64,000 nucleotides of DNA from Halomonas sp. 7T (GTDB lineage Bacteria > Pseudomonadota > Gammaproteobacteria > Pseudomonadales > Halomonadaceae). Positions 1-64,000 of the stretch are shown here, in pieces (within the stretch, counting starts at the first letter, position 1; the number at the start of each line of letters is the position of its first letter). The stretch is taken from the NCBI RefSeq assembly GCF_025643255.1, contig NZ_CP087112.1, forward strand, positions 2,790,001-2,854,000. The letters are read 5' to 3'. Below the pieces are notes generated by a model. It was not told the DNA's origin. It saw only the letters and a list, made by a program, of their open reading frames with translations, and made no database searches. Made by a program: the position numbers and the translations under genes.

Positions 1-972
1 AATTTTAAATGCCAGCGCCGCGAACGGTGCACTATCGTCTGCTTCACGCGTTGCAACCGTACCATCTTTGTCGTCCAACTCACCTTCGATTGCCTTAACT
101 TCAGTCGGAGAAGGCATATACTCGATAACACCGTCTAACACTGCCTGGACACCTTTGTTCTTAAAGGCAGAACCACAGGTAACCAGGACAATCTCATTAG
201 CCAGCGTACGCGCACGAAGACCCGCTTTGATTTCTTCAATGGTCAGCTCCCCACCTTCGAGGTACTTATCCATTAATTCATCAGAGCCTTCGGCGGCGGC
301 TTCAACCATCTGCTCGCGATACTCTTCAGCCTTCTCCTGCAGCTCAGCTGGAATATCAACAAGCTGGTAGTTCATACCCAGACTTTCCTCGTCCCACAGG
401 ATAGCTTTCATCTGGATAAGATCGATAACGCCTTTGAAATCTTCTTCCGTGCCCCAGTTAATCTGGATAGGCACAGCATTAGCATTCAAGCGCTCTTTAA
501 GCTGATCAACGACCATAAAGAAGTCTGCGCCGGTACGGTCCATCTTGTTGACGAACACCATGCGCGGAACTTCATACTTATTAGCCTGACGCCATACAGT
601 TTCAGTTTGCGGCTGAACGCCTGACGAGCCGCACAGTACAACAACTGCGCCATCAAGAACACGCAGAGAACGCTCGACTTCGATAGTGAAGTCAACGTGC
701 CCTGGGGTGTCGATGATATTGACACGGTGCTCAGGAAACTGCTTGTCCATGCCCTGCCAGAAACAGGTAGTCGCAGCAGAGGTAATGGTAATACCACGCT
801 CCTGCTCCTGCTCCATCCAGTCCATGGTAGCTGCACCGTCATGCACCTCACCTACTTTGTGGGAAAGGCCGGTATAAAAAAGCACACGCTCTGTTGTCGT
901 GGTTTTACCCGCGTCAACGTGAGCGACGATACCGATATTACGATAGCGATTTAGTGGAGTCTTGCGTGCCAC
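1..972 (-). CDS. fusA: Elongation factor G (5' part; 3' end lies outside the window)
   Basis: Translational GTPase that drives ribosomal translocation and, with RRF, ribosome recycling in the cytoplasm. The window holds the first 324 codons, covering the G domain. Visible motifs are the P-loop AHVDAGKTT (about residues 17-25), switch [10 protein letters not shown] (near residue 88) and NKMDRTG (near 141). The start is a GTG at 970-972 with a GGGAG ribosome-binding site at 980-984; there is no in-frame ATG at the expected N-terminus ([15 protein letters not shown]). It is the third gene of the str operon after rpsL and rpsG, 167 nt downstream of rpsG. In relatives tuf usually follows, but that would be outside this window. 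The reading frame is open to the left edge. Identity is certain; the truncation is only the window boundary. Confidence 0.98.
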
Positions 973-1139
973 GGTGAAACTCCCGTTAGTTGGCGATGCT
1001 CGTTAATCCAGCGGTGCGCTTCCTGCCCATGCCGCCGCTGCCATCGGCAACGATAGCAGCGGTGTGTTGCAGCCAGGCGATAAAACATGTTAACGCAGCG
1101 CAACCGGCAGAAAGAAACACAAACTTAGAGACGCCGAGC

Positions 1140-1610
1140 TTAGAAGCGATAGTGAGAGAAGGCCTTGTTGGCTTCTGCCATGCGGTGCACGTCTTCACGC
1201 TTCTTAACAGCAGAGCCTTTACCTTCAGCGGCATCCAGCATTTCACCCGCTAGGCGCTGAACCATCGTTTTTTCACCGCGACGACGCGCTGCGTCAACCA
1301 GCCAGCGCATTGCTAGCGCCTGGCGGCGTGACGGACGAACTTCAACCGGCACCTGATAGGTCGCACCACCTACGCGGCGCGACTTGACTTCGACCATCGG
1401 CTGGATAGTTTCCAGCGCCTTGTCGAAAATCTCCAGCGGCTCTTCATTACTACGCTCGGCAACCTTGTCCAACGCACCATAAACGATGCGCTCAGCTATG
1501 GACTTCTTGCCGCTGATCATCAGGTGGTTCATGAACTTCGCCAGACGCTCACTTCCGAACTTAGGATCCGGCAGGATTTCGCGTTTAGCTACAACTCTTC
1601 TTCTAGGCAT
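1140..1610 (-). CDS. rpsG: 30S ribosomal protein S7
   Basis: Primary binding protein of the 16S rRNA 3' major domain, needed for head assembly and contacting the E-site tRNA. The 156-residue length and the N-terminus [20 protein letters not shown] are standard for bacterial S7; the central [16 protein letters not shown] segment and the C-terminal [11 protein letters not shown] are typical. It is the second gene of the str operon, 142 nt after rpsL. In E. coli S7 represses its own operon by binding the rpsL-rpsG intercistronic RNA, so the same control is plausible here, but the 142-nt spacer was not shown to fold like the E. coli site. Confidence 0.98.
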
Positions 1611-1752
1611 GATAAGCCCTCAATTAAGGATCCTTCAGGTAAACCCGGAACTCTCGCACTTAAAGTGCTGCCCGACCTTACTCTTATCAGACCGTCATAT
1701 TCGCATTAAAGGTAACAACGCATTTACATCATGCGCTACGGATCAAGACGCC

Positions 1753-2127
1753 TTAGGACTTAGGACGCTTGGTACCGTACTTAGAACGACCCTGCTTACG
1801 ATTCTGAACGCCAGAGGTGTCAAGGGCGCCACGAACGGTGTGATAACGCACACCTGGCAAATCCTTTACACGACCGCCGCGAATCAGAACAACAGAGTGC
1901 TCCTGGAGGTTGTGACCTTCACCACCGATGTAAGAAGAGACTTCGAAACCGTTGGTAAGGCGCACACGGCAAACCTTACGCAGGGCCGAGTTCGGCTTCT
2001 TCGGGGTAGTAGTATAAACGCGCGTACAAACGCCACGCTTTTGCGGGCATGCCTGAAGCGCAGGCACGTCACTTTTAGTGACGGGGCGCTTGCGCGGCTT
2101 ACGCACTAGCTGATTAATCGTTGCCAT
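1753..2127 (-). CDS. rpsL: 30S ribosomal protein S12
   Basis: Small-subunit protein at the decoding centre that controls translational accuracy. It has 124 residues, the usual length. The streptomycin-relevant segments [12 protein letters not shown] and [14 protein letters not shown] carry the wild-type lysines (E. coli K42/K43 and K87/K88 region), so no classical rpsL streptomycin-resistance substitution is visible. It is the first gene of the str operon (rpsL-rpsG-fusA), with its own sigma70-type promoter at 2218-2247 and a structured leader at 2157-2213. The GGAG sequence upstream lies rather far (about 13 nt) from the ATG, so initiation may depend on the leader structure. Confidence 0.98.
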
Positions 2128-2156
2128 GGTGTTTAGCTGACTCCAATGGTTGCCTT

Positions 2157-2213
2157 AGCCTTTAACAAGTACTAGCAGCGGGTGCGGGCGCACCCGCCCC
2201 ACTGTTAAAGGCT
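2157..2213 (-). promoter_or_regulatory. Structured 5' leader of the str operon (nested perfect hairpins)
   Basis: Two nested perfect inverted repeats: outer arms AGCCTTTAACA / TGTTAAAGGCT (11 bp, 2203-2213 and 2157-2167 in transcript order) and an inner GCGGGTGC / GCACCCGC stem (2178-2185 and 2190-2197) with a 4-nt loop. The predicted start of the promoter at 2218-2247 is near 2211, so the extreme 5' end of the mRNA would be paired. No U-tract follows, so it is not an intrinsic terminator. It may stabilise the mRNA or regulate it; the function is inferred. Confidence 0.6.
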
Positions 2214-2217
2214 GCGC

Positions 2218-2247
2218 ATTCTAAAGGCTGACCCTAGGTGCCGTCAA
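2218..2247 (-). promoter_or_regulatory. Sigma70-type promoter of rpsL-rpsG-fusA
   Basis: On the minus strand, TTGACG (2242-2247) and TAGAAT (2218-2223) are separated by 18 nt. Both hexamers match the consensus in 5 of 6 positions. The promoter lies between rpoC and rpsL, directly after the hairpin at 2248-2275, so the str operon need not depend on read-through from rpoBC. Confidence 0.75.
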
Positions 2248-2275
2248 GTCTTGCTGGCGGATTCGCCAGTAAGAC
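2248..2275 (-). terminator. Hairpin downstream of rpoC
   Basis: A 12-bp stem with one wobble and a 4-nt loop (GTCTTACTGGCG-AATC-CGCCAGCAAGAC on the minus strand) about 50 nt after the rpoC stop codon. No U-run follows: the next bases are TTGACG, the -35 hexamer of the rpsL promoter. It could be a weak or factor-assisted terminator, or a 3'-end protecting stem for rpoC mRNA. Confidence 0.5.
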
Positions 2276-2323
2276 CGTGCCATTTGGGTCAGCCACTCGT
2301 TTTAACTCGTTGCCTACCGGTGA

Positions 2324-6538
<4,215 letters not shown>

Positions 6539-6548
6539 GGAACGGCTC

Positions 6549-9500
6549 CTAGCTCTCTAACTCGATATCGATGCCCAGCGAGCGGATTTCCTTCACGAGT
6601 ACGTTGAAGGATTCCGGCATGCCTGCCTGCATGGTGTGGTCGCCATCCACGATGTTTTTATACATCTTGGTGCGGCCTTCAACGTCATCCGATTTGACAG
6701 TGAGCATCTCTTGCAGCGTATAGGCTGCACCGTAGGCTTCTAGCGCCCACACTTCCATCTCACCGAAGCGCTGACCACCGAACTGCGCCTTACCACCCAA
6801 GGGCTGCTGAGTTACCAGCGAGTAAGAGCCGGTAGAACGCGCGTGCATCTTATCGTCTACCAAGTGGTTGAGCTTCAGCATGTACATGTAGCCAACGGTG
6901 ACGGGGCGGTCAAACGCATCGCCCGTACGGCCATCATACAGTGCCATTTGGCCCGACTCGGGAATGTCCGCAAGCTTCAGCAAGTGTTTGATTTCGTGCT
7001 CTTTAGCACCGTCAAACACAGGCGTGGCCATCGGCACACCACCCTTGAGGTTTTTCGCCAGCGCAATGACTTCATCATCGCTAAGCGAATCAATATCCTC
7101 AACACGGCTACCCGGCGTATTGTAAATCTGGCCCAGGAAGTCACGGATCTCAGCCACCTGCTGGCCGCGCGCATCGCGCAGCATCGCTTCAATCTTCATG
7201 CCTAAACCACGTGCCGCCATGCCCAGGTGGGTTTCCAGGATCTGACCGACGTTCATACGCGATGGTACGCCCAGCGGGTTTAGCACCACATCAACCGGCT
7301 CGCCCTTCTCATCAAACGGCATGTCTTCGATAGGCATAATCGCGGAGATAACACCTTTGTTACCGTGACGACCGGCCATCTTGTCACCGGGCTGAATGCG
7401 ACGCTTCACCGCCATGTAGACTTTGACGATTTTCAGCACGCCCGGCGCGAGATCGTCGCCCTGGGTTAGCTTGCGCTTCTTATCTTCAAAGCGCTCGTCC
7501 ATCTCTTTACGACGGTTCTCGAGCTGCTCATCGGCCTGGGCCAGCAGTTCGTTGTAGGCTTCATCCTGCATGCGCAGTTTGAACCACTGCTGACGCGGCA
7601 GCTCGTCGAGGTAATCCTCGTCCAGCAGGTCGCCTTTCTTAAGGTTCGGGCCGCCGTTGACTGTCTGGCCTTCCAGCGTACGCTTGAGGCGCTCAAAGGT
7701 AGCGTCTTCTGCAATACGATACGTTTCTTGCAGATCCTTACGCACCTCATCCAGCTGCATCTGCTCGATGGCCAAAGCACGGGAGTCTTTCTCAACGCCG
7801 TCACGAGTAAACACCTGAACGTCGATAACCGTACCTTTCATGCCCGTCGGGGCACGCAGGGAAGTATCTTTAACGTCAGACGCTTTCTCACCGAAGATGG
7901 CACGCAGCAGCTTCTCTTCTGGTGTCAGCTGGGTTTCGCCTTTGGGCGTTACCTTACCCACCAGAATGTCGCCGGGGCCTACTTCAGCACCGATGTAAAC
8001 AACGCCCGCCTCGTCCAATTTACCCAGCGCGGATTCACCGACGTTGGGAATATCAGACGTAATCTCTTCCGGGCCTAGCTTGGTGTCGCGAGACACACAG
8101 GTCAGTTCCTGAATGTGAATCGTGGTGAAACGGTCTTCTTGAACAACCCGCTCTGACAGCAGGATGGAGTCCTCGAAGTTGTAGCCGTTCCAGGGCATGA
8201 ACGCGATGCGCATGTTCTGGCCAAGGGCCAAGTCACCCATATCAACAGACGGACCATCGGCAAGAATATCGCCGCGGGCTACGTTGTCACCAGGGCGCAC
8301 GATGGGGCGCTGGTTCATACAGGTGTTCTGGTTAGAGCGGGTGTATTTGGTCAGGTTGTAGATATCAACACCGGCTTCACCGCCGATGATTTCATCTTCA
8401 TGAACCCGAACAACGACACGACGCGCATCAACGGAGTCGATTACACCGCCGCGCGTCGCGACGGCACAAACGCCGGAGTCGCGGGCAACGAAGCGCTCCA
8501 TACCGGTACCCACTAGCGGCTTATCAGCACGCAAGGTGGGAACCGCCTGACGCTGCATGTTCGCACCCATCAAGGCGCGGTTAGCATCATCGTGCTCTAG
8601 GAACGGAATCAACGCGGCCGCTACCGAGACTACCTGACGTGGCGACACGTCCATTAGCGTCACTTGCTCAGGACGCATAAAGGTCGTTTCACCACGGTGG
8701 CGTACCTGCACCAAGTCATCGCTTAGCTTGTTAGACTCATCGACCGCAGCAGATGCCTGGGCGATAACAAAGTCGCCCTCTTCGATCGCTGACAGGTGCA
8801 CGATATCGTCTGTCACCTGGCCCGCATTCACCTTACGGTAAGGCGTTTCTAGGAAGCCGTAGCTGTTGGTGTGACTGTACGTTGCCAGTGAGTTGATCAG
8901 ACCGATGTTCGGACCTTCCGGCGTTTCGATCGGGCACAGACGGCCATAGTGCGTGGCGTGTACGTCACGTACTTCGAAGCCAGCACGCTCACGGGTCAAA
9001 CCACCCGGGCCGAGTGCAGAAACACGACGCTTGTGGGTCACCTCGGAAAGCGGGTTGTTCTGATCCATAAACTGTGAAAGCTGGCTGGAACCGAAGAACT
9101 CTTTCACCGCCGCCGCAACCGGCTTGGCGTTGATTAAGTCTTGGGGCATCAGGCCTTCGCTTTCCGCCATGGAAAGACGCTCTTTCACTGCGCGCTCAAC
9201 GCGCACCAAACCAACGCGGAACTGGTTTTCCGCCATTTCGCCTACGCAGCGAATACGACGGTTACCCAGGTGATCGATATCGTCCACGTCGCCGAAGCCG
9301 TTACGAATATTGATCAGCTCGCGCAGCACATCCAGAATGTCTTTGCGATCCAGAACGCCAGAGCCTGTGTCGGTGTCCCGACGCAGACGACGGTTGAACT
9401 TCATCCGGCCAACGCCCGATAAGTCGTAGCGATCTTCACTGAAGAATAAATTGTTGAACAGCGTCTCAGCAGCCTCTTTAGTAGGCGGCTCACCAGGACG

Positions 9501-10625
9501 CATCATGCGGTAAATTTCCACCAAGGCTTCAAGCGCGGAGTTTGTTGCATCCAGCTTTAGCGTATCGGAAATAAACGAACCGCAGTCCAGATCATTGGTA
9601 TAGAGCGTTTCGATATCAGTGATACCGCCCTGCGCCATACGCTCAAGGACTTCCGGAGTGATCTCGGTGTTACACGGGCAGATCAATTCGCCGGTTTTGG
9701 TGTCAATCTGATCTTTTGCCAGCGTTTTACCGAACAGGTACTCCATCGGCACTTCCAGACGCTCAAGGCCAGCTTTTTCAAGCTGACGAATATGCTTCTG
9801 GGTAATCCGACGCCCCTCTTCAACAATAACTTCGCCTTCGCCATCTTTGATGTCAAAGGTCGCGGTTTCACCGCGCAGGCGTGAAGGTACCAGCTCTACA
9901 AAGAAGCCAGTTTTCTCGATATGGAAGACGCTGGTTTCAAAGAACTCGCTAAGGATCTCTTCGGTGCTCATTCCCAACGCACGCATCAGTACCGAGGCCG
10001 GCAGTTTGCGGCGACGGTCAATACGTACAAAGACGTTGTCTTTGGGGTCGAACTCGAAGTCTAACCAGGAGCCACGGTAAGGAATAACCCGTGCAGAATA
10101 GAGCAACTTACCAGAGGAGTGGCTCTTGCCTTTGTCATGATCGAAGAACACACCGGGCGAACGGTGGAGCTGGGAAACGATAACCCGCTCAGTACCATTG
10201 ATAACAAAGGTACCGTTCTCGGTCATCAGGGGGATTTCCCCCATGTAGACTTCCTGCTCTTTAATATCCTTGATTGCCTTGTTCGAGGAGTCGCGATCAT
10301 AAATGATCAAGCGAACCTTGACGCGCAGCGGAGCGGAATAGGTCACGCCACGCAGCTGACACTCCTTCACATCGAACGCCGGCGTACCAAAACGGTAGCT
10401 GACATATTCCAGCGCCGCATTACCGGAGAAACTTTCAATCGGGAACACGGACTTAAACGCCGCGTGCAGGCCGATTTCGTGACGCTCGTCAGGCGAACGA
10501 TCCTGCTGGAGAAAGTCGTAGTAGGAATCAAGCTGGATGGCCAGCAAGTAAGGCACATCCATCACTTGGGGCAGTTTGCCGAAATCCTTGCGGATGCGTT
10601 TTTTCTCAGTATATGAGTAAGCCAT
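6549..10625 (-). CDS. rpoB: DNA-directed RNA polymerase subunit beta
   Basis: Second catalytic subunit of RNA polymerase, 1358 residues. The rifampicin region reads [20 protein letters not shown], then [20 protein letters not shown], which is wild type at the residues equivalent to E. coli Q513, D516, H526 and S531, so rifampicin sensitivity is predicted. The C-terminal [20 protein letters not shown] segment is present. It lies downstream of rplL across a 355-nt spacer containing an attenuator-type terminator at 10906-10940, the arrangement that in E. coli lowers rpoBC transcription relative to the ribosomal genes. rpoC follows after 10 nt. Confidence 0.99.
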
Positions 10626-10768
10626 CTGTATTCCCCAGCTTGTTCACCATGGGTGACCGATGCGTGGTCATCTGCCCCGCGGGCGTTTCAGACGCAGACA
10701 GCAAGCTCCTAAATCGGTAGCTCGCCGTCAAAAATCTTGATAGATAACAGTGTTACAGTAGTGCTGTT

Positions 10769-10828
10769 CACGCTTCGCTATCGCTTACGCTTACCATCAC
10801 TCGCGCTTCACAACTTACGCTTCACAAC
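10769..10828. repeat. CGCTT-rich direct-repeat tract in the rplL-rpoB spacer
   Basis: Five copies of CGCTT occur between 10771 and 10822, including an exact 11-bp direct repeat CGCTTCACAAC at 10804-10814 and 10818-10828 (period 14). It lies in non-coding sequence between the attenuator and rpoB. The rest of the spacer (10626-10768) holds no gene and no promoter I could support. Confidence 0.5.
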
Positions 10829-10905
10829 AACGGTCTTACTGTGTTCGCTGCTATTTCGCAGCGTTTCTGTTAGTGCTGCACTGCGCGAGCAGTACATTAC
10901 AACAG

Positions 10906-10940
10906 AAAAAGGCCGACAGCGGGATATCCCGCCGCCAGCC
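10906..10940 (-). terminator. Attenuator / intrinsic terminator between rplL and rpoB
   Basis: On the minus strand a 15-bp stem is built on the perfect core GCGGGAT/ATCCCGC (10918-10931) and continued by a G-U-containing outer stem, closed by GGCC and followed at once by five U (10906-10910). It lies 40 nt after the rplL stop. A partial terminator at this position is known in E. coli, where it sets the ratio of ribosomal protein to RNA polymerase mRNA. Confidence 0.85.
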
Positions 10941-10980
10941 GTGGAAGCTTACGCAGCGCGTAAAGCCGTCCGCACAAGAA

Positions 10981-11352
10981 TTACTTGAGCTCGACGCTTG
11001 CGCCCGCTTCTTCCAGCTTAGTCTTAGCTGCTTCAGCGTCTTCTTTAGACATTGCTTCTTTGATGGTCGCTGGCGCGCCGTCAACGGCACCCTTGGCTTC
11101 TTTCAGGCCAAGACCGGTGATTTCGCGAACCGCTTTGATGACGTTAACTTTCTTGTCACCAGCAGAGGTCAGAACCAGGTCAAACTCAGTCTGCTCTTCA
11201 GCAGCTGCTTCGCCGCCGCCAGCCGGGCCAGCCATAACGGCTGCCGCTGCAGAAACGCCGAATTTCTCTTCCATCGCTTCGATCAGCTCGACAACTTCCA
11301 TTACGGACATGTCGGCTACAGCATTGATGATATCGTCTTTGGTCAGTGCCAT
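10981..11352 (-). CDS. rplL: 50S ribosomal protein L7/L12
   Basis: Acidic stalk protein of the large subunit, present in several copies and recruiting translational GTPases. It has 123 residues: an N-terminal dimerisation helix region ([20 protein letters not shown]), an Ala/Gly-rich hinge (about residues 35-52) and a C-terminal domain with [21 protein letters not shown] chose the ATG at 11350-11352 because it gives the canonical N-terminus and has an AGGA site upstream; an in-frame ATG 18 codons earlier adds sequence not found in L7/L12. It lies 97 nt after rplJ and precedes the rpoB attenuator. Confidence 0.98.
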
Positions 11353-11449
11353 TGTTTCATTCCTAACTTTGCGGGAGGCTCGGTCTACCGAGCGCTCGGG
11401 GTTCATTGCTTGATTCGAGCAACATTATGCTGCCGACAAAAAGATCTGC

Positions 11450-11953
11450 TTATGCAGCTTCTTCTTGTTTCTGGTCGCGCAGGGCGGCCAGAGTACGAAC
11501 CAGCTTGCCAGCGGAAGCTTCTTTCATTACCGACATCAACTTAGCAATTGCTTCGTCGTAAGTCGGCAGGGTTGCCAGACGGTCGATGTCAGCAGCCGGA
11601 ATCAGCTCACCTTCGTAGGCCAACGCCTTCACTTCGAAGTTCTGATCTTGCTTTGCGAACTCTTTGAACAGACGGGCAGCAGCGCCCGGATGCTCAGTAG
11701 AGAAAGCCAGCAGAGTAGGACCAACAAAGCTCTCGTTCAGACACTCCCACTGAGTACCTTCGAGGGCGCGGCGTGCCAGCGTGTTACGAACAACACGAAT
11801 CTGGACGCCATTCTCACGCGCTTGCTTACGCAGATCGGTCATTTTACCGACCGTTACGCCGCGAGAATCGGCAACTACGACGGAGAGTGCGCCTTTGGCC
11901 GACTCACTGACCTCGGCAACAATCGCTTTCTTGCCTTCAAGTGCTAGTGGCAC
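11450..11953 (-). CDS. rplJ: 50S ribosomal protein L10
   Basis: Base of the ribosomal stalk; it anchors L7/L12 dimers to 23S rRNA through its C-terminal helix. The 167 residues start at the GTG at 11951-11953, which has an ideal AAGGAG eight nt upstream and gives the family N-terminus [14 protein letters not shown]. An upstream in-frame codon at 12004 would add 17 unrelated residues. The L10(L12)4 complex is known to repress its own translation by binding the leader found at about 12097-12175. It is co-transcribed with rplL. Confidence 0.97.
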
Positions 11954-12096
11954 AGTGATCACTCCTTCGTGCCGGAACCCACAACAGGCTCCGGTGGTTA
12001 CCATCTCTTCCAGGCTACTAGTTGCTTAGCTTGGAAGCCTTAGGGGATGGTGCACACCAGAAAGCGGTTAGCTAAAAAGCGTTAACCCACTGGCGG

Positions 12097-12175
12097 CCAC
12101 ACCATCTGCGCAGGCGCTGTTAAGGCAATTAAGCCGCGCTAAACAACTGCGCGGCACCTGCGGTCTTTGACGATG
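12097..12175 (-). promoter_or_regulatory. L10 leader (autoregulatory mRNA element ahead of rplJ)
   Basis: On the minus strand the conserved gammaproteobacterial L10-leader words occur in order: AAAGACCGCAGGTG, a CCGCGC/GCGCGG stem, then CCTGCGCAGATGGTG. CGCAGG pairs with CCTGCG to close the element. This matches the L10(L12)4 binding site known from E. coli. The 314-nt spacer from rplA to rplJ also holds a CCCCGTT/AACGGGG hairpin (12176-12202) just upstream of this element. No gene and no convincing promoter were seen there. Confidence 0.85.
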
Positions 12176-12267
12176 CCCCGTTGGGCTTAAACCTAAACGG
12201 GGGACCGCAAAGTTTTTGCTCGACTCTTACTCAAACCGATTACTACCAAAACCTATCAACGACTCGC

Positions 12268-12960
12268 TTATACCAGCGCAGAGTGGTCGATGGTCAAACC
12301 CGGGCCCATGGTAGTGGACAGGGTAACTTTCTTGAAGTAAATGCCTTTAGAGGAACTCGGCTTGAGCCTCTTAAGGTCAGCAACTAACGCTTCCAGGTTG
12401 CCCTGAACGGCGGTTGCCTCAAAATCAACCTTACCCAGCGTGGTGTGGATAATGCCGTTTTTGTCGGTACGGAAACGCACCTGACCTGCTTTGGCATTTT
12501 TAACCGCCGTCGCCACGTCAGGCGTTACGGTGCCAACTTTCGGGTTCGGCATCAGGCCGCGCGGACCCAGGATCTGGCCCAGCTGACCCACAACGCGCAT
12601 CGCATCCGGAGAAGCGATAACGACGTCAAAGTCCATCACGCCTTTCTTGACTTGCTCAGCCAGCTCTTCCATACCCACGATGTCAGCGCCTGCTTCTTTA
12701 GCAGCGTCGGCGTTTGCACCCTGGGTGAAGACCGCTACGCGTACGTCTTTGCCAGTACCGTTAGGCATAACGGTGGCGCCACGTACAACTTGGTCAGATT
12801 TACGCGGGTCAACGCCAAGGTTGATCGCAACATCGAGAGACTCTTTGAACTTAACAGTCGACAGCTCAGAAAGCAGCGCAACAGCTTCTTCCAGAGAGTA
12901 TGCTTTGTTCGTGTCTACTTTCTCGCGAATAACTTTCGCGCGCTTAGACAATTTAGCCAT
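12268..12960 (-). CDS. rplA: 50S ribosomal protein L1
   Basis: L1-stalk protein that binds 23S rRNA and helps release E-site tRNA; in E. coli it also represses translation of the rplK-rplA mRNA. The 230-residue length is typical. The signature region [20 protein letters not shown] and the C-terminal [20 protein letters not shown] are intact. It starts 2 nt after the rplK stop, so the two genes are tightly coupled. The leader of rplJ follows. Confidence 0.98.
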
Positions 12961-12962
12961 GA

Positions 12963-13394
12963 TCAGAGACCCTCCACGTTTAAGCCCATGCTACGAGCGC
13001 TACCAGCAATGGTGCGCACCGCGGCATCGAGATTAGCAGCCGTCATATCCGGCTCTTTGGTCTTGGCGATCTCTTCAAGCTGCTCGCGGGTCACGGTGCC
13101 GACCTTCTTCTTGTTCGGCTCACCAGAACCTGACTTGATGCCCGCTGCTTTTTTCAGCAGTACGGCAGCAGGCGGCGTCTTGGTGACGAACGTGAAGCTG
13201 CGGTCAGAATAAACAGTGATCACGACAGGCGTCGGCAGGCCCGGCTCAATTTCTTGAGTCGCTGCGTTAAACGCCTTACAGAATTCCATGATATTCACGC
13301 CGTGCTGGCCCAGTGCGGGGCCTACGGGCGGACTCGGATTGGCTTTACCTGCAGCAACCTGCAGTTTGATATAAGCCTGTACTTTCTTGGCCAT
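12963..13394 (-). CDS. rplK: 50S ribosomal protein L11
   Basis: Protein of the GTPase-associated centre that binds 23S rRNA and is needed for stringent-factor activation. It has 143 residues with the N-terminal [31 protein letters not shown] block containing the thiopeptide-contacting prolines (about residues 20-25). It is the first gene of the rplK-rplA pair, 123 nt after nusG. That spacer carries a hairpin at 13476-13502; a TATAAG -10-like hexamer at 13440-13445 has no good -35, so I do not call a promoter. Confidence 0.98.
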
Positions 13395-13475
13395 GGTAAA
13401 TACTCCAGTTGGGTAGTAGCGCCTCTCGGCTCCCCGGTACTTATAAAGCAGCGATTGGCCGCTTCACATAATGCA

Positions 13476-13502
13476 GGGATGGCGTGCAGTGCATACCATC
13501 CC
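13476..13502 (-). other. Hairpin between nusG and rplK
   Basis: GGGATGG and CCATCCC (7 bp) enclose a further GTGC/GCAT pairing, with a 3-nt loop. It lies about 16 nt after the nusG stop and lacks a U-tract, so it is more likely an RNA-processing or stability element than a full terminator. Confidence 0.4.
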
Positions 13503-13517
13503 GCCACTTAATTCGGT

Positions 13518-14051
13518 TTACTCTTTCTCTACCTGTGAGAACTCAAGCTCAACAGGCGTTGCACGCCCGAAGATTAGTACGCTGACCTGCAGACGGCTCT
13601 TGTCGTAATTTACCTCTTCAACAACCCCATTGAAGTCGGCAAAAGGCCCGTCGATAACGCGAACCGACTGACCCGGCTCAAACATTGTTTTAGGCCGCGG
13701 CTTATCAGTGCCGTCTTTCACGCGACGAAGGATTGCTTCAGCTTCGCGGGTAGTGATAGCAGCTGGCTTCTCTTTCGTTCCACCAATGAACCCCATCACA
13801 CGAGGCGTTTCGTTAACGAGATGCCACGTTTCGTCTGCCATCTCCATTTCGACCAGCACATAGCCGGGATAAAACTTGCGCTCACTCTTGCGGCGCTTTC
13901 CGTCGCGAACTTCAACCACTTCTTCCGTCGGCACTAAGATTTCACCAAAGCGATCTTCCATGCCATACATCTTCACGCGCTCAATCAGCGAACGCATGAC
14001 ATGCTTCTCAAAGCCGGAATAGGCGTGGACGACGTACCAACGTTTGGACAT
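13518..14051 (-). CDS. nusG: Transcription termination/antitermination factor NusG
   Basis: Binds the RNA polymerase clamp through its NGN domain and links transcription to Rho or to ribosomal S10 through its C-terminal KOW domain. It has 177 residues. The NGN domain starts [21 protein letters not shown] and includes [10 protein letters not shown]; the KOW motif is [19 protein letters not shown] (about residues 121-139). The ATG at 14049-14051 is preceded by AGGAG and gives the exact family N-terminus; an earlier in-frame codon would add 20 residues overlapping secE. It lies 8 nt after secE. Confidence 0.98.
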
Positions 14052-14059
14052 GAATGCTC

Positions 14060-14443
14060 CTAACCAATGACGCCGGACATTGCCCAGCCAAGAAGAGTAT
14101 CGATCAACCACAGCATCAACCCGACCACTAGCACCGCGACCAGCACAATAGCGGTAGTCTGAACGGTTTCAGGACGGGTTGGCCATACAACGCGCTGAAT
14201 CTCTTTCTTGGCGCTTACGGCAAGCTCTACCAAATCACGACCCTTTGTTGTAGTCAGCGCAATCAAACCCGCAACCACACAAAGCACCACCACACCTAAG
14301 ACGCGGTAGAGAAGGCCAATATCAGCAAAATAGGTATTACCAACGACGGCAACGACAAGTAGCGCCACAACCGCTGCCCACTTGAGCCCGTCATGACGCG
14401 ACTGTTGCACCTCTGCGCCATGTTTTAAAGAACTAGGCTTCAT
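14060..14443 (-). CDS. secE: Preprotein translocase subunit SecE
   Basis: Small essential subunit of the SecYEG channel in the inner membrane. It has 127 residues with three hydrophobic segments (about residues 22-39, 44-63 and 95-119) and the conserved cytoplasmic amphipathic stretch [20 protein letters not shown] before the last helix. I chose the ATG at 14441-14443, with GGGAG ten nt upstream. A longer reading frame back to 14545 would run through tRNA-Trp and is rejected. It is co-transcribed with tRNA-Trp upstream and nusG downstream. Confidence 0.95.
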
Positions 14444-14515
14444 AAAAACGAGACTCCCAAGGGTGCAGCGAGCGACAAAGGAATTCTTGAAAAGACATAC
14501 CAACCTGGGGAAGGT

Positions 14516-14591
<76 letters not shown>

Positions 14592-14636
14592 GTATCGTCA
14601 TATGCGCAAACAATCGCCTACGCAATAGCGGGCGTC

Positions 14637-14665
14637 ATAGTAGCGGAGAACATACCGCCTGACAA
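14637..14665 (-). promoter_or_regulatory. Promoter of tRNA-Trp-secE-nusG
   Basis: TTGTCA (14660-14665) and TACTAT (14637-14642) are separated by 17 nt on the minus strand. A GC-rich discriminator (GACGCCCGC) follows, the type often associated with stringent control of stable RNA genes. A 7-bp hairpin CCTTCTG/CAGAAGG lies just upstream at 14679-14699. Confidence 0.8.
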
Positions 14666-14706
14666 CCCCTACTTCCCACCTTCTGCACAACACAGAAGGC
14701 AAAGAC

Positions 14707-14731
14707 AAAAAAAGCGAGCTTCGCTCGCTTT
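14707..14731 (-). terminator. Intrinsic terminator of the tRNA-Tyr-Gly-Thr operon
   Basis: Perfect 9-bp stem AAAGCGAGC/GCTCGCTTT with a 3-nt loop, followed on the minus strand by a run of seven U. It lies just after tRNA-Thr. The tRNA-Trp promoter begins only about 40 nt further on, leaving no room for a tuf gene. Confidence 0.9.
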
Positions 14732-14741
14732 CTTCGCAATA

Positions 14742-14816
14742 TGGAGCTCATGGACGGAATTGAACCGTCGACCTCACCCTTACCAAGGGTGTGCTCTACC
14801 CCTGAGCTACATGAGC
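14742..14816 (-). tRNA. tRNA-Thr (anticodon GGT)
   Basis: A 75-nt cloverleaf on the minus strand. The acceptor GCTCATG pairs with CATGAGC, the anticodon stem CACCC..GGGTG holds TT-GGT-AA, the T loop is GTTCAATTC, and CCA is encoded. It is the last gene of the three-tRNA operon. Confidence 0.97.
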
Positions 14817-14831
14817 CAAAACACATCAAAC

Positions 14832-14905
<74 letters not shown>

Positions 14906-15010
14906 CGAACTTGCCTTTAGAATGACAATCCGCTGCACGAGACACAATAGCTACACCCGCTTACCGGCTTTTCATTCCCAATCGCCGAGCAACTCAACGA
15001 TTGATAAATC

Positions 15011-15094
<84 letters not shown>

Positions 15095-15108
15095 AGCTGT
15101 GGCGGCAC

Positions 15109-15136
15109 ATTATGCCAACCTCCAAAGCAGTGTCAA
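15109..15136 (-). promoter_or_regulatory. Promoter of the tRNA-Tyr-Gly-Thr operon
   Basis: A perfect -35 TTGACA (15131-15136) and -10 CATAAT (15109-15114) are separated by 16 nt on the minus strand, with a GC-rich discriminator (GTGCCGCC) up to the tRNA-Tyr 5' end. An A/T-rich stretch further upstream (rich in AAATAAAGAAATT) could act as an UP element. Confidence 0.85.
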
Positions 15137-15223
15137 GCAAGCAATTTCTTTATTTATCAAGACTTGCAGCTTTGCTCTGCACACCTTGTGCGCAAGTTCT
15201 GCTCTGGAACGCGCTGCATTCTG

Positions 15224-16063
15224 TCAAAGCAGCATGGAGAATGCAAGGCCTGCGCGAATTTTTTCTAAGGAAGCCGGCTCAGGCACCCCTGGCGCGCCTG
15301 ACATTTTCCCAGCACGCTCCGCAAAAGTCAGCGGAAAACTAGCCTCTAAGCCACCGTACACCATATCTGGCCAGACTGCGTGGGGCACCTGAACACCGCG
15401 AGAAATCACCCGCGCATCGCCACCCGTCAGCAGTACCGGCAATGCAATGCCTTGCTGATCACACACTTCGCTGTAAATACGATTAATGGCACTAACGGCT
15501 GCCATATAGATCCCGTGGTTAACCGCATCCACCGTACGGCGACCCGGCTCCAATAACGCATCCGCTTCACTTTCGGGGTCAATGGCGACGTTGCGAGTGC
15601 CTAATTTCAGGCTCTCTTTCATCAAACGTAACCCTGGCACAATAAATCCGCCTAAGTGAAGACCACCCGGCAATACAAAATCAATCGTAATCGCACTTCC
15701 ACAATCCACTGCACAACAGCCGCCTGCTAGCTGATACCCTGCTAGCGCGCCCATCCAACGGTCCACCCCCAAACGTCCAGGCTCGTCATAGCCATTAACC
15801 ACACCTAGGGCTTCAGTCGTAGAGCGCGCCACGTACACCTGCCGCACTTGGCGCCGCAGCAAGGCAACGGTTTCCTCCAGTACGGCCGCCCGCGCAACGC
15901 TGGAAATACGCACCGCCTCGACGACGTCAAGATCTGGAATATCCGCCCCTGGCCGCCACTCCTCTCGCGTCCACACCGCACCTCGTGAACGTATCTCACT
16001 ACTTTCGGCATCTTTTAACCGCCATTTCGATAGCGTATTGCCGATATCCAAATCCAAAATCAT
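15224..16063 (-). CDS. coaX: Type III pantothenate kinase
   Basis: Catalyses the first step of coenzyme A synthesis (pantothenate to 4'-phosphopantothenate) in the cytoplasm; type III enzymes belong to the ASKHA fold and are not feedback-inhibited by CoA. The 279 residues show the N-terminal phosphate-binding LDIGNTLSKWR (residues 5-15), a GVDRWMGALAGY pantothenate-site block, DCGSAITIDF (the DxGTAxT-type catalytic and adenosine motif) and LTGGDA near the C-terminus. It overlaps the end of birA by 4 nt (ATGA), so the two genes are translationally coupled; the birA-coaX pairing is common in gammaproteobacteria. Confidence 0.95.
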   Translation of the reverse strand: MILDLDIGNTLSKWRLKDAESSEIRSRGAVWTREEWRPGADIPDLDVVEAVRISSVARAAVLEETVALLRRQVRQVYVARSTTEALGVVNGYDEPGRLGVDRWMGALAGYQLAGGCCAVDCGSAITIDFVLPGGLHLGGFIVPGLRLMKESLKLGTRNVAIDPESEADALLEPGRRTVDAVNHGIYMAAVSAINRIYSEVCDQQGIALPVLLTGGDARVISRGVQVPHAVWPDMVYGGLEASFPLTFAERAGKMSGAPGVPEPASLEKIRAGLAFSMLL

Positions 16064-17043
16064 AGGCGCCTGCGTACACTGATCTCACCGCCCGACAGGC
16101 GTCGCGAGTGATCATTTTCGGTAACCCAAAGATTACCACTCTCATCTACCTCTCCAGCAACTGCATCACTTGATCGCTCACCCTGAATAATGCGGATCGG
16201 CAGCCCTGCATAAGCATGACGGCGATTCCATGCGTCTCGCCAAGGGGCAAATCCCTCATTTTCGAAACCTGCCAGCATATCCAGTAAACCAGACACCATA
16301 TCAGCGGCTAACTGATTTCGCGAAAGGCCCGCTTTCATATCAAACAGCGCAGCAACCGGCTGATCAATGGTGGCACGCAGACTATCCGGTAGCGATAGGT
16401 TCATACCCATACCAATAACTACCTCACAAGGGCCTGCCGCATCCCCGGTGACTTCGATAAGAATACCGGCCAGCTTACCCAACTCATCGTTGTTCTCAGC
16501 CAGTAAAATATCGTTGGGCCATTTTAATTTTGGCGAAACGCCATACTGCTCCAACACTTGCGCCACCACGACGCCCACCGCAAGGCTCAATCCTTCCAAA
16601 GCGTTTATGCCAGAATCAAAACGCCAGCCAAGCGACAGCATCAAGCTTTGCCCCCACGGCGTGGACCATACGCGCCCACGGCGGCCACGCCCGGCGGTTT
16701 GCAGCTCCGCAAAACATACCTCGCCATGCCCGGCCCCCTGAGCAAACCGCTCGCGCACATACTCATTGCTGGACGGCAGCTGATCTTCAATGAATAGCCT
16801 GGTTAGTAAATGCCGTGCATTTGCAGGCAAACGCTCAACAATGTTTGCTCCATCAAGAGGCTCAAGCGAATGAGCAAGGCGATAGCCTCGACCCTTCACC
16901 GCCACAAGCTCCACGCCCAGTGCGTCTAATTTTTTTAGCTGTTTCCATACGGCGGCTCGGGAAACGCCTAACGCTTCACCTAATTGTTCACCGGAATGAA
17001 CCTCGCCATCGCTTAACAAACGCATCAGGTTACCGATGGTCAT
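16060..17043 (-). CDS. birA: Bifunctional biotin--protein ligase / biotin operon repressor
   Basis: Activates biotin as biotinyl-5'-AMP and transfers it to the acetyl-CoA carboxylase carrier protein; the N-terminal winged helix allows repression of biotin genes. The 327 residues contain the HTH VHSGEQLGEALGVSRAAVWK (about residues 16-35), the AMP-binding AGRGRRGR loop (near 122) and KWPNDILL (near 180). The length matches the regulatory (group II) BirA. The gene diverges from typA across 163 nt and overlaps coaX downstream. A TTGACA lies on the minus strand in that spacer, but no -10 stands at the right distance. Confidence 0.95.
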   Translation of the reverse strand: MTIGNLMRLLSDGEVHSGEQLGEALGVSRAAVWKQLKKLDALGVELVAVKGRGYRLAHSLEPLDGANIVERLPANARHLLTRLFIEDQLPSSNEYVRERFAQGAGHGEVCFAELQTAGRGRRGRVWSTPWGQSLMLSLGWRFDSGINALEGLSLAVGVVVAQVLEQYGVSPKLKWPNDILLAENNDELGKLAGILIEVTGDAAGPCEVVIGMGMNLSLPDSLRATIDQPVAALFDMKAGLSRNQLAADMVSGLLDMLAGFENEGFAPWRDAWNRRHAYAGLPIRIIQGERSSDAVAGEVDESGNLWVTENDHSRRLSGGEISVRRRL

Positions 17044-17146
17044 GTGCTTGCCCCAACTGGGAAAACGCCTATCTTAACGGATGCATGTCAAAGGCGAAAA
17101 CTGCCGCGTTTAGGTTATTGACTTGATGCTTTATTTAAGACAGCGC

Positions 17147-17176
17147 TGGTAGTGGACCATGCCCAGACCCTATAAT
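17147..17176 (+). promoter_or_regulatory. Promoter of typA
   Basis: A perfect -10 TATAAT (17171-17176) lies 30 nt before the GTG start. The best -35 is the weak TGGTAG (17147-17152) at 18 nt spacing. The exact -10 and its placement make it likely, the -35 is uncertain. Confidence 0.55.
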
Positions 17177-17206
17177 GCCGCCCTATTTTTCTAGCAGGAT
17201 CGCGTC

Positions 17207-19039
17207 GTGATCGAGAATCTTCGCAACATTGCCATCATCGCCCACGTTGACCACGGTAAAACTACCTTGGTTGACAAACTGTTAAGCCAGTCTGGCACGC
17301 TCGACCGTAAGGCCGAAGGCCAAGAGCGCGTCATGGACTCTAATGACCAGGAAAAGGAGCGCGGTATTACCATCCTGGCCAAAAACACCGCTATTCAGTG
17401 GCAGGATGGTAGTGGCAAGGATTACCACATCAACATCGTGGATACCCCTGGGCACGCCGACTTCGGTGGTGAAGTTGAGCGCGTTATGTCCATGGTGGAT
17501 TCGGTGTTGCTGCTGGTGGACGCGGTCGACGGCCCAATGCCGCAAACCCGTTTTGTGACCCAGAAGGCGTTTTCCCAGGGCCTCAAGCCGATTGTTGTCG
17601 TCAACAAGATTGACCGTCCCGGCGCACGCCCGGATTGGGTTATTGACCAGATTTTTGATCTGTTTGACAACCTAGGCGCCACCGATGAACAGCTCGACTT
17701 CCCGATCATCTACTGCTCGGCGCTGAACGGTATTGCCGGTATGGACCCGGAGGCGCTGGCTGACAACATGGACCCGATGTTCCAGGCGATTGTGGATATC
17801 GTTGAGCCGCCCGCAGTTGAGATTGATGGCCCGTTCCAGATGCAGATTTCTGCCCTGGATTACAACAGCTACGTTGGCGTTATCGGCCTTGGGCGCATCA
17901 AGCGTGGTTCGGTGAAGCCTAACCAGCAGATTTCAGTCATCAGCGTTGACGGCACTACTCGTAAGGGCAAAATTGGTCAGGTCATGACCCACATGGGCCT
18001 TGAGCGGGTACAAACCACCGAGGCGACTGCAGGTGATATCGTCTGTGTAACCGGCATCGAAGATCTGTCGATTTCCGACACGCTATGTGACCCAAGCACC
18101 GTTGAAGCGCTGCCGCCGCTATCTGTCGACGAACCGACCGTTTCGATGACGTTTCAGGTCAACGATTCGCCGTTTGCGGGTAAAGAAGGCAAATTTGTCA
18201 CCAGCCGTAATATTAAAGATCGCCTCGATCAAGAGCTTATCCACAACGTGGCACTGCGCGTTGAGCAGGGCGACACCCCGGAGAAGTTTAAAGTCTCTGG
18301 CCGTGGCGAACTGCATCTGTCGGTACTCATCGAAACCATGCGCCGTGAAGGCTTCGAGCTGGCCGTTGGCCGCCCGGAAGTCATCATCAAAGAGATTGAC
18401 GGCGTGAAGCAAGAGCCTTACGAAGAAGTCATCATCGACTGTGAAGAGCAGCACCAGGGCGCTATCATGGAGGAGCTTGGCTATCGTAAAGGCGAGATGA
18501 CCAACATGAACCCGGATGGTAAAGGCCGCGTTCGTTTGGACTTCATCATTCCTGCGCGTGGCTTAATCGGCTTCCGCGGCCAGTTCCTGACACTGACCTC
18601 CGGCACCGGCATCCTGACCAGCCGCTTTGATCATTACGGCCCGCTGAAGCCGGACGCCTCTATCGAGCGTCGTAACGGCGTCTTAGTCTCAATGGTAGGC
18701 GGTAAAGCGCTGGCCTACGCTCTCTACGCCCTTCAAGAGCGCGGCAAGCTGATCATCGATCACGCGACTGAAGTGTACGAAGGCATGCTGATCGGTATTA
18801 ACAACCGTGCCAACGACATGGTGGTTAACCCGACCAAGGGCAAAAAGCTCGATAACATGCGCTCAACGGGTAACGATGAAAACATCGTACTGACGCCGCC
18901 GATCAAGTTCACCCTTGAGCAGGCCATTGAATTCCTCGATTCCGATGAGCTGGTAGAAGTCACGCCGACGCACATCCGTCTGCGTAAGAAGCACCTGACT
19001 GAAAATGAGCGTAAGCGTAGTAGCAAGAAACAGGCTTAA
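17207..19039 (+). CDS. typA: Ribosome-associated GTPase TypA/BipA
   Basis: EF-G-like translational GTPase that acts in 50S assembly and in growth at low temperature or under stress. It has 610 residues. The G domain carries AHVDHGKTT (about residues 12-20), [14 protein letters not shown] and [12 protein letters not shown]; the BipA-specific C-terminal domain follows with [15 protein letters not shown]. The start is a GTG at 17207-17209 with AGGA upstream. An intrinsic terminator follows at 19064-19097. The gene stands alone, divergent from birA. Confidence 0.97.
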
Positions 19040-19063
19040 TACACACGCTTTCCTCACAATACC

Positions 19064-19097
19064 AGAAACCCGCCCTAGTGCGGGTTTTCTGCTTTTT
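19064..19097 (+). terminator. Intrinsic terminator after typA
   Basis: An 8-bp stem AAACCCGC/GCGGGTTT with a 6-nt loop, followed by TTCTGCTTTTT, 25 nt after the typA stop codon. Confidence 0.85.
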
Positions 19098-19316
19098 ACA
19101 CCAATACTCCCTAAATTATTCCCACCCTTCCTCCACATCGCCCGCCAAGCGGCTCCATTAACGCAACCTAAACGCTAGCGGGCTGGAAAGCGCGTGCGTT
19201 CTATCGCAAAGTAGCGCTAACTGCAGCGCGGCCTCGGCCCACCTGCACCCCTCAATTCATACAGGTGTTTGGCTTATGACGTCTACCCAAGCACCAGCAC
19301 ATGGGCACTTCTCCAC

Positions 19317-20759
19317 ATGAGCGGTCACAACGTCTGGACTCACAAAGGCACCTTTTTATTGGCGGCAGTCGGTTCTGCCGTCGGCCTTGGCAACCTATGG
19401 CGGTTTCCCTACCTTACCGGCGAAAACGGCGGCGGGGCATTTATCTTGGTCTACGCCTTAACGATTTTTGCTGTCGGCATCCCCATTTTAATTGCCGAAA
19501 CCATGCTCGGACGCACCAGCCGCCAAAGCCCGATTATGGGTATGCGTCACCTGACTAAAACTCATAAAACCTCTCGCGCCTGGGAGTCAATCGGCTGGTT
19601 AGGGGCGGCTTCCGCCTTCCTGATTTTAAGCTTTTATTCAGTCATCGCGGGTTGGGCACTGCACTACACCTGGCTGATGCTGACAGGCGAGTTAGTAGGT
19701 GCGGATGCACAGACCATCGGCGACGGCTTTAACGCGCTGCTGGCCTCTCCAGGGTTAATGACGCTCTACCACACGCTGTTTATTGCCGCCTCGGCTCTGA
19801 TTGTCGCGATGGGTATTCACAAAGGCATTGAGTCAGGCCTACGTATCATGATGCCCGCACTGTTTGCCATCCTCATCCTGGTACTCATTTACGGCATCAT
19901 TAACGGTGATGTGGGCGCTGCTGCCAGCTTCTTGTTTACCTTTAATATCGGCGATCTCAGTCTTGAAGGCTGGTTGCAGGCCATGGGCCAATCGTTCTTT
20001 ACGCTGAGCCTGGGCATGGGCATGGGCGCCATCATGGCGTATGGCGCTTACATGTCGAGTGACGCCTCGCTAACCCGCACCGCCATTGCGGTTGCGTTTG
20101 TGGATACCGCCGTTGCGATGGTAGCTGGCCTGGCGATCTTCTCGCTGGTATTTGGCGCAGGCCTGGAAACCAGCCAAGGCCCTGGGCTGATGTTTGTCAC
20201 CCTGCCACTGGCATTTGCCGACATGCCGTTTGGTGCCTTAGTGGGGGGCGTGTTCTTTATTCTGGTACTGGGTGCGGCGATCAGCTCGTCGATCTCACTG
20301 ATTGAGCCAGTCGCTGCCTTTTTGGTCGAGCGTTTTGATATGACCCGCCCGCAAGCGGTGACCATTATGGTCGTTGCCGCCTGGGCAATGGGCCTGCTGA
20401 CGGTGGTGAGCTTTAACGTGTGGGCGGAAGGCACTCTTTTCCACACCCTGTTCGGGCGCAGCGCGTTTGACTTTATTGAGCTACTCACCAATATCTTTAT
20501 GCCACTGGGCGGCCTGATGATTGCGCTTTTTGCTGGCTGGGCGCTCACCCAAAGCGAAGTCAAGAAAGAGCTGGGCACTAACCAAACGTGGTTCAAAACC
20601 TGGCGTTTTTTAGTGCGCTTTGTTGGCCCGGCCGCCGTGTCGTTCGTTTTCCTACGGACCATTCCTTACGTGGACGGCTATGTCATTCCCACGCTGGGGG
20701 CGCTCATCATTGTAGGTGCATTTGCTCTTAGCCAACGCCTGGGTAAATCCACCTCCTAA
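19317..20759 (+). CDS. Sodium-dependent symporter, NSS (SLC6/LeuT-type) family
   Basis: Inner-membrane Na+-coupled amino-acid or amine uptake protein of the LeuT fold; the substrate is unknown. The 480 residues contain the unwound TM1 sodium/substrate-site signature GSAVGLGNLWRFPYLTGENG (about residues 18-37) and about twelve hydrophobic segments. The ATG at 19317 overlaps the TGA of a 14-codon reading frame starting at the ATG at 19276, which has an AGGTG site. The ATG at 19317 itself has no Shine-Dalgarno sequence. The start may therefore be coupled to that short frame, or the real N-terminus may have been frameshifted. A further in-frame TTG at 19269 is too close to the AGGTG. The downstream LIV-type genes are on the same strand, separated by a hairpin. 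Confidence 0.85.
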   Translation: MSGHNVWTHKGTFLLAAVGSAVGLGNLWRFPYLTGENGGGAFILVYALTIFAVGIPILIAETMLGRTSRQSPIMGMRHLTKTHKTSRAWESIGWLGAASAFLILSFYSVIAGWALHYTWLMLTGELVGADAQTIGDGFNALLASPGLMTLYHTLFIAASALIVAMGIHKGIESGLRIMMPALFAILILVLIYGIINGDVGAAASFLFTFNIGDLSLEGWLQAMGQSFFTLSLGMGMGAIMAYGAYMSSDASLTRTAIAVAFVDTAVAMVAGLAIFSLVFGAGLETSQGPGLMFVTLPLAFADMPFGALVGGVFFILVLGAAISSSISLIEPVAAFLVERFDMTRPQAVTIMVVAAWAMGLLTVVSFNVWAEGTLFHTLFGRSAFDFIELLTNIFMPLGGLMIALFAGWALTQSEVKKELGTNQTWFKTWRFLVRFVGPAAVSFVFLRTIPYVDGYVIPTLGALIIVGAFALSQRLGKSTS

Positions 20760-20774
20760 CATCATGCGAATAAC

Positions 20775-20798
20775 GCAGGCGGCCTCAAAGCCGCCTGC
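20775..20798 (+). other. Perfect hairpin between the NSS symporter gene and livG
   Basis: GCAGGCGGC/GCCGCCTGC, 9 bp with a 6-nt loop and no U-tract. It lies 16 nt after the symporter stop codon and 15 nt before the livG ATG. It may be an mRNA-stabilising stem or a weak terminator. Confidence 0.5.
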
Positions 20799-20812
20799 TC
20801 CGCGAGGTCACC

Positions 20813-21583
20813 ATGAAACCGCTTATCGAAGTACAACACGTTAATAAAGCGTTCGGTGGGCTACACGTCATCAACGATTGCTCTATACGCGTTGAGAAAG
20901 GCTCTATTACCGGCATGATCGGCCCTAACGGTGCGGGTAAATCGACCCTGTTTAACCTCATCGCTGGCGCCTTGACGCCTGACAGCGGCGCTATTCTGCT
21001 GGATGGTGAAGACATCACCTCGCTCAGTGCCGACCAGCGCTTTCATAAAGGCCTGCTGCGCACCTTTCAAATTGCCCACGAATTCAGCCAAATGAGTGCG
21101 CTGGAAAATTTGATGATGGTGCCGCCTCAGCAAGCGGGTGAAAGCCTGTTCAATACGTGGTTTAAGCCAGGCCTTGTGCGCCAGCAAGAGGCCGAGGTGC
21201 GCCGCCGCGCGCTTGAAGTGATTGACTTTGTGGGCCTTCACCACGTGCGCAACGAACTGGCGGGCAACCTTTCTGGCGGCCAGAAAAAGCTGCTTGAGCT
21301 TGGCCGCACCATGATGACCGATGCCAAGGTCGTTCTACTTGATGAAATTGCCGCTGGGGTAAACCGCACCTTGCTCGGCGATTTAATGGGAAATATCGAG
21401 CGGCTCAACCGCGAGATGGGTTACACCTTCTTAGTGATTGAGCATGATATGGACATGATCTCGCGACTCTGCGACCCGGTAATTGTGCTTGCCCAGGGCA
21501 GCGTGATGGTCGAAGGCCATATTGAAGAGATACAGAATAACCCAGCGGTCATTGAAGCCTACTTCGGCTCAGATGCCGCTTAG
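20813..21583 (+). CDS. livG: LIV-type ABC transporter ATP-binding protein (LivG family)
   Basis: One of two ATPases of a branched-chain-amino-acid-type (HAAT) importer. It has 256 residues with Walker A GPNGAGKST (about 37-45), signature LSGGQKK, and the H-loop VIEHDMD. The Walker B segment reads VVLLDEIAAGVN: the catalytic glutamate is present but the usual following proline is isoleucine. The ATG has GAGGT five nt upstream. livF follows after 117 nt containing a hairpin. The substrate cannot be read from the sequence; LIV-type systems also carry amides, urea or aromatic compounds. Confidence 0.9.
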   Translation: MKPLIEVQHVNKAFGGLHVINDCSIRVEKGSITGMIGPNGAGKSTLFNLIAGALTPDSGAILLDGEDITSLSADQRFHKGLLRTFQIAHEFSQMSALENLMMVPPQQAGESLFNTWFKPGLVRQQEAEVRRRALEVIDFVGLHHVRNELAGNLSGGQKKLLELGRTMMTDAKVVLLDEIAAGVNRTLLGDLMGNIERLNREMGYTFLVIEHDMDMISRLCDPVIVLAQGSVMVEGHIEEIQNNPAVIEAYFGSDAA

Positions 21584-21611
21584 TAAGCAACTATATAATC
21601 AACAACAGCGG

Positions 21612-21642
21612 CCTAGGGTAGCCAAAAATGGCTATCCCTAGG
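21612..21642 (+). other. Long hairpin between livG and livF
   Basis: CCTAGGGTAGCC pairs with GGCTATCCCTAGG (12 bp with a single bulge) around an AAAAAT loop. There is no U-run on the coding strand, so it is unlikely to terminate efficiently. It may adjust the relative expression of the two ATPase cistrons. Confidence 0.5.
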
Positions 21643-21700
21643 GGCTAAAATAATATCGTTGCGGCTACCAACCTAGCACAACGTTTGCTGAGACACCTTT

Positions 21701-22429
21701 ATGCCATCCACACCTGCATCCCCCCAGCCACTGCTTGACGCACGCGACGTGCACGGCGGCTATGGCAGCATGAATATTTTAAACGGGGTCAATATGACGC
21801 TGTATGCCGACGAGGTCGGCGTTATTGTCGGCCCCAACGGTGCGGGCAAGTCCACCATGCTGAAAGCGGTGTTTGGATTGCTCAATGTGAACCAGGGCGA
21901 GATTCTGCTCAACGGTCAGCCGATCCACAACCTGCCCCCCAACCAGCTGGTGGAGCGCGGCATGGGCTTTGTGCCCCAGGAAAAAAACGTCTTTCCCAGC
22001 CTTTCCGTCAAAGAGAACCTGGAAATGGGCGCCTACCTAAAGCCGCAGAACGTTAAGCGTATGCTGGAGCAGGTCTACGACTTCTTCCCTCCGCTAGTGG
22101 AGAAGCGCCATCAGCCTGCTGGCGAGCTCTCCGGTGGGCAGCGCCAAATGGTCGCCATGGGGCGTGCCTTAATGGCGGAACCTAGCCTGCTACTGCTGGA
22201 TGAGCCAACCGCAGGCCTTTCACCGCTGTATATGAATGAGATTTTTGATCGCGTGAAGAAGATCAACGCCGCAGGCGTGGGCATTTTAATGGTCGAGCAG
22301 AACGCCAAGCAGGCCTTGGCCATTGCCGATAAAGGTTTTGTGCTGGCAGCGGGCCAGAACCGCTTTACGGATACCGGGGCGGCGCTGCTTGCTGACCCTG
22401 ATGTCGCCAAAAGCTTTTTGGGCGGCTAG
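21701..22429 (+). CDS. livF: LIV-type ABC transporter ATP-binding protein (LivF family)
   Basis: Second ATPase of the importer. It has 242 residues with Walker A GPNGAGKST (about 47-55), Q-loop VPQEKNVFPSLSVKENL, signature LSGGQRQ, Walker B LLLLDEPTAGLSP and the EQN switch region (MVEQNAKQAL) typical of LivF. Sequence and gene order (livG-livF-livH-livM) place it in the HAAT family. The permease livH starts 16 nt downstream. Only a weak ribosome-binding site (GAGA) precedes the ATG. Confidence 0.92.
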   Translation: MPSTPASPQPLLDARDVHGGYGSMNILNGVNMTLYADEVGVIVGPNGAGKSTMLKAVFGLLNVNQGEILLNGQPIHNLPPNQLVERGMGFVPQEKNVFPSLSVKENLEMGAYLKPQNVKRMLEQVYDFFPPLVEKRHQPAGELSGGQRQMVAMGRALMAEPSLLLLDEPTAGLSPLYMNEIFDRVKKINAAGVGILMVEQNAKQALAIADKGFVLAAGQNRFTDTGAALLADPDVAKSFLGG

Positions 22430-22445
22430 CCCGGGGGAGAAGCAC

Positions 22446-23450
22446 GTGAACGAACTGGTCTTTTTTATTAATAACGTGGTGATTGCGGGCAGCGTTACCG
22501 GCTCGATTTATGCCATTGGTGCGATTGGCGTCACGCTGATTTTTAGCATCATGCGCTTTGCCCACTTTGCTCATGCTGACATGATGACGTTCGGGGCCTT
22601 TATGGTGTTGCTGCTCACCACTGCCTTCCCGGCGGCAGGTGCTAGCATCGGCGTACCCACAGCGCTGATTATGCTACCGCTCGCTATGCTGCTCACCGCT
22701 CTACTGGCAGTGGGTATCGATAAGGCGTTCTACAAGCCGCTGCGCGCCCACGGCGTAAAGCCTATTGTGATGGTGATTGGCTCGCTGGGCGTCACACTGA
22801 TGCTTCAAGGGCTTATCCGGCTATTTTCCGGCACCGGGGGGCAGAGTCTCTACGTCGACGACCGCAAAGAGATCTTCCGTATAGCAGTGCCTTTTGAGGG
22901 TGTTAGGGCACCTATCGTGATTACCGAACCGCAGATTTACCTGTTTGTGATCACCCTGGTAGCGGTTGTTGCGCTCCATCTGTTCCTTAACCGTTCTCGG
23001 TTAGGCAAAGCAATGCGCGCCATGTCGGATAACCCTGAACTGGCGCAAGCGTCAGGGATTAACACGAACACCATTGTGGCCGTTACCTGGGTAATTGCGG
23101 GCGGCCTGGCGGCCATTGCAGGCACCTTGCTCTCCCTAGACGTCACCTTCAAGCCAGACTTGAGCTTCTTCCTGCTGCTGCCGATTTTCGCTGCAGCGAT
23201 TGTCGGTGGCGTCGGCCACCCGTATGGCGCGATTGCCGGAGGGTTTGTGGTGGGCTTTGCCGAAACCCTGGCGGTATTTAACTGGAACGTGCTGCTGCGA
23301 CCTTTCCGCGACAGCTTCCCAGCATGGCTTGAGCTGCCTAGCAACCTCGCCTTTGTGGGCACTGAATATAAGATTGTAGTGCCATTCTTTATTCTGGTGG
23401 CCATCCTGGTGTGGCGCCCGACCGGCCTGTTTAAAGGCAAGGTGATCTAA
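22446..23450 (+). CDS. livH: LIV-type ABC transporter permease (LivH family)
   Basis: Inner-membrane permease of the importer, 334 residues with about eight hydrophobic segments. The N-terminus NELVFFINNVVIAGSVTGSI and the AIGVTLIFSIMRFAHFAHAD block are typical of LivH. I chose the GTG at 22446, preceded by GGGGAGA; the longer frame back to 22323 lies inside livF and would add 41 unrelated residues. Its stop codon shares one base with the ATG of livM (TAATG), indicating translational coupling. Confidence 0.92.
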   Translation: MNELVFFINNVVIAGSVTGSIYAIGAIGVTLIFSIMRFAHFAHADMMTFGAFMVLLLTTAFPAAGASIGVPTALIMLPLAMLLTALLAVGIDKAFYKPLRAHGVKPIVMVIGSLGVTLMLQGLIRLFSGTGGQSLYVDDRKEIFRIAVPFEGVRAPIVITEPQIYLFVITLVAVVALHLFLNRSRLGKAMRAMSDNPELAQASGINTNTIVAVTWVIAGGLAAIAGTLLSLDVTFKPDLSFFLLLPIFAAAIVGGVGHPYGAIAGGFVVGFAETLAVFNWNVLLRPFRDSFPAWLELPSNLAFVGTEYKIVVPFFILVAILVWRPTGLFKGKVI

Positions 23451-24775
23451 TGAGCCAACCAACGAATAATCGCAACCCGACCTACACACCGCAAGACGCC
23501 ACCCCGCAGCGCCGCTTCCCGCTCCGCGAGCTGGTGCTGTTTGGCGCGCTGTTTGCTGCCGTGCTGGCGGTCTACGCCCTAATGGGCGCCGCCTACAGCA
23601 CCCGTATGCTGGTAGAGGCCGCCTGTTACGCCATTCTGGCCTTGGGCCTGACGATTCAGTGGGGTTACGCCGGGCAGTTTAACGCCGGGGTGATGGGCTT
23701 TGTGGCCCTCGGTGGCTTCTGCGCCATGCTGTTTAGCGTGCCGGTAAATGATGCCTTTTGGGGCACGGAGCTGCCGGGCGAGCTGGGCCAAGTGCTGCTC
23801 TATGGCATCGCAGCGACGCTGTTGGTCATGGGGGCCACCAAACTTGACCGCCTGGGCGTGCCAAAGAAATTGCGCACGGTCATCGCGGTGGTGCTGGCGG
23901 TCGTGCTTTATCTGGTGGTGATTAGTTTGCTGCGCGATGTGACCAGCCAAATTCAGTCCCAGGCGGGCTTTGTAGGCGGCTTTGGCTTACCTGCCTGGGT
24001 GGGCTGGATTGTCGGCGGCGCGTTGGCCGGTGGCGTTGGCTACTTGATTGGCCATGTGTGCCTTGGGCTACGCAGCGACTATCTCGCCATCGCGACGCTC
24101 GGCATTGCCGAGATCATTAAGGCATTTTTGAAAAACTCCGACTGGCTCACTCGGGGTACCGCCACCGTCTCCCCGCTGCCCTGGCCAACCCCTGGCCCCG
24201 CCGAGTTGGGGTTTACCCTCTCTAGAGCCATCTACCTATCGGTGACGGCGGTGGTGATTGCGGTGATCTTCTTTCTGCTGCACCGCGCTTACCACGCCCC
24301 TTGGGGGCGGATGATTCGTGCGATTCGCGATAACGAAGTCTCCTCTGCGGCCATGGGTAAAGATATCAACAAGCGTCGCCTGGAGATTTTCGTACTGGGC
24401 TGCATTTTGATGGGCTTAGGGGGCGGCATGCTGGGCACGTTTAACAGCCTGTTCGACCCGCAGGGCTATCTGCCCCTGAATCATACCTTTCTGGTGTTGG
24501 TGATGGTGATTCTGGGCGGCCCTGGCAATAACCTGGGCACCATCTTTGGTGCGGTCGCGGTCTACATTATTTGGATTATGTCAGAACCGTTAGCGCTGTT
24601 TTTAATGCAGCTAGCCGTCGCATTTGGCGAGGGTGCCTTTGGCTGGGAGGCGCCCAGCAATATGGATAGCCGAGCACTTCAAGCGCGGGTGCTGGTCATT
24701 GGTATGCTGATTACGTTGGTGCTGCGCTTCGCGCCCAAAGGGCTGCTGCCTGAAAAAATATCGCAACATGGTTAA
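23450..24775 (+). CDS. livM: LIV-type ABC transporter permease (LivM family)
   Basis: Second permease, 441 residues, with a hydrophilic N-terminal extension of about 25 residues and about nine to ten hydrophobic segments. The LivM signature AIRDNEVSSAAMGKDINKRR (about residues 293-312) and the LVMVILGGPGNNLGTIFGA loop (about 351-369) are clear. It ends the plus-strand operon; a bidirectional terminator at 24829-24868 separates it from the convergent chemoreceptor gene. No binding protein is in the operon; a candidate lies 2.1 kb further on the opposite strand. Confidence 0.92.
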   Translation: MSQPTNNRNPTYTPQDATPQRRFPLRELVLFGALFAAVLAVYALMGAAYSTRMLVEAACYAILALGLTIQWGYAGQFNAGVMGFVALGGFCAMLFSVPVNDAFWGTELPGELGQVLLYGIAATLLVMGATKLDRLGVPKKLRTVIAVVLAVVLYLVVISLLRDVTSQIQSQAGFVGGFGLPAWVGWIVGGALAGGVGYLIGHVCLGLRSDYLAIATLGIAEIIKAFLKNSDWLTRGTATVSPLPWPTPGPAELGFTLSRAIYLSVTAVVIAVIFFLLHRAYHAPWGRMIRAIRDNEVSSAAMGKDINKRRLEIFVLGCILMGLGGGMLGTFNSLFDPQGYLPLNHTFLVLVMVILGGPGNNLGTIFGAVAVYIIWIMSEPLALFLMQLAVAFGEGAFGWEAPSNMDSRALQARVLVIGMLITLVLRFAPKGLLPEKISQHG

Positions 24776-24828
24776 CAAGCACCATCGTTAACAAGCAACA
24801 GGGTTAACCAGCGTATTGACCCATAAGT

Positions 24829-24868
24829 AAAAACGCCCTTAAGCATAGTGTTAAGGGCGTTTCCTTTT
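24829..24868. terminator. Bidirectional intrinsic terminator between livM and the chemoreceptor gene
   Basis: A perfect 12-bp stem AAACGCCCTTAA/TTAAGGGCGTTT with an 8-nt loop. A U-rich tail follows in both directions (TTTCCTTTT on plus, GTTTTTAC on minus), as suits convergent genes. Confidence 0.9.
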
Positions 24869-24903
24869 AAACATACCTTTCGAGCTACCAGTGCACTGCG
24901 CGG

Positions 24904-26661
24904 CTAGAAGTCGTCAGTCGCCAGCACCCCATCCCTTTTTTGTACGGTGCCCGCTAACGCCTTAGGTGAAGAGGAGCCATGTTTTGAAAGCTGGTCTACC
25001 GTTGGCACGGCGTCGCCTAATATAAAACCGCTTATCAGGCGATTAAGCTGCTCGGCCTGCTGGCGCATGCGGCTGGCGGTGGCGGTACTCTCCTCCACCA
25101 GTGCGGCGTTTTGCTGGGTCATACCGTCGAGCTGAACTACCGCCGTATTCACTTCGCTCACCCCCACACTCTGCTCTTTAGAGCCCGCACTAATATCAGT
25201 GATAACCTGAGCCACCTGGTGCACGCTGCCTAGAATCTCTCGCATTGTGTTACCCGCCCGTTGAACGATTTGACTCCCTTTCTGTGAGTGCTCCACCGAG
25301 GTGGCTATTAGCGTTTTAATTTCCTGGGCGGCCTCTGCAGAGCGCTGAGCCAGCTTCCTTACCTCCTGGGCAACCACCGCAAATCCTCGCCCGTGCTCAC
25401 CCGCGCGGGCAGCCTCTACCGATGCATTAAGTGCCAGAATATTGGTCTGAAAAGCGATCGAGTCTATGAGCGTGACAATTTCACTGATTTGCCCAGAGGA
25501 GGCCTTGATATCGGCCATCGTCCGCTCGACATCCTCCATCGCCGTTTGCCCTTGGGTGACCACGCTCGCGCTCTCTTGCACCATGCGGTCAGCGGTTTGA
25601 GCGTGCTCCGCATTATGCTCAACGGTTGACGTGATCTCTTCCATGGCTGACGAGGTTTGCTGCAAGCTTGCCGCGGCCTGGTCGGTGCGCGTTGCTAATT
25701 CTTCACTGCCCTGGGCGATATTATCCGCCGCTTGATACACCGTTAGGGCGCTGCTTCTAACGTCGCTCAGCATGGACTGGATGTGCGCCAGAAAGCTGTT
25801 GAAATCCTCGGCTAGTTCGCCAACTTCGTCACGACTAGTTACCTGCAGACGCTGCGTAAGATCGCCACGGCCAGAAGCCACTTCCGCAGCAACGGCTTGG
25901 ATGTGGTGTGAGGTATGGCGAATCCGCTTAACTGTGCGCCGCGCCAACCAGATAGCCAAAGCGGTAATCGCAAGGTTGATAAACGTGGCAATAACCCAAA
26001 GCCGCATAAAAGCCATTTTGAGATCTGCCGTCGCGGCTGCTTCGATGGCTTCCATCGTCGCATCGATATCCGTCACATAAACGCCTGCGCCAATCACCCA
26101 GCCCCACTCATCAACGGCTTCGGCATAGGAGTATTTGGGCTCGGCGTTGCCCGTCACGGGGTGCGGCCAGTCATACTGGTAGAAGCCACCGCCTTGCTGT
26201 GCCAACACGGCCATGTCACGAATCATTTCGCGTCCGCTTGCATCACGCGCGCCCAGCATGTTTGTCCCTACACTTTCTGGCACGGCCGGCTGTACCAACA
26301 TGGTGCCGTCCATCTCATAGACAAAAATGTAGTTATCATTTTCAAACCGCATGCCATTCAGAAGCTGAACCGCTTGCGCTTGAGCGCGCTGTGTATCGCC
26401 TTCTGTCGCTTGAAGTTCACGTATCATTGAGCTTGCGAGCTCAACGCTGCTGCGGACTCCCTGCTCGCGAGCTTCCACGAGCAAGGTACGCTGCTGCTCG
26501 ATCTGGACTTGGTTGTTGCGGTAGCGATCAATGCCCTCTAGAAGGAGAAGACAGCTGGAAGAGAGTACCAGCGGCATGAGGACGAGCAGCATAATTTTGA
26601 ACTGTAGGCTGCCTTCCAAATAGTGGAAGAAGCGGGTCAGTGGACCCCGTGTTGTCGTCAT
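24904..26661 (-). CDS. Methyl-accepting chemotaxis protein with periplasmic Cache domain
   Basis: Transmembrane chemoreceptor that senses a periplasmic ligand and controls CheA. It has 585 residues: TM1 (about 20-42), a single-Cache sensor (about 45-205; [16 protein letters not shown] and [12 protein letters not shown] are typical), TM2 (about 213-233), HAMP, and the cytoplasmic signalling coiled coil with its hairpin tip ([20 protein letters not shown]; about 400-420). The C-terminus (ATDDF) lacks an NWETF-type CheR/CheB tether. It lies downstream of the LIV-type binding-protein gene on the same strand but behind a terminator. A role in taxis to the transporter's substrate is inference from position only. 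Confidence 0.93.
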
Positions 26662-26822
26662 TATTATTTTCCCCAGTGAAGGTCGTCAGTATTGTTAGGT
26701 CAACGCGATTTCTGAGACGAGAGAATAGCGTGCCTGACACTGCCAACAGGTGATCTTCATCAAGTCTATGCGACATAAGCGCCTAGCAAGGAAAAGGCGT
26801 GTGAAAGACAGCAGCAGGCAGT

Positions 26823-26856
26823 AAAAAGCCCTCGACGCCTGACGGCGCCAAGGGCT
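26823..26856 (-). terminator. Intrinsic terminator after the LIV-type binding-protein gene
   Basis: On the minus strand AGCCCT(T)GGCGCC-GTCA-GGCGTC(G)AGGGCT forms a 12-bp stem with one internal mismatch and one wobble, followed by five U. It starts 24 nt after the stop codon. Confidence 0.85.
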
Positions 26857-26879
26857 CAGCAAAACAACAGACCGTTTGT

Positions 26880-28091
26880 TTAGAGGTCGACCAACCCCTT
26901 GCTGGTAAAGGCGCCATTCTCGACGACCATCTCCACCACTACGCCGGGTACATCACCGTTTTCATCAAACTCATGGGAGCCAGAAGCGCCTTCGTAGTTG
27001 ATCTCGGTGCCTGCCGCAATCAGCTCTACCGCTTTTTCCCACTCACCCGGTAAGATGATCTCGCCTGGCGCGCTGGAAACACTCCGCAGCGCTTCGCTTA
27101 ACCCCTCGCGTTCAGCGCTGCCATTTTGCTCGATGGCCAGTGCCACCAAAAAGGCAGCGTCGTAGGCTTGAGCGGCAAATACGGCGCTGGGATCGATGTT
27201 GGCGGCTTCTGCAGCGCTGTTAAAAAGATCGGTACCAGGCAGGTCGGGGCTGCCGGGACGAGTAGCGATCATGCCGTCCAAAACATCAGCACCAATCGCG
27301 CTTACCAGGCTATCGCCCACCATGCCGTCGGCGCCCACGTACTGAGTAAACATACCGCTTTCATAGGCTTGGCGAAGTACCGTTTGGCCCGAGGTGTCAG
27401 CATACGCCAGCACCACAAGCGTATCCGCGCCGCTCACCGAGAGAGACCCTAGTTCGGAGCGGTAGTCTGCACGGTTATCTTCATGGGCGAGATTTTCCGC
27501 GATCTCACCGCCGCCCTCTTCAAAGGCTGTGCTAAACGCATCAGACAGGCCGCGTCCGTAATCGTTGTTGACGTAGGTAACGGCAACAAAATCGATACCT
27601 TTATCCAACAGCAGTTTGGCCAGCATTTCACCCTGGAAAGCATCAGACGGAACGGTGCGGAAGACCAAGTCATTGTCGTCCAGCTCAGAGACCGCCGGAG
27701 CAGTGGAGGCTGGCGAAACCATTAACACGCCGCCGGGGATAGCCGCATTGTTCGCCGCCGCAATGGTGGCGCCGGTGCAGAGTGCGCCGACAATCGCCGT
27801 GACTTGCTCCGAGTTCACCATGCGGTCAGCCGCGTTGGACGCCGCAGAGGCATCCGAGCAGGTGGTGTCACCAGAAGGCATCACTAACGTCTGCCCGCCT
27901 AAAATACCGCCCTGTTCGTTCACCTGCGCTACCGCCAGCTGCGCACCTTCAAAAATCGGTGGCGTCAGGCTCTCGATCCCACCGGTAAAGCCACCTAAGA
28001 AGCCAACCTTGACTTCATCTGCTTGAGCCATGCCCGTTAAGGCCAGTGACGAGACCGCCACAGCAGTGACTAATGCGCGCTTATTCATCAT
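26880..28091 (-). CDS. Periplasmic substrate-binding protein of a LIV-type ABC transporter
   Basis: Type I periplasmic binding protein (Peripla_BP_6), the likely partner of LivGFHM encoded nearby. The 403 residues start MMNKRALVTAVAVSSLALTG with a Sec signal peptide cleaved after MAQA; the mature part opens with EVKVGFLGGFTGGIESLTPP. C-(GDTTCSD) and GALCTGAT supply two cysteines that could form a disulfide. The start was placed at 28091 (GGGAG 11 nt upstream); an upstream in-frame codon at 28178 would put 29 residues before the signal peptide. Being encoded on the opposite strand from the permease genes is unusual but known. Ligand unknown. Confidence 0.9.
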   Translation of the reverse strand: MMNKRALVTAVAVSSLALTGMAQADEVKVGFLGGFTGGIESLTPPIFEGAQLAVAQVNEQGGILGGQTLVMPSGDTTCSDASAASNAADRMVNSEQVTAIVGALCTGATIAAANNAAIPGGVLMVSPASTAPAVSELDDNDLVFRTVPSDAFQGEMLAKLLLDKGIDFVAVTYVNNDYGRGLSDAFSTAFEEGGGEIAENLAHEDNRADYRSELGSLSVSGADTLVVLAYADTSGQTVLRQAYESGMFTQYVGADGMVGDSLVSAIGADVLDGMIATRPGSPDLPGTDLFNSAAEAANIDPSAVFAAQAYDAAFLVALAIEQNGSAEREGLSEALRSVSSAPGEIILPGEWEKAVELIAAGTEINYEGASGSHEFDENGDVPGVVVEMVVENGAFTSKGLVDL

Positions 28092-28210
28092 ATTATTGGT
28101 CGCTCCCAGTATATTAAGTGTCTCAATCGTCCAGCGTGAGACTCCTCTTAATCTGGAACCAGAACGCAAAAAAAACAAGCAACGCTTTCTAACGTTTCCT
28201 TACCCTGCTC

Positions 28211-29764
28211 CTAAAGCCATCGCTCGAAGCGCAGCGTATGGCTTAACCATGCACTCAGGTGCCGCCACCAGCTGCCGGGTTCGTCGGTTAACACCTCAGG
28301 CTGACCGTCTCGTTCCAGCAGCCAGTTCAACCTGCCGCTGTCATCAAGAACGACCTGATAGCTAATGGAAGGCTCTCTGCCTATCTCAACTAGCTCGTCA
28401 AATGCCTGCATCAGCGATTCGCTGCTCACTAATACCCCAACTTCGGTGTTCCACAGCACTGAACGCGGGTCAGCATTGAACGAGCCAATAAACAGCTGAT
28501 CATCAAAGCGAATCGCTTTGATGTGCAAGGCCGAAGCCGAGGCGCCCGGCACGCGCATTTCGTGTTCATCCGACGTTGAGGATGACTCCTGCTCTGGGCG
28601 TAACTCGTAGAGTGCTACACCGCTTTCAAGTAGCGTTGATCGCCAAGGGGCATACGCACCGTGCACCACGGCAGCGTCGGTAGCTTCCAGCGAATTAGTG
28701 AGGATATCCACCTCCACGCCTTGCTCGGCCAGTGCCACCAAACGTTCAACGCCTTGTTGGGTGGGGACGAAGTAGGCGGAGATGAGCACTAGGCGCTCAT
28801 CTAGCGTTGTAGCGGCGGTCAAATCACCCAGCAGAGTGGACTGCCACTCGGGAGTGCCCGACTGAGCCAGTTTGCCCGGCGCATCCCACAGAGCCACGCC
28901 CTCCCCCCAGTGGAGGGTTTCCCAGGGTGGCGCATTGCGGGTCTGACGACGCAGCTCATTGAAGTACGTCGAGTCTGCGTGGCTATCCAGCCAAGTGTCT
29001 ACATCCGCTTTTAAAGGCTGCCAAGCGTTAACGGCAACGTGATGGTAGCGTTCAATCGGTTGCGCTAAGCCGTGGTTCCAGTACAGATCAAAACTGCCGG
29101 ATAGCATCGGCACCACCTCGCCCACGCTAACAAGGTCAAGATCGGCAAAGTTACGCGACGCATTGGCATCAAAGTACTCATCCCCCAAGTTACGGCCGCC
29201 CAAAATCGCTACGCTGCCGTCAGCGATCCAGAGCTTGTTATGCATGCGCCGATGCTGCTGAGCTGGATTCACTACCGACGCTAATACCCGCGTCACTATA
29301 TGCCCCCGCCCAGCCGAGAGTGGGTTGTACACCCGCACATAAATATTGGGATGGCTGGCCAGCGCTGCTAAGCGTTCGCCTTGACCAACGGCGCCGATAT
29401 CATCGACCAGTAATCGAATTCGTACGCCTTGTGCGGCAGCCTCAACCAGTTGAGAAAACACCAATTGCGTGGTTTGGCCGCCGCCCAACAGATAGGTTTG
29501 AATGTCTAAGGTTTTCTGCGCTTGACGAATCAAACCCACACGTACGGCAAACGCCGCTTGGCCGTTGGCTAACAGCCCAAAGCCATCGGGTTCAGATTGC
29601 GTATCCAGCGCTTGGGCAGCCTGCTTACCCAGCCATGTTTCCCGTGCCTCCATCGATTCGAGGCTGGTGTGATGCTCCCGCACCACAACATGCGTACAGC
29701 CCGTCAGCAGGAGGAGAACCATCGCCAGCGGTAGCCAGCAGACACGGCGCCCAGTGTTAGTCAT
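28211..29764 (-). CDS. Lipoprotein of the phospholipase D superfamily (ClsC/YmdC-like)
   Basis: Probable membrane-attached phosphatidyltransferase or phospholipase. The N-terminus has a lipobox LLLTGC (Cys about residue 23 from the ATG at 29764). Two HKD motifs are intact: HRRMHNKLWIADGSVAILGG and ALHIKAIRFDDQLFIGSFNA, each HxK(x4)D. The length of 517 residues fits the ClsC/YmdC group rather than ClsA. The upstream small membrane gene overlaps by 8 nt, so they form an operon. A run of eight U follows the stop (28168-28175) but with only a weak stem. Cardiolipin synthesis is the likely role by family; not proven. Confidence 0.85.
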   Translation of the reverse strand: MTNTGRRVCWLPLAMVLLLLTGCTHVVVREHHTSLESMEARETWLGKQAAQALDTQSEPDGFGLLANGQAAFAVRVGLIRQAQKTLDIQTYLLGGGQTTQLVFSQLVEAAAQGVRIRLLVDDIGAVGQGERLAALASHPNIYVRVYNPLSAGRGHIVTRVLASVVNPAQQHRRMHNKLWIADGSVAILGGRNLGDEYFDANASRNFADLDLVSVGEVVPMLSGSFDLYWNHGLAQPIERYHHVAVNAWQPLKADVDTWLDSHADSTYFNELRRQTRNAPPWETLHWGEGVALWDAPGKLAQSGTPEWQSTLLGDLTAATTLDERLVLISAYFVPTQQGVERLVALAEQGVEVDILTNSLEATDAAVVHGAYAPWRSTLLESGVALYELRPEQESSSTSDEHEMRVPGASASALHIKAIRFDDQLFIGSFNADPRSVLWNTEVGVLVSSESLMQAFDELVEIGREPSISYQVVLDDSGRLNWLLERDGQPEVLTDEPGSWWRHLSAWLSHTLRFERWL

Positions 29765-29993
29765 CGTCGTGATCAGCAAACCGCTGCGCCTGCTGCTTAC
29801 GCAGGCGGTTTCGGCGGTAAAGTCTTACCAACGCGATAGCCAGCGCGGCGGCCACCATAAGAGCAAGCACAATCCCCTGCCAGGGGCGGGCGGCATCGCC
29901 CATCACCGTTTCCAAGGTAATAACCAGCATTAATCCCAGCGCTTGCGACCCAATGGCAAGCGCCCGCAGCATGTCAAAGGCGGATTGCGGCAT
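29757..29993 (-). CDS. Small two-helix membrane protein of unknown function
   Basis: I do not recognise the family. The 78 residues contain two hydrophobic segments (about residues 9-28 and 39-57) and a basic, then acidic C-terminal tail (LYRRNRLRKQQ...DHDDD). I prefer the ATG at 29991-29993 because GGAG stands six nt upstream; an ATG five codons earlier has none. It overlaps the start of the phospholipase D-like lipoprotein gene by 8 nt, which suggests coupled translation and perhaps a shared role at the membrane. Confidence 0.6.
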   Translation of the reverse strand: MPQSAFDMLRALAIGSQALGLMLVITLETVMGDAARPWQGIVLALMVAAALAIALVRLYRRNRLRKQQAQRFADHDDD

Positions 29994-30076
29994 AGATATC
30001 TCCGTCATGTTTAACGTACATAATGAGGTTTACCAGTGTACCTGCTTAACGGGATAACCCTGAATGCGGCAGGTCG

Positions 30077-31552
30077 CTACTTCCACCAGCCAAACCCTAA
30101 TACCGGCATGGCAAGCGCCAATACCGCTACACAGATAACTCCAATAGCAACCAGGCTCATTACCGCCCCGGCACGCAGCATGTCACTCACTTGCACTTTA
30201 CCGCTGCCGAAGACAACCGCATTGGGCGGCGTCGCGACCGGCAGCATAAAAGCACAAGAAGCTGCCATGGCAACCGGTACGGTAAGCAGGAGTGGGCTTT
30301 GCTCCATGCTCACGGTTAGCGCCGCCGCTAGCGGTATAATCGCTGCGGCGGTAGCGGTATTACTGGTCACATGGCTCATTAACATGACGGTAACGACCAC
30401 CATAAAAATCATCGCCCAGATGGGCCAGCTTGCAAACACTGCCAGCAGATTAGCCACGCTTTCCGCCAACCCCGAGCTTTCGATAGCGCTGCCCAGGCTG
30501 AGCCCACCACCGACAAGCAGTAATACGTTCCAGGGAAGGTTTTGTGCGCTTTTCCAGTCGAGTAAAAACTGGCGTTCCCTCCAACGGGCGGGAATCACAA
30601 ACAGTAGCAATGCTCCCATCACGGCAATGCCGCCATCGCTGAGGGTAAGGCCGGTTAGATTTTCCAACAGTGGACGCCCGATCCAAGCCAGCGCTACCAG
30701 GATAAAGACGGCGGCCACCCGTTGCTCAGGACGGGTCATTCGGCCCAGGTCCTCCTCCTGCTGCGACAGCACCGACGCGATACCTTCCAGCGGTAAGCGA
30801 GGAACAGGATAAATCCAGCGGGTGAGCAGCCACCACCCTACCAACAGCAGCAGCGCCGCAGGCGGCACACCGACCAGCATCCACTGAGCAAAGCCGATCT
30901 CAATACCATAGTTATCCGCCATAAAGCCGGCCAGTAACGCATTGGGCGGCGTCCCTATCAGCGTACCCATGCCACCAATGTTGGCGGCCAACGCGATGCC
31001 CAGCAGCAGACAGAGCTGCATAGGGCGCTGCTCTAACGCACTGCCCTGACGTTCAAGTAGCGCTAGAACCGACAAACCTATCGGCACCATCAGCGCCGCC
31101 GTCGCGGTGTTGCTGACCCACATACTCAGAAACGCCGTTGCCCCCATAAAACCGGCGACGAGCTGATCTGGACGCTTTCCCGCCACGGTCAGCACACCCA
31201 ACGCGATCCGACGGTGAAGATTCCAGCGCTGTATCGCCTCCGCCAACATAAAGCCGCCTAAAAATAGAAAAATAAGCGGATTGGCATAAGGAGCCGCCGC
31301 TGCATTGACGTCAACCACACCTAACAGCGGTAATAACGCGACGGGCAGCAGTGCAGTTACCGGCATCGGCACCGGCTCCAGAATCCACCATATCGCCATC
31401 CACGCTGTCAGAGCGACGACACGCCATGCGTCGATAGGCATCTCGCCAGGCGCCTCTAACATCAGCAATACCACCGCTAATAGGGGGCCTCCCACTAGCC
31501 CTACGGTAATTTTGCGTCGTTGCCAATGTAGGGCCTTTTCAGGCGCATCCAT
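30077..31552 (-). CDS. DASS-family (SLC13/CitT-type) sodium-coupled anion transporter
   Basis: Inner-membrane carrier probably for dicarboxylates, sulfate or a related anion. It has 491 residues with about eleven to twelve hydrophobic segments. Both SNT sodium/substrate motifs are seen: MWVSNTATAALMVPIGLSV (about residues 146-164) and SHVTSNTATAAAIIPLAAAL (about 402-421). The EPVPMPVTALLPVALLPLLG block is also characteristic. The ATG at 31550-31552 is chosen for AAGGAG nine nt upstream; a start at 31582 would place that site inside the gene. The substrate cannot be deduced. Confidence 0.9.
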   Translation of the reverse strand: MDAPEKALHWQRRKITVGLVGGPLLAVVLLMLEAPGEMPIDAWRVVALTAWMAIWWILEPVPMPVTALLPVALLPLLGVVDVNAAAAPYANPLIFLFLGGFMLAEAIQRWNLHRRIALGVLTVAGKRPDQLVAGFMGATAFLSMWVSNTATAALMVPIGLSVLALLERQGSALEQRPMQLCLLLGIALAANIGGMGTLIGTPPNALLAGFMADNYGIEIGFAQWMLVGVPPAALLLLVGWWLLTRWIYPVPRLPLEGIASVLSQQEEDLGRMTRPEQRVAAVFILVALAWIGRPLLENLTGLTLSDGGIAVMGALLLFVIPARWRERQFLLDWKSAQNLPWNVLLLVGGGLSLGSAIESSGLAESVANLLAVFASWPIWAMIFMVVVTVMLMSHVTSNTATAAAIIPLAAALTVSMEQSPLLLTVPVAMAASCAFMLPVATPPNAVVFGSGKVQVSDMLRAGAVMSLVAIGVICVAVLALAMPVLGFGWWK

Positions 31553-31719
31553 AGGTATCATCTCCTTGATAAAACGGCGCACATGGGTACTTGATACGCT
31601 TCTCCATCCGCTAGCCTCTGCGCCTGTATATGCTGACGTCGCAACGCGGCCTCGACATCTGCGGAATAGGTAACGTGCATGGTATGGTTAGCCAGTGTAC
31701 CTATTTTAATGGGAAAACC

Positions 31720-32523
31720 ATGAACGCGATTGCCCTGGGCCCACTGCTCATTTCACTGCCAAGGCTCTATGCCATTAGCTGTGCACTGCTACTACTGCTA
31801 GCCAGTCGCTATTTGCTTGGCGTGTCAGCGCGTCAGCATGGTCGTTGGTTTAATGGGCTACTGTTTGTCTGGCTTGTGGGTGCGCGGGCAACGTATGTAG
31901 CCCTCAACTGGGAAAGTTTCAGTGCCGACCCGCTAGACGCCCTAAAGCTGTGGCAACCTGGCTATCACGGCCTCGGCGGACTGCTAGCCGGGTTACTCTG
32001 GACAGCGTGGTCGCTGCGCACACACCTACTCTCGATGATCGGCGCACTGGCGCTACTCGTCGGCGCTTCTAGCCTGTGGCTGGTGGTGGTAACACTCGCC
32101 CCCCTTGGCAATCAGTTTGCCGTTAAGGCGCTGCCGGATGTCACCTTGGAAGATGTCGACGGTAAGCCGGTGCATTTGCCATCGCTGACCGAAAGCGGCG
32201 ACCTGATTATCGTTAACCTATGGGCGACTTGGTGCCCACCCTGCCTGCGGGAAATGCCGCTTTTGGAAGAGGCCGCCCAACGTGACGACGTCAGCATTGT
32301 TATTGCGAATCAGGGCGAGGATTTGCTACCGATCGTGCGCTACCTGGATGAGCAGGGGCTAACATTTCGCTACGCGCTGCGCGACCCAAGCCAAACCTTA
32401 ATGGCGCAGTTCCAGGCGCCTGGCCTACCCACCACGGTGTTGTTTGATCGACAGGGCAACACGCTGGATGTCCATGTGGGCGAACTCACGCGTACGCAAT
32501 TAGCCCGCTGGTTGGAAGATTGA
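31720..32523 (+). CDS. TlpA-like thioredoxin-fold protein with N-terminal Lgt-like membrane region
   Basis: Membrane-tethered thiol-disulfide oxidoreductase, 267 residues. The first 130 or so form about four hydrophobic segments; the stretch PGYHGLGGLLAGLLW resembles the HG-containing loop of prolipoprotein diacylglyceryl transferase. The remainder is a thioredoxin fold with WATWCPPCLREMPLL (CxxC about residues 172-175) and the cis-proline PGLPTTVLFD. The ATG at 31720 has a modest GGGA site; an earlier in-frame start at 31630 is not supported. Likely role: periplasmic disulfide reduction, possibly for cytochrome c or an exported partner (inference). It is divergent from the DASS gene. Confidence 0.8.
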   Translation: MNAIALGPLLISLPRLYAISCALLLLLASRYLLGVSARQHGRWFNGLLFVWLVGARATYVALNWESFSADPLDALKLWQPGYHGLGGLLAGLLWTAWSLRTHLLSMIGALALLVGASSLWLVVVTLAPLGNQFAVKALPDVTLEDVDGKPVHLPSLTESGDLIIVNLWATWCPPCLREMPLLEEAAQRDDVSIVIANQGEDLLPIVRYLDEQGLTFRYALRDPSQTLMAQFQAPGLPTTVLFDRQGNTLDVHVGELTRTQLARWLED

Positions 32524-32535
32524 CGCCAATAGACC

Positions 32536-32564
32536 TTAATCCCCCCGCTGCTTTGCGTTAGAAT
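32536..32564 (+). promoter_or_regulatory. Candidate promoter of rapA
   Basis: TTAATC (32536-32541) and TAGAAT (32559-32564) are separated by 17 nt; the -10 is good, the -35 weak. A perfect 8-bp hairpin GCCACCGG/CCGGTGGC with a 9-nt loop (32580-32604) lies in the leader before the rapA ATG. Confidence 0.45.
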
Positions 32565-32639
32565 CCCCCGCCCTGTGTTGCCACCGGTGAATATTCCCGG
32601 TGGCATGCGCCCCCGTTTTGAAGACTTCCCTGAGGCATC

Positions 32640-35585
32640 ATGAGCGATTTTTCTCCCGGCCAGCGCTGGATTAGTGACGGCGAGGCTGAGCTTGGACTCG
32701 GCACCGTGCTTAACTGCGACGCCCGTAGCGTTACCATTTTGTTCAGTGCCAGCCAGGAAACCCGTACCTACAACACACGTCAAGCACCGTTAACCCGCGT
32801 GATGTTCGGCAGCGGCGACCGCGTGCTCTCCGCCGATGGCTGGCAGATGCTGGTGGATGACAGCAAAGAGTCTGGCGGTTTAATCACTTATATTGGCGAA
32901 GACAGCGAAGGTAACCCGCGTGAACTGCCGGAAGCTAAGCTGGCCGATACCATGCAGTTCGATCAGGCCCGGGATCGCTTACTGACCGGCCAGGTCGACC
33001 GCAACGACTGGTTCGACCTACGTTTTCGCACCCTGCACCACTACCAGCGCATTGAGCAGCACAGCGCGTTAGGCTTTGCTGGGCCGCGCATCGACCTGAT
33101 TCCCCACCAGCTCTATATTGCAGACGAAGTCGCTAGCCGCCACGCGCCTCGGGTACTGCTGGCTGATGAAGTCGGGCTAGGTAAAACCATCGAAGCCGGC
33201 CTGATTCTGCACCGCCTGCTGCTCACCGGCCGCATAGAACGGGCGCTGATTCTGGTGCCGGACAGCCTAACCCACCAGTGGCTGGTCGAGCTTTTACGCC
33301 GTTTTTCGCTCAACGTTAGCCTGCTCGATGAGCACCAAAGCCAAGCCCACGGCAGCGCTAATCCGTTTGAGAGCGCCCAGATCGTGCTGGCGAGCCAAGG
33401 CTGGCTGTTTGCCAACATTCACCGCCAGGACCAGGCGCTGGCCAGCCGCTTTGACCTGCTGATTGTGGATGAAGCGCACCATCTGGACTGGAGCAGCGAA
33501 GGTAGCGGCCCCGGTTATCAGTGCGTTGAACAGCTCGCCGCCGAGATTCCCGGCCTGCTGCTACTCACCGCCACGCCAGAGCAGATGGGCGTAGAGAGCC
33601 ACTTTGCCCGCCTACGCCTGCTGGATGCCGAGCGCTACCACGATATCGAACGCTTCAAAGACGAAGAGCGTCACTATATTGGCGTGGCCAGCGCCATTGA
33701 TGCTCTGGATGAGTTACCCAGTGCCACGCAAGCGCGCAGCCGCGTAGAAGCCGTCGCTGATGACCGCGACAGCCAAGCCCTGCTAGCAACCCTATGTAAC
33801 CCAGAAGCCAGTGCCGAGCAGCAGGATGCCGCCCGCGCCCAGCTGCGCGACGCGCTACTTGACCGCCACGGCACGGGCCGGGTGATGTTCCGCAATAGCC
33901 GTCGCCATGTGGGAGGCTTCCCCGAACGTCGCATGCACCTTGAGCCGCTTGAGCTGCCTTCCGCCTATCGCCGGGTAATGCGCCGCCTTGAGCGCGATGA
34001 GGATTATCTGGATGAACTGCTGATCGAAACCGGCATGGATCATCCCGATGTGCTGATCTACCCAGACGCCATGTACCGGGAGTTGAGTAACGACCCGCTG
34101 AACAGCGAGCCCTGGTGGCACATTGATCCACGCGTCAATTGGCTGCTTGAGAAGCTCAGCGACGATAGCGAAACGGGCTTTGCCAACGACAAAGTACTGG
34201 TGATTGCCCACCACCGTGAAACGGCAGAAGGGCTTGCCGAGGCGCTACGCGTACTCGGTGGCTACCAGGCCCCCGTCTTCCACGAAGGATTATCGCTGGT
34301 GGAGCGCGACCGCGCCGCCGCCGCGTTTGCCGACGAAGAGGAAGGCTGCCAAGTGCTGGTGTGCTCTGAAATTGGCTCCGAAGGGCGCAATTTCCAGTTC
34401 TGCCGCCACCTGGTGATGTTTGATATGCCCCAACACCCCGATCAGTTGGAGCAGCGCATTGGCCGCCTAGACCGTATTGGTCAACGCCACGCTATCGAAC
34501 TCCATGCACCGACGTTTACCGGCAGTCCCGGCGAGCGGCTGCTGCGCTGGTACCACGAAGGTATGGATGCGTTCAGCGCGCCTCACGGTATCGGCAGCGA
34601 GTTATTTGATGCGTTTGGCGATGCCCTTGCCGACGCCCTGCTCGACGATGAAATGCTCGATGAAATCATCGAAGAGACGCGGCAAATGTTCACCGCCAAA
34701 CTGGCCGAACGCGATGCCGGTCGCAACCGTCTGCTTGAGCTAAATGCCTGCCGCCCTGCCCGCGCTAAGCAAGTGAGTGACGCGGTGCGCGAGCTTGATG
34801 AAGACCCCGCATTGCCCAAGTTTGTGGAGCGAGCACTGGATATTTTTGGCGTTGACAGCCAGGAAATCGGCAACGGCTTGCTTCACCTTCAGCCAAGCCA
34901 GCACATGCTGGATGGCCTGCCCGGGCTAGTGAAAGGCGAAGAGGGCTTCTCAGCGACCTACAGCCGTGCCCAGGCGCTGGCGCGGGACGACGTGCAGCGG
35001 CTCTCCTGGGAGCATCCGCTGCTGCGCGAAATGATGGAGCGCATTCTAGATGGCACCATGGGCAACACTGCGCTGGCGCTGCTGCGCCATCCAGCGATCC
35101 CCAGCGGACGACTAATGGCCGAACTGGTGTTCCGCACCCACTGTCCGGCGCCAAAATCGCTGCACCTTAACCGCTTCTTACCGCCGACCGCGATCCGCGT
35201 GCTGCTGGATGAGTCGGGCGCCAATCTGACCAGCAAAATTTCCTTCACGGGACTGGGCAAGAACCTGCAGAAGGTCAATAAATCGCTGGCGCGGGACCTA
35301 ATCAAGAGCCGCCACGACCAGCTGCGTGATCTGTTGATTCAGGGTGAAGGCGAAGCCGAACGTGAGCTGCCGAGCATTATAGAAGCAGCCGAAATCCGCA
35401 TGCGCGCCCAACTGGACAGTGAGCTTGCCCGCTTGACGGCCTTGGCGGAGCACAACCCAGCGGTGCGCACCGAGGAGCTTGAGGCGTTAAAACAGGAGCG
35501 CCAAGCATTGAGCGACGCGATTGAAAACACCCGCCTGCGGCTGGACTCCGTGCGGGTTGTCATCACCGTTGACCCCAATGCCTAA
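32640..35585 (+). CDS. rapA: RNA polymerase-associated ATPase RapA (SWI2/SNF2 family)
   Basis: Recycles RNA polymerase and rescues stalled or backtracked complexes. The 981 residues (E. coli 968) have an N-terminal Tudor-like region starting FSPGQRWISDGEAELGLGTV, helicase motif I LADEVGLGKTIEAG (about 175-188), DEAH box VDEAHHLDW (about 275), motif III LLLTATPEQMG and motif VI QRIGRLDRIGQRH, followed by the RapA-specific C-terminal region. GAGG stands four nt before the ATG. It is a single gene, convergent with the TIGR01777 gene; only a weak 7-bp stem (35583-35611) separates them. Confidence 0.96.
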   Translation: MSDFSPGQRWISDGEAELGLGTVLNCDARSVTILFSASQETRTYNTRQAPLTRVMFGSGDRVLSADGWQMLVDDSKESGGLITYIGEDSEGNPRELPEAKLADTMQFDQARDRLLTGQVDRNDWFDLRFRTLHHYQRIEQHSALGFAGPRIDLIPHQLYIADEVASRHAPRVLLADEVGLGKTIEAGLILHRLLLTGRIERALILVPDSLTHQWLVELLRRFSLNVSLLDEHQSQAHGSANPFESAQIVLASQGWLFANIHRQDQALASRFDLLIVDEAHHLDWSSEGSGPGYQCVEQLAAEIPGLLLLTATPEQMGVESHFARLRLLDAERYHDIERFKDEERHYIGVASAIDALDELPSATQARSRVEAVADDRDSQALLATLCNPEASAEQQDAARAQLRDALLDRHGTGRVMFRNSRRHVGGFPERRMHLEPLELPSAYRRVMRRLERDEDYLDELLIETGMDHPDVLIYPDAMYRELSNDPLNSEPWWHIDPRVNWLLEKLSDDSETGFANDKVLVIAHHRETAEGLAEALRVLGGYQAPVFHEGLSLVERDRAAAAFADEEEGCQVLVCSEIGSEGRNFQFCRHLVMFDMPQHPDQLEQRIGRLDRIGQRHAIELHAPTFTGSPGERLLRWYHEGMDAFSAPHGIGSELFDAFGDALADALLDDEMLDEIIEETRQMFTAKLAERDAGRNRLLELNACRPARAKQVSDAVRELDEDPALPKFVERALDIFGVDSQEIGNGLLHLQPSQHMLDGLPGLVKGEEGFSATYSRAQALARDDVQRLSWEHPLLREMMERILDGTMGNTALALLRHPAIPSGRLMAELVFRTHCPAPKSLHLNRFLPPTAIRVLLDESGANLTSKISFTGLGKNLQKVNKSLARDLIKSRHDQLRDLLIQGEGEAERELPSIIEAAEIRMRAQLDSELARLTALAEHNPAVRTEELEALKQERQALSDAIENTRLRLDSVRVVITVDPNA

Positions 35586-35606
35586 CGCCTCCTAAAACAG
35601 CCTGCG

Positions 35607-36509
35607 TTAGAAGATGGCGGCTAACGCTTTGTCGAGCGTCGGATACTGGAAGGTAAAGCCGGCCTCGACAAGGCGCGTGGGGCGCATATCAGCACCGGAG
35701 AGCAGCAACTGCGACATCTCACCAAAACCTGCTTTAAGCACAAAGGCAGGCACCGGAAAAATGGCGGGGCGATGCAGCTGTTTGGCCAGCGTCTGGGTAA
35801 ACTCCGCATTCGTCACCGGGTGCGGCGCGCTGCCGTTGAAGGCCCCAGAGAGCGCTGACTCATTTAGCAGGAAAATAATCGCAGCGACCAAATCATCGCG
35901 GTGAATCCACGGCATAAACTGTTTGCCATCGCCAAAGCGTCCCCCCAAGCCCAGCTTAAACGGGGGCACCATCTTCTGTAGCGTGCCACCGCCAGCATCC
36001 AGCACCAGGCCAATGCGCAGAAGCGCTAAGCGAACACCAAGCGCCTCAACCGGCTTCGCCGCGGACTCCCACTGTTCGCACAGCCGATGGGCAAACTCGT
36101 CATTGGGCGGCGTTGTTTCATCCACCACCTTACTACCCTGGTTGCCGTAATAGCCCATCGCCGAGCCGCTCACCATAACGCTAGGTACCGACTGGCCATT
36201 GGCTTTCAACTGCTCGCAGAGCATCACTAATTGCGCGGTACTCTCCACACGCGACCGTATCAGCTCATTTTTTTGGCTATCGCTCCAGCGCTTCGCAGCA
36301 ATCGACTCACCTGCCAAATTCACTAGCGCATCCGGCGGCGTATCCACAAATGCCTGGGCACTATCGCGGATATCGCAAGCCGCTGGCAAACGATCGCGTA
36401 CCTTGTGCGGCGCGCGGGAGACCACCTGAACGTCATGGCCTAACGCTACAAGCTGCTCAGATAAACGTTGACCAACAAAACCGCTGCCTCCGGTTATTAA
36501 TACCCGCAT
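35607..36509 (-). CDS. TIGR01777-family epimerase/oxidoreductase (YfcH-like)
   Basis: Extended short-chain dehydrogenase-like protein of unknown substrate, 300 residues. The NAD(P)-binding VLITGGSGFVGQRLSEQL (residues 3-20) is intact, and the C-terminal DUF1731-type segment (RPAIFPVPAFVLKAGFGEMS) is present. It diverges from the FAD-oxidoreductase gene; the 188-nt spacer holds the symmetrical ATTGTA-N20-TACAAT element, which offers a 19-nt-spaced promoter on this strand too. Membership of the light-response regulon is therefore likely by inference. Family members occur beside photolyase genes in other gammaproteobacteria (from memory). Confidence 0.88.
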   Translation of the reverse strand: MRVLITGGSGFVGQRLSEQLVALGHDVQVVSRAPHKVRDRLPAACDIRDSAQAFVDTPPDALVNLAGESIAAKRWSDSQKNELIRSRVESTAQLVMLCEQLKANGQSVPSVMVSGSAMGYYGNQGSKVVDETTPPNDEFAHRLCEQWESAAKPVEALGVRLALLRIGLVLDAGGGTLQKMVPPFKLGLGGRFGDGKQFMPWIHRDDLVAAIIFLLNESALSGAFNGSAPHPVTNAEFTQTLAKQLHRPAIFPVPAFVLKAGFGEMSQLLLSGADMRPTRLVEAGFTFQYPTLDKALAAIF

Positions 36510-36577
36510 CGTGTCGCTCCTGTGGAAGAAAGGAAGTAAGCGCCGCCTGATTGAACACTGGTTGAGCTAACAAACTT

Positions 36578-36609
36578 ATTGTACGATATTTATACACAAG
36601 TGCTACAAT
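36578..36609. promoter_or_regulatory. Symmetrical MerR-type divergent promoter/operator
   Basis: Perfect inverted repeat ATTGTA (36578-36583) and TACAAT (36604-36609) 20 nt apart. Read on plus it gives TTGTAC-19-TACAAT; read on minus it gives TTGTAG-19-TACAAT. A 19-nt spacer is the hallmark of MerR-regulated promoters, and TGTAC/TACA half-sites are known for CarH/LitR regulators. An internal TTGTA...TACACAA half-dyad is also present. It serves the TIGR01777 gene (minus) and the FAD-oxidoreductase gene (plus). Confidence 0.7.
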
Positions 36610-36697
36610 CAAATACTCAAAAAGACTTTCAAGCTTTTAGCGAGCGTTAGTTCACTCTTTTTTATTCGCTTTATCATCTTTAGCGCTACGAGGCTTT

Positions 36698-37759
36698 ATG
36701 GCTGCATCACCGTCGCTTCATACTCTTTCGGCCCCTTGCGCTGTCGCCGTTATCGGTGCAGGCGTGTCGGGACTTGCCTGCGCCCATGAACTGGCACAAG
36801 AGGGGCTTAGCGTCTCACTATTTGATAAGGCGCGCGGTCCCGGCGGCCGTATGTCTAGCAAGCGACGGCCTCAGGCAACGCTCGATTTGGGTGCCCAAGC
36901 TTTTACCGTGCGCGACCCACGTTTTGCGCAAGCGGTAAACGAGTGGCAGCTTGCTGGCTGCGCAGTCCTTTGGCCCACCCATCGCTATCAGGCTAGCTCA
37001 AGCGGTTGGCAAACGCATAACGATGATCAGCGGCGCTACACCGGGGCGCCTCGTATGAGTGCCATCACGCGCCACATGACCGAAGCGCTCTCCGCTTTAC
37101 CCGGCGTAAACATGGCTTTTGAAACCCCCATTGTCGCGTTAACAAAAGGGGAAGCTGGCTGGCTGCTCACCGACCAACACGGCGCCACCCATGGGCCGTT
37201 TGCAGCGGTAGTCGTCAGCGCCCCACCCCCGCAAGCCTACTCACTTATCGCCGATTGGGATGACGCCCTGGCAGCCGCCTGCCAAGCCGCTCCACAGCGC
37301 GGCTGCTGGGCGGGCTGGGCCATTTTTGCCCAGCCACTCCCGCCCATTGAAGGTGTCGTACCTAACTGGCACACCGTAGAGACAGGCCATGAAGCGCTGC
37401 GTTTAGCCACACGCAATAGCAGCAAACCTGGCCGTGAGGAGCAGCCTGAGAGCCTTAGCCTACTGGCGCAACTTGATTGGAGTGATGACCATATTGAACT
37501 CGCGAGTGACGATGCGGCCCAGCAGCTGCTCGACGCTTTCACCTCGCTGTTCCCAGAAGGCACGACGCTGCCTGAACTGATTGACCTAGGCGCTCACCGC
37601 TGGCGGTATGCCCAGCCCGCCAATGCTGGGCGCCAATCATACTTATACAGTGAGCAGGGCCTGGCGCTCTGCGGCGATAGCTTTCGCGGCAGCCGCGTAG
37701 AAGATGCATGGCTTTCTGGGTACGAGCTAGCACAAGCACTATTAGGCCGGTCGGTTTAA
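36698..37759 (+). CDS. FAD/NAD-dependent oxidoreductase (renalase-like, COG3380 type)
   Basis: Predicted flavoprotein of 353 residues with the N-terminal Rossmann motif VAVIGAGVSGLACAHELAQE (about 16-35), the second glycine motif RGPGGRMSSKRR, and a C-terminal ALCGDSFRGSRVEDAW segment that closes the FAD site. The natural substrate is not known. GAGG lies four nt before the ATG. It is the first gene to the right of the symmetrical promoter, and the MerR/LitR-like regulator follows 213 nt downstream with its own control region. Homologues are regularly found next to photolyase genes (from memory), suggesting a role in light or oxidative stress. Confidence 0.85.
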   Translation: MAASPSLHTLSAPCAVAVIGAGVSGLACAHELAQEGLSVSLFDKARGPGGRMSSKRRPQATLDLGAQAFTVRDPRFAQAVNEWQLAGCAVLWPTHRYQASSSGWQTHNDDQRRYTGAPRMSAITRHMTEALSALPGVNMAFETPIVALTKGEAGWLLTDQHGATHGPFAAVVVSAPPPQAYSLIADWDDALAAACQAAPQRGCWAGWAIFAQPLPPIEGVVPNWHTVETGHEALRLATRNSSKPGREEQPESLSLLAQLDWSDDHIELASDDAAQQLLDAFTSLFPEGTTLPELIDLGAHRWRYAQPANAGRQSYLYSEQGLALCGDSFRGSRVEDAWLSGYELAQALLGRSV

Positions 37760-37800
37760 AAACAGCGCGCGATCATATTTGCCCGAAATCACAGCAAAGG

Positions 37801-37841
37801 TTGTACCTAATAGCTACAAGTTGTACAAAGAGGCATATAAT
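37801..37841 (+). promoter_or_regulatory. Probable auto-regulated promoter of the LitR-like gene
   Basis: The region carries TTGTAC (37801-37806), TACAAGTTGTACAA (37815-37828, two overlapping palindromes) and a perfect -10 TATAAT (37836-37841). The order TTGTAC / ACAAG / (N)TACAA repeats that of the divergent promoter at 36578-36609. No good -35 stands at normal spacing from the TATAAT, as expected for an activator- or repressor-dependent promoter. Confidence 0.65.
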
Positions 37842-37972
37842 AGCGTGTCCCTATCTAGTCGATTAAGCGCTATCCGTTTTTGTGACCAGGACACCGTAGC
37901 AACGTGCTACAACCTCGTCATAGCAATTACAGACAGACCCCTGCAGCATCGGCTGCAGGCAACCAAGAGGCA

Positions 37973-38902
37973 ATGGCGCCCATGAGCAACAAGGCGACCC
38001 ACCCACCCGACACTCCTCTCTATCCGATCCGGGAAGTTTCCCGTCTAACGGGTGTGAACTCGGTCACCCTACGTGCCTGGGAGAGACGCTACGGTTTAAT
38101 TCGCCCCCAACGTACCCCTAAAGGCCACCGACTCTACGCTCAAGACGACATCGCGCGTATTGAGCGTATCTTACAGTGGCTCAACCGTGGCGTGCCGGTC
38201 AGCCAAGTGGTTGACTTGCTTGACCAGCCTGAAGCGATAGAGACGCCCGCGCCAGCCGCAGGCGACTGGGCCAGTCAGCGCCAGCAGCTGCAAGCCGTCA
38301 TCGAAGCGGTCGACCTGCCCAAATTAGAGGCGATGTATCATCAGAGCCTAGCACTCTACCCGCTTAGCGTGGCTATTAATGAGCTGTGGCAACCGGTTAT
38401 TTTGTCCTTGGAATCAAAGTGGGCAACCCAACCTGATGACCTTGTTCGCCGCACGCTTGAAGCCTTTTTACGTAGCCAAGTAGGTATTCGACTTTACTAC
38501 GCTAACCAAGCTACCCGCGGGCCGCTGATTTTGCTGAGCGCAATGCCCGAGGACCCAGGTCCCTTATGGGTATTGATGTGCGCCCTGATGGCCAGTGAGC
38601 AGGGCTATCGAGTGCAGTTGCTTGACCACGCCCTAGCACTGGCCGACCTTCCCCAGGCAGTGGCGAGGCTCCACTCGTCCATGGTGCTGCTCTCTAGCGG
38701 GCAGCGGGAAAGCGACGCTTATATCCGTCACGCACTCCCTCAAGCGGCCCACTCGCTGAACGTGCCCATTGGCGTATGCGGCGAAGTGGCTCGGCTAAGA
38801 GAGGGCGAATTAAACGATGGCCCTGTGCATATGCTAGGCGATGACCTACCCCAGGCAATCGCGCGGCTTCGCCCTCTGCTACGTGAATCGGGCACTCTTT
38901 AA
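37973..38902 (+). CDS. MerR-family regulator, LitR/CarH-like without cobalamin ligand (class II LitR)
   Basis: Transcriptional regulator, 309 residues from the ATG at 37973. The N-terminal winged helix reads YPIREVSRLTGVNSVTLRAW, then ERRYGLIRPQRTPKGHRLY. The remaining 200 residues align with the four-helix and Rossmann cobalamin-binding domains of CarH/LitR. The W(x)nEH motif and the DxHxxG-type histidine loop are missing: where the ligand is expected the sequence reads AMPEDPGPLWVLM. This matches class II LitR proteins, known in Pseudomonas putida to control photolyase and lipid genes by light. The start is uncertain (ATG 37982 and GTG 37904 are alternatives). Its stop codon lies in the loop of a hairpin (38891-38911). 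Confidence 0.85.
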   Translation: MAPMSNKATHPPDTPLYPIREVSRLTGVNSVTLRAWERRYGLIRPQRTPKGHRLYAQDDIARIERILQWLNRGVPVSQVVDLLDQPEAIETPAPAAGDWASQRQQLQAVIEAVDLPKLEAMYHQSLALYPLSVAINELWQPVILSLESKWATQPDDLVRRTLEAFLRSQVGIRLYYANQATRGPLILLSAMPEDPGPLWVLMCALMASEQGYRVQLLDHALALADLPQAVARLHSSMVLLSSGQRESDAYIRHALPQAAHSLNVPIGVCGEVARLREGELNDGPVHMLGDDLPQAIARLRPLLRESGTL

Positions 38903-38911
38903 GAGAGTGCC
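38891..38911 (+). other. Hairpin spanning the LitR-like gene's stop codon
   Basis: GGCACTCT/AGAGTGCC, a perfect 8-bp stem; the TAA stop (38900-38902) lies mostly in its 5-nt loop. No U-tract follows. It is the first of two tandem stems before the photolyase gene. Confidence 0.5.
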
Positions 38912-38954
38912 TGTCGCGCTGAGGTGCTATTAACGACGTACCGGTAAAAATGAT

Positions 38955-38991
38955 TTGGCCGCTTTCCCTTCAGGGCAGCGGCCAATTTTTT
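38955..38991 (+). terminator. Strong intrinsic terminator between the regulator gene and phrB
   Basis: A perfect 9-bp stem TTGGCCGCT/AGCGGCCAA, with an inner CCC/GGG pairing around TTCA, followed by six T (38986-38991). Only 33 nt separate it from the phrB ATG, too short for a downstream promoter, so it may be an attenuator. Confidence 0.88.
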
Positions 38992-39024
38992 AGCACACAC
39001 TTTAAGCCCTTTGCAGGAGTCGCC

Positions 39025-40437
39025 ATGAACTTACAGCTAGTATGGTTGCGCAGCGATTTGCGCATTCACGATAATTCGGCGCTCGCGGCGGCGGCGGCCA
39101 AGGGGCCCGTGATAGCGGTTTTTTTACGCAGCGTTGCCCAGTGGCAAGCCCACGGTCACGGCGCGAATAAAATCGACTTTTGGGCACGCGGCGTAGCGGC
39201 CATCAAAGCGTCACTTAACGGGCTTAACATTCCCCTCCTACACCGTGACATTGACCATTTTGATGAGGCCCCCCAGGCACTGCTTGAGATTGCCCGCGCC
39301 TATGGCGTCAAGCAGCTCCACTTTAATTACGAATACCCGCTCAACGAACAGCACCGCGATCAGGCGGTGCTAGAGGCGTTCCAGCAGGCCGATATCGCCG
39401 CCCACGGCCATCACGACGCCATTGCCTTTGCACCTGGCAGCCTGCTCACCGGCAAAGGCGATTACTACGGCGTGTTTACGCCCTTTTCAAAAGCGTGGCA
39501 CAAGCAGATAACAGCAGAGCAGCTTGCCCTTCGCGACACGCCCAAAGTGCAGTCACCACTCGATATCAAAAGCGACCCGCTCCCGTCACTGCCCTCCCTC
39601 GACGACGAGCCGCTGGATGGCCGCCACTGGCCCGCAGGCGAAAGCGCGGCTAGCGATAACCTAGAGCGCTTTTTACGTTTTCGTGGACGCCACTACAAAG
39701 ATCAGCGCGATATTCCCAAGGTGCGAGGCACCAGCGAGCTCTCTCCCTACTTAGCGCTGGGGATGATCTCCTACCGGCAGTGCATGCAAGCAGTAATGAG
39801 CGAAAACGACGGCCATCTTGCCGACGGCGATGCTGGCCTAACAACCTGGGTCAACGAGCTGATCTGGCGTGAATTCTATCAACACGTGGCGGTAGGCTTC
39901 CCCCAGGTGTGCCGCTACCAGCCGTTTCAATCGCACACCCAGCAGTTGCAATGGCGCGATGACGACGACGGGTTTGCCGCCTGGTGCGAAGGCCGCACCG
40001 GCTATCCCATTGTGGATGCCGCCATGCGCCAGCTCGTCACAACCGGCTGGATGCATAACCGACTGCGCATGATTACGGCGATGTTTTTAAGCAAACATCT
40101 GCTGATCGACTGGCGCCGAGGCGAGGCATTTTTTATGCGTCACTTGGTCGACGGTGAGTTTTGCGCCAATAACGGCGGCTGGCAGTGGGCGGCCTCAACG
40201 GGCACCGATGCGGCGCCTTATTTCCGTATTTTCAACCCGACCACCCAGTCCACGCGCTTTGACCCAGACGGTGAGTTCCTGGCTCAGTGGCTACCCGAAC
40301 TAAAAACCCTGCCCACCAAAGCGCGCCATGCACCGCCTCGGGACATGCTCACTCCTATCGAATACCCAGCACCGATCGTTGACCACAAAGCGGCGCGCCA
40401 GCGCGCATTGGATGCCTTCAAAGCGCTCTCCAAATAA
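39025..40437 (+). CDS. phrB: Deoxyribodipyrimidine photolyase (class I CPD type)
   Basis: Flavoenzyme that splits UV-induced cyclobutane pyrimidine dimers with blue light. The 470 residues open with LQLVWLRSDLRIHDNSALAA (antenna domain, photolyase alpha/beta fold). The FAD domain carries GYPIVDAAMRQLVTTGWMHN, then NRLRMITAMFLSKHLLIDWR, and NNGGWQWAASTGTDAAPYFR (about residues 375-394); the tryptophans of the electron-transfer chain are present. The ATG at 39025 is preceded by AGGAG; an upstream frame from 38950 would run through the terminator. First gene of a seven-gene plus-strand run. Confidence 0.96.
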   Translation: MNLQLVWLRSDLRIHDNSALAAAAAKGPVIAVFLRSVAQWQAHGHGANKIDFWARGVAAIKASLNGLNIPLLHRDIDHFDEAPQALLEIARAYGVKQLHFNYEYPLNEQHRDQAVLEAFQQADIAAHGHHDAIAFAPGSLLTGKGDYYGVFTPFSKAWHKQITAEQLALRDTPKVQSPLDIKSDPLPSLPSLDDEPLDGRHWPAGESAASDNLERFLRFRGRHYKDQRDIPKVRGTSELSPYLALGMISYRQCMQAVMSENDGHLADGDAGLTTWVNELIWREFYQHVAVGFPQVCRYQPFQSHTQQLQWRDDDDGFAAWCEGRTGYPIVDAAMRQLVTTGWMHNRLRMITAMFLSKHLLIDWRRGEAFFMRHLVDGEFCANNGGWQWAASTGTDAAPYFRIFNPTTQSTRFDPDGEFLAQWLPELKTLPTKARHAPPRDMLTPIEYPAPIVDHKAARQRALDAFKALSK

Positions 40438-40486
40438 CAACCACTCGAGCGACAGGTGTTACCACACCGTCAAAAAGGAGTCCTGC

Positions 40487-40918
40487 ATGTCTAACCCGCC
40501 AGCGGTGGAGAATTTTTGTGCTTTTTTCAACAAACTAGACAAAACATGTACAGAAAAGCTATACGAGGTATATACTGAGGAAGTTGTCTTCAACGATCCG
40601 CTACATCACATTGAAGGACGCAAAGCGCTTGAACGCTATTTTGCCGCCATGTACGAGAACGTTGAGCGCTGCTGCTTCACTTATCACACGCAGCAGCAAC
40701 AGGGAAATCAAGCGTTTGTGACGTGGACCATGGAGTTTGTGCACCCACGTTTAGCCCACGGCAAGCCGGTCAGTGTTGAGGGCTGCAGTGCCTTAACTTT
40801 TGCAGAGGATGGCCGGGTATCGCAGCACCGCGACTACTTCGACGCGGGGGCCATGCTGTATGAACACCTTCCTGTGATGGGGCGTGTCATACGCTGGTTA
40901 AAGCAGCGCCTTGGCTGA
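40487..40918 (+). CDS. SnoaL/NTF2-like protein
   Basis: Small cone-fold protein of 143 residues; the SnoaL-like fold is suggested by YTEEVVFNDPLHHIEGRKAL near the N-terminus and SALTFAEDGRVSQHRDYFDA near the C-terminus. Catalytic activity, if any, is unknown. The ATG at 40487 has a strong AAGGAG six nt upstream; an earlier in-frame start at 40328 overlaps phrB and is rejected. The same kind of gene sits between the photolyase gene and the SDR gene in light- and singlet-oxygen-induced clusters of other proteobacteria (from memory). Confidence 0.8.
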   Translation: MSNPPAVENFCAFFNKLDKTCTEKLYEVYTEEVVFNDPLHHIEGRKALERYFAAMYENVERCCFTYHTQQQQGNQAFVTWTMEFVHPRLAHGKPVSVEGCSALTFAEDGRVSQHRDYFDAGAMLYEHLPVMGRVIRWLKQRLG

Positions 40919-40982
40919 GACAGTGTGACCTCGTTTATGTGCGCGCACGTTGCGTGCTAACAGGCCGCTATAGGAGAGCAGA

Positions 40983-41768
40983 ATGAGCACATGGAAAACG
41001 CCCCAGCGCATCTGGTTAACCGGCGCGACCTCCGGCATTGGCGAGGCGCTAGCCAAGCAGCTCATTGCCGAGGGCCACACCGTGGTACTCAGCGCCCGCA
41101 ATGAAGAGGCCCTGAACGCGCTCTGCGATGATCATGCCAATGCCTACCCACTGCCACTGGATGTGAGCGATCATCAAGCAGTGCTGGCTGCGGGTGAACA
41201 GATTCGCGAGTGGCTGGGCGCGCTGGACATTGCGCTGTTCAACGCTGGCACCTGCGAATACCTCGATGCACGCCACTTTGATATGGCGCTCGTTGAGCGC
41301 GTCTTCACGCCGAACCTGTTTGGCACGCTGTACGGCGTCGAAGCCGCGCTTCCGCTGCTGCGTGCCGCTCGCCAAGAGGGCAAGCCAGCCCGACTGGCTG
41401 CAACATCAAGCGCGTCGGCCTACCTGCCGCTGCCGCGAGCAGAGGCTTATGGTGCCTCGAAAGCGGCAGTCAGCTACTTCTTGGAGTCGCTGCGCCTGGA
41501 CCTTCACCAGGAAGGGATCGACGTGAGCCTAATCCACCCTGGCTTTGTCAAAACACCGCTAACCGATCGCAACGATTTTCCAATGCCCATGCAAGTCTCT
41601 GCCGAAGATGCGGCCGACGCCATTATCACTGGCCTGGTTAAAGGGCGTCTGGATATTCATTTTCCCCGTCGTTTTACTTACATCGTTAAATTTCTGGGCA
41701 TTCTACCGCCCGCACTACGGCGCTACATCGGCCTACGCATGACGCGCCGTCAAGAGGAAGCACAATGA
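40983..41768 (+). CDS. Short-chain dehydrogenase/reductase
   Basis: Classical SDR of 261 residues: cofactor motif LTGATSGIGEALAKQL (about 11-26), NAG-type FNAGTCEY, catalytic Ser in ATSSASAYLP and YxxxK in YGASKAAVSY (about residues 155-164). The C-terminal end is basic and hydrophobic, hinting at membrane association. AGGAG precedes the ATG. It overlaps the next gene by 4 nt (ATGA). Within this cluster it is a candidate for modifying oxidised or methylated lipids (inference). Confidence 0.88.
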   Translation: MSTWKTPQRIWLTGATSGIGEALAKQLIAEGHTVVLSARNEEALNALCDDHANAYPLPLDVSDHQAVLAAGEQIREWLGALDIALFNAGTCEYLDARHFDMALVERVFTPNLFGTLYGVEAALPLLRAARQEGKPARLAATSSASAYLPLPRAEAYGASKAAVSYFLESLRLDLHQEGIDVSLIHPGFVKTPLTDRNDFPMPMQVSAEDAADAIITGLVKGRLDIHFPRRFTYIVKFLGILPPALRRYIGLRMTRRQEEAQ

Positions 41769-43117
41769 GTGGTACAGCATCCCAGCGTATTGCGATTATT
41801 GGCAGCGGTATTAGCGGCATGGCAGCAGGCTGGTATCTCTCCTCTCAGCATGAGGTGACGCTATTTGAAGCCGATAGCCGTTTAGGGGGCCACACTGCCA
41901 CGATGGACGTTGAAGTCAATGGCACCCCGTATGCCATCGATACCGGCTTTATCGTCTTCAACGACTGGACGTACCCGCACTTTCAGCGCCTGTTAGAAAC
42001 GCTCGGCGTGCCCAGCCAGGCCACTGAGATGAGCTTTTCAGTGCATGAGACTGACGTCGACTTTGAGTACAACGGTCATACGCTGGGCTCGCTGTTTGCC
42101 CAGCGCCGTAACCTGCTGCGCCCGGCGTTTTATCGCCTGCTCAGAGATATTTTGCGTTTTAACAAACAGGCCACCGCCGACTTAGAAAGCCAGCGTCTGC
42201 CCAGCGACATGACTTTAGGCGAATATTTGGATCAAAATGGCTACGGCGAAGCGTTTCAGCGCCGTTACCTGCTACCGATGGGGGCCGCGATCTGGTCGGC
42301 GAGCATTGGTGATCTCCGCGCCTTTCCCTTAACCTTTTTCGTGCGCTTTTTCCGCAATCATGGGCTACTCTCGGTCAATCACCGCCCGCAGTGGTATACC
42401 TTGGTGGGTGGCTCCAAGCGCTACATTCCCAACCTGACAGCCCCCTATGCGACGCGCATCCGACTCAACACGCCTGTCAGCAAGATTACCCGAAGCGATA
42501 CCGGCGTGATGATTACGACCGCTCAGGGGACAGAGCGTTTTGATCAGGTCGTGCTAGCCTGCCACGCCGACCAAGCGCTGGCCATGCTGGGTGACGCAAC
42601 CCCCGCTGAGCGCGATATTCTTGGCGCGATGCCATATCAGGATAACGAGGTGGTGCTGCACACCGACACATCTCTGCTGCCACGCCGTCAGCGCGCCTGG
42701 GCGAGCTGGAACTACCGGCTAGATGGCCGTGGGACGGAAGAACGTGTTTCGGTCACCTATGATATGAATATTTTGCAGCGTTTAGAGAGTGATACAACCT
42801 TCTGCGTAACGCTAAATGATTCAGAAAGCATCAATCCCGAGAAAGTATTAGGGCGCTACACCTATGCGCATCCACAGTTCACCCTGGCGGGCCAGGCCGC
42901 CCAGCTACGTCATGATGAGATCTCGTCGGTAGCTCGCCGCACGCATTTCTGCGGTGCTTACTGGCGCAACGGCTTTCATGAAGACGGCGTTTGGAGCGCG
43001 CTGCGCGTGGCCCAAGCGTTGGGCTGTGATGAAGCCGCCGAGCCGCCCGCCATGCCCACTGCACTGCCTGCCCACGAACTCGTACCCAACAGCAGCGTTG
43101 GGGAGGGTCTGGGATGA
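41765..43117 (+). CDS. FAD-dependent amine oxidase/desaturase-like protein (COG2907 type)
   Basis: Predicted flavin oxidoreductase, 450 residues. The Rossmann motif AIIGSGISGMAAGWYLSSQ (about 9-27) and the ADSRLGGHTATM glycine motif are intact; a C-terminal FCGAYWRNGFHEDGVWSALR segment completes the FAD site. It belongs with the protoporphyrinogen oxidase/phytoene desaturase superfamily. The gene overlaps both neighbours by 4 nt (SDR upstream, DUF1365 downstream), so the three proteins are made together. This gene with DUF1365 and the cyclopropane-synthase homologue forms a conserved trio in singlet-oxygen regulons (from memory); a lipid oxidation role is plausible. Confidence 0.87.
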   Translation: MSGTASQRIAIIGSGISGMAAGWYLSSQHEVTLFEADSRLGGHTATMDVEVNGTPYAIDTGFIVFNDWTYPHFQRLLETLGVPSQATEMSFSVHETDVDFEYNGHTLGSLFAQRRNLLRPAFYRLLRDILRFNKQATADLESQRLPSDMTLGEYLDQNGYGEAFQRRYLLPMGAAIWSASIGDLRAFPLTFFVRFFRNHGLLSVNHRPQWYTLVGGSKRYIPNLTAPYATRIRLNTPVSKITRSDTGVMITTAQGTERFDQVVLACHADQALAMLGDATPAERDILGAMPYQDNEVVLHTDTSLLPRRQRAWASWNYRLDGRGTEERVSVTYDMNILQRLESDTTFCVTLNDSESINPEKVLGRYTYAHPQFTLAGQAAQLRHDEISSVARRTHFCGAYWRNGFHEDGVWSALRVAQALGCDEAAEPPAMPTALPAHELVPNSSVGEGLG

Positions 43118-43863
43118 TAACGTCGCCCCGCTCGCGTATCTATCGTGGCACGCTGCGCCACCGGCGCTTTACACCCCAAGCGCACGCCTTTAGCTACCAG
43201 GTTTGGATGGCATGGTTAGATTTAGACGAGCTGCCCACCCTGTTTGATAACGTGCCCGGCTTCAGCGCACGCGGCCCTGCCTTGGCGCGCTTTCGTCGCG
43301 AAGATTATTTAGGGCCGACGGACCGCCCGTTACGGACTGCCGTCCGCGAAGAGTTAACCCGCCAACTAGGCAGCGCACCAGACGGCAAAATTTACGTGCT
43401 CACTCAACTGCGCACCTTTGGTTCGGTCTTTAACCCTGTTTCGATGTACTACGCGTACGACCACGTAGGCAGGCTCTCGGCGGTGCTCGGCGAAGTAACT
43501 AACATGCCGTGGAAAGAGCGCACCTGCTACGCATGCCGCGTCGACACCGCTCGCCATAGCCACCACGCAAGCTTCGAGAAAGTGATGCATGTCTCGCCCT
43601 TTAATCCCATGGAGATGACCTATCACTGGAAATTTAACCCGCCAGGAGAAACGCTCTACCTGCATATGGAAAACTGGCAAGACAGCGAGCGTCATTTTGA
43701 TGCCACGCTCACCTTAGAGGCCGCGCCGGCGACCCGCAAAGTGCTGCTGACGACGCTGGCACGGCAACCCTTTATGAGCCTCAAAACAGTCGCGGGAATC
43801 CATTTTGAAGCGCTTCGCCTGTGGCTTAAGCGCATCCCCGTTTATAACCACCCCAAGCGCTAG
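43114..43863 (+). CDS. DUF1365-family protein
   Basis: Protein of unknown function, 249 residues, recognisable from RIYRGTLRHRRFTPQAHAFS at the N-terminus and the conserved FGSVFNPVSMYYAYDHVG and HVSPFNPMEMTYHWKFNPPG segments. No signal peptide or clear transmembrane segment was seen. It overlaps the flavoprotein gene by 4 nt and lies 11 nt before the lipid methyltransferase gene. The invariant association of DUF1365 with these two neighbours suggests a common lipid pathway, but the activity is not known to me. Confidence 0.88.
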   Translation: MITSPRSRIYRGTLRHRRFTPQAHAFSYQVWMAWLDLDELPTLFDNVPGFSARGPALARFRREDYLGPTDRPLRTAVREELTRQLGSAPDGKIYVLTQLRTFGSVFNPVSMYYAYDHVGRLSAVLGEVTNMPWKERTCYACRVDTARHSHHASFEKVMHVSPFNPMEMTYHWKFNPPGETLYLHMENWQDSERHFDATLTLEAAPATRKVLLTTLARQPFMSLKTVAGIHFEALRLWLKRIPVYNHPKR

Positions 43864-43874
43864 GAGACTTCAAA

Positions 43875-45143
43875 ATGACGACCCTGCGTACCACGCCCCC
43901 TGCGAGCAAACCCGCTCGCCAAGATCGCATCACCCGCTGGATCAAACCGCGCTTAATGGCTCAGTTGGATGCTTTCCAGGGTGGCCGCATCACACTGATC
44001 GAGGGTGACCAGTGTCACCATCTTGGCCAAGCTGGGCCCCTGCAGGTGACGGTCGTCATACGCCACTCCCGTGCCTGGAAACGCCTTGCGTTTGGCGGCA
44101 CCGTGGGCGCTGCAGAGTCCTACATGGATGGCGACTGGGATGCCGATGACCTCGTCGCTCTGGTACGCCTATTTGCCGCCAACTTAGAACAAGTGAACGG
44201 TAAAATGGAAAACGGCAGCGCTCGCATAGCACGCTGGCTGTTAGGGTTCGCCTACCGTTTTCAGCGCAATAGCATCACAGGTTCTAAGCGCAATATTTCG
44301 GCTCACTACGATATTGGTAACGACCTGTTCGCCACGTTTTTAGATCAGCGTCACTGGATGTATTCCAGCGCCGTCTTCCCCTACCCAGAAGCCAGCTTAG
44401 AAGAAGCCTCCACTTATAAGCTGGATATCATGCTCGAAAAGCTGGATGTGCAGCCCGAGCATCACCTGTTGGAAATCGGCACCGGCTGGGGCGGGCTTGC
44501 CATCCACGCCGCTAAAACCCGCGGTTGCCGGGTCACCACAACAACAATTTCTGAAGAGCAGTATGCGCATACTGCACGACGCGTTAAAGAAGAGGGCTTA
44601 GAAGAGCAGATTACCCTCTTAAAACAGGATTACCGTGCGTTAGAAGGACGTTACGACCGACTCATTTCGGTCGAAATGATCGAAGCCGTCGGCCACCAGT
44701 ACCTCAACACCTACCTGGAGAAGGTCGACAGTCTGTTGACCGATGATGGCCAAGCCATGCTCCAGGCGATCACCATACGCGACCAACGCTTTGAAGAAGC
44801 CAAGCGGGAGATGGACTTCATCAAGCGCTACATTTTCCCCGGCGGCTTTCTCCCCTCGCATCACGCCATGCTCGCCAGCGTCACGCGTAAAACGTCGCTT
44901 AACGTGGTCGCCTTAGACGAAATTGGTCAGCACTATGCCCGCACCCTACGCGAATGGCGCCATCGGTTTGAGGCAAGCCTCGAGCAGGTGCGCCAACAGG
45001 GCTACGACGAGCGTTTTATCCGCATGTGGCGCTACTACCTCTGCTACTGCGAAGGGGGCTTTATCGAGCGCTCCATTGGCACCTGCCACCTGCTGTTAGC
45101 AAAACCGGCCGCCAAGCCAGTGCCACTAATGGGAGCGCTGTAA
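43875..45143 (+). CDS. cfa: Cyclopropane-fatty-acyl-phospholipid synthase family methyltransferase
   Basis: SAM-dependent enzyme acting on double bonds of membrane phospholipid acyl chains. It has 422 residues: an N-terminal lipid-binding region of about 120, then the methyltransferase domain with HYDIGNDLFATFLDQRHWMY, the SAM motif LEIGTGWGGLAIHAAK and the C-terminal YYLCYCEGGFIERSIG. It could be a true cyclopropane synthase or the related UfaM-type methyltransferase that starts furan-fatty-acid synthesis in Rhodobacter; sequence inspection cannot decide. The operon context (photolyase, flavoprotein, DUF1365) favours the stress-induced type. Confidence 0.92.
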   Translation: MTTLRTTPPASKPARQDRITRWIKPRLMAQLDAFQGGRITLIEGDQCHHLGQAGPLQVTVVIRHSRAWKRLAFGGTVGAAESYMDGDWDADDLVALVRLFAANLEQVNGKMENGSARIARWLLGFAYRFQRNSITGSKRNISAHYDIGNDLFATFLDQRHWMYSSAVFPYPEASLEEASTYKLDIMLEKLDVQPEHHLLEIGTGWGGLAIHAAKTRGCRVTTTTISEEQYAHTARRVKEEGLEEQITLLKQDYRALEGRYDRLISVEMIEAVGHQYLNTYLEKVDSLLTDDGQAMLQAITIRDQRFEEAKREMDFIKRYIFPGGFLPSHHAMLASVTRKTSLNVVALDEIGQHYARTLREWRHRFEASLEQVRQQGYDERFIRMWRYYLCYCEGGFIERSIGTCHLLLAKPAAKPVPLMGAL

Positions 45144-45665
45144 GTGGCCGCACAGAGCTGGCGTCATCTACTGTTTAACGCGCTGCGCTTTGAGGCGGGC
45201 TGGCTGCTTTGCGTCATAGGTGGCTCGTGGGTAGCTGCCGCGGCGGGCCTCGCCCTGCTTGGCTGGCATTTTTGGCACTGTGCCAAGCCCGGTGAATGGC
45301 GTTTTATTGGTGTCTTTGCACTACTTGGACTAGCTATTGATGGCAGCTTGCACCTAGCCGGAGGGTTTGATTTTGGCGAGCATGCGCTAGTGGCGGGCTT
45401 ATTACCACTGTGGCTGTGGATGCTGTGGCCATTGTTTGCCACGCTCGTGTTCCACTCGCTTGCCTGGCTATGGCGCTATCCGTGGGTAGCGGCGCTCTGC
45501 GGCGCTGTTAGTGGCCCGCTCTCTTACCTAGGTGGCGCCGCCATTGCCGATGTCAGCTTAGCGCCGTGGCTACTCCCTACCCAGGCAGCCATTTGGGCGC
45601 TGCTCTGTTTAGGAATTAGCCACTACGCGGCCCGCACGGTGGCGCCACATTTGTCTAGCCGCTAA
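45144..45665 (+). CDS. DUF2878-type integral membrane protein
   Basis: Hydrophobic protein of 173 residues with about five to six transmembrane segments; it resembles the DUF2878 family. It begins with GTG immediately after the stop codon of the cfa-like gene (no spacer), with GGGAG eight nt upstream. Acidic and basic residues lie near ALLGLAIDGSLHLAGGF. The role is unknown; its position suggests that it serves the lipid modification made by the preceding enzymes. Last gene of the run, convergent with a GGDEF-EAL gene. Confidence 0.75.
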   Translation: MAAQSWRHLLFNALRFEAGWLLCVIGGSWVAAAAGLALLGWHFWHCAKPGEWRFIGVFALLGLAIDGSLHLAGGFDFGEHALVAGLLPLWLWMLWPLFATLVFHSLAWLWRYPWVAALCGAVSGPLSYLGGAAIADVSLAPWLLPTQAAIWALLCLGISHYAARTVAPHLSSR

Positions 45666-45681
45666 CTTAACAGCGCTGGTT

Positions 45682-47520
45682 TTAATTGGCTCCAACCGCT
45701 TGCGGCAACGACGCCCAGCGCTTCTCCAATTCGCTGGCAGGTAAAGGGCGTGCAAAATAGAAACCCTGCACCTCTTTACAGCCCGCATTAACCAAAAACT
45801 CGCACTGCTCTTTGGTTTCCACGCCTTCAGCCACTACCTCAAGCCCCATGCCCGCCGCCATGGCAAGCACTGCCGTTACAATCGCCGCATCGGCTTGGTC
45901 ATTGGGTAGTTCGCGAATAAACGCGCGATCCAGCTTAATTTTATCCACCGGCAAGCGCTTTAAGTAGCCAAGCGATGAATAGCCGGTGCCAAAATCATCA
46001 ATCGCGATGGCATAACCCAATCCACGCAAGGTTTGTAGTCGTGGCCCCATATCGCCGGCACGCTCGTCCAGCAGTACCGATTCGGTCAGCTCCAGGCCAA
46101 TTTGCGCCGGCTGAAGTCGGTAGCGCTCTAAGCAGGTCGCCAGCTGTGTTTCTAGGTCACCTTGAAAGAGCTGAAGCGCCGAAATATTGATCCATACGGT
46201 AATTTTCGGCATGCCGCTGTGTTGCCAATGCGCCTGTTGGGCACACGCTTTTTCAATTACCCAACTGCCAAGCTCGGCCATCAGGCCGTGACGCTCAGCC
46301 AGGGGAATAAAATCTCCTGGCGATATCATGCCATCGCTAGGGTGGCGCCAACGCAGCAGCGCCTCCATCCCTACTAACTCGCCACTGCCTGGATCGTGCT
46401 GAGTTTGATAGTGAAGCTCTAACTGGTCACCCGACACCAGCGCTGCCCGCAAATCGCTCACCAAGGCGAGCTGGGGGTTATCCTGTTTATCCAGCGCTGG
46501 GCGAAACCGCTGGCTATTATTACGACCTAGCCGTTTAGCGCTATAGAGCGCGGACTCTAAGCGCTGAAACAACACAGCCGAGTCGCGACCATCCTCAGGC
46601 GCTCGGCACGTACCAAACGTTAGCCCCAAGCGCAGCGACTGTTCGTTAATTTCAAACGGGCGGCACATGTGATCCCGTAAATTAGCTACCCACTTATCGT
46701 GATCGTCAAAAGTCGTTGTGCGAATGACCATGAACTCATCACCGCCTAACCTACCTACAACGCTTCCCGCCATATAACTCGCCAGCCGCTGGCCAAAACG
46801 CGCCAGTAGGCGGTCGCCCTGTTCAACGCCTAGGCTATCGTTAATCGATTTAAGCCCATCAATATCGATCAGCACCATGTCCAAACTCTCGCCAGCACGC
46901 AAACCACGCAGTCGCGACGACATCAGGTCATGTAGGCGACGCCGATTGGGCAGCCCCGTCAGCGGGTCTTCATAACCGATGCGACGCAAATCGTGCTCAC
47001 GGGCTTTTTGTGCTGAAATATCAGTAAACAGGCTGATAAAATGGGTGATATTGCCGCGTTTATCCGTAATGGCTCTTACTTTTAACCACTCAGGATACTC
47101 ATCGCCGTGTTTACGGCGGTTCCACATCTCGCCTTCCCAGCGGCCCGTGGCTTTTAACGTGCTCCAAAAGCTTTGATAAAACGCTTTATCGTGGCGAGGC
47201 GCCGCTAGCGTTTCTAGTTTACGACCAACCATCTCCTGGCTGTCGTAACCGGTAATATCGGTAAATGCGGGGTTCACAGCGACCACACGGTTCTCTACGT
47301 CGCTAATCACCATGGCATCGTTGGCCAGCCCCATGGCATCTTCGGTAAGGCGCAGGCGCAAACGTTGCTGACGCACTTGGCGCCAAGCATCCCATAAGCC
47401 CAACGCCACTAAACTGGCCGCGACAATACGCAGCGCAGCATCGGGGATCCATACGCAGGCAGGCAGAGCCACCAGCGCCATCCACATTAGCGGTCGATTA
47501 AGAGAAACAGGCAGCCACAT
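45682..47520 (-). CDS. PAS-GGDEF-EAL signalling protein (c-di-GMP turnover)
   Basis: Membrane-anchored protein of 612 residues. Two N-terminal hydrophobic segments (about 8-45) are followed by a PAS domain (about 60-175; VNPAFTDITGYDSQEMVG), a GGDEF domain with intact GRLGGDEFMVI (about residue 258), and an EAL domain with GMEALLRWRHP, ELTES and DDFGTGYSSLGYLKRLP. Both catalytic signatures look complete, so it may make and break c-di-GMP; which activity dominates is not readable. It has almost no periplasmic part. It stands alone, divergent from fabA. Confidence 0.93.
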   Translation of the reverse strand: MWLPVSLNRPLMWMALVALPACVWIPDAALRIVAASLVALGLWDAWRQVRQQRLRLRLTEDAMGLANDAMVISDVENRVVAVNPAFTDITGYDSQEMVGRKLETLAAPRHDKAFYQSFWSTLKATGRWEGEMWNRRKHGDEYPEWLKVRAITDKRGNITHFISLFTDISAQKAREHDLRRIGYEDPLTGLPNRRRLHDLMSSRLRGLRAGESLDMVLIDIDGLKSINDSLGVEQGDRLLARFGQRLASYMAGSVVGRLGGDEFMVIRTTTFDDHDKWVANLRDHMCRPFEINEQSLRLGLTFGTCRAPEDGRDSAVLFQRLESALYSAKRLGRNNSQRFRPALDKQDNPQLALVSDLRAALVSGDQLELHYQTQHDPGSGELVGMEALLRWRHPSDGMISPGDFIPLAERHGLMAELGSWVIEKACAQQAHWQHSGMPKITVWINISALQLFQGDLETQLATCLERYRLQPAQIGLELTESVLLDERAGDMGPRLQTLRGLGYAIAIDDFGTGYSSLGYLKRLPVDKIKLDRAFIRELPNDQADAAIVTAVLAMAAGMGLEVVAEGVETKEQCEFLVNAGCKEVQGFYFARPLPASELEKRWASLPQAVGAN

Positions 47521-47795
47521 GGAAATTTATTGTGTCCTATAAATGAGCAAAATAGAGATGAGAAGCAGGCACGCTCACCTTGCTGCTCAGTCAAAAAACC
47601 TGCGTGCTACATATTACGTCAACAGGACGTTTATTGTGCAAATTCGCTAATTATGAAACAAAACACCTTGTTATGACTTATCGGCCGCTAAACAAAAAGC
47701 TGTAGAAATAGACGATAAGTCGCCTACGACGTGCATTCATCGGTTTCGAGAAGTAGACTAGGCATAACCACCATTTTAATATTCGGAACGATTCA

Positions 47796-48311
47796 GTGAC
47801 CAAGCAACACTCTTTTGATCGCGAAGAACTGCTGGCTTGCTCGCGTGGCGAGCTATTTGGCCCCGGAAATGCACAGCTTCCGGCCCCTAACATGCTCATG
47901 CTTGACCGTATCTCGCATATTCACAAAGAAGGCGGTGAGCACGGCAAAGGAGAGCTGATTGCGGAGCTGGATATCACCCCTGACCTGTGGTTCTTTGACT
48001 GCCACTTCCCAGGTGATCCGGTGATGCCTGGCTGTTTGGGGCTAGACGCCATGTGGCAGCTCGTGGGCTTCTACCTTGGCTGGCTTGGCCACCCCGGCCG
48101 TGGCCGGGCACTGGGCTGCGGCGATGTTAAATTTAGCGGCCAAATTCTACCCGACGCGAAAAAAGTGACGTATCACATCAACGTGAAGCGCATTATTACC
48201 CGCCGGCTTATTCTAGGCATCGCCGACGGCACTGTGTCCGTCGACGGTCGCGATATTTACCAGGCTAATGATCTACGCGTTGGCCTATTCACCTCCACTG
48301 CGAATTTCTAA
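47796..48311 (+). CDS. fabA: 3-hydroxydecanoyl-ACP dehydratase/isomerase FabA
   Basis: Makes trans-2- and cis-3-decenoyl-ACP, the branch point for unsaturated fatty acids. The 171 residues match E. coli FabA length; the active-site His ([20 protein letters not shown], about H70) and Asp (LGLDAMWQL, about D84) are present. The start is GTG at 47796 with a weak GGA site eight nt upstream. fabB follows 12 nt after, forming the usual fabAB operon. No palindrome like the known FabR or DesT operators was recognised in the 275-nt upstream spacer, which holds no other gene; a 5-bp ACGTC/GACGT stem is the only structure seen. Confidence 0.97.
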
Positions 48312-48323
48312 CAGGAGGCTCCC

Positions 48324-49541
48324 ATGCGACGAGTGGTAGTCACCGGCCTTGGCATCGTGTCGTGTTTAGGCAACGATCAGCAACAGGTCTTAGACGCGCT
48401 CAGAAACGGGCGCAGCGGTATTCGTTTTAAGGAAGAGTACGCCGAACGCGGCTTTCGTAGCCATGTAGCGGGCAGCGTTGATATCGACCTTGATGCCCTT
48501 ATTGATCGCAAACTGCGCCGTTTTATGGGCGATGCTGCGGCGTATGCTTACGTTTCCATGGCTCAAGCCATCGAGGACGCAGGCCTAACGGAAGAGCAGG
48601 TCTCCAACGAGCGGACTGGGCTTATTGCCGGGTCTGGCGGCGCTTCTAGCGCCAACCAAGTGGAAGCCGCCGATGTTATGCGCGAAAAAGGCTTACGCCG
48701 CGTAGGGCCTTACCGCGTTACCCGCACGATGGGCAGTACGGTATCCGCTTGTTTGGCAACGCCGTTTAAAATTAAGGGGGTTAATTACTCGATCTCCTCC
48801 GCCTGTGCGACCTCTGCCCACTGTATCGGCAGCGCCATGGAGCAAATCCAGCTGGGCAAGCAGGATGTAGTATTTGCCGGCGGTGGTGAAGAAGAGCATT
48901 GGACACTCTCCTGCCTATTCGACGCGATGGGCGCTCTTTCGACGCAGTACAACGATACCCCTGAGAAAGCTTCCCGCCCTTACGACCAAGCGCGTGACGG
49001 ATTCGTCATTGCAGGTGGTGGCGGCATGTTGGTACTTGAAGAGTTAGAGCACGCGAAAGCGCGAGGCGCCAAAATCTACGGCGAACTCGTAGGCTATGGC
49101 GCAACCTCTGATGGTCACGACATGGTGGCACCATCAGGTGAAGGCGCTATGCGCTGTATGCGCCAGGCGATGGCAACCGTTTCGGGAGATATTGATTACA
49201 TCAATACTCATGGCACCTCAACGCCGGTCGGCGATGTCGCCGAGCTCAAAGCCATCCGCGAGGTGTTTGGTAATTCAACCCCCGCGATGAGTTCGACAAA
49301 ATCACTCACCGGGCATTCGCTAGGCGCGACAGGCGTTCAGGAAGCGATCTACTCGCTCCTAATGATGCAGCAACGTTTCGTCGCCGCCTCTGCCAATATC
49401 GAGCATCTCGATGAGCAGGCGGATGGCTTTGATATCGTTACCCAGCGCCGTGATGATGTCACCATTGAGCGCGTGCTTTCCAACAGCTTCGGCTTTGGCG
49501 GCACCAACGCGTGTTTGGTTTTCCAGCGCTTTAACGATTGA
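48324..49541 (+). CDS. fabB: Beta-ketoacyl-ACP synthase I
   Basis: Elongates the cis-3-decenoyl-ACP made by FabA, committing it to unsaturated fatty acids. It has 405 residues. The catalytic triad is visible: Cys in [14 protein letters not shown] (about 162), His in [13 protein letters not shown] (about 297) and His in [14 protein letters not shown] (about 333). AGGAGG precedes the ATG. A perfect 18-bp terminator stem follows at 49571-49610. Confidence 0.97.
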
Positions 49542-49570
49542 TCGAAACAGGTGCGTCTTCGGACGCGGAA

Positions 49571-49610
49571 AGAAACAGTAACGGCGCCTGATGGCGCCGT
49601 TACTGTTTCT
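49571..49610. terminator. Bidirectional terminator between fabB and plsC
   Basis: A perfect 18-bp stem AGAAACAGTAACGGCGCC / GGCGCCGTTACTGTTTCT with a TGAT loop. The terminal TTTCT on both strands gives U-rich tails for the convergent genes. Confidence 0.88.
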
Positions 49611-49635
49611 TACTAGATAAAAATAGCGAAGTGAC

Positions 49636-50370
49636 TTAGCGAGTAGCGGGCCTTGGCACGTCGGAAATTTCCTGCAACTGCCCTTCTATCCACGCTTCTA
49701 CATCAACTAGTACCTCATCAGAAGTGCGCCCTGCGGTTTCAATCGGCCTACCTATACGCACTCGCAACACCCCAGGCTGCTTGACCCAATGCCGTCCGGG
49801 CCAGCGCTCACCCGCATTATGCGCCACCGGCAGTACCGGCACCCCTGCGCGGCACGCTACCACGCTACCGCTTTTGTTGTAGCGCTTACGAACGCCAGGA
49901 TCAACGCGGGTGCCTTCTGGAAAAATCAGCACTGAAAGCCCGGTACCGAGACGTGCGACGCCTTGGGTTAGCACCTGCTTCATGGCGCGGGCAGGCTTTG
50001 AGCGGTCTAAGCTAATGGGCCGCAGCAGACGCAATCCCCAGCCAAACACTGGTATTTTCAATAGCTCTTGTTTCAGCACCGTGCACACCGGCGGTTTCAT
50101 GACCTGCAGGAACACTGTCTCCCACTCGCACTGGTGATTGGCCTGAATAACGCAAGGCCCCTCGGGAATGTTCTCACGGCCCTGGATGTCGTAGCGCACG
50201 CCGCAGGCAATTTTGAACCACACCATCAAAAAATAGTTATAAAGGTTGAGCAAGCGGTAGCGGGCGGCAAGCGGCAGGAAAGGGGCTATCGGCAAAAAAA
50301 GCACACCAATCACTAGCATAGCCAAGAAATACCCCAGATAAAACAAAAGGCTGCGAACCACACTGATCAA
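49636..50370 (-). CDS. plsC: 1-acyl-sn-glycerol-3-phosphate acyltransferase
   Basis: Makes phosphatidic acid in the inner membrane. The 244 residues start with a hydrophobic stretch (about 5-32). The acyltransferase motif I reads NHQCEWETVF, that is HX4E where most family members have HX4D; HX4E forms are common in a gammaproteobacterial subgroup. Motif III FPEGTRVDPG is intact, and motif IV is VPVLPVAHNAGE. It overlaps the upstream SDR-like gene by 4 nt and is convergent with fabB, in keeping with a lipid-synthesis neighbourhood. Confidence 0.93.
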   Translation of the reverse strand: MISVVRSLLFYLGYFLAMLVIGVLFLPIAPFLPLAARYRLLNLYNYFLMVWFKIACGVRYDIQGRENIPEGPCVIQANHQCEWETVFLQVMKPPVCTVLKQELLKIPVFGWGLRLLRPISLDRSKPARAMKQVLTQGVARLGTGLSVLIFPEGTRVDPGVRKRYNKSGSVVACRAGVPVLPVAHNAGERWPGRHWVKQPGVLRVRIGRPIETAGRTSDEVLVDVEAWIEGQLQEISDVPRPATR

Positions 50371-51257
50371 GCCGTCTCTCCTGTTTCAGCGCCGCTTTGG
50401 CTGTCGCGGGTCAAACACCACGCATCCAGCATGCGGCCTACTTCAAGCCGCCACGGCTTTTGGTGCACTCCAAACACTTCCAAAACACGGCGACAGTTTA
50501 AAACACGGCGCAGCTTGGCATCATGGTGATGATTTAACGCCTGCACATTGCCGAGGCTGATCGACTCCCCACGCCCTTCCAAGTGGGTGGCCAGCTGCGT
50601 TCGTACCATGGAGGTAAATGTGAAGGCGCTGACCGGTTCAGTACCTGCCAAGTGATACGCTCCCCAGGCTTCAGCGCCGCAGACCTGCTGCTGTAGCATA
50701 CCAATCAAGGCCATGGCGACCGCATCCGCTGAGGTGGGGCAGAAGATGACATCTTCCGCCGCGCGGACATCCTGCCCCACAATCAGGCTATCGATAATTT
50801 CGTTTAACCACGCATGGCTTCCTTCGAGCGCAAACAACGGCCCTAATCGCACAATCAAATGGCGATGGTACTGGGCCCGAATACGGTCGCCAGTTTCTAC
50901 CAAACGCCGCAAGCACTCATCCCGAGGTGCGGGCACCACGTGTTCATCAATCGGCACATCAAAGCCGTCTTCGTAAAGCTGGTCGGAGACGCACCATACG
51001 AGTGCCACTTCCTGGGCTTGGCAGGCTGCGAGACAAACGTCTACCGCATCCGCATGCGCCTTAACCGCCGCTGGCGTCATACTAAGAGGATGCGCCAGCG
51101 GAGGCATAATGACCGCATCGGGAGCGGTTGCCTGTAATTGCTCCGCCGTTACGGTCACGCTTTGTTCAATAACAAGCTCCGCGTCGGTGCGGCGGCTCGC
51201 CTCGCGGGCGAGTGCCAAGCTTAGGCAGTGCCCGGCATCTAATATCAGCAGCTTCAC
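50367..51257 (-). CDS. Sugar-nucleotide epimerase/RmlD-like protein with atypical cofactor motif
   Basis: Extended SDR-like protein of 296 residues, closest in appearance to dTDP-4-dehydrorhamnose reductase-like (RmlD_sub_bind) proteins. The normal N-terminal GxxGxxG is replaced by LILDAGHCLSLALAREA, with only one glycine, so NAD(P) binding may be altered or lost. A SDQLYEDGFDVPIDEH segment stands where SDR members have the Ser/YxxxK or VFDG-type region. Downstream, IVRLGPLFALEG is RmlD-like. Its end overlaps plsC by 4 nt. Function not assignable. Confidence 0.65.
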   Translation of the reverse strand: MKLLILDAGHCLSLALAREASRRTDAELVIEQSVTVTAEQLQATAPDAVIMPPLAHPLSMTPAAVKAHADAVDVCLAACQAQEVALVWCVSDQLYEDGFDVPIDEHVVPAPRDECLRRLVETGDRIRAQYHRHLIVRLGPLFALEGSHAWLNEIIDSLIVGQDVRAAEDVIFCPTSADAVAMALIGMLQQQVCGAEAWGAYHLAGTEPVSAFTFTSMVRTQLATHLEGRGESISLGNVQALNHHHDAKLRRVLNCRRVLEVFGVHQKPWRLEVGRMLDAWCLTRDSQSGAETGETA

Positions 51258-51303
51258 GGCAGACTCTCTCCCTCAACCCAGGAACATGCTAGTGCTTACC
51301 AGC

Positions 51304-51972
51304 TCAGAACGGGATTTCGTCATCAAAATCGTCGAAGTTACCCGGATCCGGCGCGCCGTAGTTGCTGTTTTGATTGCCGGGCGCAGGCTGATTTTGCTGT
51401 GGAGTCGGCTGTGGCCCGCGCTGAGCACCGCCTTGCTGTGGGTAGCCACCCGGCTGTTGCGGCGCGTTTTGAGCAGGCGCACCCTGCCCTGGGTTGTGTT
51501 GCCCGTAGCTATTTTGGCCAGGAGCATTTTGCGGCTGGCCACCCGGTGCAGTATTGCCCTGGGCATAGTTATTTTGGGCATTATTACCTTGAGCGTAATT
51601 ACCCTGCGGTGCGCCGCCGCCTTGGAAATCACCGCTACGACCATCAAGCATCTGCATGTCATTGGCAACAATTTCAGTGCTGTAGCGATCCTGACCATTC
51701 TGGTCTTGCCACTTGCGGGTTTGCAGGCGCCCTTCAATGTAAACCTTGGAGCCTTTTTTCAGATACTGCTGGGCAATCTCGGCGGTTTTATTGAACAGTA
51801 CAATACGGTGCCACTCGGTACGCTCTTGTCGCTGGCCACTCTGACGATCCATCCACGTGTCGGAGGTCGCAAGGTTCAAATTAGCCACGGCGGTACCTGA
51901 GGGCGTAAACCGCACTTCCGGATCCTGCCCTAGATTGCCAATCAAAATGACTTTGTTAATGCCGCGCGCCAT
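51304..51972 (-). CDS. ssb: Single-stranded DNA-binding protein
   Basis: Coats single-stranded DNA and recruits repair and replication proteins. The 222 residues have an OB fold (1-110; [20 protein letters not shown] at the start), a long Gln/Asn/Gly/Pro-rich linker (about 113-212) with repeated NYAQGN-like units, and the C-terminal acidic tip DFDDEIPF. The linker is longer than in E. coli SSB (178 residues in total). Neighbours are the YajR-like MFS gene on the same strand and then divergent uvrA, as in Pseudomonas. Confidence 0.96.
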
Positions 51973-52074
51973 AGCTCGCTCCTTTAATAATCAATCATAA
52001 AAATAATTAGCCGACGATATACCAGGACCATCGGCCTCACTGCCTGCTGCCCCATGCTGAGCAGCTTAGCAGGG

Positions 52075-53454
52075 TTAAGTCTTAGGCGGCGAAATCAACT
52101 TAGTTAAAGCCGCCCGATCAAGCTGCTGACGATTCACTTTTAAGTACATAAGGCGCTCTTCAGGCACCACCATCACGTCCTCAACCCCTACAACATCCGC
52201 GAGATGCTCCATTAAAAGATCTAACGTGTCGGGCTGCGTATCGTGTAGCGCAACGACCTCGCTGGATAATGGCGGCGGCGATGGCATACGCAACATAGCC
52301 AGCCACCATACCAGTGCCAAGCACGCGCAGCCTATAAACACCGCATTAAGGCCCCAGTGATGCGCCAGCACTCCACCAAGGGTGCCCCCCAAGAACGCAC
52401 CTAAAAACTGGCTAGTGGAGTACACCCCCATGGCAGTGCCTTTCGCACCGGCCGGGGCTAGCTTACTCAGCATTGAAGGTAACGTTGCTTCCAGCAGATT
52501 AAACCCGGTAAAGAACACAAACAGCCATACGAATAGCCAGTGCCCTTGAGAGAGCGGCAATCCTAAGCTTCCTAAGCTAATCCCGATAGCGCCGATGGCA
52601 AGCAAGCACATCAGCTTCATCCGCTGGCGCTTTTCAGCCACAATCACCAGCGGCACCATGGCGACAAAAGAGAGCGCCATGACGACCAAGTAGGCCAGCC
52701 CATGGTACTCAACAGCGACCCCCGCATTGAGTAGCCGAAACGGAATCGCCACAAAAATGGCCATCAGCACCAGATGCAGAGCAAAGATGGAAAAATCTAA
52801 GCGCCATAGGTCAGGACGAGTAATAACACACTTCAACTGCTGACGATCCAACCCGACATCGCGGTGACGCAAACGGCGTGGCGCGGGTGGCACCCAGCGC
52901 CAAAGCACGAACAGGCTCACTAGGGTGAGCAGGGCGGTAAACCAAAACACCGCCGACAAGCCTGCCCAAGCCGCTAGCCACGGGCCTAGTACCATAGCGA
53001 TCGCAAACGACACGCCAATCGATAAACCGATAGTGGCCATTGCTACGGTGCGCACGTGTTCCCGCGTTTGATCCGCGAGCAGCGCCATAATCGCTGCGGC
53101 GACGGCCCCACTGCCCTGGAGCGCCCGGCCTAAAATAACACCCCAAATGGTGTCCGCCATGGCCGCCACAACGCTACCTAGCGCAAAAATGACCAGCCCC
53201 ATGGCAATGACACGTTTACGCCCTATGCGGTCGGAGAGCAGGCCAAACGGTATTTGCAGCGCCGCCTGGGTCAGCCCATACATGCCCAACGCCACGCCTA
53301 TTAATAGCGGTGTCGACCCTGCAAGCGTATCGCCATACAGCGCCAACACGGGCAACACCATGAAAAGCCCCAACATACGAGACGCATAGAGGCCAGCCAA
53401 GCCGCTGATTGCACGGCGTTCAGTGGCCATCAGCAGTGCAGAAACCTTGCGCAT
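52075..53454 (-). CDS. MFS transporter with C-terminal ferredoxin-like domain (YajR-like)
   Basis: Major facilitator of 459 residues, twelve hydrophobic segments, with motif A LLSDRIGRKRVIAMG between TM2 and TM3. The last 65 residues (from about ALHDTQPDTLDLLMEHL to LTKLISPP) form a soluble domain like the YAM domain of E. coli YajR. I place the start at the ATG at 53454, preceded by AAGGG; a start at 53505 would add 17 residues, and the ATG at 53427 is also possible. The transported substrate is unknown. The ssb-MFS-uvrA order is conserved in gammaproteobacteria. Confidence 0.9.
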   Translation of the reverse strand: MRKVSALLMATERRAISGLAGLYASRMLGLFMVLPVLALYGDTLAGSTPLLIGVALGMYGLTQAALQIPFGLLSDRIGRKRVIAMGLVIFALGSVVAAMADTIWGVILGRALQGSGAVAAAIMALLADQTREHVRTVAMATIGLSIGVSFAIAMVLGPWLAAWAGLSAVFWFTALLTLVSLFVLWRWVPPAPRRLRHRDVGLDRQQLKCVITRPDLWRLDFSIFALHLVLMAIFVAIPFRLLNAGVAVEYHGLAYLVVMALSFVAMVPLVIVAEKRQRMKLMCLLAIGAIGISLGSLGLPLSQGHWLFVWLFVFFTGFNLLEATLPSMLSKLAPAGAKGTAMGVYSTSQFLGAFLGGTLGGVLAHHWGLNAVFIGCACLALVWWLAMLRMPSPPPLSSEVVALHDTQPDTLDLLMEHLADVVGVEDVMVVPEERLMYLKVNRQQLDRAALTKLISPPKT

Positions 53455-53564
53455 AATGCCCTTGTGTATGGTGGATGGGCCGAACGGCCTAAGATAACCG
53501 CCCATTCTAGCGCTTTGTACCCAGGCTGGAAACGCCCAGTGCCGCCGTTTCGCTGCAAGCAGTT

Positions 53565-53594
53565 TTGCCGGGAGGGGTACCGGAAACGTATAAT
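53565..53594 (+). promoter_or_regulatory. Promoter of uvrA
   Basis: TTGCCG (53565-53570) and a perfect -10 TATAAT (53589-53594) are 18 nt apart; the ATG of uvrA lies 31 nt further. No CTG-N10-CAG LexA box was found between here and the divergent MFS gene. Confidence 0.65.
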
Positions 53595-53624
53595 TACGCT
53601 TTTGCCATGCGATTCGAGGTGTTG

Positions 53625-56474
53625 ATGGACAGCATTCTGGTCAGGGGCGCCCGCACCCACAACCTCAAGCAGATCGATGTGGAGCTGCCCCGTGACAAAC
53701 TGATTGTCATTACCGGGCTCTCCGGTTCCGGCAAGTCATCGCTGGCGTTTGATACGCTCTATGCAGAGGGGCAGCGCCGCTACGTGGAATCGCTCTCCAC
53801 CTACGCGCGCCAGTTCCTATCTATGATGGAGAAGCCCGATGTAGATCACATTGAAGGGCTCTCTCCGGCGATCTCCATCGAGCAGAAGTCCACCTCACAC
53901 AACCCCCGTTCGACGGTCGGTACGATCACCGAAATTTACGATTACCTACGTCTGCTGTTTGCCCGCGCCGGCACACCTCGCTGCCCGGAGCATGGCGAAG
54001 ACCTGGAAGCCCAAACCATTTCGCAGATGGTGGATCAGGTGATGAACCTCGCCGAAGGTACCAAGCTAATGCTGCTTGCACCGGTGGTGAAGGGGCGTAA
54101 AGGCGAGCATCTGCAGCTGCTCGCTGAGCTGCGCGCCCAGGGCTTTGTGCGGGTGCAAATCGACGGCCAGGTGCTGGAGTTAGACGATATCGCGCCGCTG
54201 GATAAACGCAAGAAGCATGATATCAGCGTCGTGGTTGACCGCTTTAAAGTGCGCGATGACATCGCCCAGCGCTTGGCGGAGTCGTTTGAAACCGCATTAA
54301 ACCTGGCTGACGGCACGGCAATGATCCATTTTATGGATGGCGAACAGGAAGATCTCGCTTTCTCATCGCGCTTTGCCTGCCCGGTATGCGGCTACTCACT
54401 CTCTGAGCTTGAGCCGCGCATGTTCTCCTTCAACAACCCAGCCGGCGCCTGCCCTACCTGTGACGGCTTAGGGGTTGAGCAGTTCTTCGATCCTGACAAG
54501 CTCATTAGCCACCCGGAGCTCTCACTGGCTGAAGGGGTGATTAAAGGCTGGGATCGGCGCAATATTTACTACTTTACTCAGCTACAGGCACTTGCCAAGC
54601 ACTACCGATTTGAGCTGGAAACACCGTGGAGTGAGCTTGCCCGCCACGAGCGTGAGATCATTCTTAACGGCAGCGGCAACGAGCAAATTCCGTTTGTGTA
54701 CGTCGGCGATCGTGGCCGCAAAGTGACGCGCGAACACGCCTTTGAAGGCGTGCTCCCCAATATGCAGCGGCGCTACCGTGAAACCGAGTCCAATATGGTC
54801 CGCGATGACCTCGCCAAGTATATTGCGGTGCAGCCCTGCGCTACCTGCGACGGCTCACGATTGCGCAAAGAGTCCCGCCATGTTTATGTCGATGACCACA
54901 ATATCGCTCATATCGTGCGCCTGCCCATTGGCGACGCGTGGCGCTACTTTGCAGACCTAAGCCTACCGGGCCGCAAAGGCGAAATTGCCGATAAAATCGT
55001 CAGTGAAATCCATGCCCGCTTAGAGTTCTTGGTCAATGTTGGGCTGGATTACCTGAATTTAGAGCGCAGCGCCGACACCCTCTCCGGTGGTGAAGCCCAG
55101 CGGATTCGCCTGGCCAGCCAAATCGGCGCGGGGCTTGTGGGCGTGATGTACATTCTTGACGAGCCATCTATTGGTCTTCACCAGCGGGATAACGACCGCC
55201 TGTTGAAAACCCTGGAGCGGCTGCGCGACCTAGGCAATACGGTGATCGTTGTGGAGCACGACGAAGATGCCATCCGTGCTGCAGACCACGTACTGGACAT
55301 TGGCCCTGGCGCTGGCGTTCACGGCGGTGAAATCGTCGCCCAAGGCACGCCTCAAGATGTGATGGACAACCCCAACTCGCTCACGGGCCAGTACTTATCC
55401 GGTACGCGTGAAATCGCCGTACCGCCCTACCGGATACCCGGCAACCCGGAAAAGCAGCTGGTACTGCGCGGGGCCACGGGCAACAATTTGCAAGATGTTA
55501 CCCTCAGCCTCCCTCTGGGACTTTTTATCGCGATTACCGGCGTATCCGGCTCGGGCAAATCCACCCTGATCAACGGCACGCTGATGCCGATTGCGGCGCG
55601 GGAATTAAACCGGGCGACCACGCTGACCGCCGCGCCTTATGAGAAAATAGAGGGGCTAGATCAGCTAGATAAAGTCATTGATATTGATCAAAGCCCGATT
55701 GGCCGCACGCCGCGCTCTAACCCTGCGACGTACACCGGGATTTTTACGCCCATTCGTGAACTGTTTGCGGGTACCCAAGAAGCGCGCTCACGGGGCTACA
55801 AGCCGGGTCGTTTCAGCTTTAACGTCAAGGGAGGGCGCTGCGAAGCCTGCCAAGGCGAAGGCATGATCAAGGTCGAGATGCACTTTCTACCAGATATTTA
55901 CGTGCCCTGTGATGTGTGTAAGGGCAAGCGTTACAACCGTGAAACGCTGGACATTCACTATAAGGGCAAGACTATCCATGAAGTGCTGGAGATGACGGTG
56001 GAAGATGCGCTGGAATTCTTCAGCCCGGTGCCCGCGATTGCCCGTCGCCTGCAGACCCTTTTAGATGTAGGGCTTTCCTACATACGCTTAGGGCAGAGCG
56101 CGACCACTCTATCGGGCGGTGAAGCGCAGCGGGTGAAGCTTGCCCGCGAGCTGGCCAAGCGCGATACCGGCAAAACGCTGTATATTTTGGACGAACCTAC
56201 CACCGGCCTGCACTTTGAGGATATTCGTCAACTGCTAACCGTGCTCCACCGGCTGCGCGATCACGGCAACACCATTGTGGTGATTGAGCATAATTTAGAC
56301 GTTATCAAAACTGCAGACTGGCTTATTGACCTTGGGCCTGAAGGGGGCTCTGGCGGTGGTAAAATTATTGCCGAAGGCACCCCAGAGCAGATTGCCAAAC
56401 AAGAGGTTTCTCACACCGGTCGTTTCTTGGCCCCGCTACTGGCCCGCCGACACCGCGCCGCCAAAGGCGCCTAA
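53625..56474 (+). CDS. uvrA: UvrABC excinuclease subunit A
   Basis: Damage-recognition ATPase of nucleotide excision repair. The 949 residues contain two ABC modules: Walker [10 protein letters not shown] (about 31-39) and GVSGSGKST (about 642-650), two LSGGEAQR signatures, and the zinc fingers CPVCGYS...CPTCDG and CEACQGEG...CDVCKG. I chose the ATG at 53625 ([15 protein letters not shown] follows), with GAGG five nt upstream; earlier in-frame starts at 53565 and 53607 fall across the promoter or its leader. Divergent from the MFS gene. Confidence 0.97.
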
Positions 56475-56615
56475 ACCACATCGCTCGGGCAGGCTAACGC
56501 TTGCCCTGCTAACCTTTAGGACATTTAAAAGAGCGAGCAAAATTAGTGCGCTGTGTTTATATTATTGAGCATAAGACGCAATAGGGACAGTTAACACCTG
56601 AGGAGAACGTAAGCT

Positions 56616-57359
56616 GTGGAAGAGAATAAAAGCTGTATTATTCGCCACTTTAGTCACTACTGCTCGCTGACGGAAGAGGAAAAACAGTTACTGGACTCCC
56701 TAGAGCAGAGCCCGACCGACATCAAGGCGGGTGCCTTGCTTTGGGAGTCCGGTGCTTCGGCAGACGAGTTCTGCACGATCAAAAGCGGTTGGGCGTACTC
56801 CTTTCGCCATCTTGAAAACGGCGACCGGCAGATATTAGAAGTCTTTCTGCCCGGCGATATTATTGGCCTACGCGAATTTGCTTTTTCGCAGCGGCTAGAC
56901 AGCGTCCGTATGATTACGGATGGCGTAGTGTGCCACTTCCCCCATAGGCGCATGCTGGATATATTTCGCCAATCGCTGACCTTGACCTCGGTGCTCTTCG
57001 CCATCAGCAGCCGTCAACAGGCACTGCTGACCGAACGCCTCGTCAATATAGCAAGACGAACCGCAAAGCAGAAAATGGCCCACTTCCTCCACGAAATGTA
57101 CCTTCGTCTGCGCCAAACCAACCGCGATATTGGCGGCCAGTTTCGCTTACCCCTCTCACAAGAGCAGCTCGCCGATATCTTAGGGCTAAGCCCTGTGCAT
57201 GTCAGCCGTACATTTAGTGTGCTAAATGAGGAGGGGCTGGTATTCCGTGATCGCCACCATGTCACTATTCCTAACCTGGATGCCCTAGCCACAGAGGGCG
57301 AGTTTGACGACTGTTACCTGACTGATAGCGTAAGGCCTCTACTTGAGCAGCCCGTATAA
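56616..57359 (+). CDS. Crp/Fnr-family transcriptional regulator
   Basis: Regulator of 247 residues with an N-terminal cyclic-nucleotide-binding-type beta-roll (about 20-140; VFLPGDIIGLREFAF) and a C-terminal Crp-type HTH with LSQEQLADILGLSPVHVSRT (about 183-202). It lacks the cysteine set that binds the Fe-S cluster in FNR/Anr (only C7 and C16 lie near the N-terminus), and the cAMP-contact arginine-serine pair of CRP is not evident, so the effector is unknown. The start is GTG at 56616 after GAGGAGA. A terminator follows directly. Confidence 0.88.
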   Translation: MEENKSCIIRHFSHYCSLTEEEKQLLDSLEQSPTDIKAGALLWESGASADEFCTIKSGWAYSFRHLENGDRQILEVFLPGDIIGLREFAFSQRLDSVRMITDGVVCHFPHRRMLDIFRQSLTLTSVLFAISSRQQALLTERLVNIARRTAKQKMAHFLHEMYLRLRQTNRDIGGQFRLPLSQEQLADILGLSPVHVSRTFSVLNEEGLVFRDRHHVTIPNLDALATEGEFDDCYLTDSVRPLLEQPV

Positions 57360-57392
57360 AAAAAGCCGCAGGCCCTAGGCCCGCGGCTTTTT
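57358..57392. terminator. Bidirectional terminator between the Crp/Fnr gene and nrdJb
   Basis: AAAAAGCCGC / GCGGCTTTTT (10 bp) with an inner GGCC/GGCC pairing around CTA. A-tracts and T-tracts on both sides make it effective in both directions. Confidence 0.9.
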
Positions 57393-57421
57393 AGTGACCT
57401 CTTGTAAGCCACCTACCTTTA

Positions 57422-58204
57422 TTAACCACACTTAGACCAACCGCAGCCTGCGTAGCAGGTAGGGCAGCCGTCCATCATGATCAGTTCGCCGCGACACTCC
57501 GGACAGTTGCCCACCGTTGCCGGGCCGCTGCCTTCAGGCTTTTTTACCGCCGCACCAGAGCCATCAATCGCTTCCACCGCGCCCTGCTCTACGGGAGCGG
57601 CTTCGGTTTCTTCAGGCTGCCAGGCATGACCATGCTGCATGCGGTGCGCATAGCGCTCCACCAGTGTTTCCACCGGCACTTGGCTGCCATCCTGATCAAG
57701 AAAACCACGGCGATAGAGAATTTGCTGAATCGACCATGCGATGGCGGCGACTTCTGAGTCGTGAAACATCGGTTTATTCCAGCGGTTCATCCCGCAGCGC
57801 ACTAAACCTTTATCCCATGCCACTTTACGCAAGTCAGCCACCGCCTGAGTGACATAGCCACCGCGGGCGGCCAGCGATAGGCTGCGCATCGTCGCCGTGA
57901 TCCACTGGTGCTCGCTGGAAAGCTGGCCAGAGGGAAAGAAAAACTCAACGGGCCGCTCAATCACCACCTGGCGCCCACCCACCACACCCTCTACGGGCAT
58001 AAAAGAGACCAGTAAATAAACTTTTTTACGCCCTTCAGCGCCTACGTAAGAAATCTTTTCTGACACGGCTTCCAACGTGCCTTCCGGGCGCGAGGGTATA
58101 CGCACCGTAAGCGGGTCTTCTTCGAGTAGCTCAGGAGTAGGTGCCGCCTGCTCCTGCTGCTTAATGCGATAACCAACGATTTTTGACGTAATTTCAACAG
58201 CCAT
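57422..58204 (-). CDS. nrdJb: Class II ribonucleotide reductase, C-terminal subunit (NrdJb)
   Basis: The C-terminal part of the split B12-dependent reductase, 260 residues. It carries the TSCPD-type region (SEHQWITATMRSLSLAARGG and CGMNRWNKPMF) and ends in a cysteine-rich tail CPECRGELIMMDGCPTCYAG, then CGWSKCG, which supplies zinc-binding and redox-active cysteines for re-reduction of the active site. It starts 57 nt after nrdJa. The ATG at 58204 has GGAGA upstream; a GTG four codons earlier would overlap that site. The same split arrangement (NrdJa/NrdJb) is known from Pseudomonas. Confidence 0.92.
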   Translation of the reverse strand: MAVEITSKIVGYRIKQQEQAAPTPELLEEDPLTVRIPSRPEGTLEAVSEKISYVGAEGRKKVYLLVSFMPVEGVVGGRQVVIERPVEFFFPSGQLSSEHQWITATMRSLSLAARGGYVTQAVADLRKVAWDKGLVRCGMNRWNKPMFHDSEVAAIAWSIQQILYRRGFLDQDGSQVPVETLVERYAHRMQHGHAWQPEETEAAPVEQGAVEAIDGSGAAVKKPEGSGPATVGNCPECRGELIMMDGCPTCYAGCGWSKCG

Positions 58205-58261
58205 AATGTTCTCCACTTAGCAAAGGTGTGCGTGGTGTTGTCAGTAAAGTGCTGCCCGCAC

Positions 58262-60373
58262 TTACCATTTGCCGTAGGTGCCCTCTTTTAAGCCATCAAA
58301 CAAGTTGGCGGCATTATGCTCTTCACCGTCGTAAATCACCGTTTCATCGCCGGTTAACTCAAGGGTTTCGCCGTTTTCCAGCTCAAACACATAGGTGGTG
58401 TTTTTAAGGTCATCTTCGCGAACTAAGACGCCCTGGAAAGCTTCCGGGTTAAAGCGGAAGGTGGTGCAGCCTTTCAAACGGCTTTCGTAGGCTTGCAGGT
58501 AGAGGTTCTGGAATTTCTCAAACGGAAACTCAGTGGGTACATTCACCGTTTTTGAAATAGCCGAGTCAATCCACTGCTGGGCGGCCGCCTGTACGGCGAC
58601 GTGCTGCTCAGGTGACACGGAGTCAGCAGTAATGAAGTAGTCGGGTAAATCACTCTCTACCGCATCGGCGGCGATAAAGTGACGGTAGGCCGCCAGCTCA
58701 AACGACACCACTTCGACCTGCTCTTTGGTCTTCTTGCCTGACTGAATAATATTGCGGAAGTAGCGGTGTGAGAACGAGGGCTCGATACCGTTAGAGGCAT
58801 TATTACCCATGGAGAGTGAAATGGTTCCCGTCGGCGCAATCGAACTGTGGTGGGTAAAGCGCGCGCCGTGCTCGGCCAGTGCCGCCACTAACTCGGGTTC
58901 TAACTCGGCAACTTTCGCCATGTACTGGCTGTAACGCGCATGGAGTATGCGCCCAGGCACCTTATCACCCACTTCATAGCCGTCGCTGGCCAGCTGCGGG
59001 CGCTCACGCATCATCTTTGGCGTAATGGTGTGCTCCTGCGCTAGCACCGGTGCCATGCCTTTCTCTTTAGAAAGCTCTAACGCTTGTTTCCAGCCTTCCA
59101 GGGCAAGGTGACGGCTGACCTCTTCGGTGAAGGCCAGTGACGCTTGAGAGCCGTAGGGGATCTTCAGCATTGTCAGTGTCGAGCCTAGCCCCAGAAAGCC
59201 CATGCCGTGGCGGCGTTTTGCTTCGATTTCGCGCTGCTGCTGCGGTAGCGGCAGGCCCGCAATTTCGACCACGTTATCCAGCATGCGGGTAAAGATGGCC
59301 ACCACCTTACGATAGCGCTCCCAGTCAAAACGTGGCTTATCACTAAAGGGTTCGATCACAAACTGAGTCAAGTTGATCGACCCTAGCAGACAGGCGCCTT
59401 CCGGCGGTAAGGGCTGCTCACCACAGGGGTTGGTGGCGCGAATATCTTCGCAAAACCAGTTATTGTTCATGCGATTCACTTGGTCAATCAGTATGAAACC
59501 CGGCTCGGCGTAGTCATAGGTGGAGGACATGATGGTGTCCCACAGCTCGCGGGCTTTGATGACTTCCACAATACGACAGGCTACACGCCCTTGCGCATCC
59601 ACCGTATACCCCTCTTCAATCACAGGCCAGTCACGGTAAATGAGATCTTCCGACTTAACGTCCTCTTTTTCACCGGGGTGGAGCGGAAACGCCAGCGGCC
59701 AGTCGGCGTTGTTTTTCACCGCTTCCATAAACTCATCGGTGATTAATAGGCTTAGATTGAACTGACGCAGGCGGCCCGCTTCCCGCTTGGCCTGGATAAA
59801 CTCACGCACATCCGGATGACCGACATCGAAGGTGCCCATCTGCGCACCACGACGCCCGCCGGCAGAGGCGACGGTGAAACACATCTTGTCGTAGATATCC
59901 ATGAACGCCAGCGGGCCGTTCGTGCCTGCACCCGCACCAAACACAAAGGCGCCTTTATGGCGCAGGGTTGAAAAGTCGTAGCCAATGCCCGCGCCGGACT
60001 TCAGCGTCATGCCTGCATCCACCACGGAGTCGAGAATGTCGCGCATGGAATCGCGAATAGTGCGTGATACCGTGCAGTTAATCAGGCTCACCGCTGGCTT
60101 GTAGGCTTCGGCACCGGCGTTAGACAGAATCCGTCCGGCGGGAATGGCGCCATTTTCCAGCGCCCAGCGAAACTTGGGCAGCCACTCTTGCGCTTTGTCA
60201 CCCTCGACGGCGGCAAGCGCCCGTGCAACCCGCTCGAAAGTAGCCGCTACGTCTTGATCAACAGGGCTGCTATGACGATCTTTAAGGCGATACTTGGCAT
60301 CCCATATCTCCCGCGAAGGTGCCTGCATCGGAACATCATTGGAGGTCTTCATAGCCTTAGCAGCGGTGCTCAT
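58262..60373 (-). CDS. nrdJ: Adenosylcobalamin-dependent ribonucleotide reductase, catalytic subunit (NrdJa)
   Basis: Reduces ribonucleotides to deoxyribonucleotides without oxygen, using adenosylcobalamin. The 703 residues show the first active-site cysteine in SLINCTVSRT (about 99), the radical-site loop ATNPCGEQPLPPEGACLLGS (about 323-342, with N, C and E catalytic residues) and SIAPTGTISLSMGNNASNGI. I chose the ATG at 60371-60373 with AAGGAG nine nt upstream; an earlier in-frame start at 60463 would add 30 residues. Tandem NrdR-like boxes lie upstream. No B12 riboswitch was recognised. Confidence 0.95.
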   Translation of the reverse strand: MSTAAKAMKTSNDVPMQAPSREIWDAKYRLKDRHSSPVDQDVAATFERVARALAAVEGDKAQEWLPKFRWALENGAIPAGRILSNAGAEAYKPAVSLINCTVSRTIRDSMRDILDSVVDAGMTLKSGAGIGYDFSTLRHKGAFVFGAGAGTNGPLAFMDIYDKMCFTVASAGGRRGAQMGTFDVGHPDVREFIQAKREAGRLRQFNLSLLITDEFMEAVKNNADWPLAFPLHPGEKEDVKSEDLIYRDWPVIEEGYTVDAQGRVACRIVEVIKARELWDTIMSSTYDYAEPGFILIDQVNRMNNNWFCEDIRATNPCGEQPLPPEGACLLGSINLTQFVIEPFSDKPRFDWERYRKVVAIFTRMLDNVVEIAGLPLPQQQREIEAKRRHGMGFLGLGSTLTMLKIPYGSQASLAFTEEVSRHLALEGWKQALELSKEKGMAPVLAQEHTITPKMMRERPQLASDGYEVGDKVPGRILHARYSQYMAKVAELEPELVAALAEHGARFTHHSSIAPTGTISLSMGNNASNGIEPSFSHRYFRNIIQSGKKTKEQVEVVSFELAAYRHFIAADAVESDLPDYFITADSVSPEQHVAVQAAAQQWIDSAISKTVNVPTEFPFEKFQNLYLQAYESRLKGCTTFRFNPEAFQGVLVREDDLKNTTYVFELENGETLELTGDETVIYDGEEHNAANLFDGLKEGTYGKW

Positions 60374-60422
60374 GTCGCAAAACTCCTTCACAGCGGGGTG
60401 AGTACAGCACTCAAATGGGGCG

Positions 60423-60508
60423 ATTATACGTGGCATCGCAATGAAGTATAGACTTGACTTCACACTATATACGCCACTTTATGTAAACTTTTCTACCATA
60501 TATAGGAA
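60423..60508 (-). promoter_or_regulatory. nrdJ control region with tandem NrdR-like boxes
   Basis: On the duplex, ACACTATATACGCCAC (60462-60477) and CTACCATATATAGGAA (60493-60508) align with the NrdR box acaCwAtATaTwGtgt exactly 31 bp apart, the known spacing for NrdR tetramers. The first is perfect in its left half, the second in its core except one base. Minus-strand -10 candidates are TATACT (60445-60450) and TATAAT (60423-60428); the first box would overlap the -35 region of the former. Confidence 0.65.
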
Positions 60509-60566
60509 AATCAGCGCGTTAGCTTTTGTTCTCTGCGCACACGCTATAGGCTAAGGTTTTTCTTAT

Positions 60567-61160
60567 GTGAAACGCTCCATGCAAACGCTCCGATCTCTAC
60601 TAACGCCTGTCATTCGCGGTATGGCAAGCAGCGCTTTTTGGCTTGTCGCCCCCTTAGCAACGGCAGCAACCTTTAACATTGAGCAGCCTGAACATCATGG
60701 CCACTGGCAGTCGATGGTGCTTGCGCTCGGTGACGAACGACATGTTCGCGCAGTGGAAACCCACAGCTACTCGGATGCCACTTTCAGCCTTAACGCGACG
60801 CGGGGCGTCTGCGACCTGCCTTGGCTGGAGATGCGTGTGACCCTGGAACAGCAGCAGGGCGAAAGCAAAGCGGTGAACCTCGTTCCGGCGCGGCTACGCA
60901 TTGATGAGCAGCCCATCGTAGAGACCATGGCCGAGTTTATTACCGAGCGCGGCGACGATGGTTTTTACGCACACTTCTATCTCAGCGACATATCGACCCT
61001 GATAGACGATATGCGCCAGGGCGAACAGCTATTTATCGGCTTTGAACAAGAAGCCAGCGAGCCTTGGTACATGACGTTTAGCTTGGAAGGCGCCGATGGA
61101 GCGATTGCGCGCATGCAGTCACTGTGTGAGCGGCCCTTAGCTACCGAGACACGCTATTAA
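60567..61160 (+). CDS. Exported protein of unknown function
   Basis: I do not recognise this gene. The 197 residues begin with a basic N-terminus and hydrophobic stretch (SSAFWLVAPLATAATF), a likely Sec signal cleaved after ATA. The mature part is acidic and contains two cysteines (about residues 82 and 188) that could form one disulfide, and a repeated W-containing beta-strand style (HWQSMVLAL, PWYMTFSLEG). The start is a GTG at 60567 with AAGG ten nt upstream; ATG at codon 5 is an alternative. It diverges from nrdJ and shares the spacer with the NrdR-like boxes. Confidence 0.65.
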   Translation: MKRSMQTLRSLLTPVIRGMASSAFWLVAPLATAATFNIEQPEHHGHWQSMVLALGDERHVRAVETHSYSDATFSLNATRGVCDLPWLEMRVTLEQQQGESKAVNLVPARLRIDEQPIVETMAEFITERGDDGFYAHFYLSDISTLIDDMRQGEQLFIGFEQEASEPWYMTFSLEGADGAIARMQSLCERPLATETRY

Positions 61161-61163
61161 TGC

Positions 61164-63887
61164 CTATGCGGTCTCTGGTAGCTGTAAATATTCAATCGGC
61201 TGAGGCCGTGAGAAGAAGTAGCCCTGATAGGCAAGACACCCTTGCGCGTTCAGCCAGTCGCGATGTGCCTGGGTCTCGACCCCTTCGGCAATGAGCTCTA
61301 ATTCTAGGCTGTGGGCCAACGCAATCACCGTCCGCACAATCGCGGCATCAGCCGGATCTTCTAGCACGTCTCGAACAAAGGACTGATCAATTTTAAGCTG
61401 ATCCAAAGGGAGCTGTTTGAGGTAGGCCAAGGAGGAGTAGCCGGTACCGAAATCATCCAGCGAGAAACGAATACCTAACTGCCGCAACGCCTCCATGCGG
61501 CAGCGCACTTCTGCGATGTCCTCCATTAGAAGCGACTCGGTCACCTCTAGCTTTAGCCGCTGCGGCTTTGCCCCAGTGCGTGCCAACACGGCTTTGACTT
61601 GCTCAACAAAGCCCTCCTGGCGAAACTGGTTAGGGCTAACGTTAACCGCAGCACTCAGCGCTGAGGTATGCGGCTGCCGCGACCACTCGACTAGCTGCCA
61701 ACAAGCAGTTTCCAACACCCACTCGCCAATCATGCCAATAAGGTGTGTTTCTTCGGCTAGTGGAATAAAAACGCCCGGCGAGACAACCCCACGCTCGGGA
61801 TGGCACCAGCGCACTAGCGCCTCAACGCCCACCACCTGTCCATGTTCGTTTACTTGCGTTTGGTAATAAAGCGATAGCTGCTGTCGCTCAACCACATGGC
61901 GCAGGTCGGACTCTAACTGTGCACGCTCCATGATGGCGGTCTGCATAGAGGGGTCAAAAAAGCACAGGGCGTTACGACCAGAGGCTTTGGCTTGGTACAT
62001 CGCCAAATCTGCCTGCTGTAAAATTTCGCTGACGCCTACCTCCTTCCCAGCAAATAGCGTCACGCCAATGCTGCCTGAAATTTGTAGCGGGTGGTCATCA
62101 ATGACCAGCGGCTCCCTGAGTGCCGCCAGTAGCTTATAAGCCACGCCTTCTGCATGCTGTGCCGCCGTCGCAAGGTCACTTCCCAGCTCATGCAGCATCA
62201 CCACAAACTCGTCACCGCCTAGGCGAGCGGCGGTATCGCTATCACGTACGATCCCTGCTAGCCGCTTAGCCACCGATACCAGTAACGCATCGCCTAAATA
62301 GTGGCCTAGGCTGTCGTTAATGGTTTTGAAGTTGTCCAGGTCAATAAACATGACCGCGCTGTAATGAGACTTCTGGTGTGTCTCCTGCTGACGCGCCTCA
62401 ATACGATCAATTAAGAGACGTCGGTTGGGCAGTCCGGTAAGCGCATCAAAAAACGCTAGCTGATGAATTTCCTGCTCCGCGGCTTTGCGCTGGGTAATAT
62501 CGCTTAACGTGGCGACATAGTGGGTAATCGCCCCGTCATCGTTACGCACTACGCTGATGGTCAGCCACTGGGGATAAATTTCGTCATTCTTACGCCGATT
62601 CCACACTTCGCCTTGCCAGCTATCTTGCTGATTGAGTGATAGCCACATCTGACGATAAAACGCCGCATCATGGCGACCAGAATTCAACATGCTGGGCGTA
62701 TGTCCGACTACCTCGTGCTCCGCGTAACCGGTAATCTGACTAAAGGTGTGGTTCACCTGCACAATGCGGTTATCCGCATCGGCAATAAACATGCCCAGGT
62801 GGGTTTCAAACGCCATAGCCGCGATTTTGAGCTGAGCAGCCTCAAGCTCGGTGGCTTGCTGCGCTTTCTTTCGTGCCGCCACTTCCTGGGTCAGTTGAAA
62901 ACGGTGTTCACGTAAGCCTTGCTCTGCCGCGTAAAGGCGTCGATAGTGATGAAAAGCCGTTGCCCCTAATGCCGCTAACAGCCCCACAATCACTAAGATA
63001 ATCCAAAAGCGACGCCACCAGTCGGATAGATAAAAGGTCGTGTCTTCTCCACTAATCACTAACCAGGGTGCATCGCTCAAGCGCCGCACGCTAAACAGTC
63101 GCTGCGTGTTATCTAGCGGTGAGACGCGTTCCCAGGTGGCCTCTATGTCACCACTGGCTAAAAAATGCGCCAACTCAGGCGTACTGACCTCACGGCCCAG
63201 CGTGGCAGGCACTTCCGCGCCTCTCTGGGAACGCTGCATAATAACGCGGGGCGTTGAATCTAATAGCGCTAGGCTCGCGCCGTCGTTCAGAGTCAAACGC
63301 CCCATCAGCTGCACAAAATAAGCCGGATCTAGCCGTGCAACGATATAGGCCTGTGGCTCATCAGCGCTGCTTTCTACACGTAATACGTGCAGCAAGCGTA
63401 GCCCACCTGCTTGTTCTGACTGATAAAGGCGCGTGACGGCATCGCGGCGGTCGCCATGCTCGGCTAACGCAGCAAAAACATCGTGTACCCCCACCTCAAA
63501 CCGTGTGTTCTGACGCGAAAGCGTTGAGGCTAATACGTTACCGCGCAGATCCACCAGCCCCACTTCGTCCCACAGGGCGACTTGGTCGCGTTGCTGCGTC
63601 AAATAGTCAGTCAGCACGGTGGTGGCCAGGCGCTCCTCGCGCGCAAGCCGATAGAGCGCTTCTACACTTTCAAGGGCATGGCGCGAGGTATCAAGGGCGC
63701 TGCCTAGCCATTCCGCCACCACATCGGCACTTGCGCCGGTGCGCGACTGCGCAGAAGCCCGCTGATCGAGGTAGTAGGTGCGCATCTCCCATGCCACCAG
63801 CGAAATGATACTTAACAGTAATAAGCCTCCCAGGCACCCTACCCATCGCGGTGAGAGGTGCCGCCACTTATCATTCCAATACCTCAA
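61164..63887 (-). CDS. Cache-PAS-GGDEF-EAL signalling protein (c-di-GMP turnover)
   Basis: Large membrane sensor of 907 residues: TM1 (about 15-33), a periplasmic double-Cache-like domain (about 50-285), TM2 (about 293-312), a coiled linker, a PAS domain (about 358-470; VNHTFSQITGYAEHEVVG), GGDEF with ARLGGDEFVVM (about 565), and EAL with GVEALVRWCHPE and DDFGTGYSSLAYLKQLP. Both active-site signatures appear intact. The start is a TTG at 63885-63887 with AAGGAG five nt upstream. It overlaps the TGA stop of the preceding GGDEF gene (TTGA), so the two are translationally coupled. Confidence 0.9.
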   Translation of the reverse strand: MRYWNDKWRHLSPRWVGCLGGLLLLSIISLVAWEMRTYYLDQRASAQSRTGASADVVAEWLGSALDTSRHALESVEALYRLAREERLATTVLTDYLTQQRDQVALWDEVGLVDLRGNVLASTLSRQNTRFEVGVHDVFAALAEHGDRRDAVTRLYQSEQAGGLRLLHVLRVESSADEPQAYIVARLDPAYFVQLMGRLTLNDGASLALLDSTPRVIMQRSQRGAEVPATLGREVSTPELAHFLASGDIEATWERVSPLDNTQRLFSVRRLSDAPWLVISGEDTTFYLSDWWRRFWIILVIVGLLAALGATAFHHYRRLYAAEQGLREHRFQLTQEVAARKKAQQATELEAAQLKIAAMAFETHLGMFIADADNRIVQVNHTFSQITGYAEHEVVGHTPSMLNSGRHDAAFYRQMWLSLNQQDSWQGEVWNRRKNDEIYPQWLTISVVRNDDGAITHYVATLSDITQRKAAEQEIHQLAFFDALTGLPNRRLLIDRIEARQQETHQKSHYSAVMFIDLDNFKTINDSLGHYLGDALLVSVAKRLAGIVRDSDTAARLGGDEFVVMLHELGSDLATAAQHAEGVAYKLLAALREPLVIDDHPLQISGSIGVTLFAGKEVGVSEILQQADLAMYQAKASGRNALCFFDPSMQTAIMERAQLESDLRHVVERQQLSLYYQTQVNEHGQVVGVEALVRWCHPERGVVSPGVFIPLAEETHLIGMIGEWVLETACWQLVEWSRQPHTSALSAAVNVSPNQFRQEGFVEQVKAVLARTGAKPQRLKLEVTESLLMEDIAEVRCRMEALRQLGIRFSLDDFGTGYSSLAYLKQLPLDQLKIDQSFVRDVLEDPADAAIVRTVIALAHSLELELIAEGVETQAHRDWLNAQGCLAYQGYFFSRPQPIEYLQLPETA

Positions 63888-64000
63888 AATGGCTCCTTAA
63901 TCGCAACTTCAACGCGATTACGCCCGGTGCGTTTTGCCTGATACATCGCCTTATCGGCTTGGGCGACGATGGTTTTACAGCTATCACCGGGGTGCCACGC
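63884..64000 (-). CDS. C-terminus of a GGDEF-domain protein (5' end outside the window)
   Basis: An open frame entering from the right edge gives 38 residues and a TGA stop at 63884-63886. The sequence WHPGDSCKTIVAQADKAMYQ followed by AKRTGRNRVEVA is the conserved C-terminal helix and strand of a diguanylate cyclase domain. Its stop codon overlaps the TTG start of the downstream Cache-PAS-GGDEF-EAL gene, and that gene's AAGGAG site lies within its last codons, so the two make an operon. Confidence 0.85.
   Translation of the reverse strand, partial: AWHPGDSCKTIVAQADKAMYQAKRTGRNRVEVAIKEPF

Follow-up and report, generated by a model that had tools for sequence, protein, structure and literature searches.

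The stretch at 36578-36609 of the window (the whole 64-kb stretch of DNA analyzed, from a 3.63 Mb genome whose nearest named relatives are Vreelandella/Halomonas) is, with a rough probability of 0.72, the operator of the class II LitR-type (B12-independent) repressor encoded next to it. In this reading, half-sites located 11 bp apart lie over two overlapping divergent promoters, repression would be relieved by light via a short LOV protein, and both flanking genes would be expressed together. We infer the binding, the repression, the light control, and both start sites. What we observed directly is the sequence itself, the 11-bp periodicity and its conservation, the arrangement of the genes, the class to which the regulator belongs, a short LOV gene in the genome, and similar sites upstream of light-response genes. 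The elements of the stretch are as follows.

36579..36589, plus strand: 11-bp module 1, TTGTACGATAT, with half-site TGTACG, read from the sequence; the module pair scores at least 10/12 in 75/81 family spacers.
36590..36600, plus strand: 11-bp module 2, TTATACACAAG, with half-site TATACA, read from the sequence, within the N20 of the dyad ATTGTA-N20-TACAAT.
36601..36609, plus strand: module 3 or extended -10, TGCTACAAT, with the right dyad arm; TGNTANNNT stands at +22 in relatives.
36580-36585, plus strand: possible rightward -35, TGTACG, within module 1.
36604-36609, plus strand: rightward -10, TACAAT, part of the extended -10 TGCTACAAT.
36583-36578, minus strand: putative leftward -10, TACAAT, over module 1.

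The first-pass annotation had described this stretch as a perfect dyad forming a mirror-symmetrical promoter with a 19-bp spacer. The dyad is present exactly as claimed, with ATTGTA at 36578-36583, an N20, and TACAAT at 36604-36609, and both strands can be read as TTGTA[C/G]-N19-TACAAT. No other exact match occurs in the 64-kb window or in the genome. We rejected this rarity as evidence because a control pattern was at least equally frequent: with up to two mismatches, the window holds one match versus a shuffle mean of 1.00, and with up to one mismatch, the genome holds two sites versus five for the reversed control pattern. Given that near-copies do not exceed the controls, the dyad alone proves nothing, and conservation must decide. 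Alignment of the spacer, the check that had been proposed, showed the exact symmetry to be local, the arms being fully complementary (6/6) in 5/21 aligned same-genus loci, one of which is the window, and in 0/54 aligned family loci outside the genus (median there, 2/6). Among 24 named Vreelandella/Halomonas loci, which partly overlap with the 21 genus loci, 6/6 arms occur in nine and the 11-bp repeat (at least 11/12) in 19. Since the dyad is not conserved, its mirror symmetry is unsupported as a functional feature, and a conserved dyad centered in a 19- to 20-bp spacer, as in MerR-type activator promoters, was not found here.

Far better conserved than the dyad is an 11-bp direct repeat in the same stretch, whose module 1 contains most of the left dyad arm and whose second half-site, TTATAC, lies within the N20. 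We aligned 81 TIGR01777 spacers (window included) on their best TTRTAC-N5-TTRTAC match, scored out of 12. The score was 12/12 in 52 loci, 11 in 12, 10 in 11, 9 in 5, and 7 in 1; thus 75/81 reach at least 10/12, compared to 0 to 3 loci in each of 20 shuffles, and lower scores are confined to 4/25 genus loci and 2/56 others. When one strand was tested, a direct spacing of 11 with at least 11/12 matches was found in 64/81 spacers (0 to 1 in each of 20 shuffles), and none of the other direct spacings between 6 and 30 reached this threshold in more than 7/81. With both strands counted, the period-11 repeat is present in 70/81 spacers (18/25 in the genus and 52/56 in the others), and periods 13 and 18 are present in 16/81 each. 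As control upstream regions, those of phr (0/77), SnoaL (0/47), SDR (2/47), AO2 (0/47), and the RapA-like gene beyond TIGR01777 (0/32) were scored for period 11. The order of the two words varies: the window features TTGTAC-N5-TTATAC, the commonest form in the genus, and loci outside the genus mostly feature TTATAC-N5-TTGTAC. The near-palindromic nature of T[AG]TACA leaves the orientation of the half-sites unproven: reread, the 81 spacers also yield inverted words (offset 13) in 45/81 and everted words (offset 9) in 27/81. In loci outside the genus, both half-sites conserve their 5' TT above the 3' bases, which favors the direct orientation, and the direct reading is better than an inverted or everted one, though not exclusive.

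This arrangement resembles the operators of CarH. CarH operators from Thermus, Bacillus megaterium, and myxobacteria consist of tandem 11-bp direct repeats, nnnnTnnACAn, placed over the -35/-10 elements, and divergent promoters are the expected targets of those in Sorangiineae and Nannocystineae (PMC9304148); the spacer shares the tandem 11-bp repeats over promoter elements and, with some of these operators, the expected divergent service. The module 2 half-site TATACA fully fits the CarH repeat TnnACA as defined there, TGTACG in module 1 and GCTACA, which module 3 of the window also reads, are partial matches, the latter a partial third half-site, and two repeats are found family-wide. The tandem 11-bp TnnACA operator known from B12-dependent CarH is present, and by its sequence the spacer repeat is of CarH-type operator geometry. 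The published class II LitR consensus, T(G/A)TACA-N12-TGTA(C/T)A with an 18-bp period (PMC9758184), does not occur at the TIGR01777 spacer, which carries the 11-bp repeat instead. The half-site type proposed earlier, TGTA(C)A-like, agrees with the T[AG]TACA-type half-sites of the spacer.

The genes around the spacer, together with a second candidate site, are listed below.

35607..36509, minus strand: TIGR01777-family oxidoreductase, predicted leftward target (NCBIfam TIGR01777, 335.7 bits, cutoff 207.35).
36698..37759, plus strand: FAD-dependent amine-oxidase-fold oxidoreductase, predicted rightward target (Pfam PF01593, E 4.3e-21).
37802..37827, plus strand: regulator-proximal TGTACC-N14-TGTACA (20-bp period), from the sequence, followed by TATAAT at 37836-37841.
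37973..38902, plus strand: MerR-type regulator, class II LitR-like, with an in-frame ATG at 37973 or 37982 (Pfam MerR_1, E 1.9e-17).
39025..40437, plus strand: deoxyribodipyrimidine photolyase (NCBIfam NF007955, 555.6 bits, cutoff 506).
40484..45143, plus strand: SnoaL-like, SDR, second FAD amine oxidase, DUF1365, and CMAS-family methyltransferase genes (Pfam; synteny in relatives).

As the annotation had it, a LitR/CarH-family regulator is encoded beside the spacer. In addition to its MerR_1 match, the protein has CarH as its closest solved structure (5c8d, aligned over residues 6-243, E 8.9e-19) and combines a MerR HTH with a CarH-like C-terminal part, as in class II LitR. The Wx9EH motif and the lower axial His are B12-ligand features of CarH; at these positions of the 5c8d alignment, read by eye, the regulator has W, RT, and G, so the B12-ligand residues that would mark a B12-dependent CarH are not kept. 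Its Pfam B12-binding score is 21.7 bits versus a cutoff of 32.1, and against the CarH model of NCBIfam it scores 103, far short of the cutoff of 400. Among the 120 database relatives listed, at least three were named "light-induced transcriptional regulator" at source. On these comparisons, the regulator is a CarH/LitR-like protein of the class II LitR type with the B12-ligand residues missing. The genome holds one full-length match to it, two others (E 4.6e-5 and 6.0e-5) covering ~95 residues, and matches were found in 147/151 family genomes (own included), some of which cover the HTH part alone. A gene for the short LOV partner of a class II LitR is also present in the genome, encoding a protein of 146 aa (PDB 7r5n, E 6.6e-58) with a DCRFLQ motif, and we infer that this protein partners the regulator at 37973-38902. 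In the ~330 bases upstream of the short LOV start, no TGTAC-type pair was seen by eye, in line with the unchanged expression of pmSB-LOV in P. mendocina (PMC9758184). In contrast to those CarH proteins, which use coenzyme B12 (CarA being a B12-independent paralogue; PMC9304148), the regulator lacks the ligand residues, and the light input is likely a separate LOV protein.

For the comparison of loci, ~10-kb regions were taken from 80 of 146 relatives, giving 81 loci with the window. Their gene order is steady: the RapA-like gene, TIGR01777 (reverse), an FAD or other gene, the regulator, and, where the region extends, the photolyase and the rest. The CMAS-family methyltransferase at the cluster end is UfaM-like by position, and the linked photolyase, SDR, FAD, and UfaM-like genes that accompany class II LitR are all found; a Pseudomonas-like locus, L228, has them in this order too. 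The right-hand gene is variable, with the FAD gene present in 43/81 loci (window included) and a CbiX-type gene after the spacer in 3/3 tested loci without it. These CbiX-type genes take the FAD position after the same operator (L059:5104-5481, L085:5025-5393, and L101:5029-5397).

The assignment to a light-response cluster holds up, in that the Pseudomonas counterpart of the cluster is light induced (PMC9758184). In P. mendocina, light raises phrB and ufaM 25- to 33-fold and pmlR1 5.7- to 10-fold, and PmlR2, a class II LitR, represses in vitro until illuminated LOV relieves the repression (PMC9758184). With these PplR/PmlR systems of P. putida and P. mendocina, which pair a class II LitR with a short LOV protein, the window genome shares a similar gene set (LitR, photolyase, SDR, FAD oxidoreductase, and UfaM), and likewise a B12-less LitR, a short LOV gene in the genome, and cry and folE genes with sites (PMC9758184).

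The spacer also holds candidate promoter elements for both directions. TGNTANNNT begins at +22 in 14/21 genus and 33/54 other aligned loci and at +21 or +23 in six further loci, and was not found in 7/21 genus and 15/54 other aligned loci. A position that can move in this way is more in keeping with a -10 element than with a third repeat, and it would place the extended -10 at 17 to 19 bp from a T(G/A)TACA -35. We scored -10 elements in the 75 aligned loci by a simple hexamer score. For the rightward direction, the top-scoring -10 coincides with the extended -10 (+25) in 27/75 loci; five loci have it at +24 and seven at +14, and it is off +24/+25 in 43/75. For the leftward direction, the top-scoring -10 lies over repeat 1 (+4) in 39/75 and at +15 in 17/75. 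In the window, the best rightward -10 is at +25 and the best leftward one at +9, not +4, which counts against an exact mirror. The leftward -10 over the first repeat reads TACAAT in the window and mostly TATAAC in relatives. In most of the 41 FAD loci examined, an in-frame start codon lies ~36 to 119 bp past repeat 1 (258 bp in one locus); none was found in three. In one compact locus, L093, the element sits in a gap of ~83 bp between the two start codons (the TIGR01777 start being extrapolated from the alignment), which makes shared control likely and suggests that one DNA element probably does serve both divergent genes, as had been claimed.

The proposed mechanism would thus involve two, perhaps three, head-to-tail 11-bp half-sites overlying two overlapping, outward-facing sigma-70-type promoters, such that each dyad arm would roughly be the -10 of one promoter and part of the upstream element of the other, with the extended TGCTACAAT as the putative rightward -10 and the leftward -10 over the first repeat. 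In the dark, the repressor would cover both promoters; in blue light, the short LOV protein, encoded elsewhere in the genome, would pull it off, and the TIGR01777 and FAD genes would then be expressed together. Bidirectional promoters of E. coli are similar in that RNA polymerase engages pseudosymmetrical DNA in two orientations, but there, one symmetrical -10 serves both directions, whereas here two -10-like elements ~20 bp apart appear to lie under the operator (PMC12825309). Alternatively, the operator might control mainly one side, either TIGR01777, the constant neighbor, or the rightward operon, the opposite promoter being elsewhere or incidental. It is true that the element accompanies TIGR01777 whichever gene lies on the right, that leftward -10 calls are scattered, and that the extended -10 is directed rightward; however, the commonest -10 position on each strand falls on the element, and the spacing in L093 leaves scant room for another promoter, and we regard control of mainly one gene as unlikely.

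The regulator gene has its own candidate site, in a different geometry. In the genus, TGTACC-N14-TGTACA lies upstream of it in 23/25 loci, and neither form was found in 2/25; outside the genus, T[GA]TACA-N12-TGTA[CT]A does so in 34/56, with neither form in 22/56. The latter matches the published 18-bp TGTACA-N12-TGTACA-type sites of PplR1/PmlR2 (PMC9758184); unlike in PplR/PmlR systems, the own site of the LitR gene has a 20-bp period in the genus, and an 11-bp distance separates the half-sites of the TIGR01777 spacer and of the EAL, cry, folE, and some photoactive yellow protein genes. Five loci from a single family of the order, taken as Pseudomonas-like from their gene content, all show the TIGR01777/FAD divergence; four of them (L220, L222, L226, and L228, not L224) carry an N12 site between the two genes, and no exact 11-bp pair turned up in any of the five. 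The shared operator therefore seems older than the 11-bp geometry, which, from this sequence comparison, looks like a Halomonadaceae change. The proposed switch is thus of a known kind, with a repeat spacing unusual for class II LitR, and since the published consensus has an 18-bp period, the match of regulator and site rests on family, location, and regulon rather than on an identical site. In listings from open-access literature searches, we found neither a report of this operator in Halomonadaceae nor a description of 11-bp spacing for class II LitR, and PMC12826048 gave zero hits for MerR, LitR, CarH, Halomonas, photolyase, and promoter.

Similar sites elsewhere in the genome outline a predicted regulon. 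Intergenic sites precede the cryDASH (~250 bp upstream), folE, EAL, and photoactive yellow protein (PYP) genes, and in genus loci the 11-bp repeat (at least 11/12) is found upstream of EAL in 18/23, cryDASH in 24/27, folE in 19/30, and PYP in 11/24, with a shuffle maximum of 2; other spacings peak too, in up to 17/27 for cry, 9/30 for folE, and 6/23 for EAL. The PYP gene is present in 23/82 genus genomes, and the repeat site in under half of PYP loci. Whole-genome scans were noisy. With up to three mismatches, the three-module pattern gave 22 forward and 23 reverse matches and its control 14 and 13; with up to one mismatch, the N12 pattern gave 11 versus 7. For this reason, we counted a site only if it was retained in relatives. 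We disregarded, as probably due to chance, own-genome matches that lay between hflX/hflK-like genes (named by eye), next to transposase-like genes, or within coding frames. In Pseudomonas, cryB and folE are listed light-inducible PplR/PmlR targets (PMC9758184).

One could suppose that a different regulator binds the 11-bp site and that LitR controls its own promoter alone, given that the spacing differs between the sites (11 versus 18/20 bp). This is quite improbable, since the genome has one full-length regulator match, the half-site word is shared, and 11-bp sites precede relatives of cryB and folE (PMC9758184). With one full-length match in the window genome, a single protein may read both 11-bp and 18/20-bp sites. 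It is tempting to speculate further, at somewhat less than even odds, that the B12-less LitR of Halomonadaceae reads two operator builds, 11-bp head-to-tail repeats at TIGR01777/FAD, cryDASH, folE, EAL, and PYP and an 18/20-bp pair at its own promoter. If so, one conserved light operon would have had its operator geometry rewired on the way from Pseudomonas-like bacteria to Halomonadaceae or the reverse, and the PYP operon would also come under a repressor governed by LOV, linking two photoreceptor systems. The proposed operator predicts a light regulon, site by site, in Vreelandella/Halomonas and offers a natural comparison of one repressor family using CarH-like 11-bp repeats and 18- to 20-bp pairs; if the PYP site is real, a well-studied but functionally unclear photoreceptor would come under a LOV/LitR switch.

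That one MerR-type dimer on the dyad untwists a 19-bp spacer and activates both directions is highly improbable: the exact dyad and the 19-bp arrangement exist in the window, the adjacent gene encodes a MerR-family protein, and some named congeners (9/24) keep the arms, but none of the 54 aligned loci outside the genus does, and the spacing to the extended -10 is off by one base in six loci. By letter count, moreover, TTGTAC at 19 bp matches TTGACA no better, or less well, than T(G/A)TACA at 18 bp. Repression, not activation, was seen in vitro for the class II LitR examined (PMC9758184), and at a bidirectional promoter the MerR activator SoxR has opposite effects on the two directions (PMC12825309). 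The 19-bp MerR promoter of the first-pass annotation was thus rejected on conservation, the conserved spacing being 11 bp and that to the extended -10 being 17 to 19 bp.

Several further observations concern the neighborhoods of these sites. The PYP gene of the window genome (191256-191715; L210, site 2257-2283 and gene 2342-2716) matches PDB 1kou with E 6.6e-64 and is followed by coumarate-ligase-like and ammonia-lyase genes, with the 11-bp repeat upstream. The EAL gene is followed by a PAS-GGDEF gene (own genome ~279082-280951; L207:1583-3452), and its upstream 11-bp repeat is kept in congeners; the EAL-domain gene is RimA-like at 295 bits, under the cutoff of 430, and the arrangement suggests that c-di-GMP or ribosome modification is an output linked to light. 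Two frames of the window near the light cluster also have matches, one of 614 aa to PAS and one of 910 aa to PAS and EAL (~47014-47322 and 61200-62795). Finally, one genome, G354, carries two different PYP genes (L256 and L261), 86% and 74% identical to that of the window genome.
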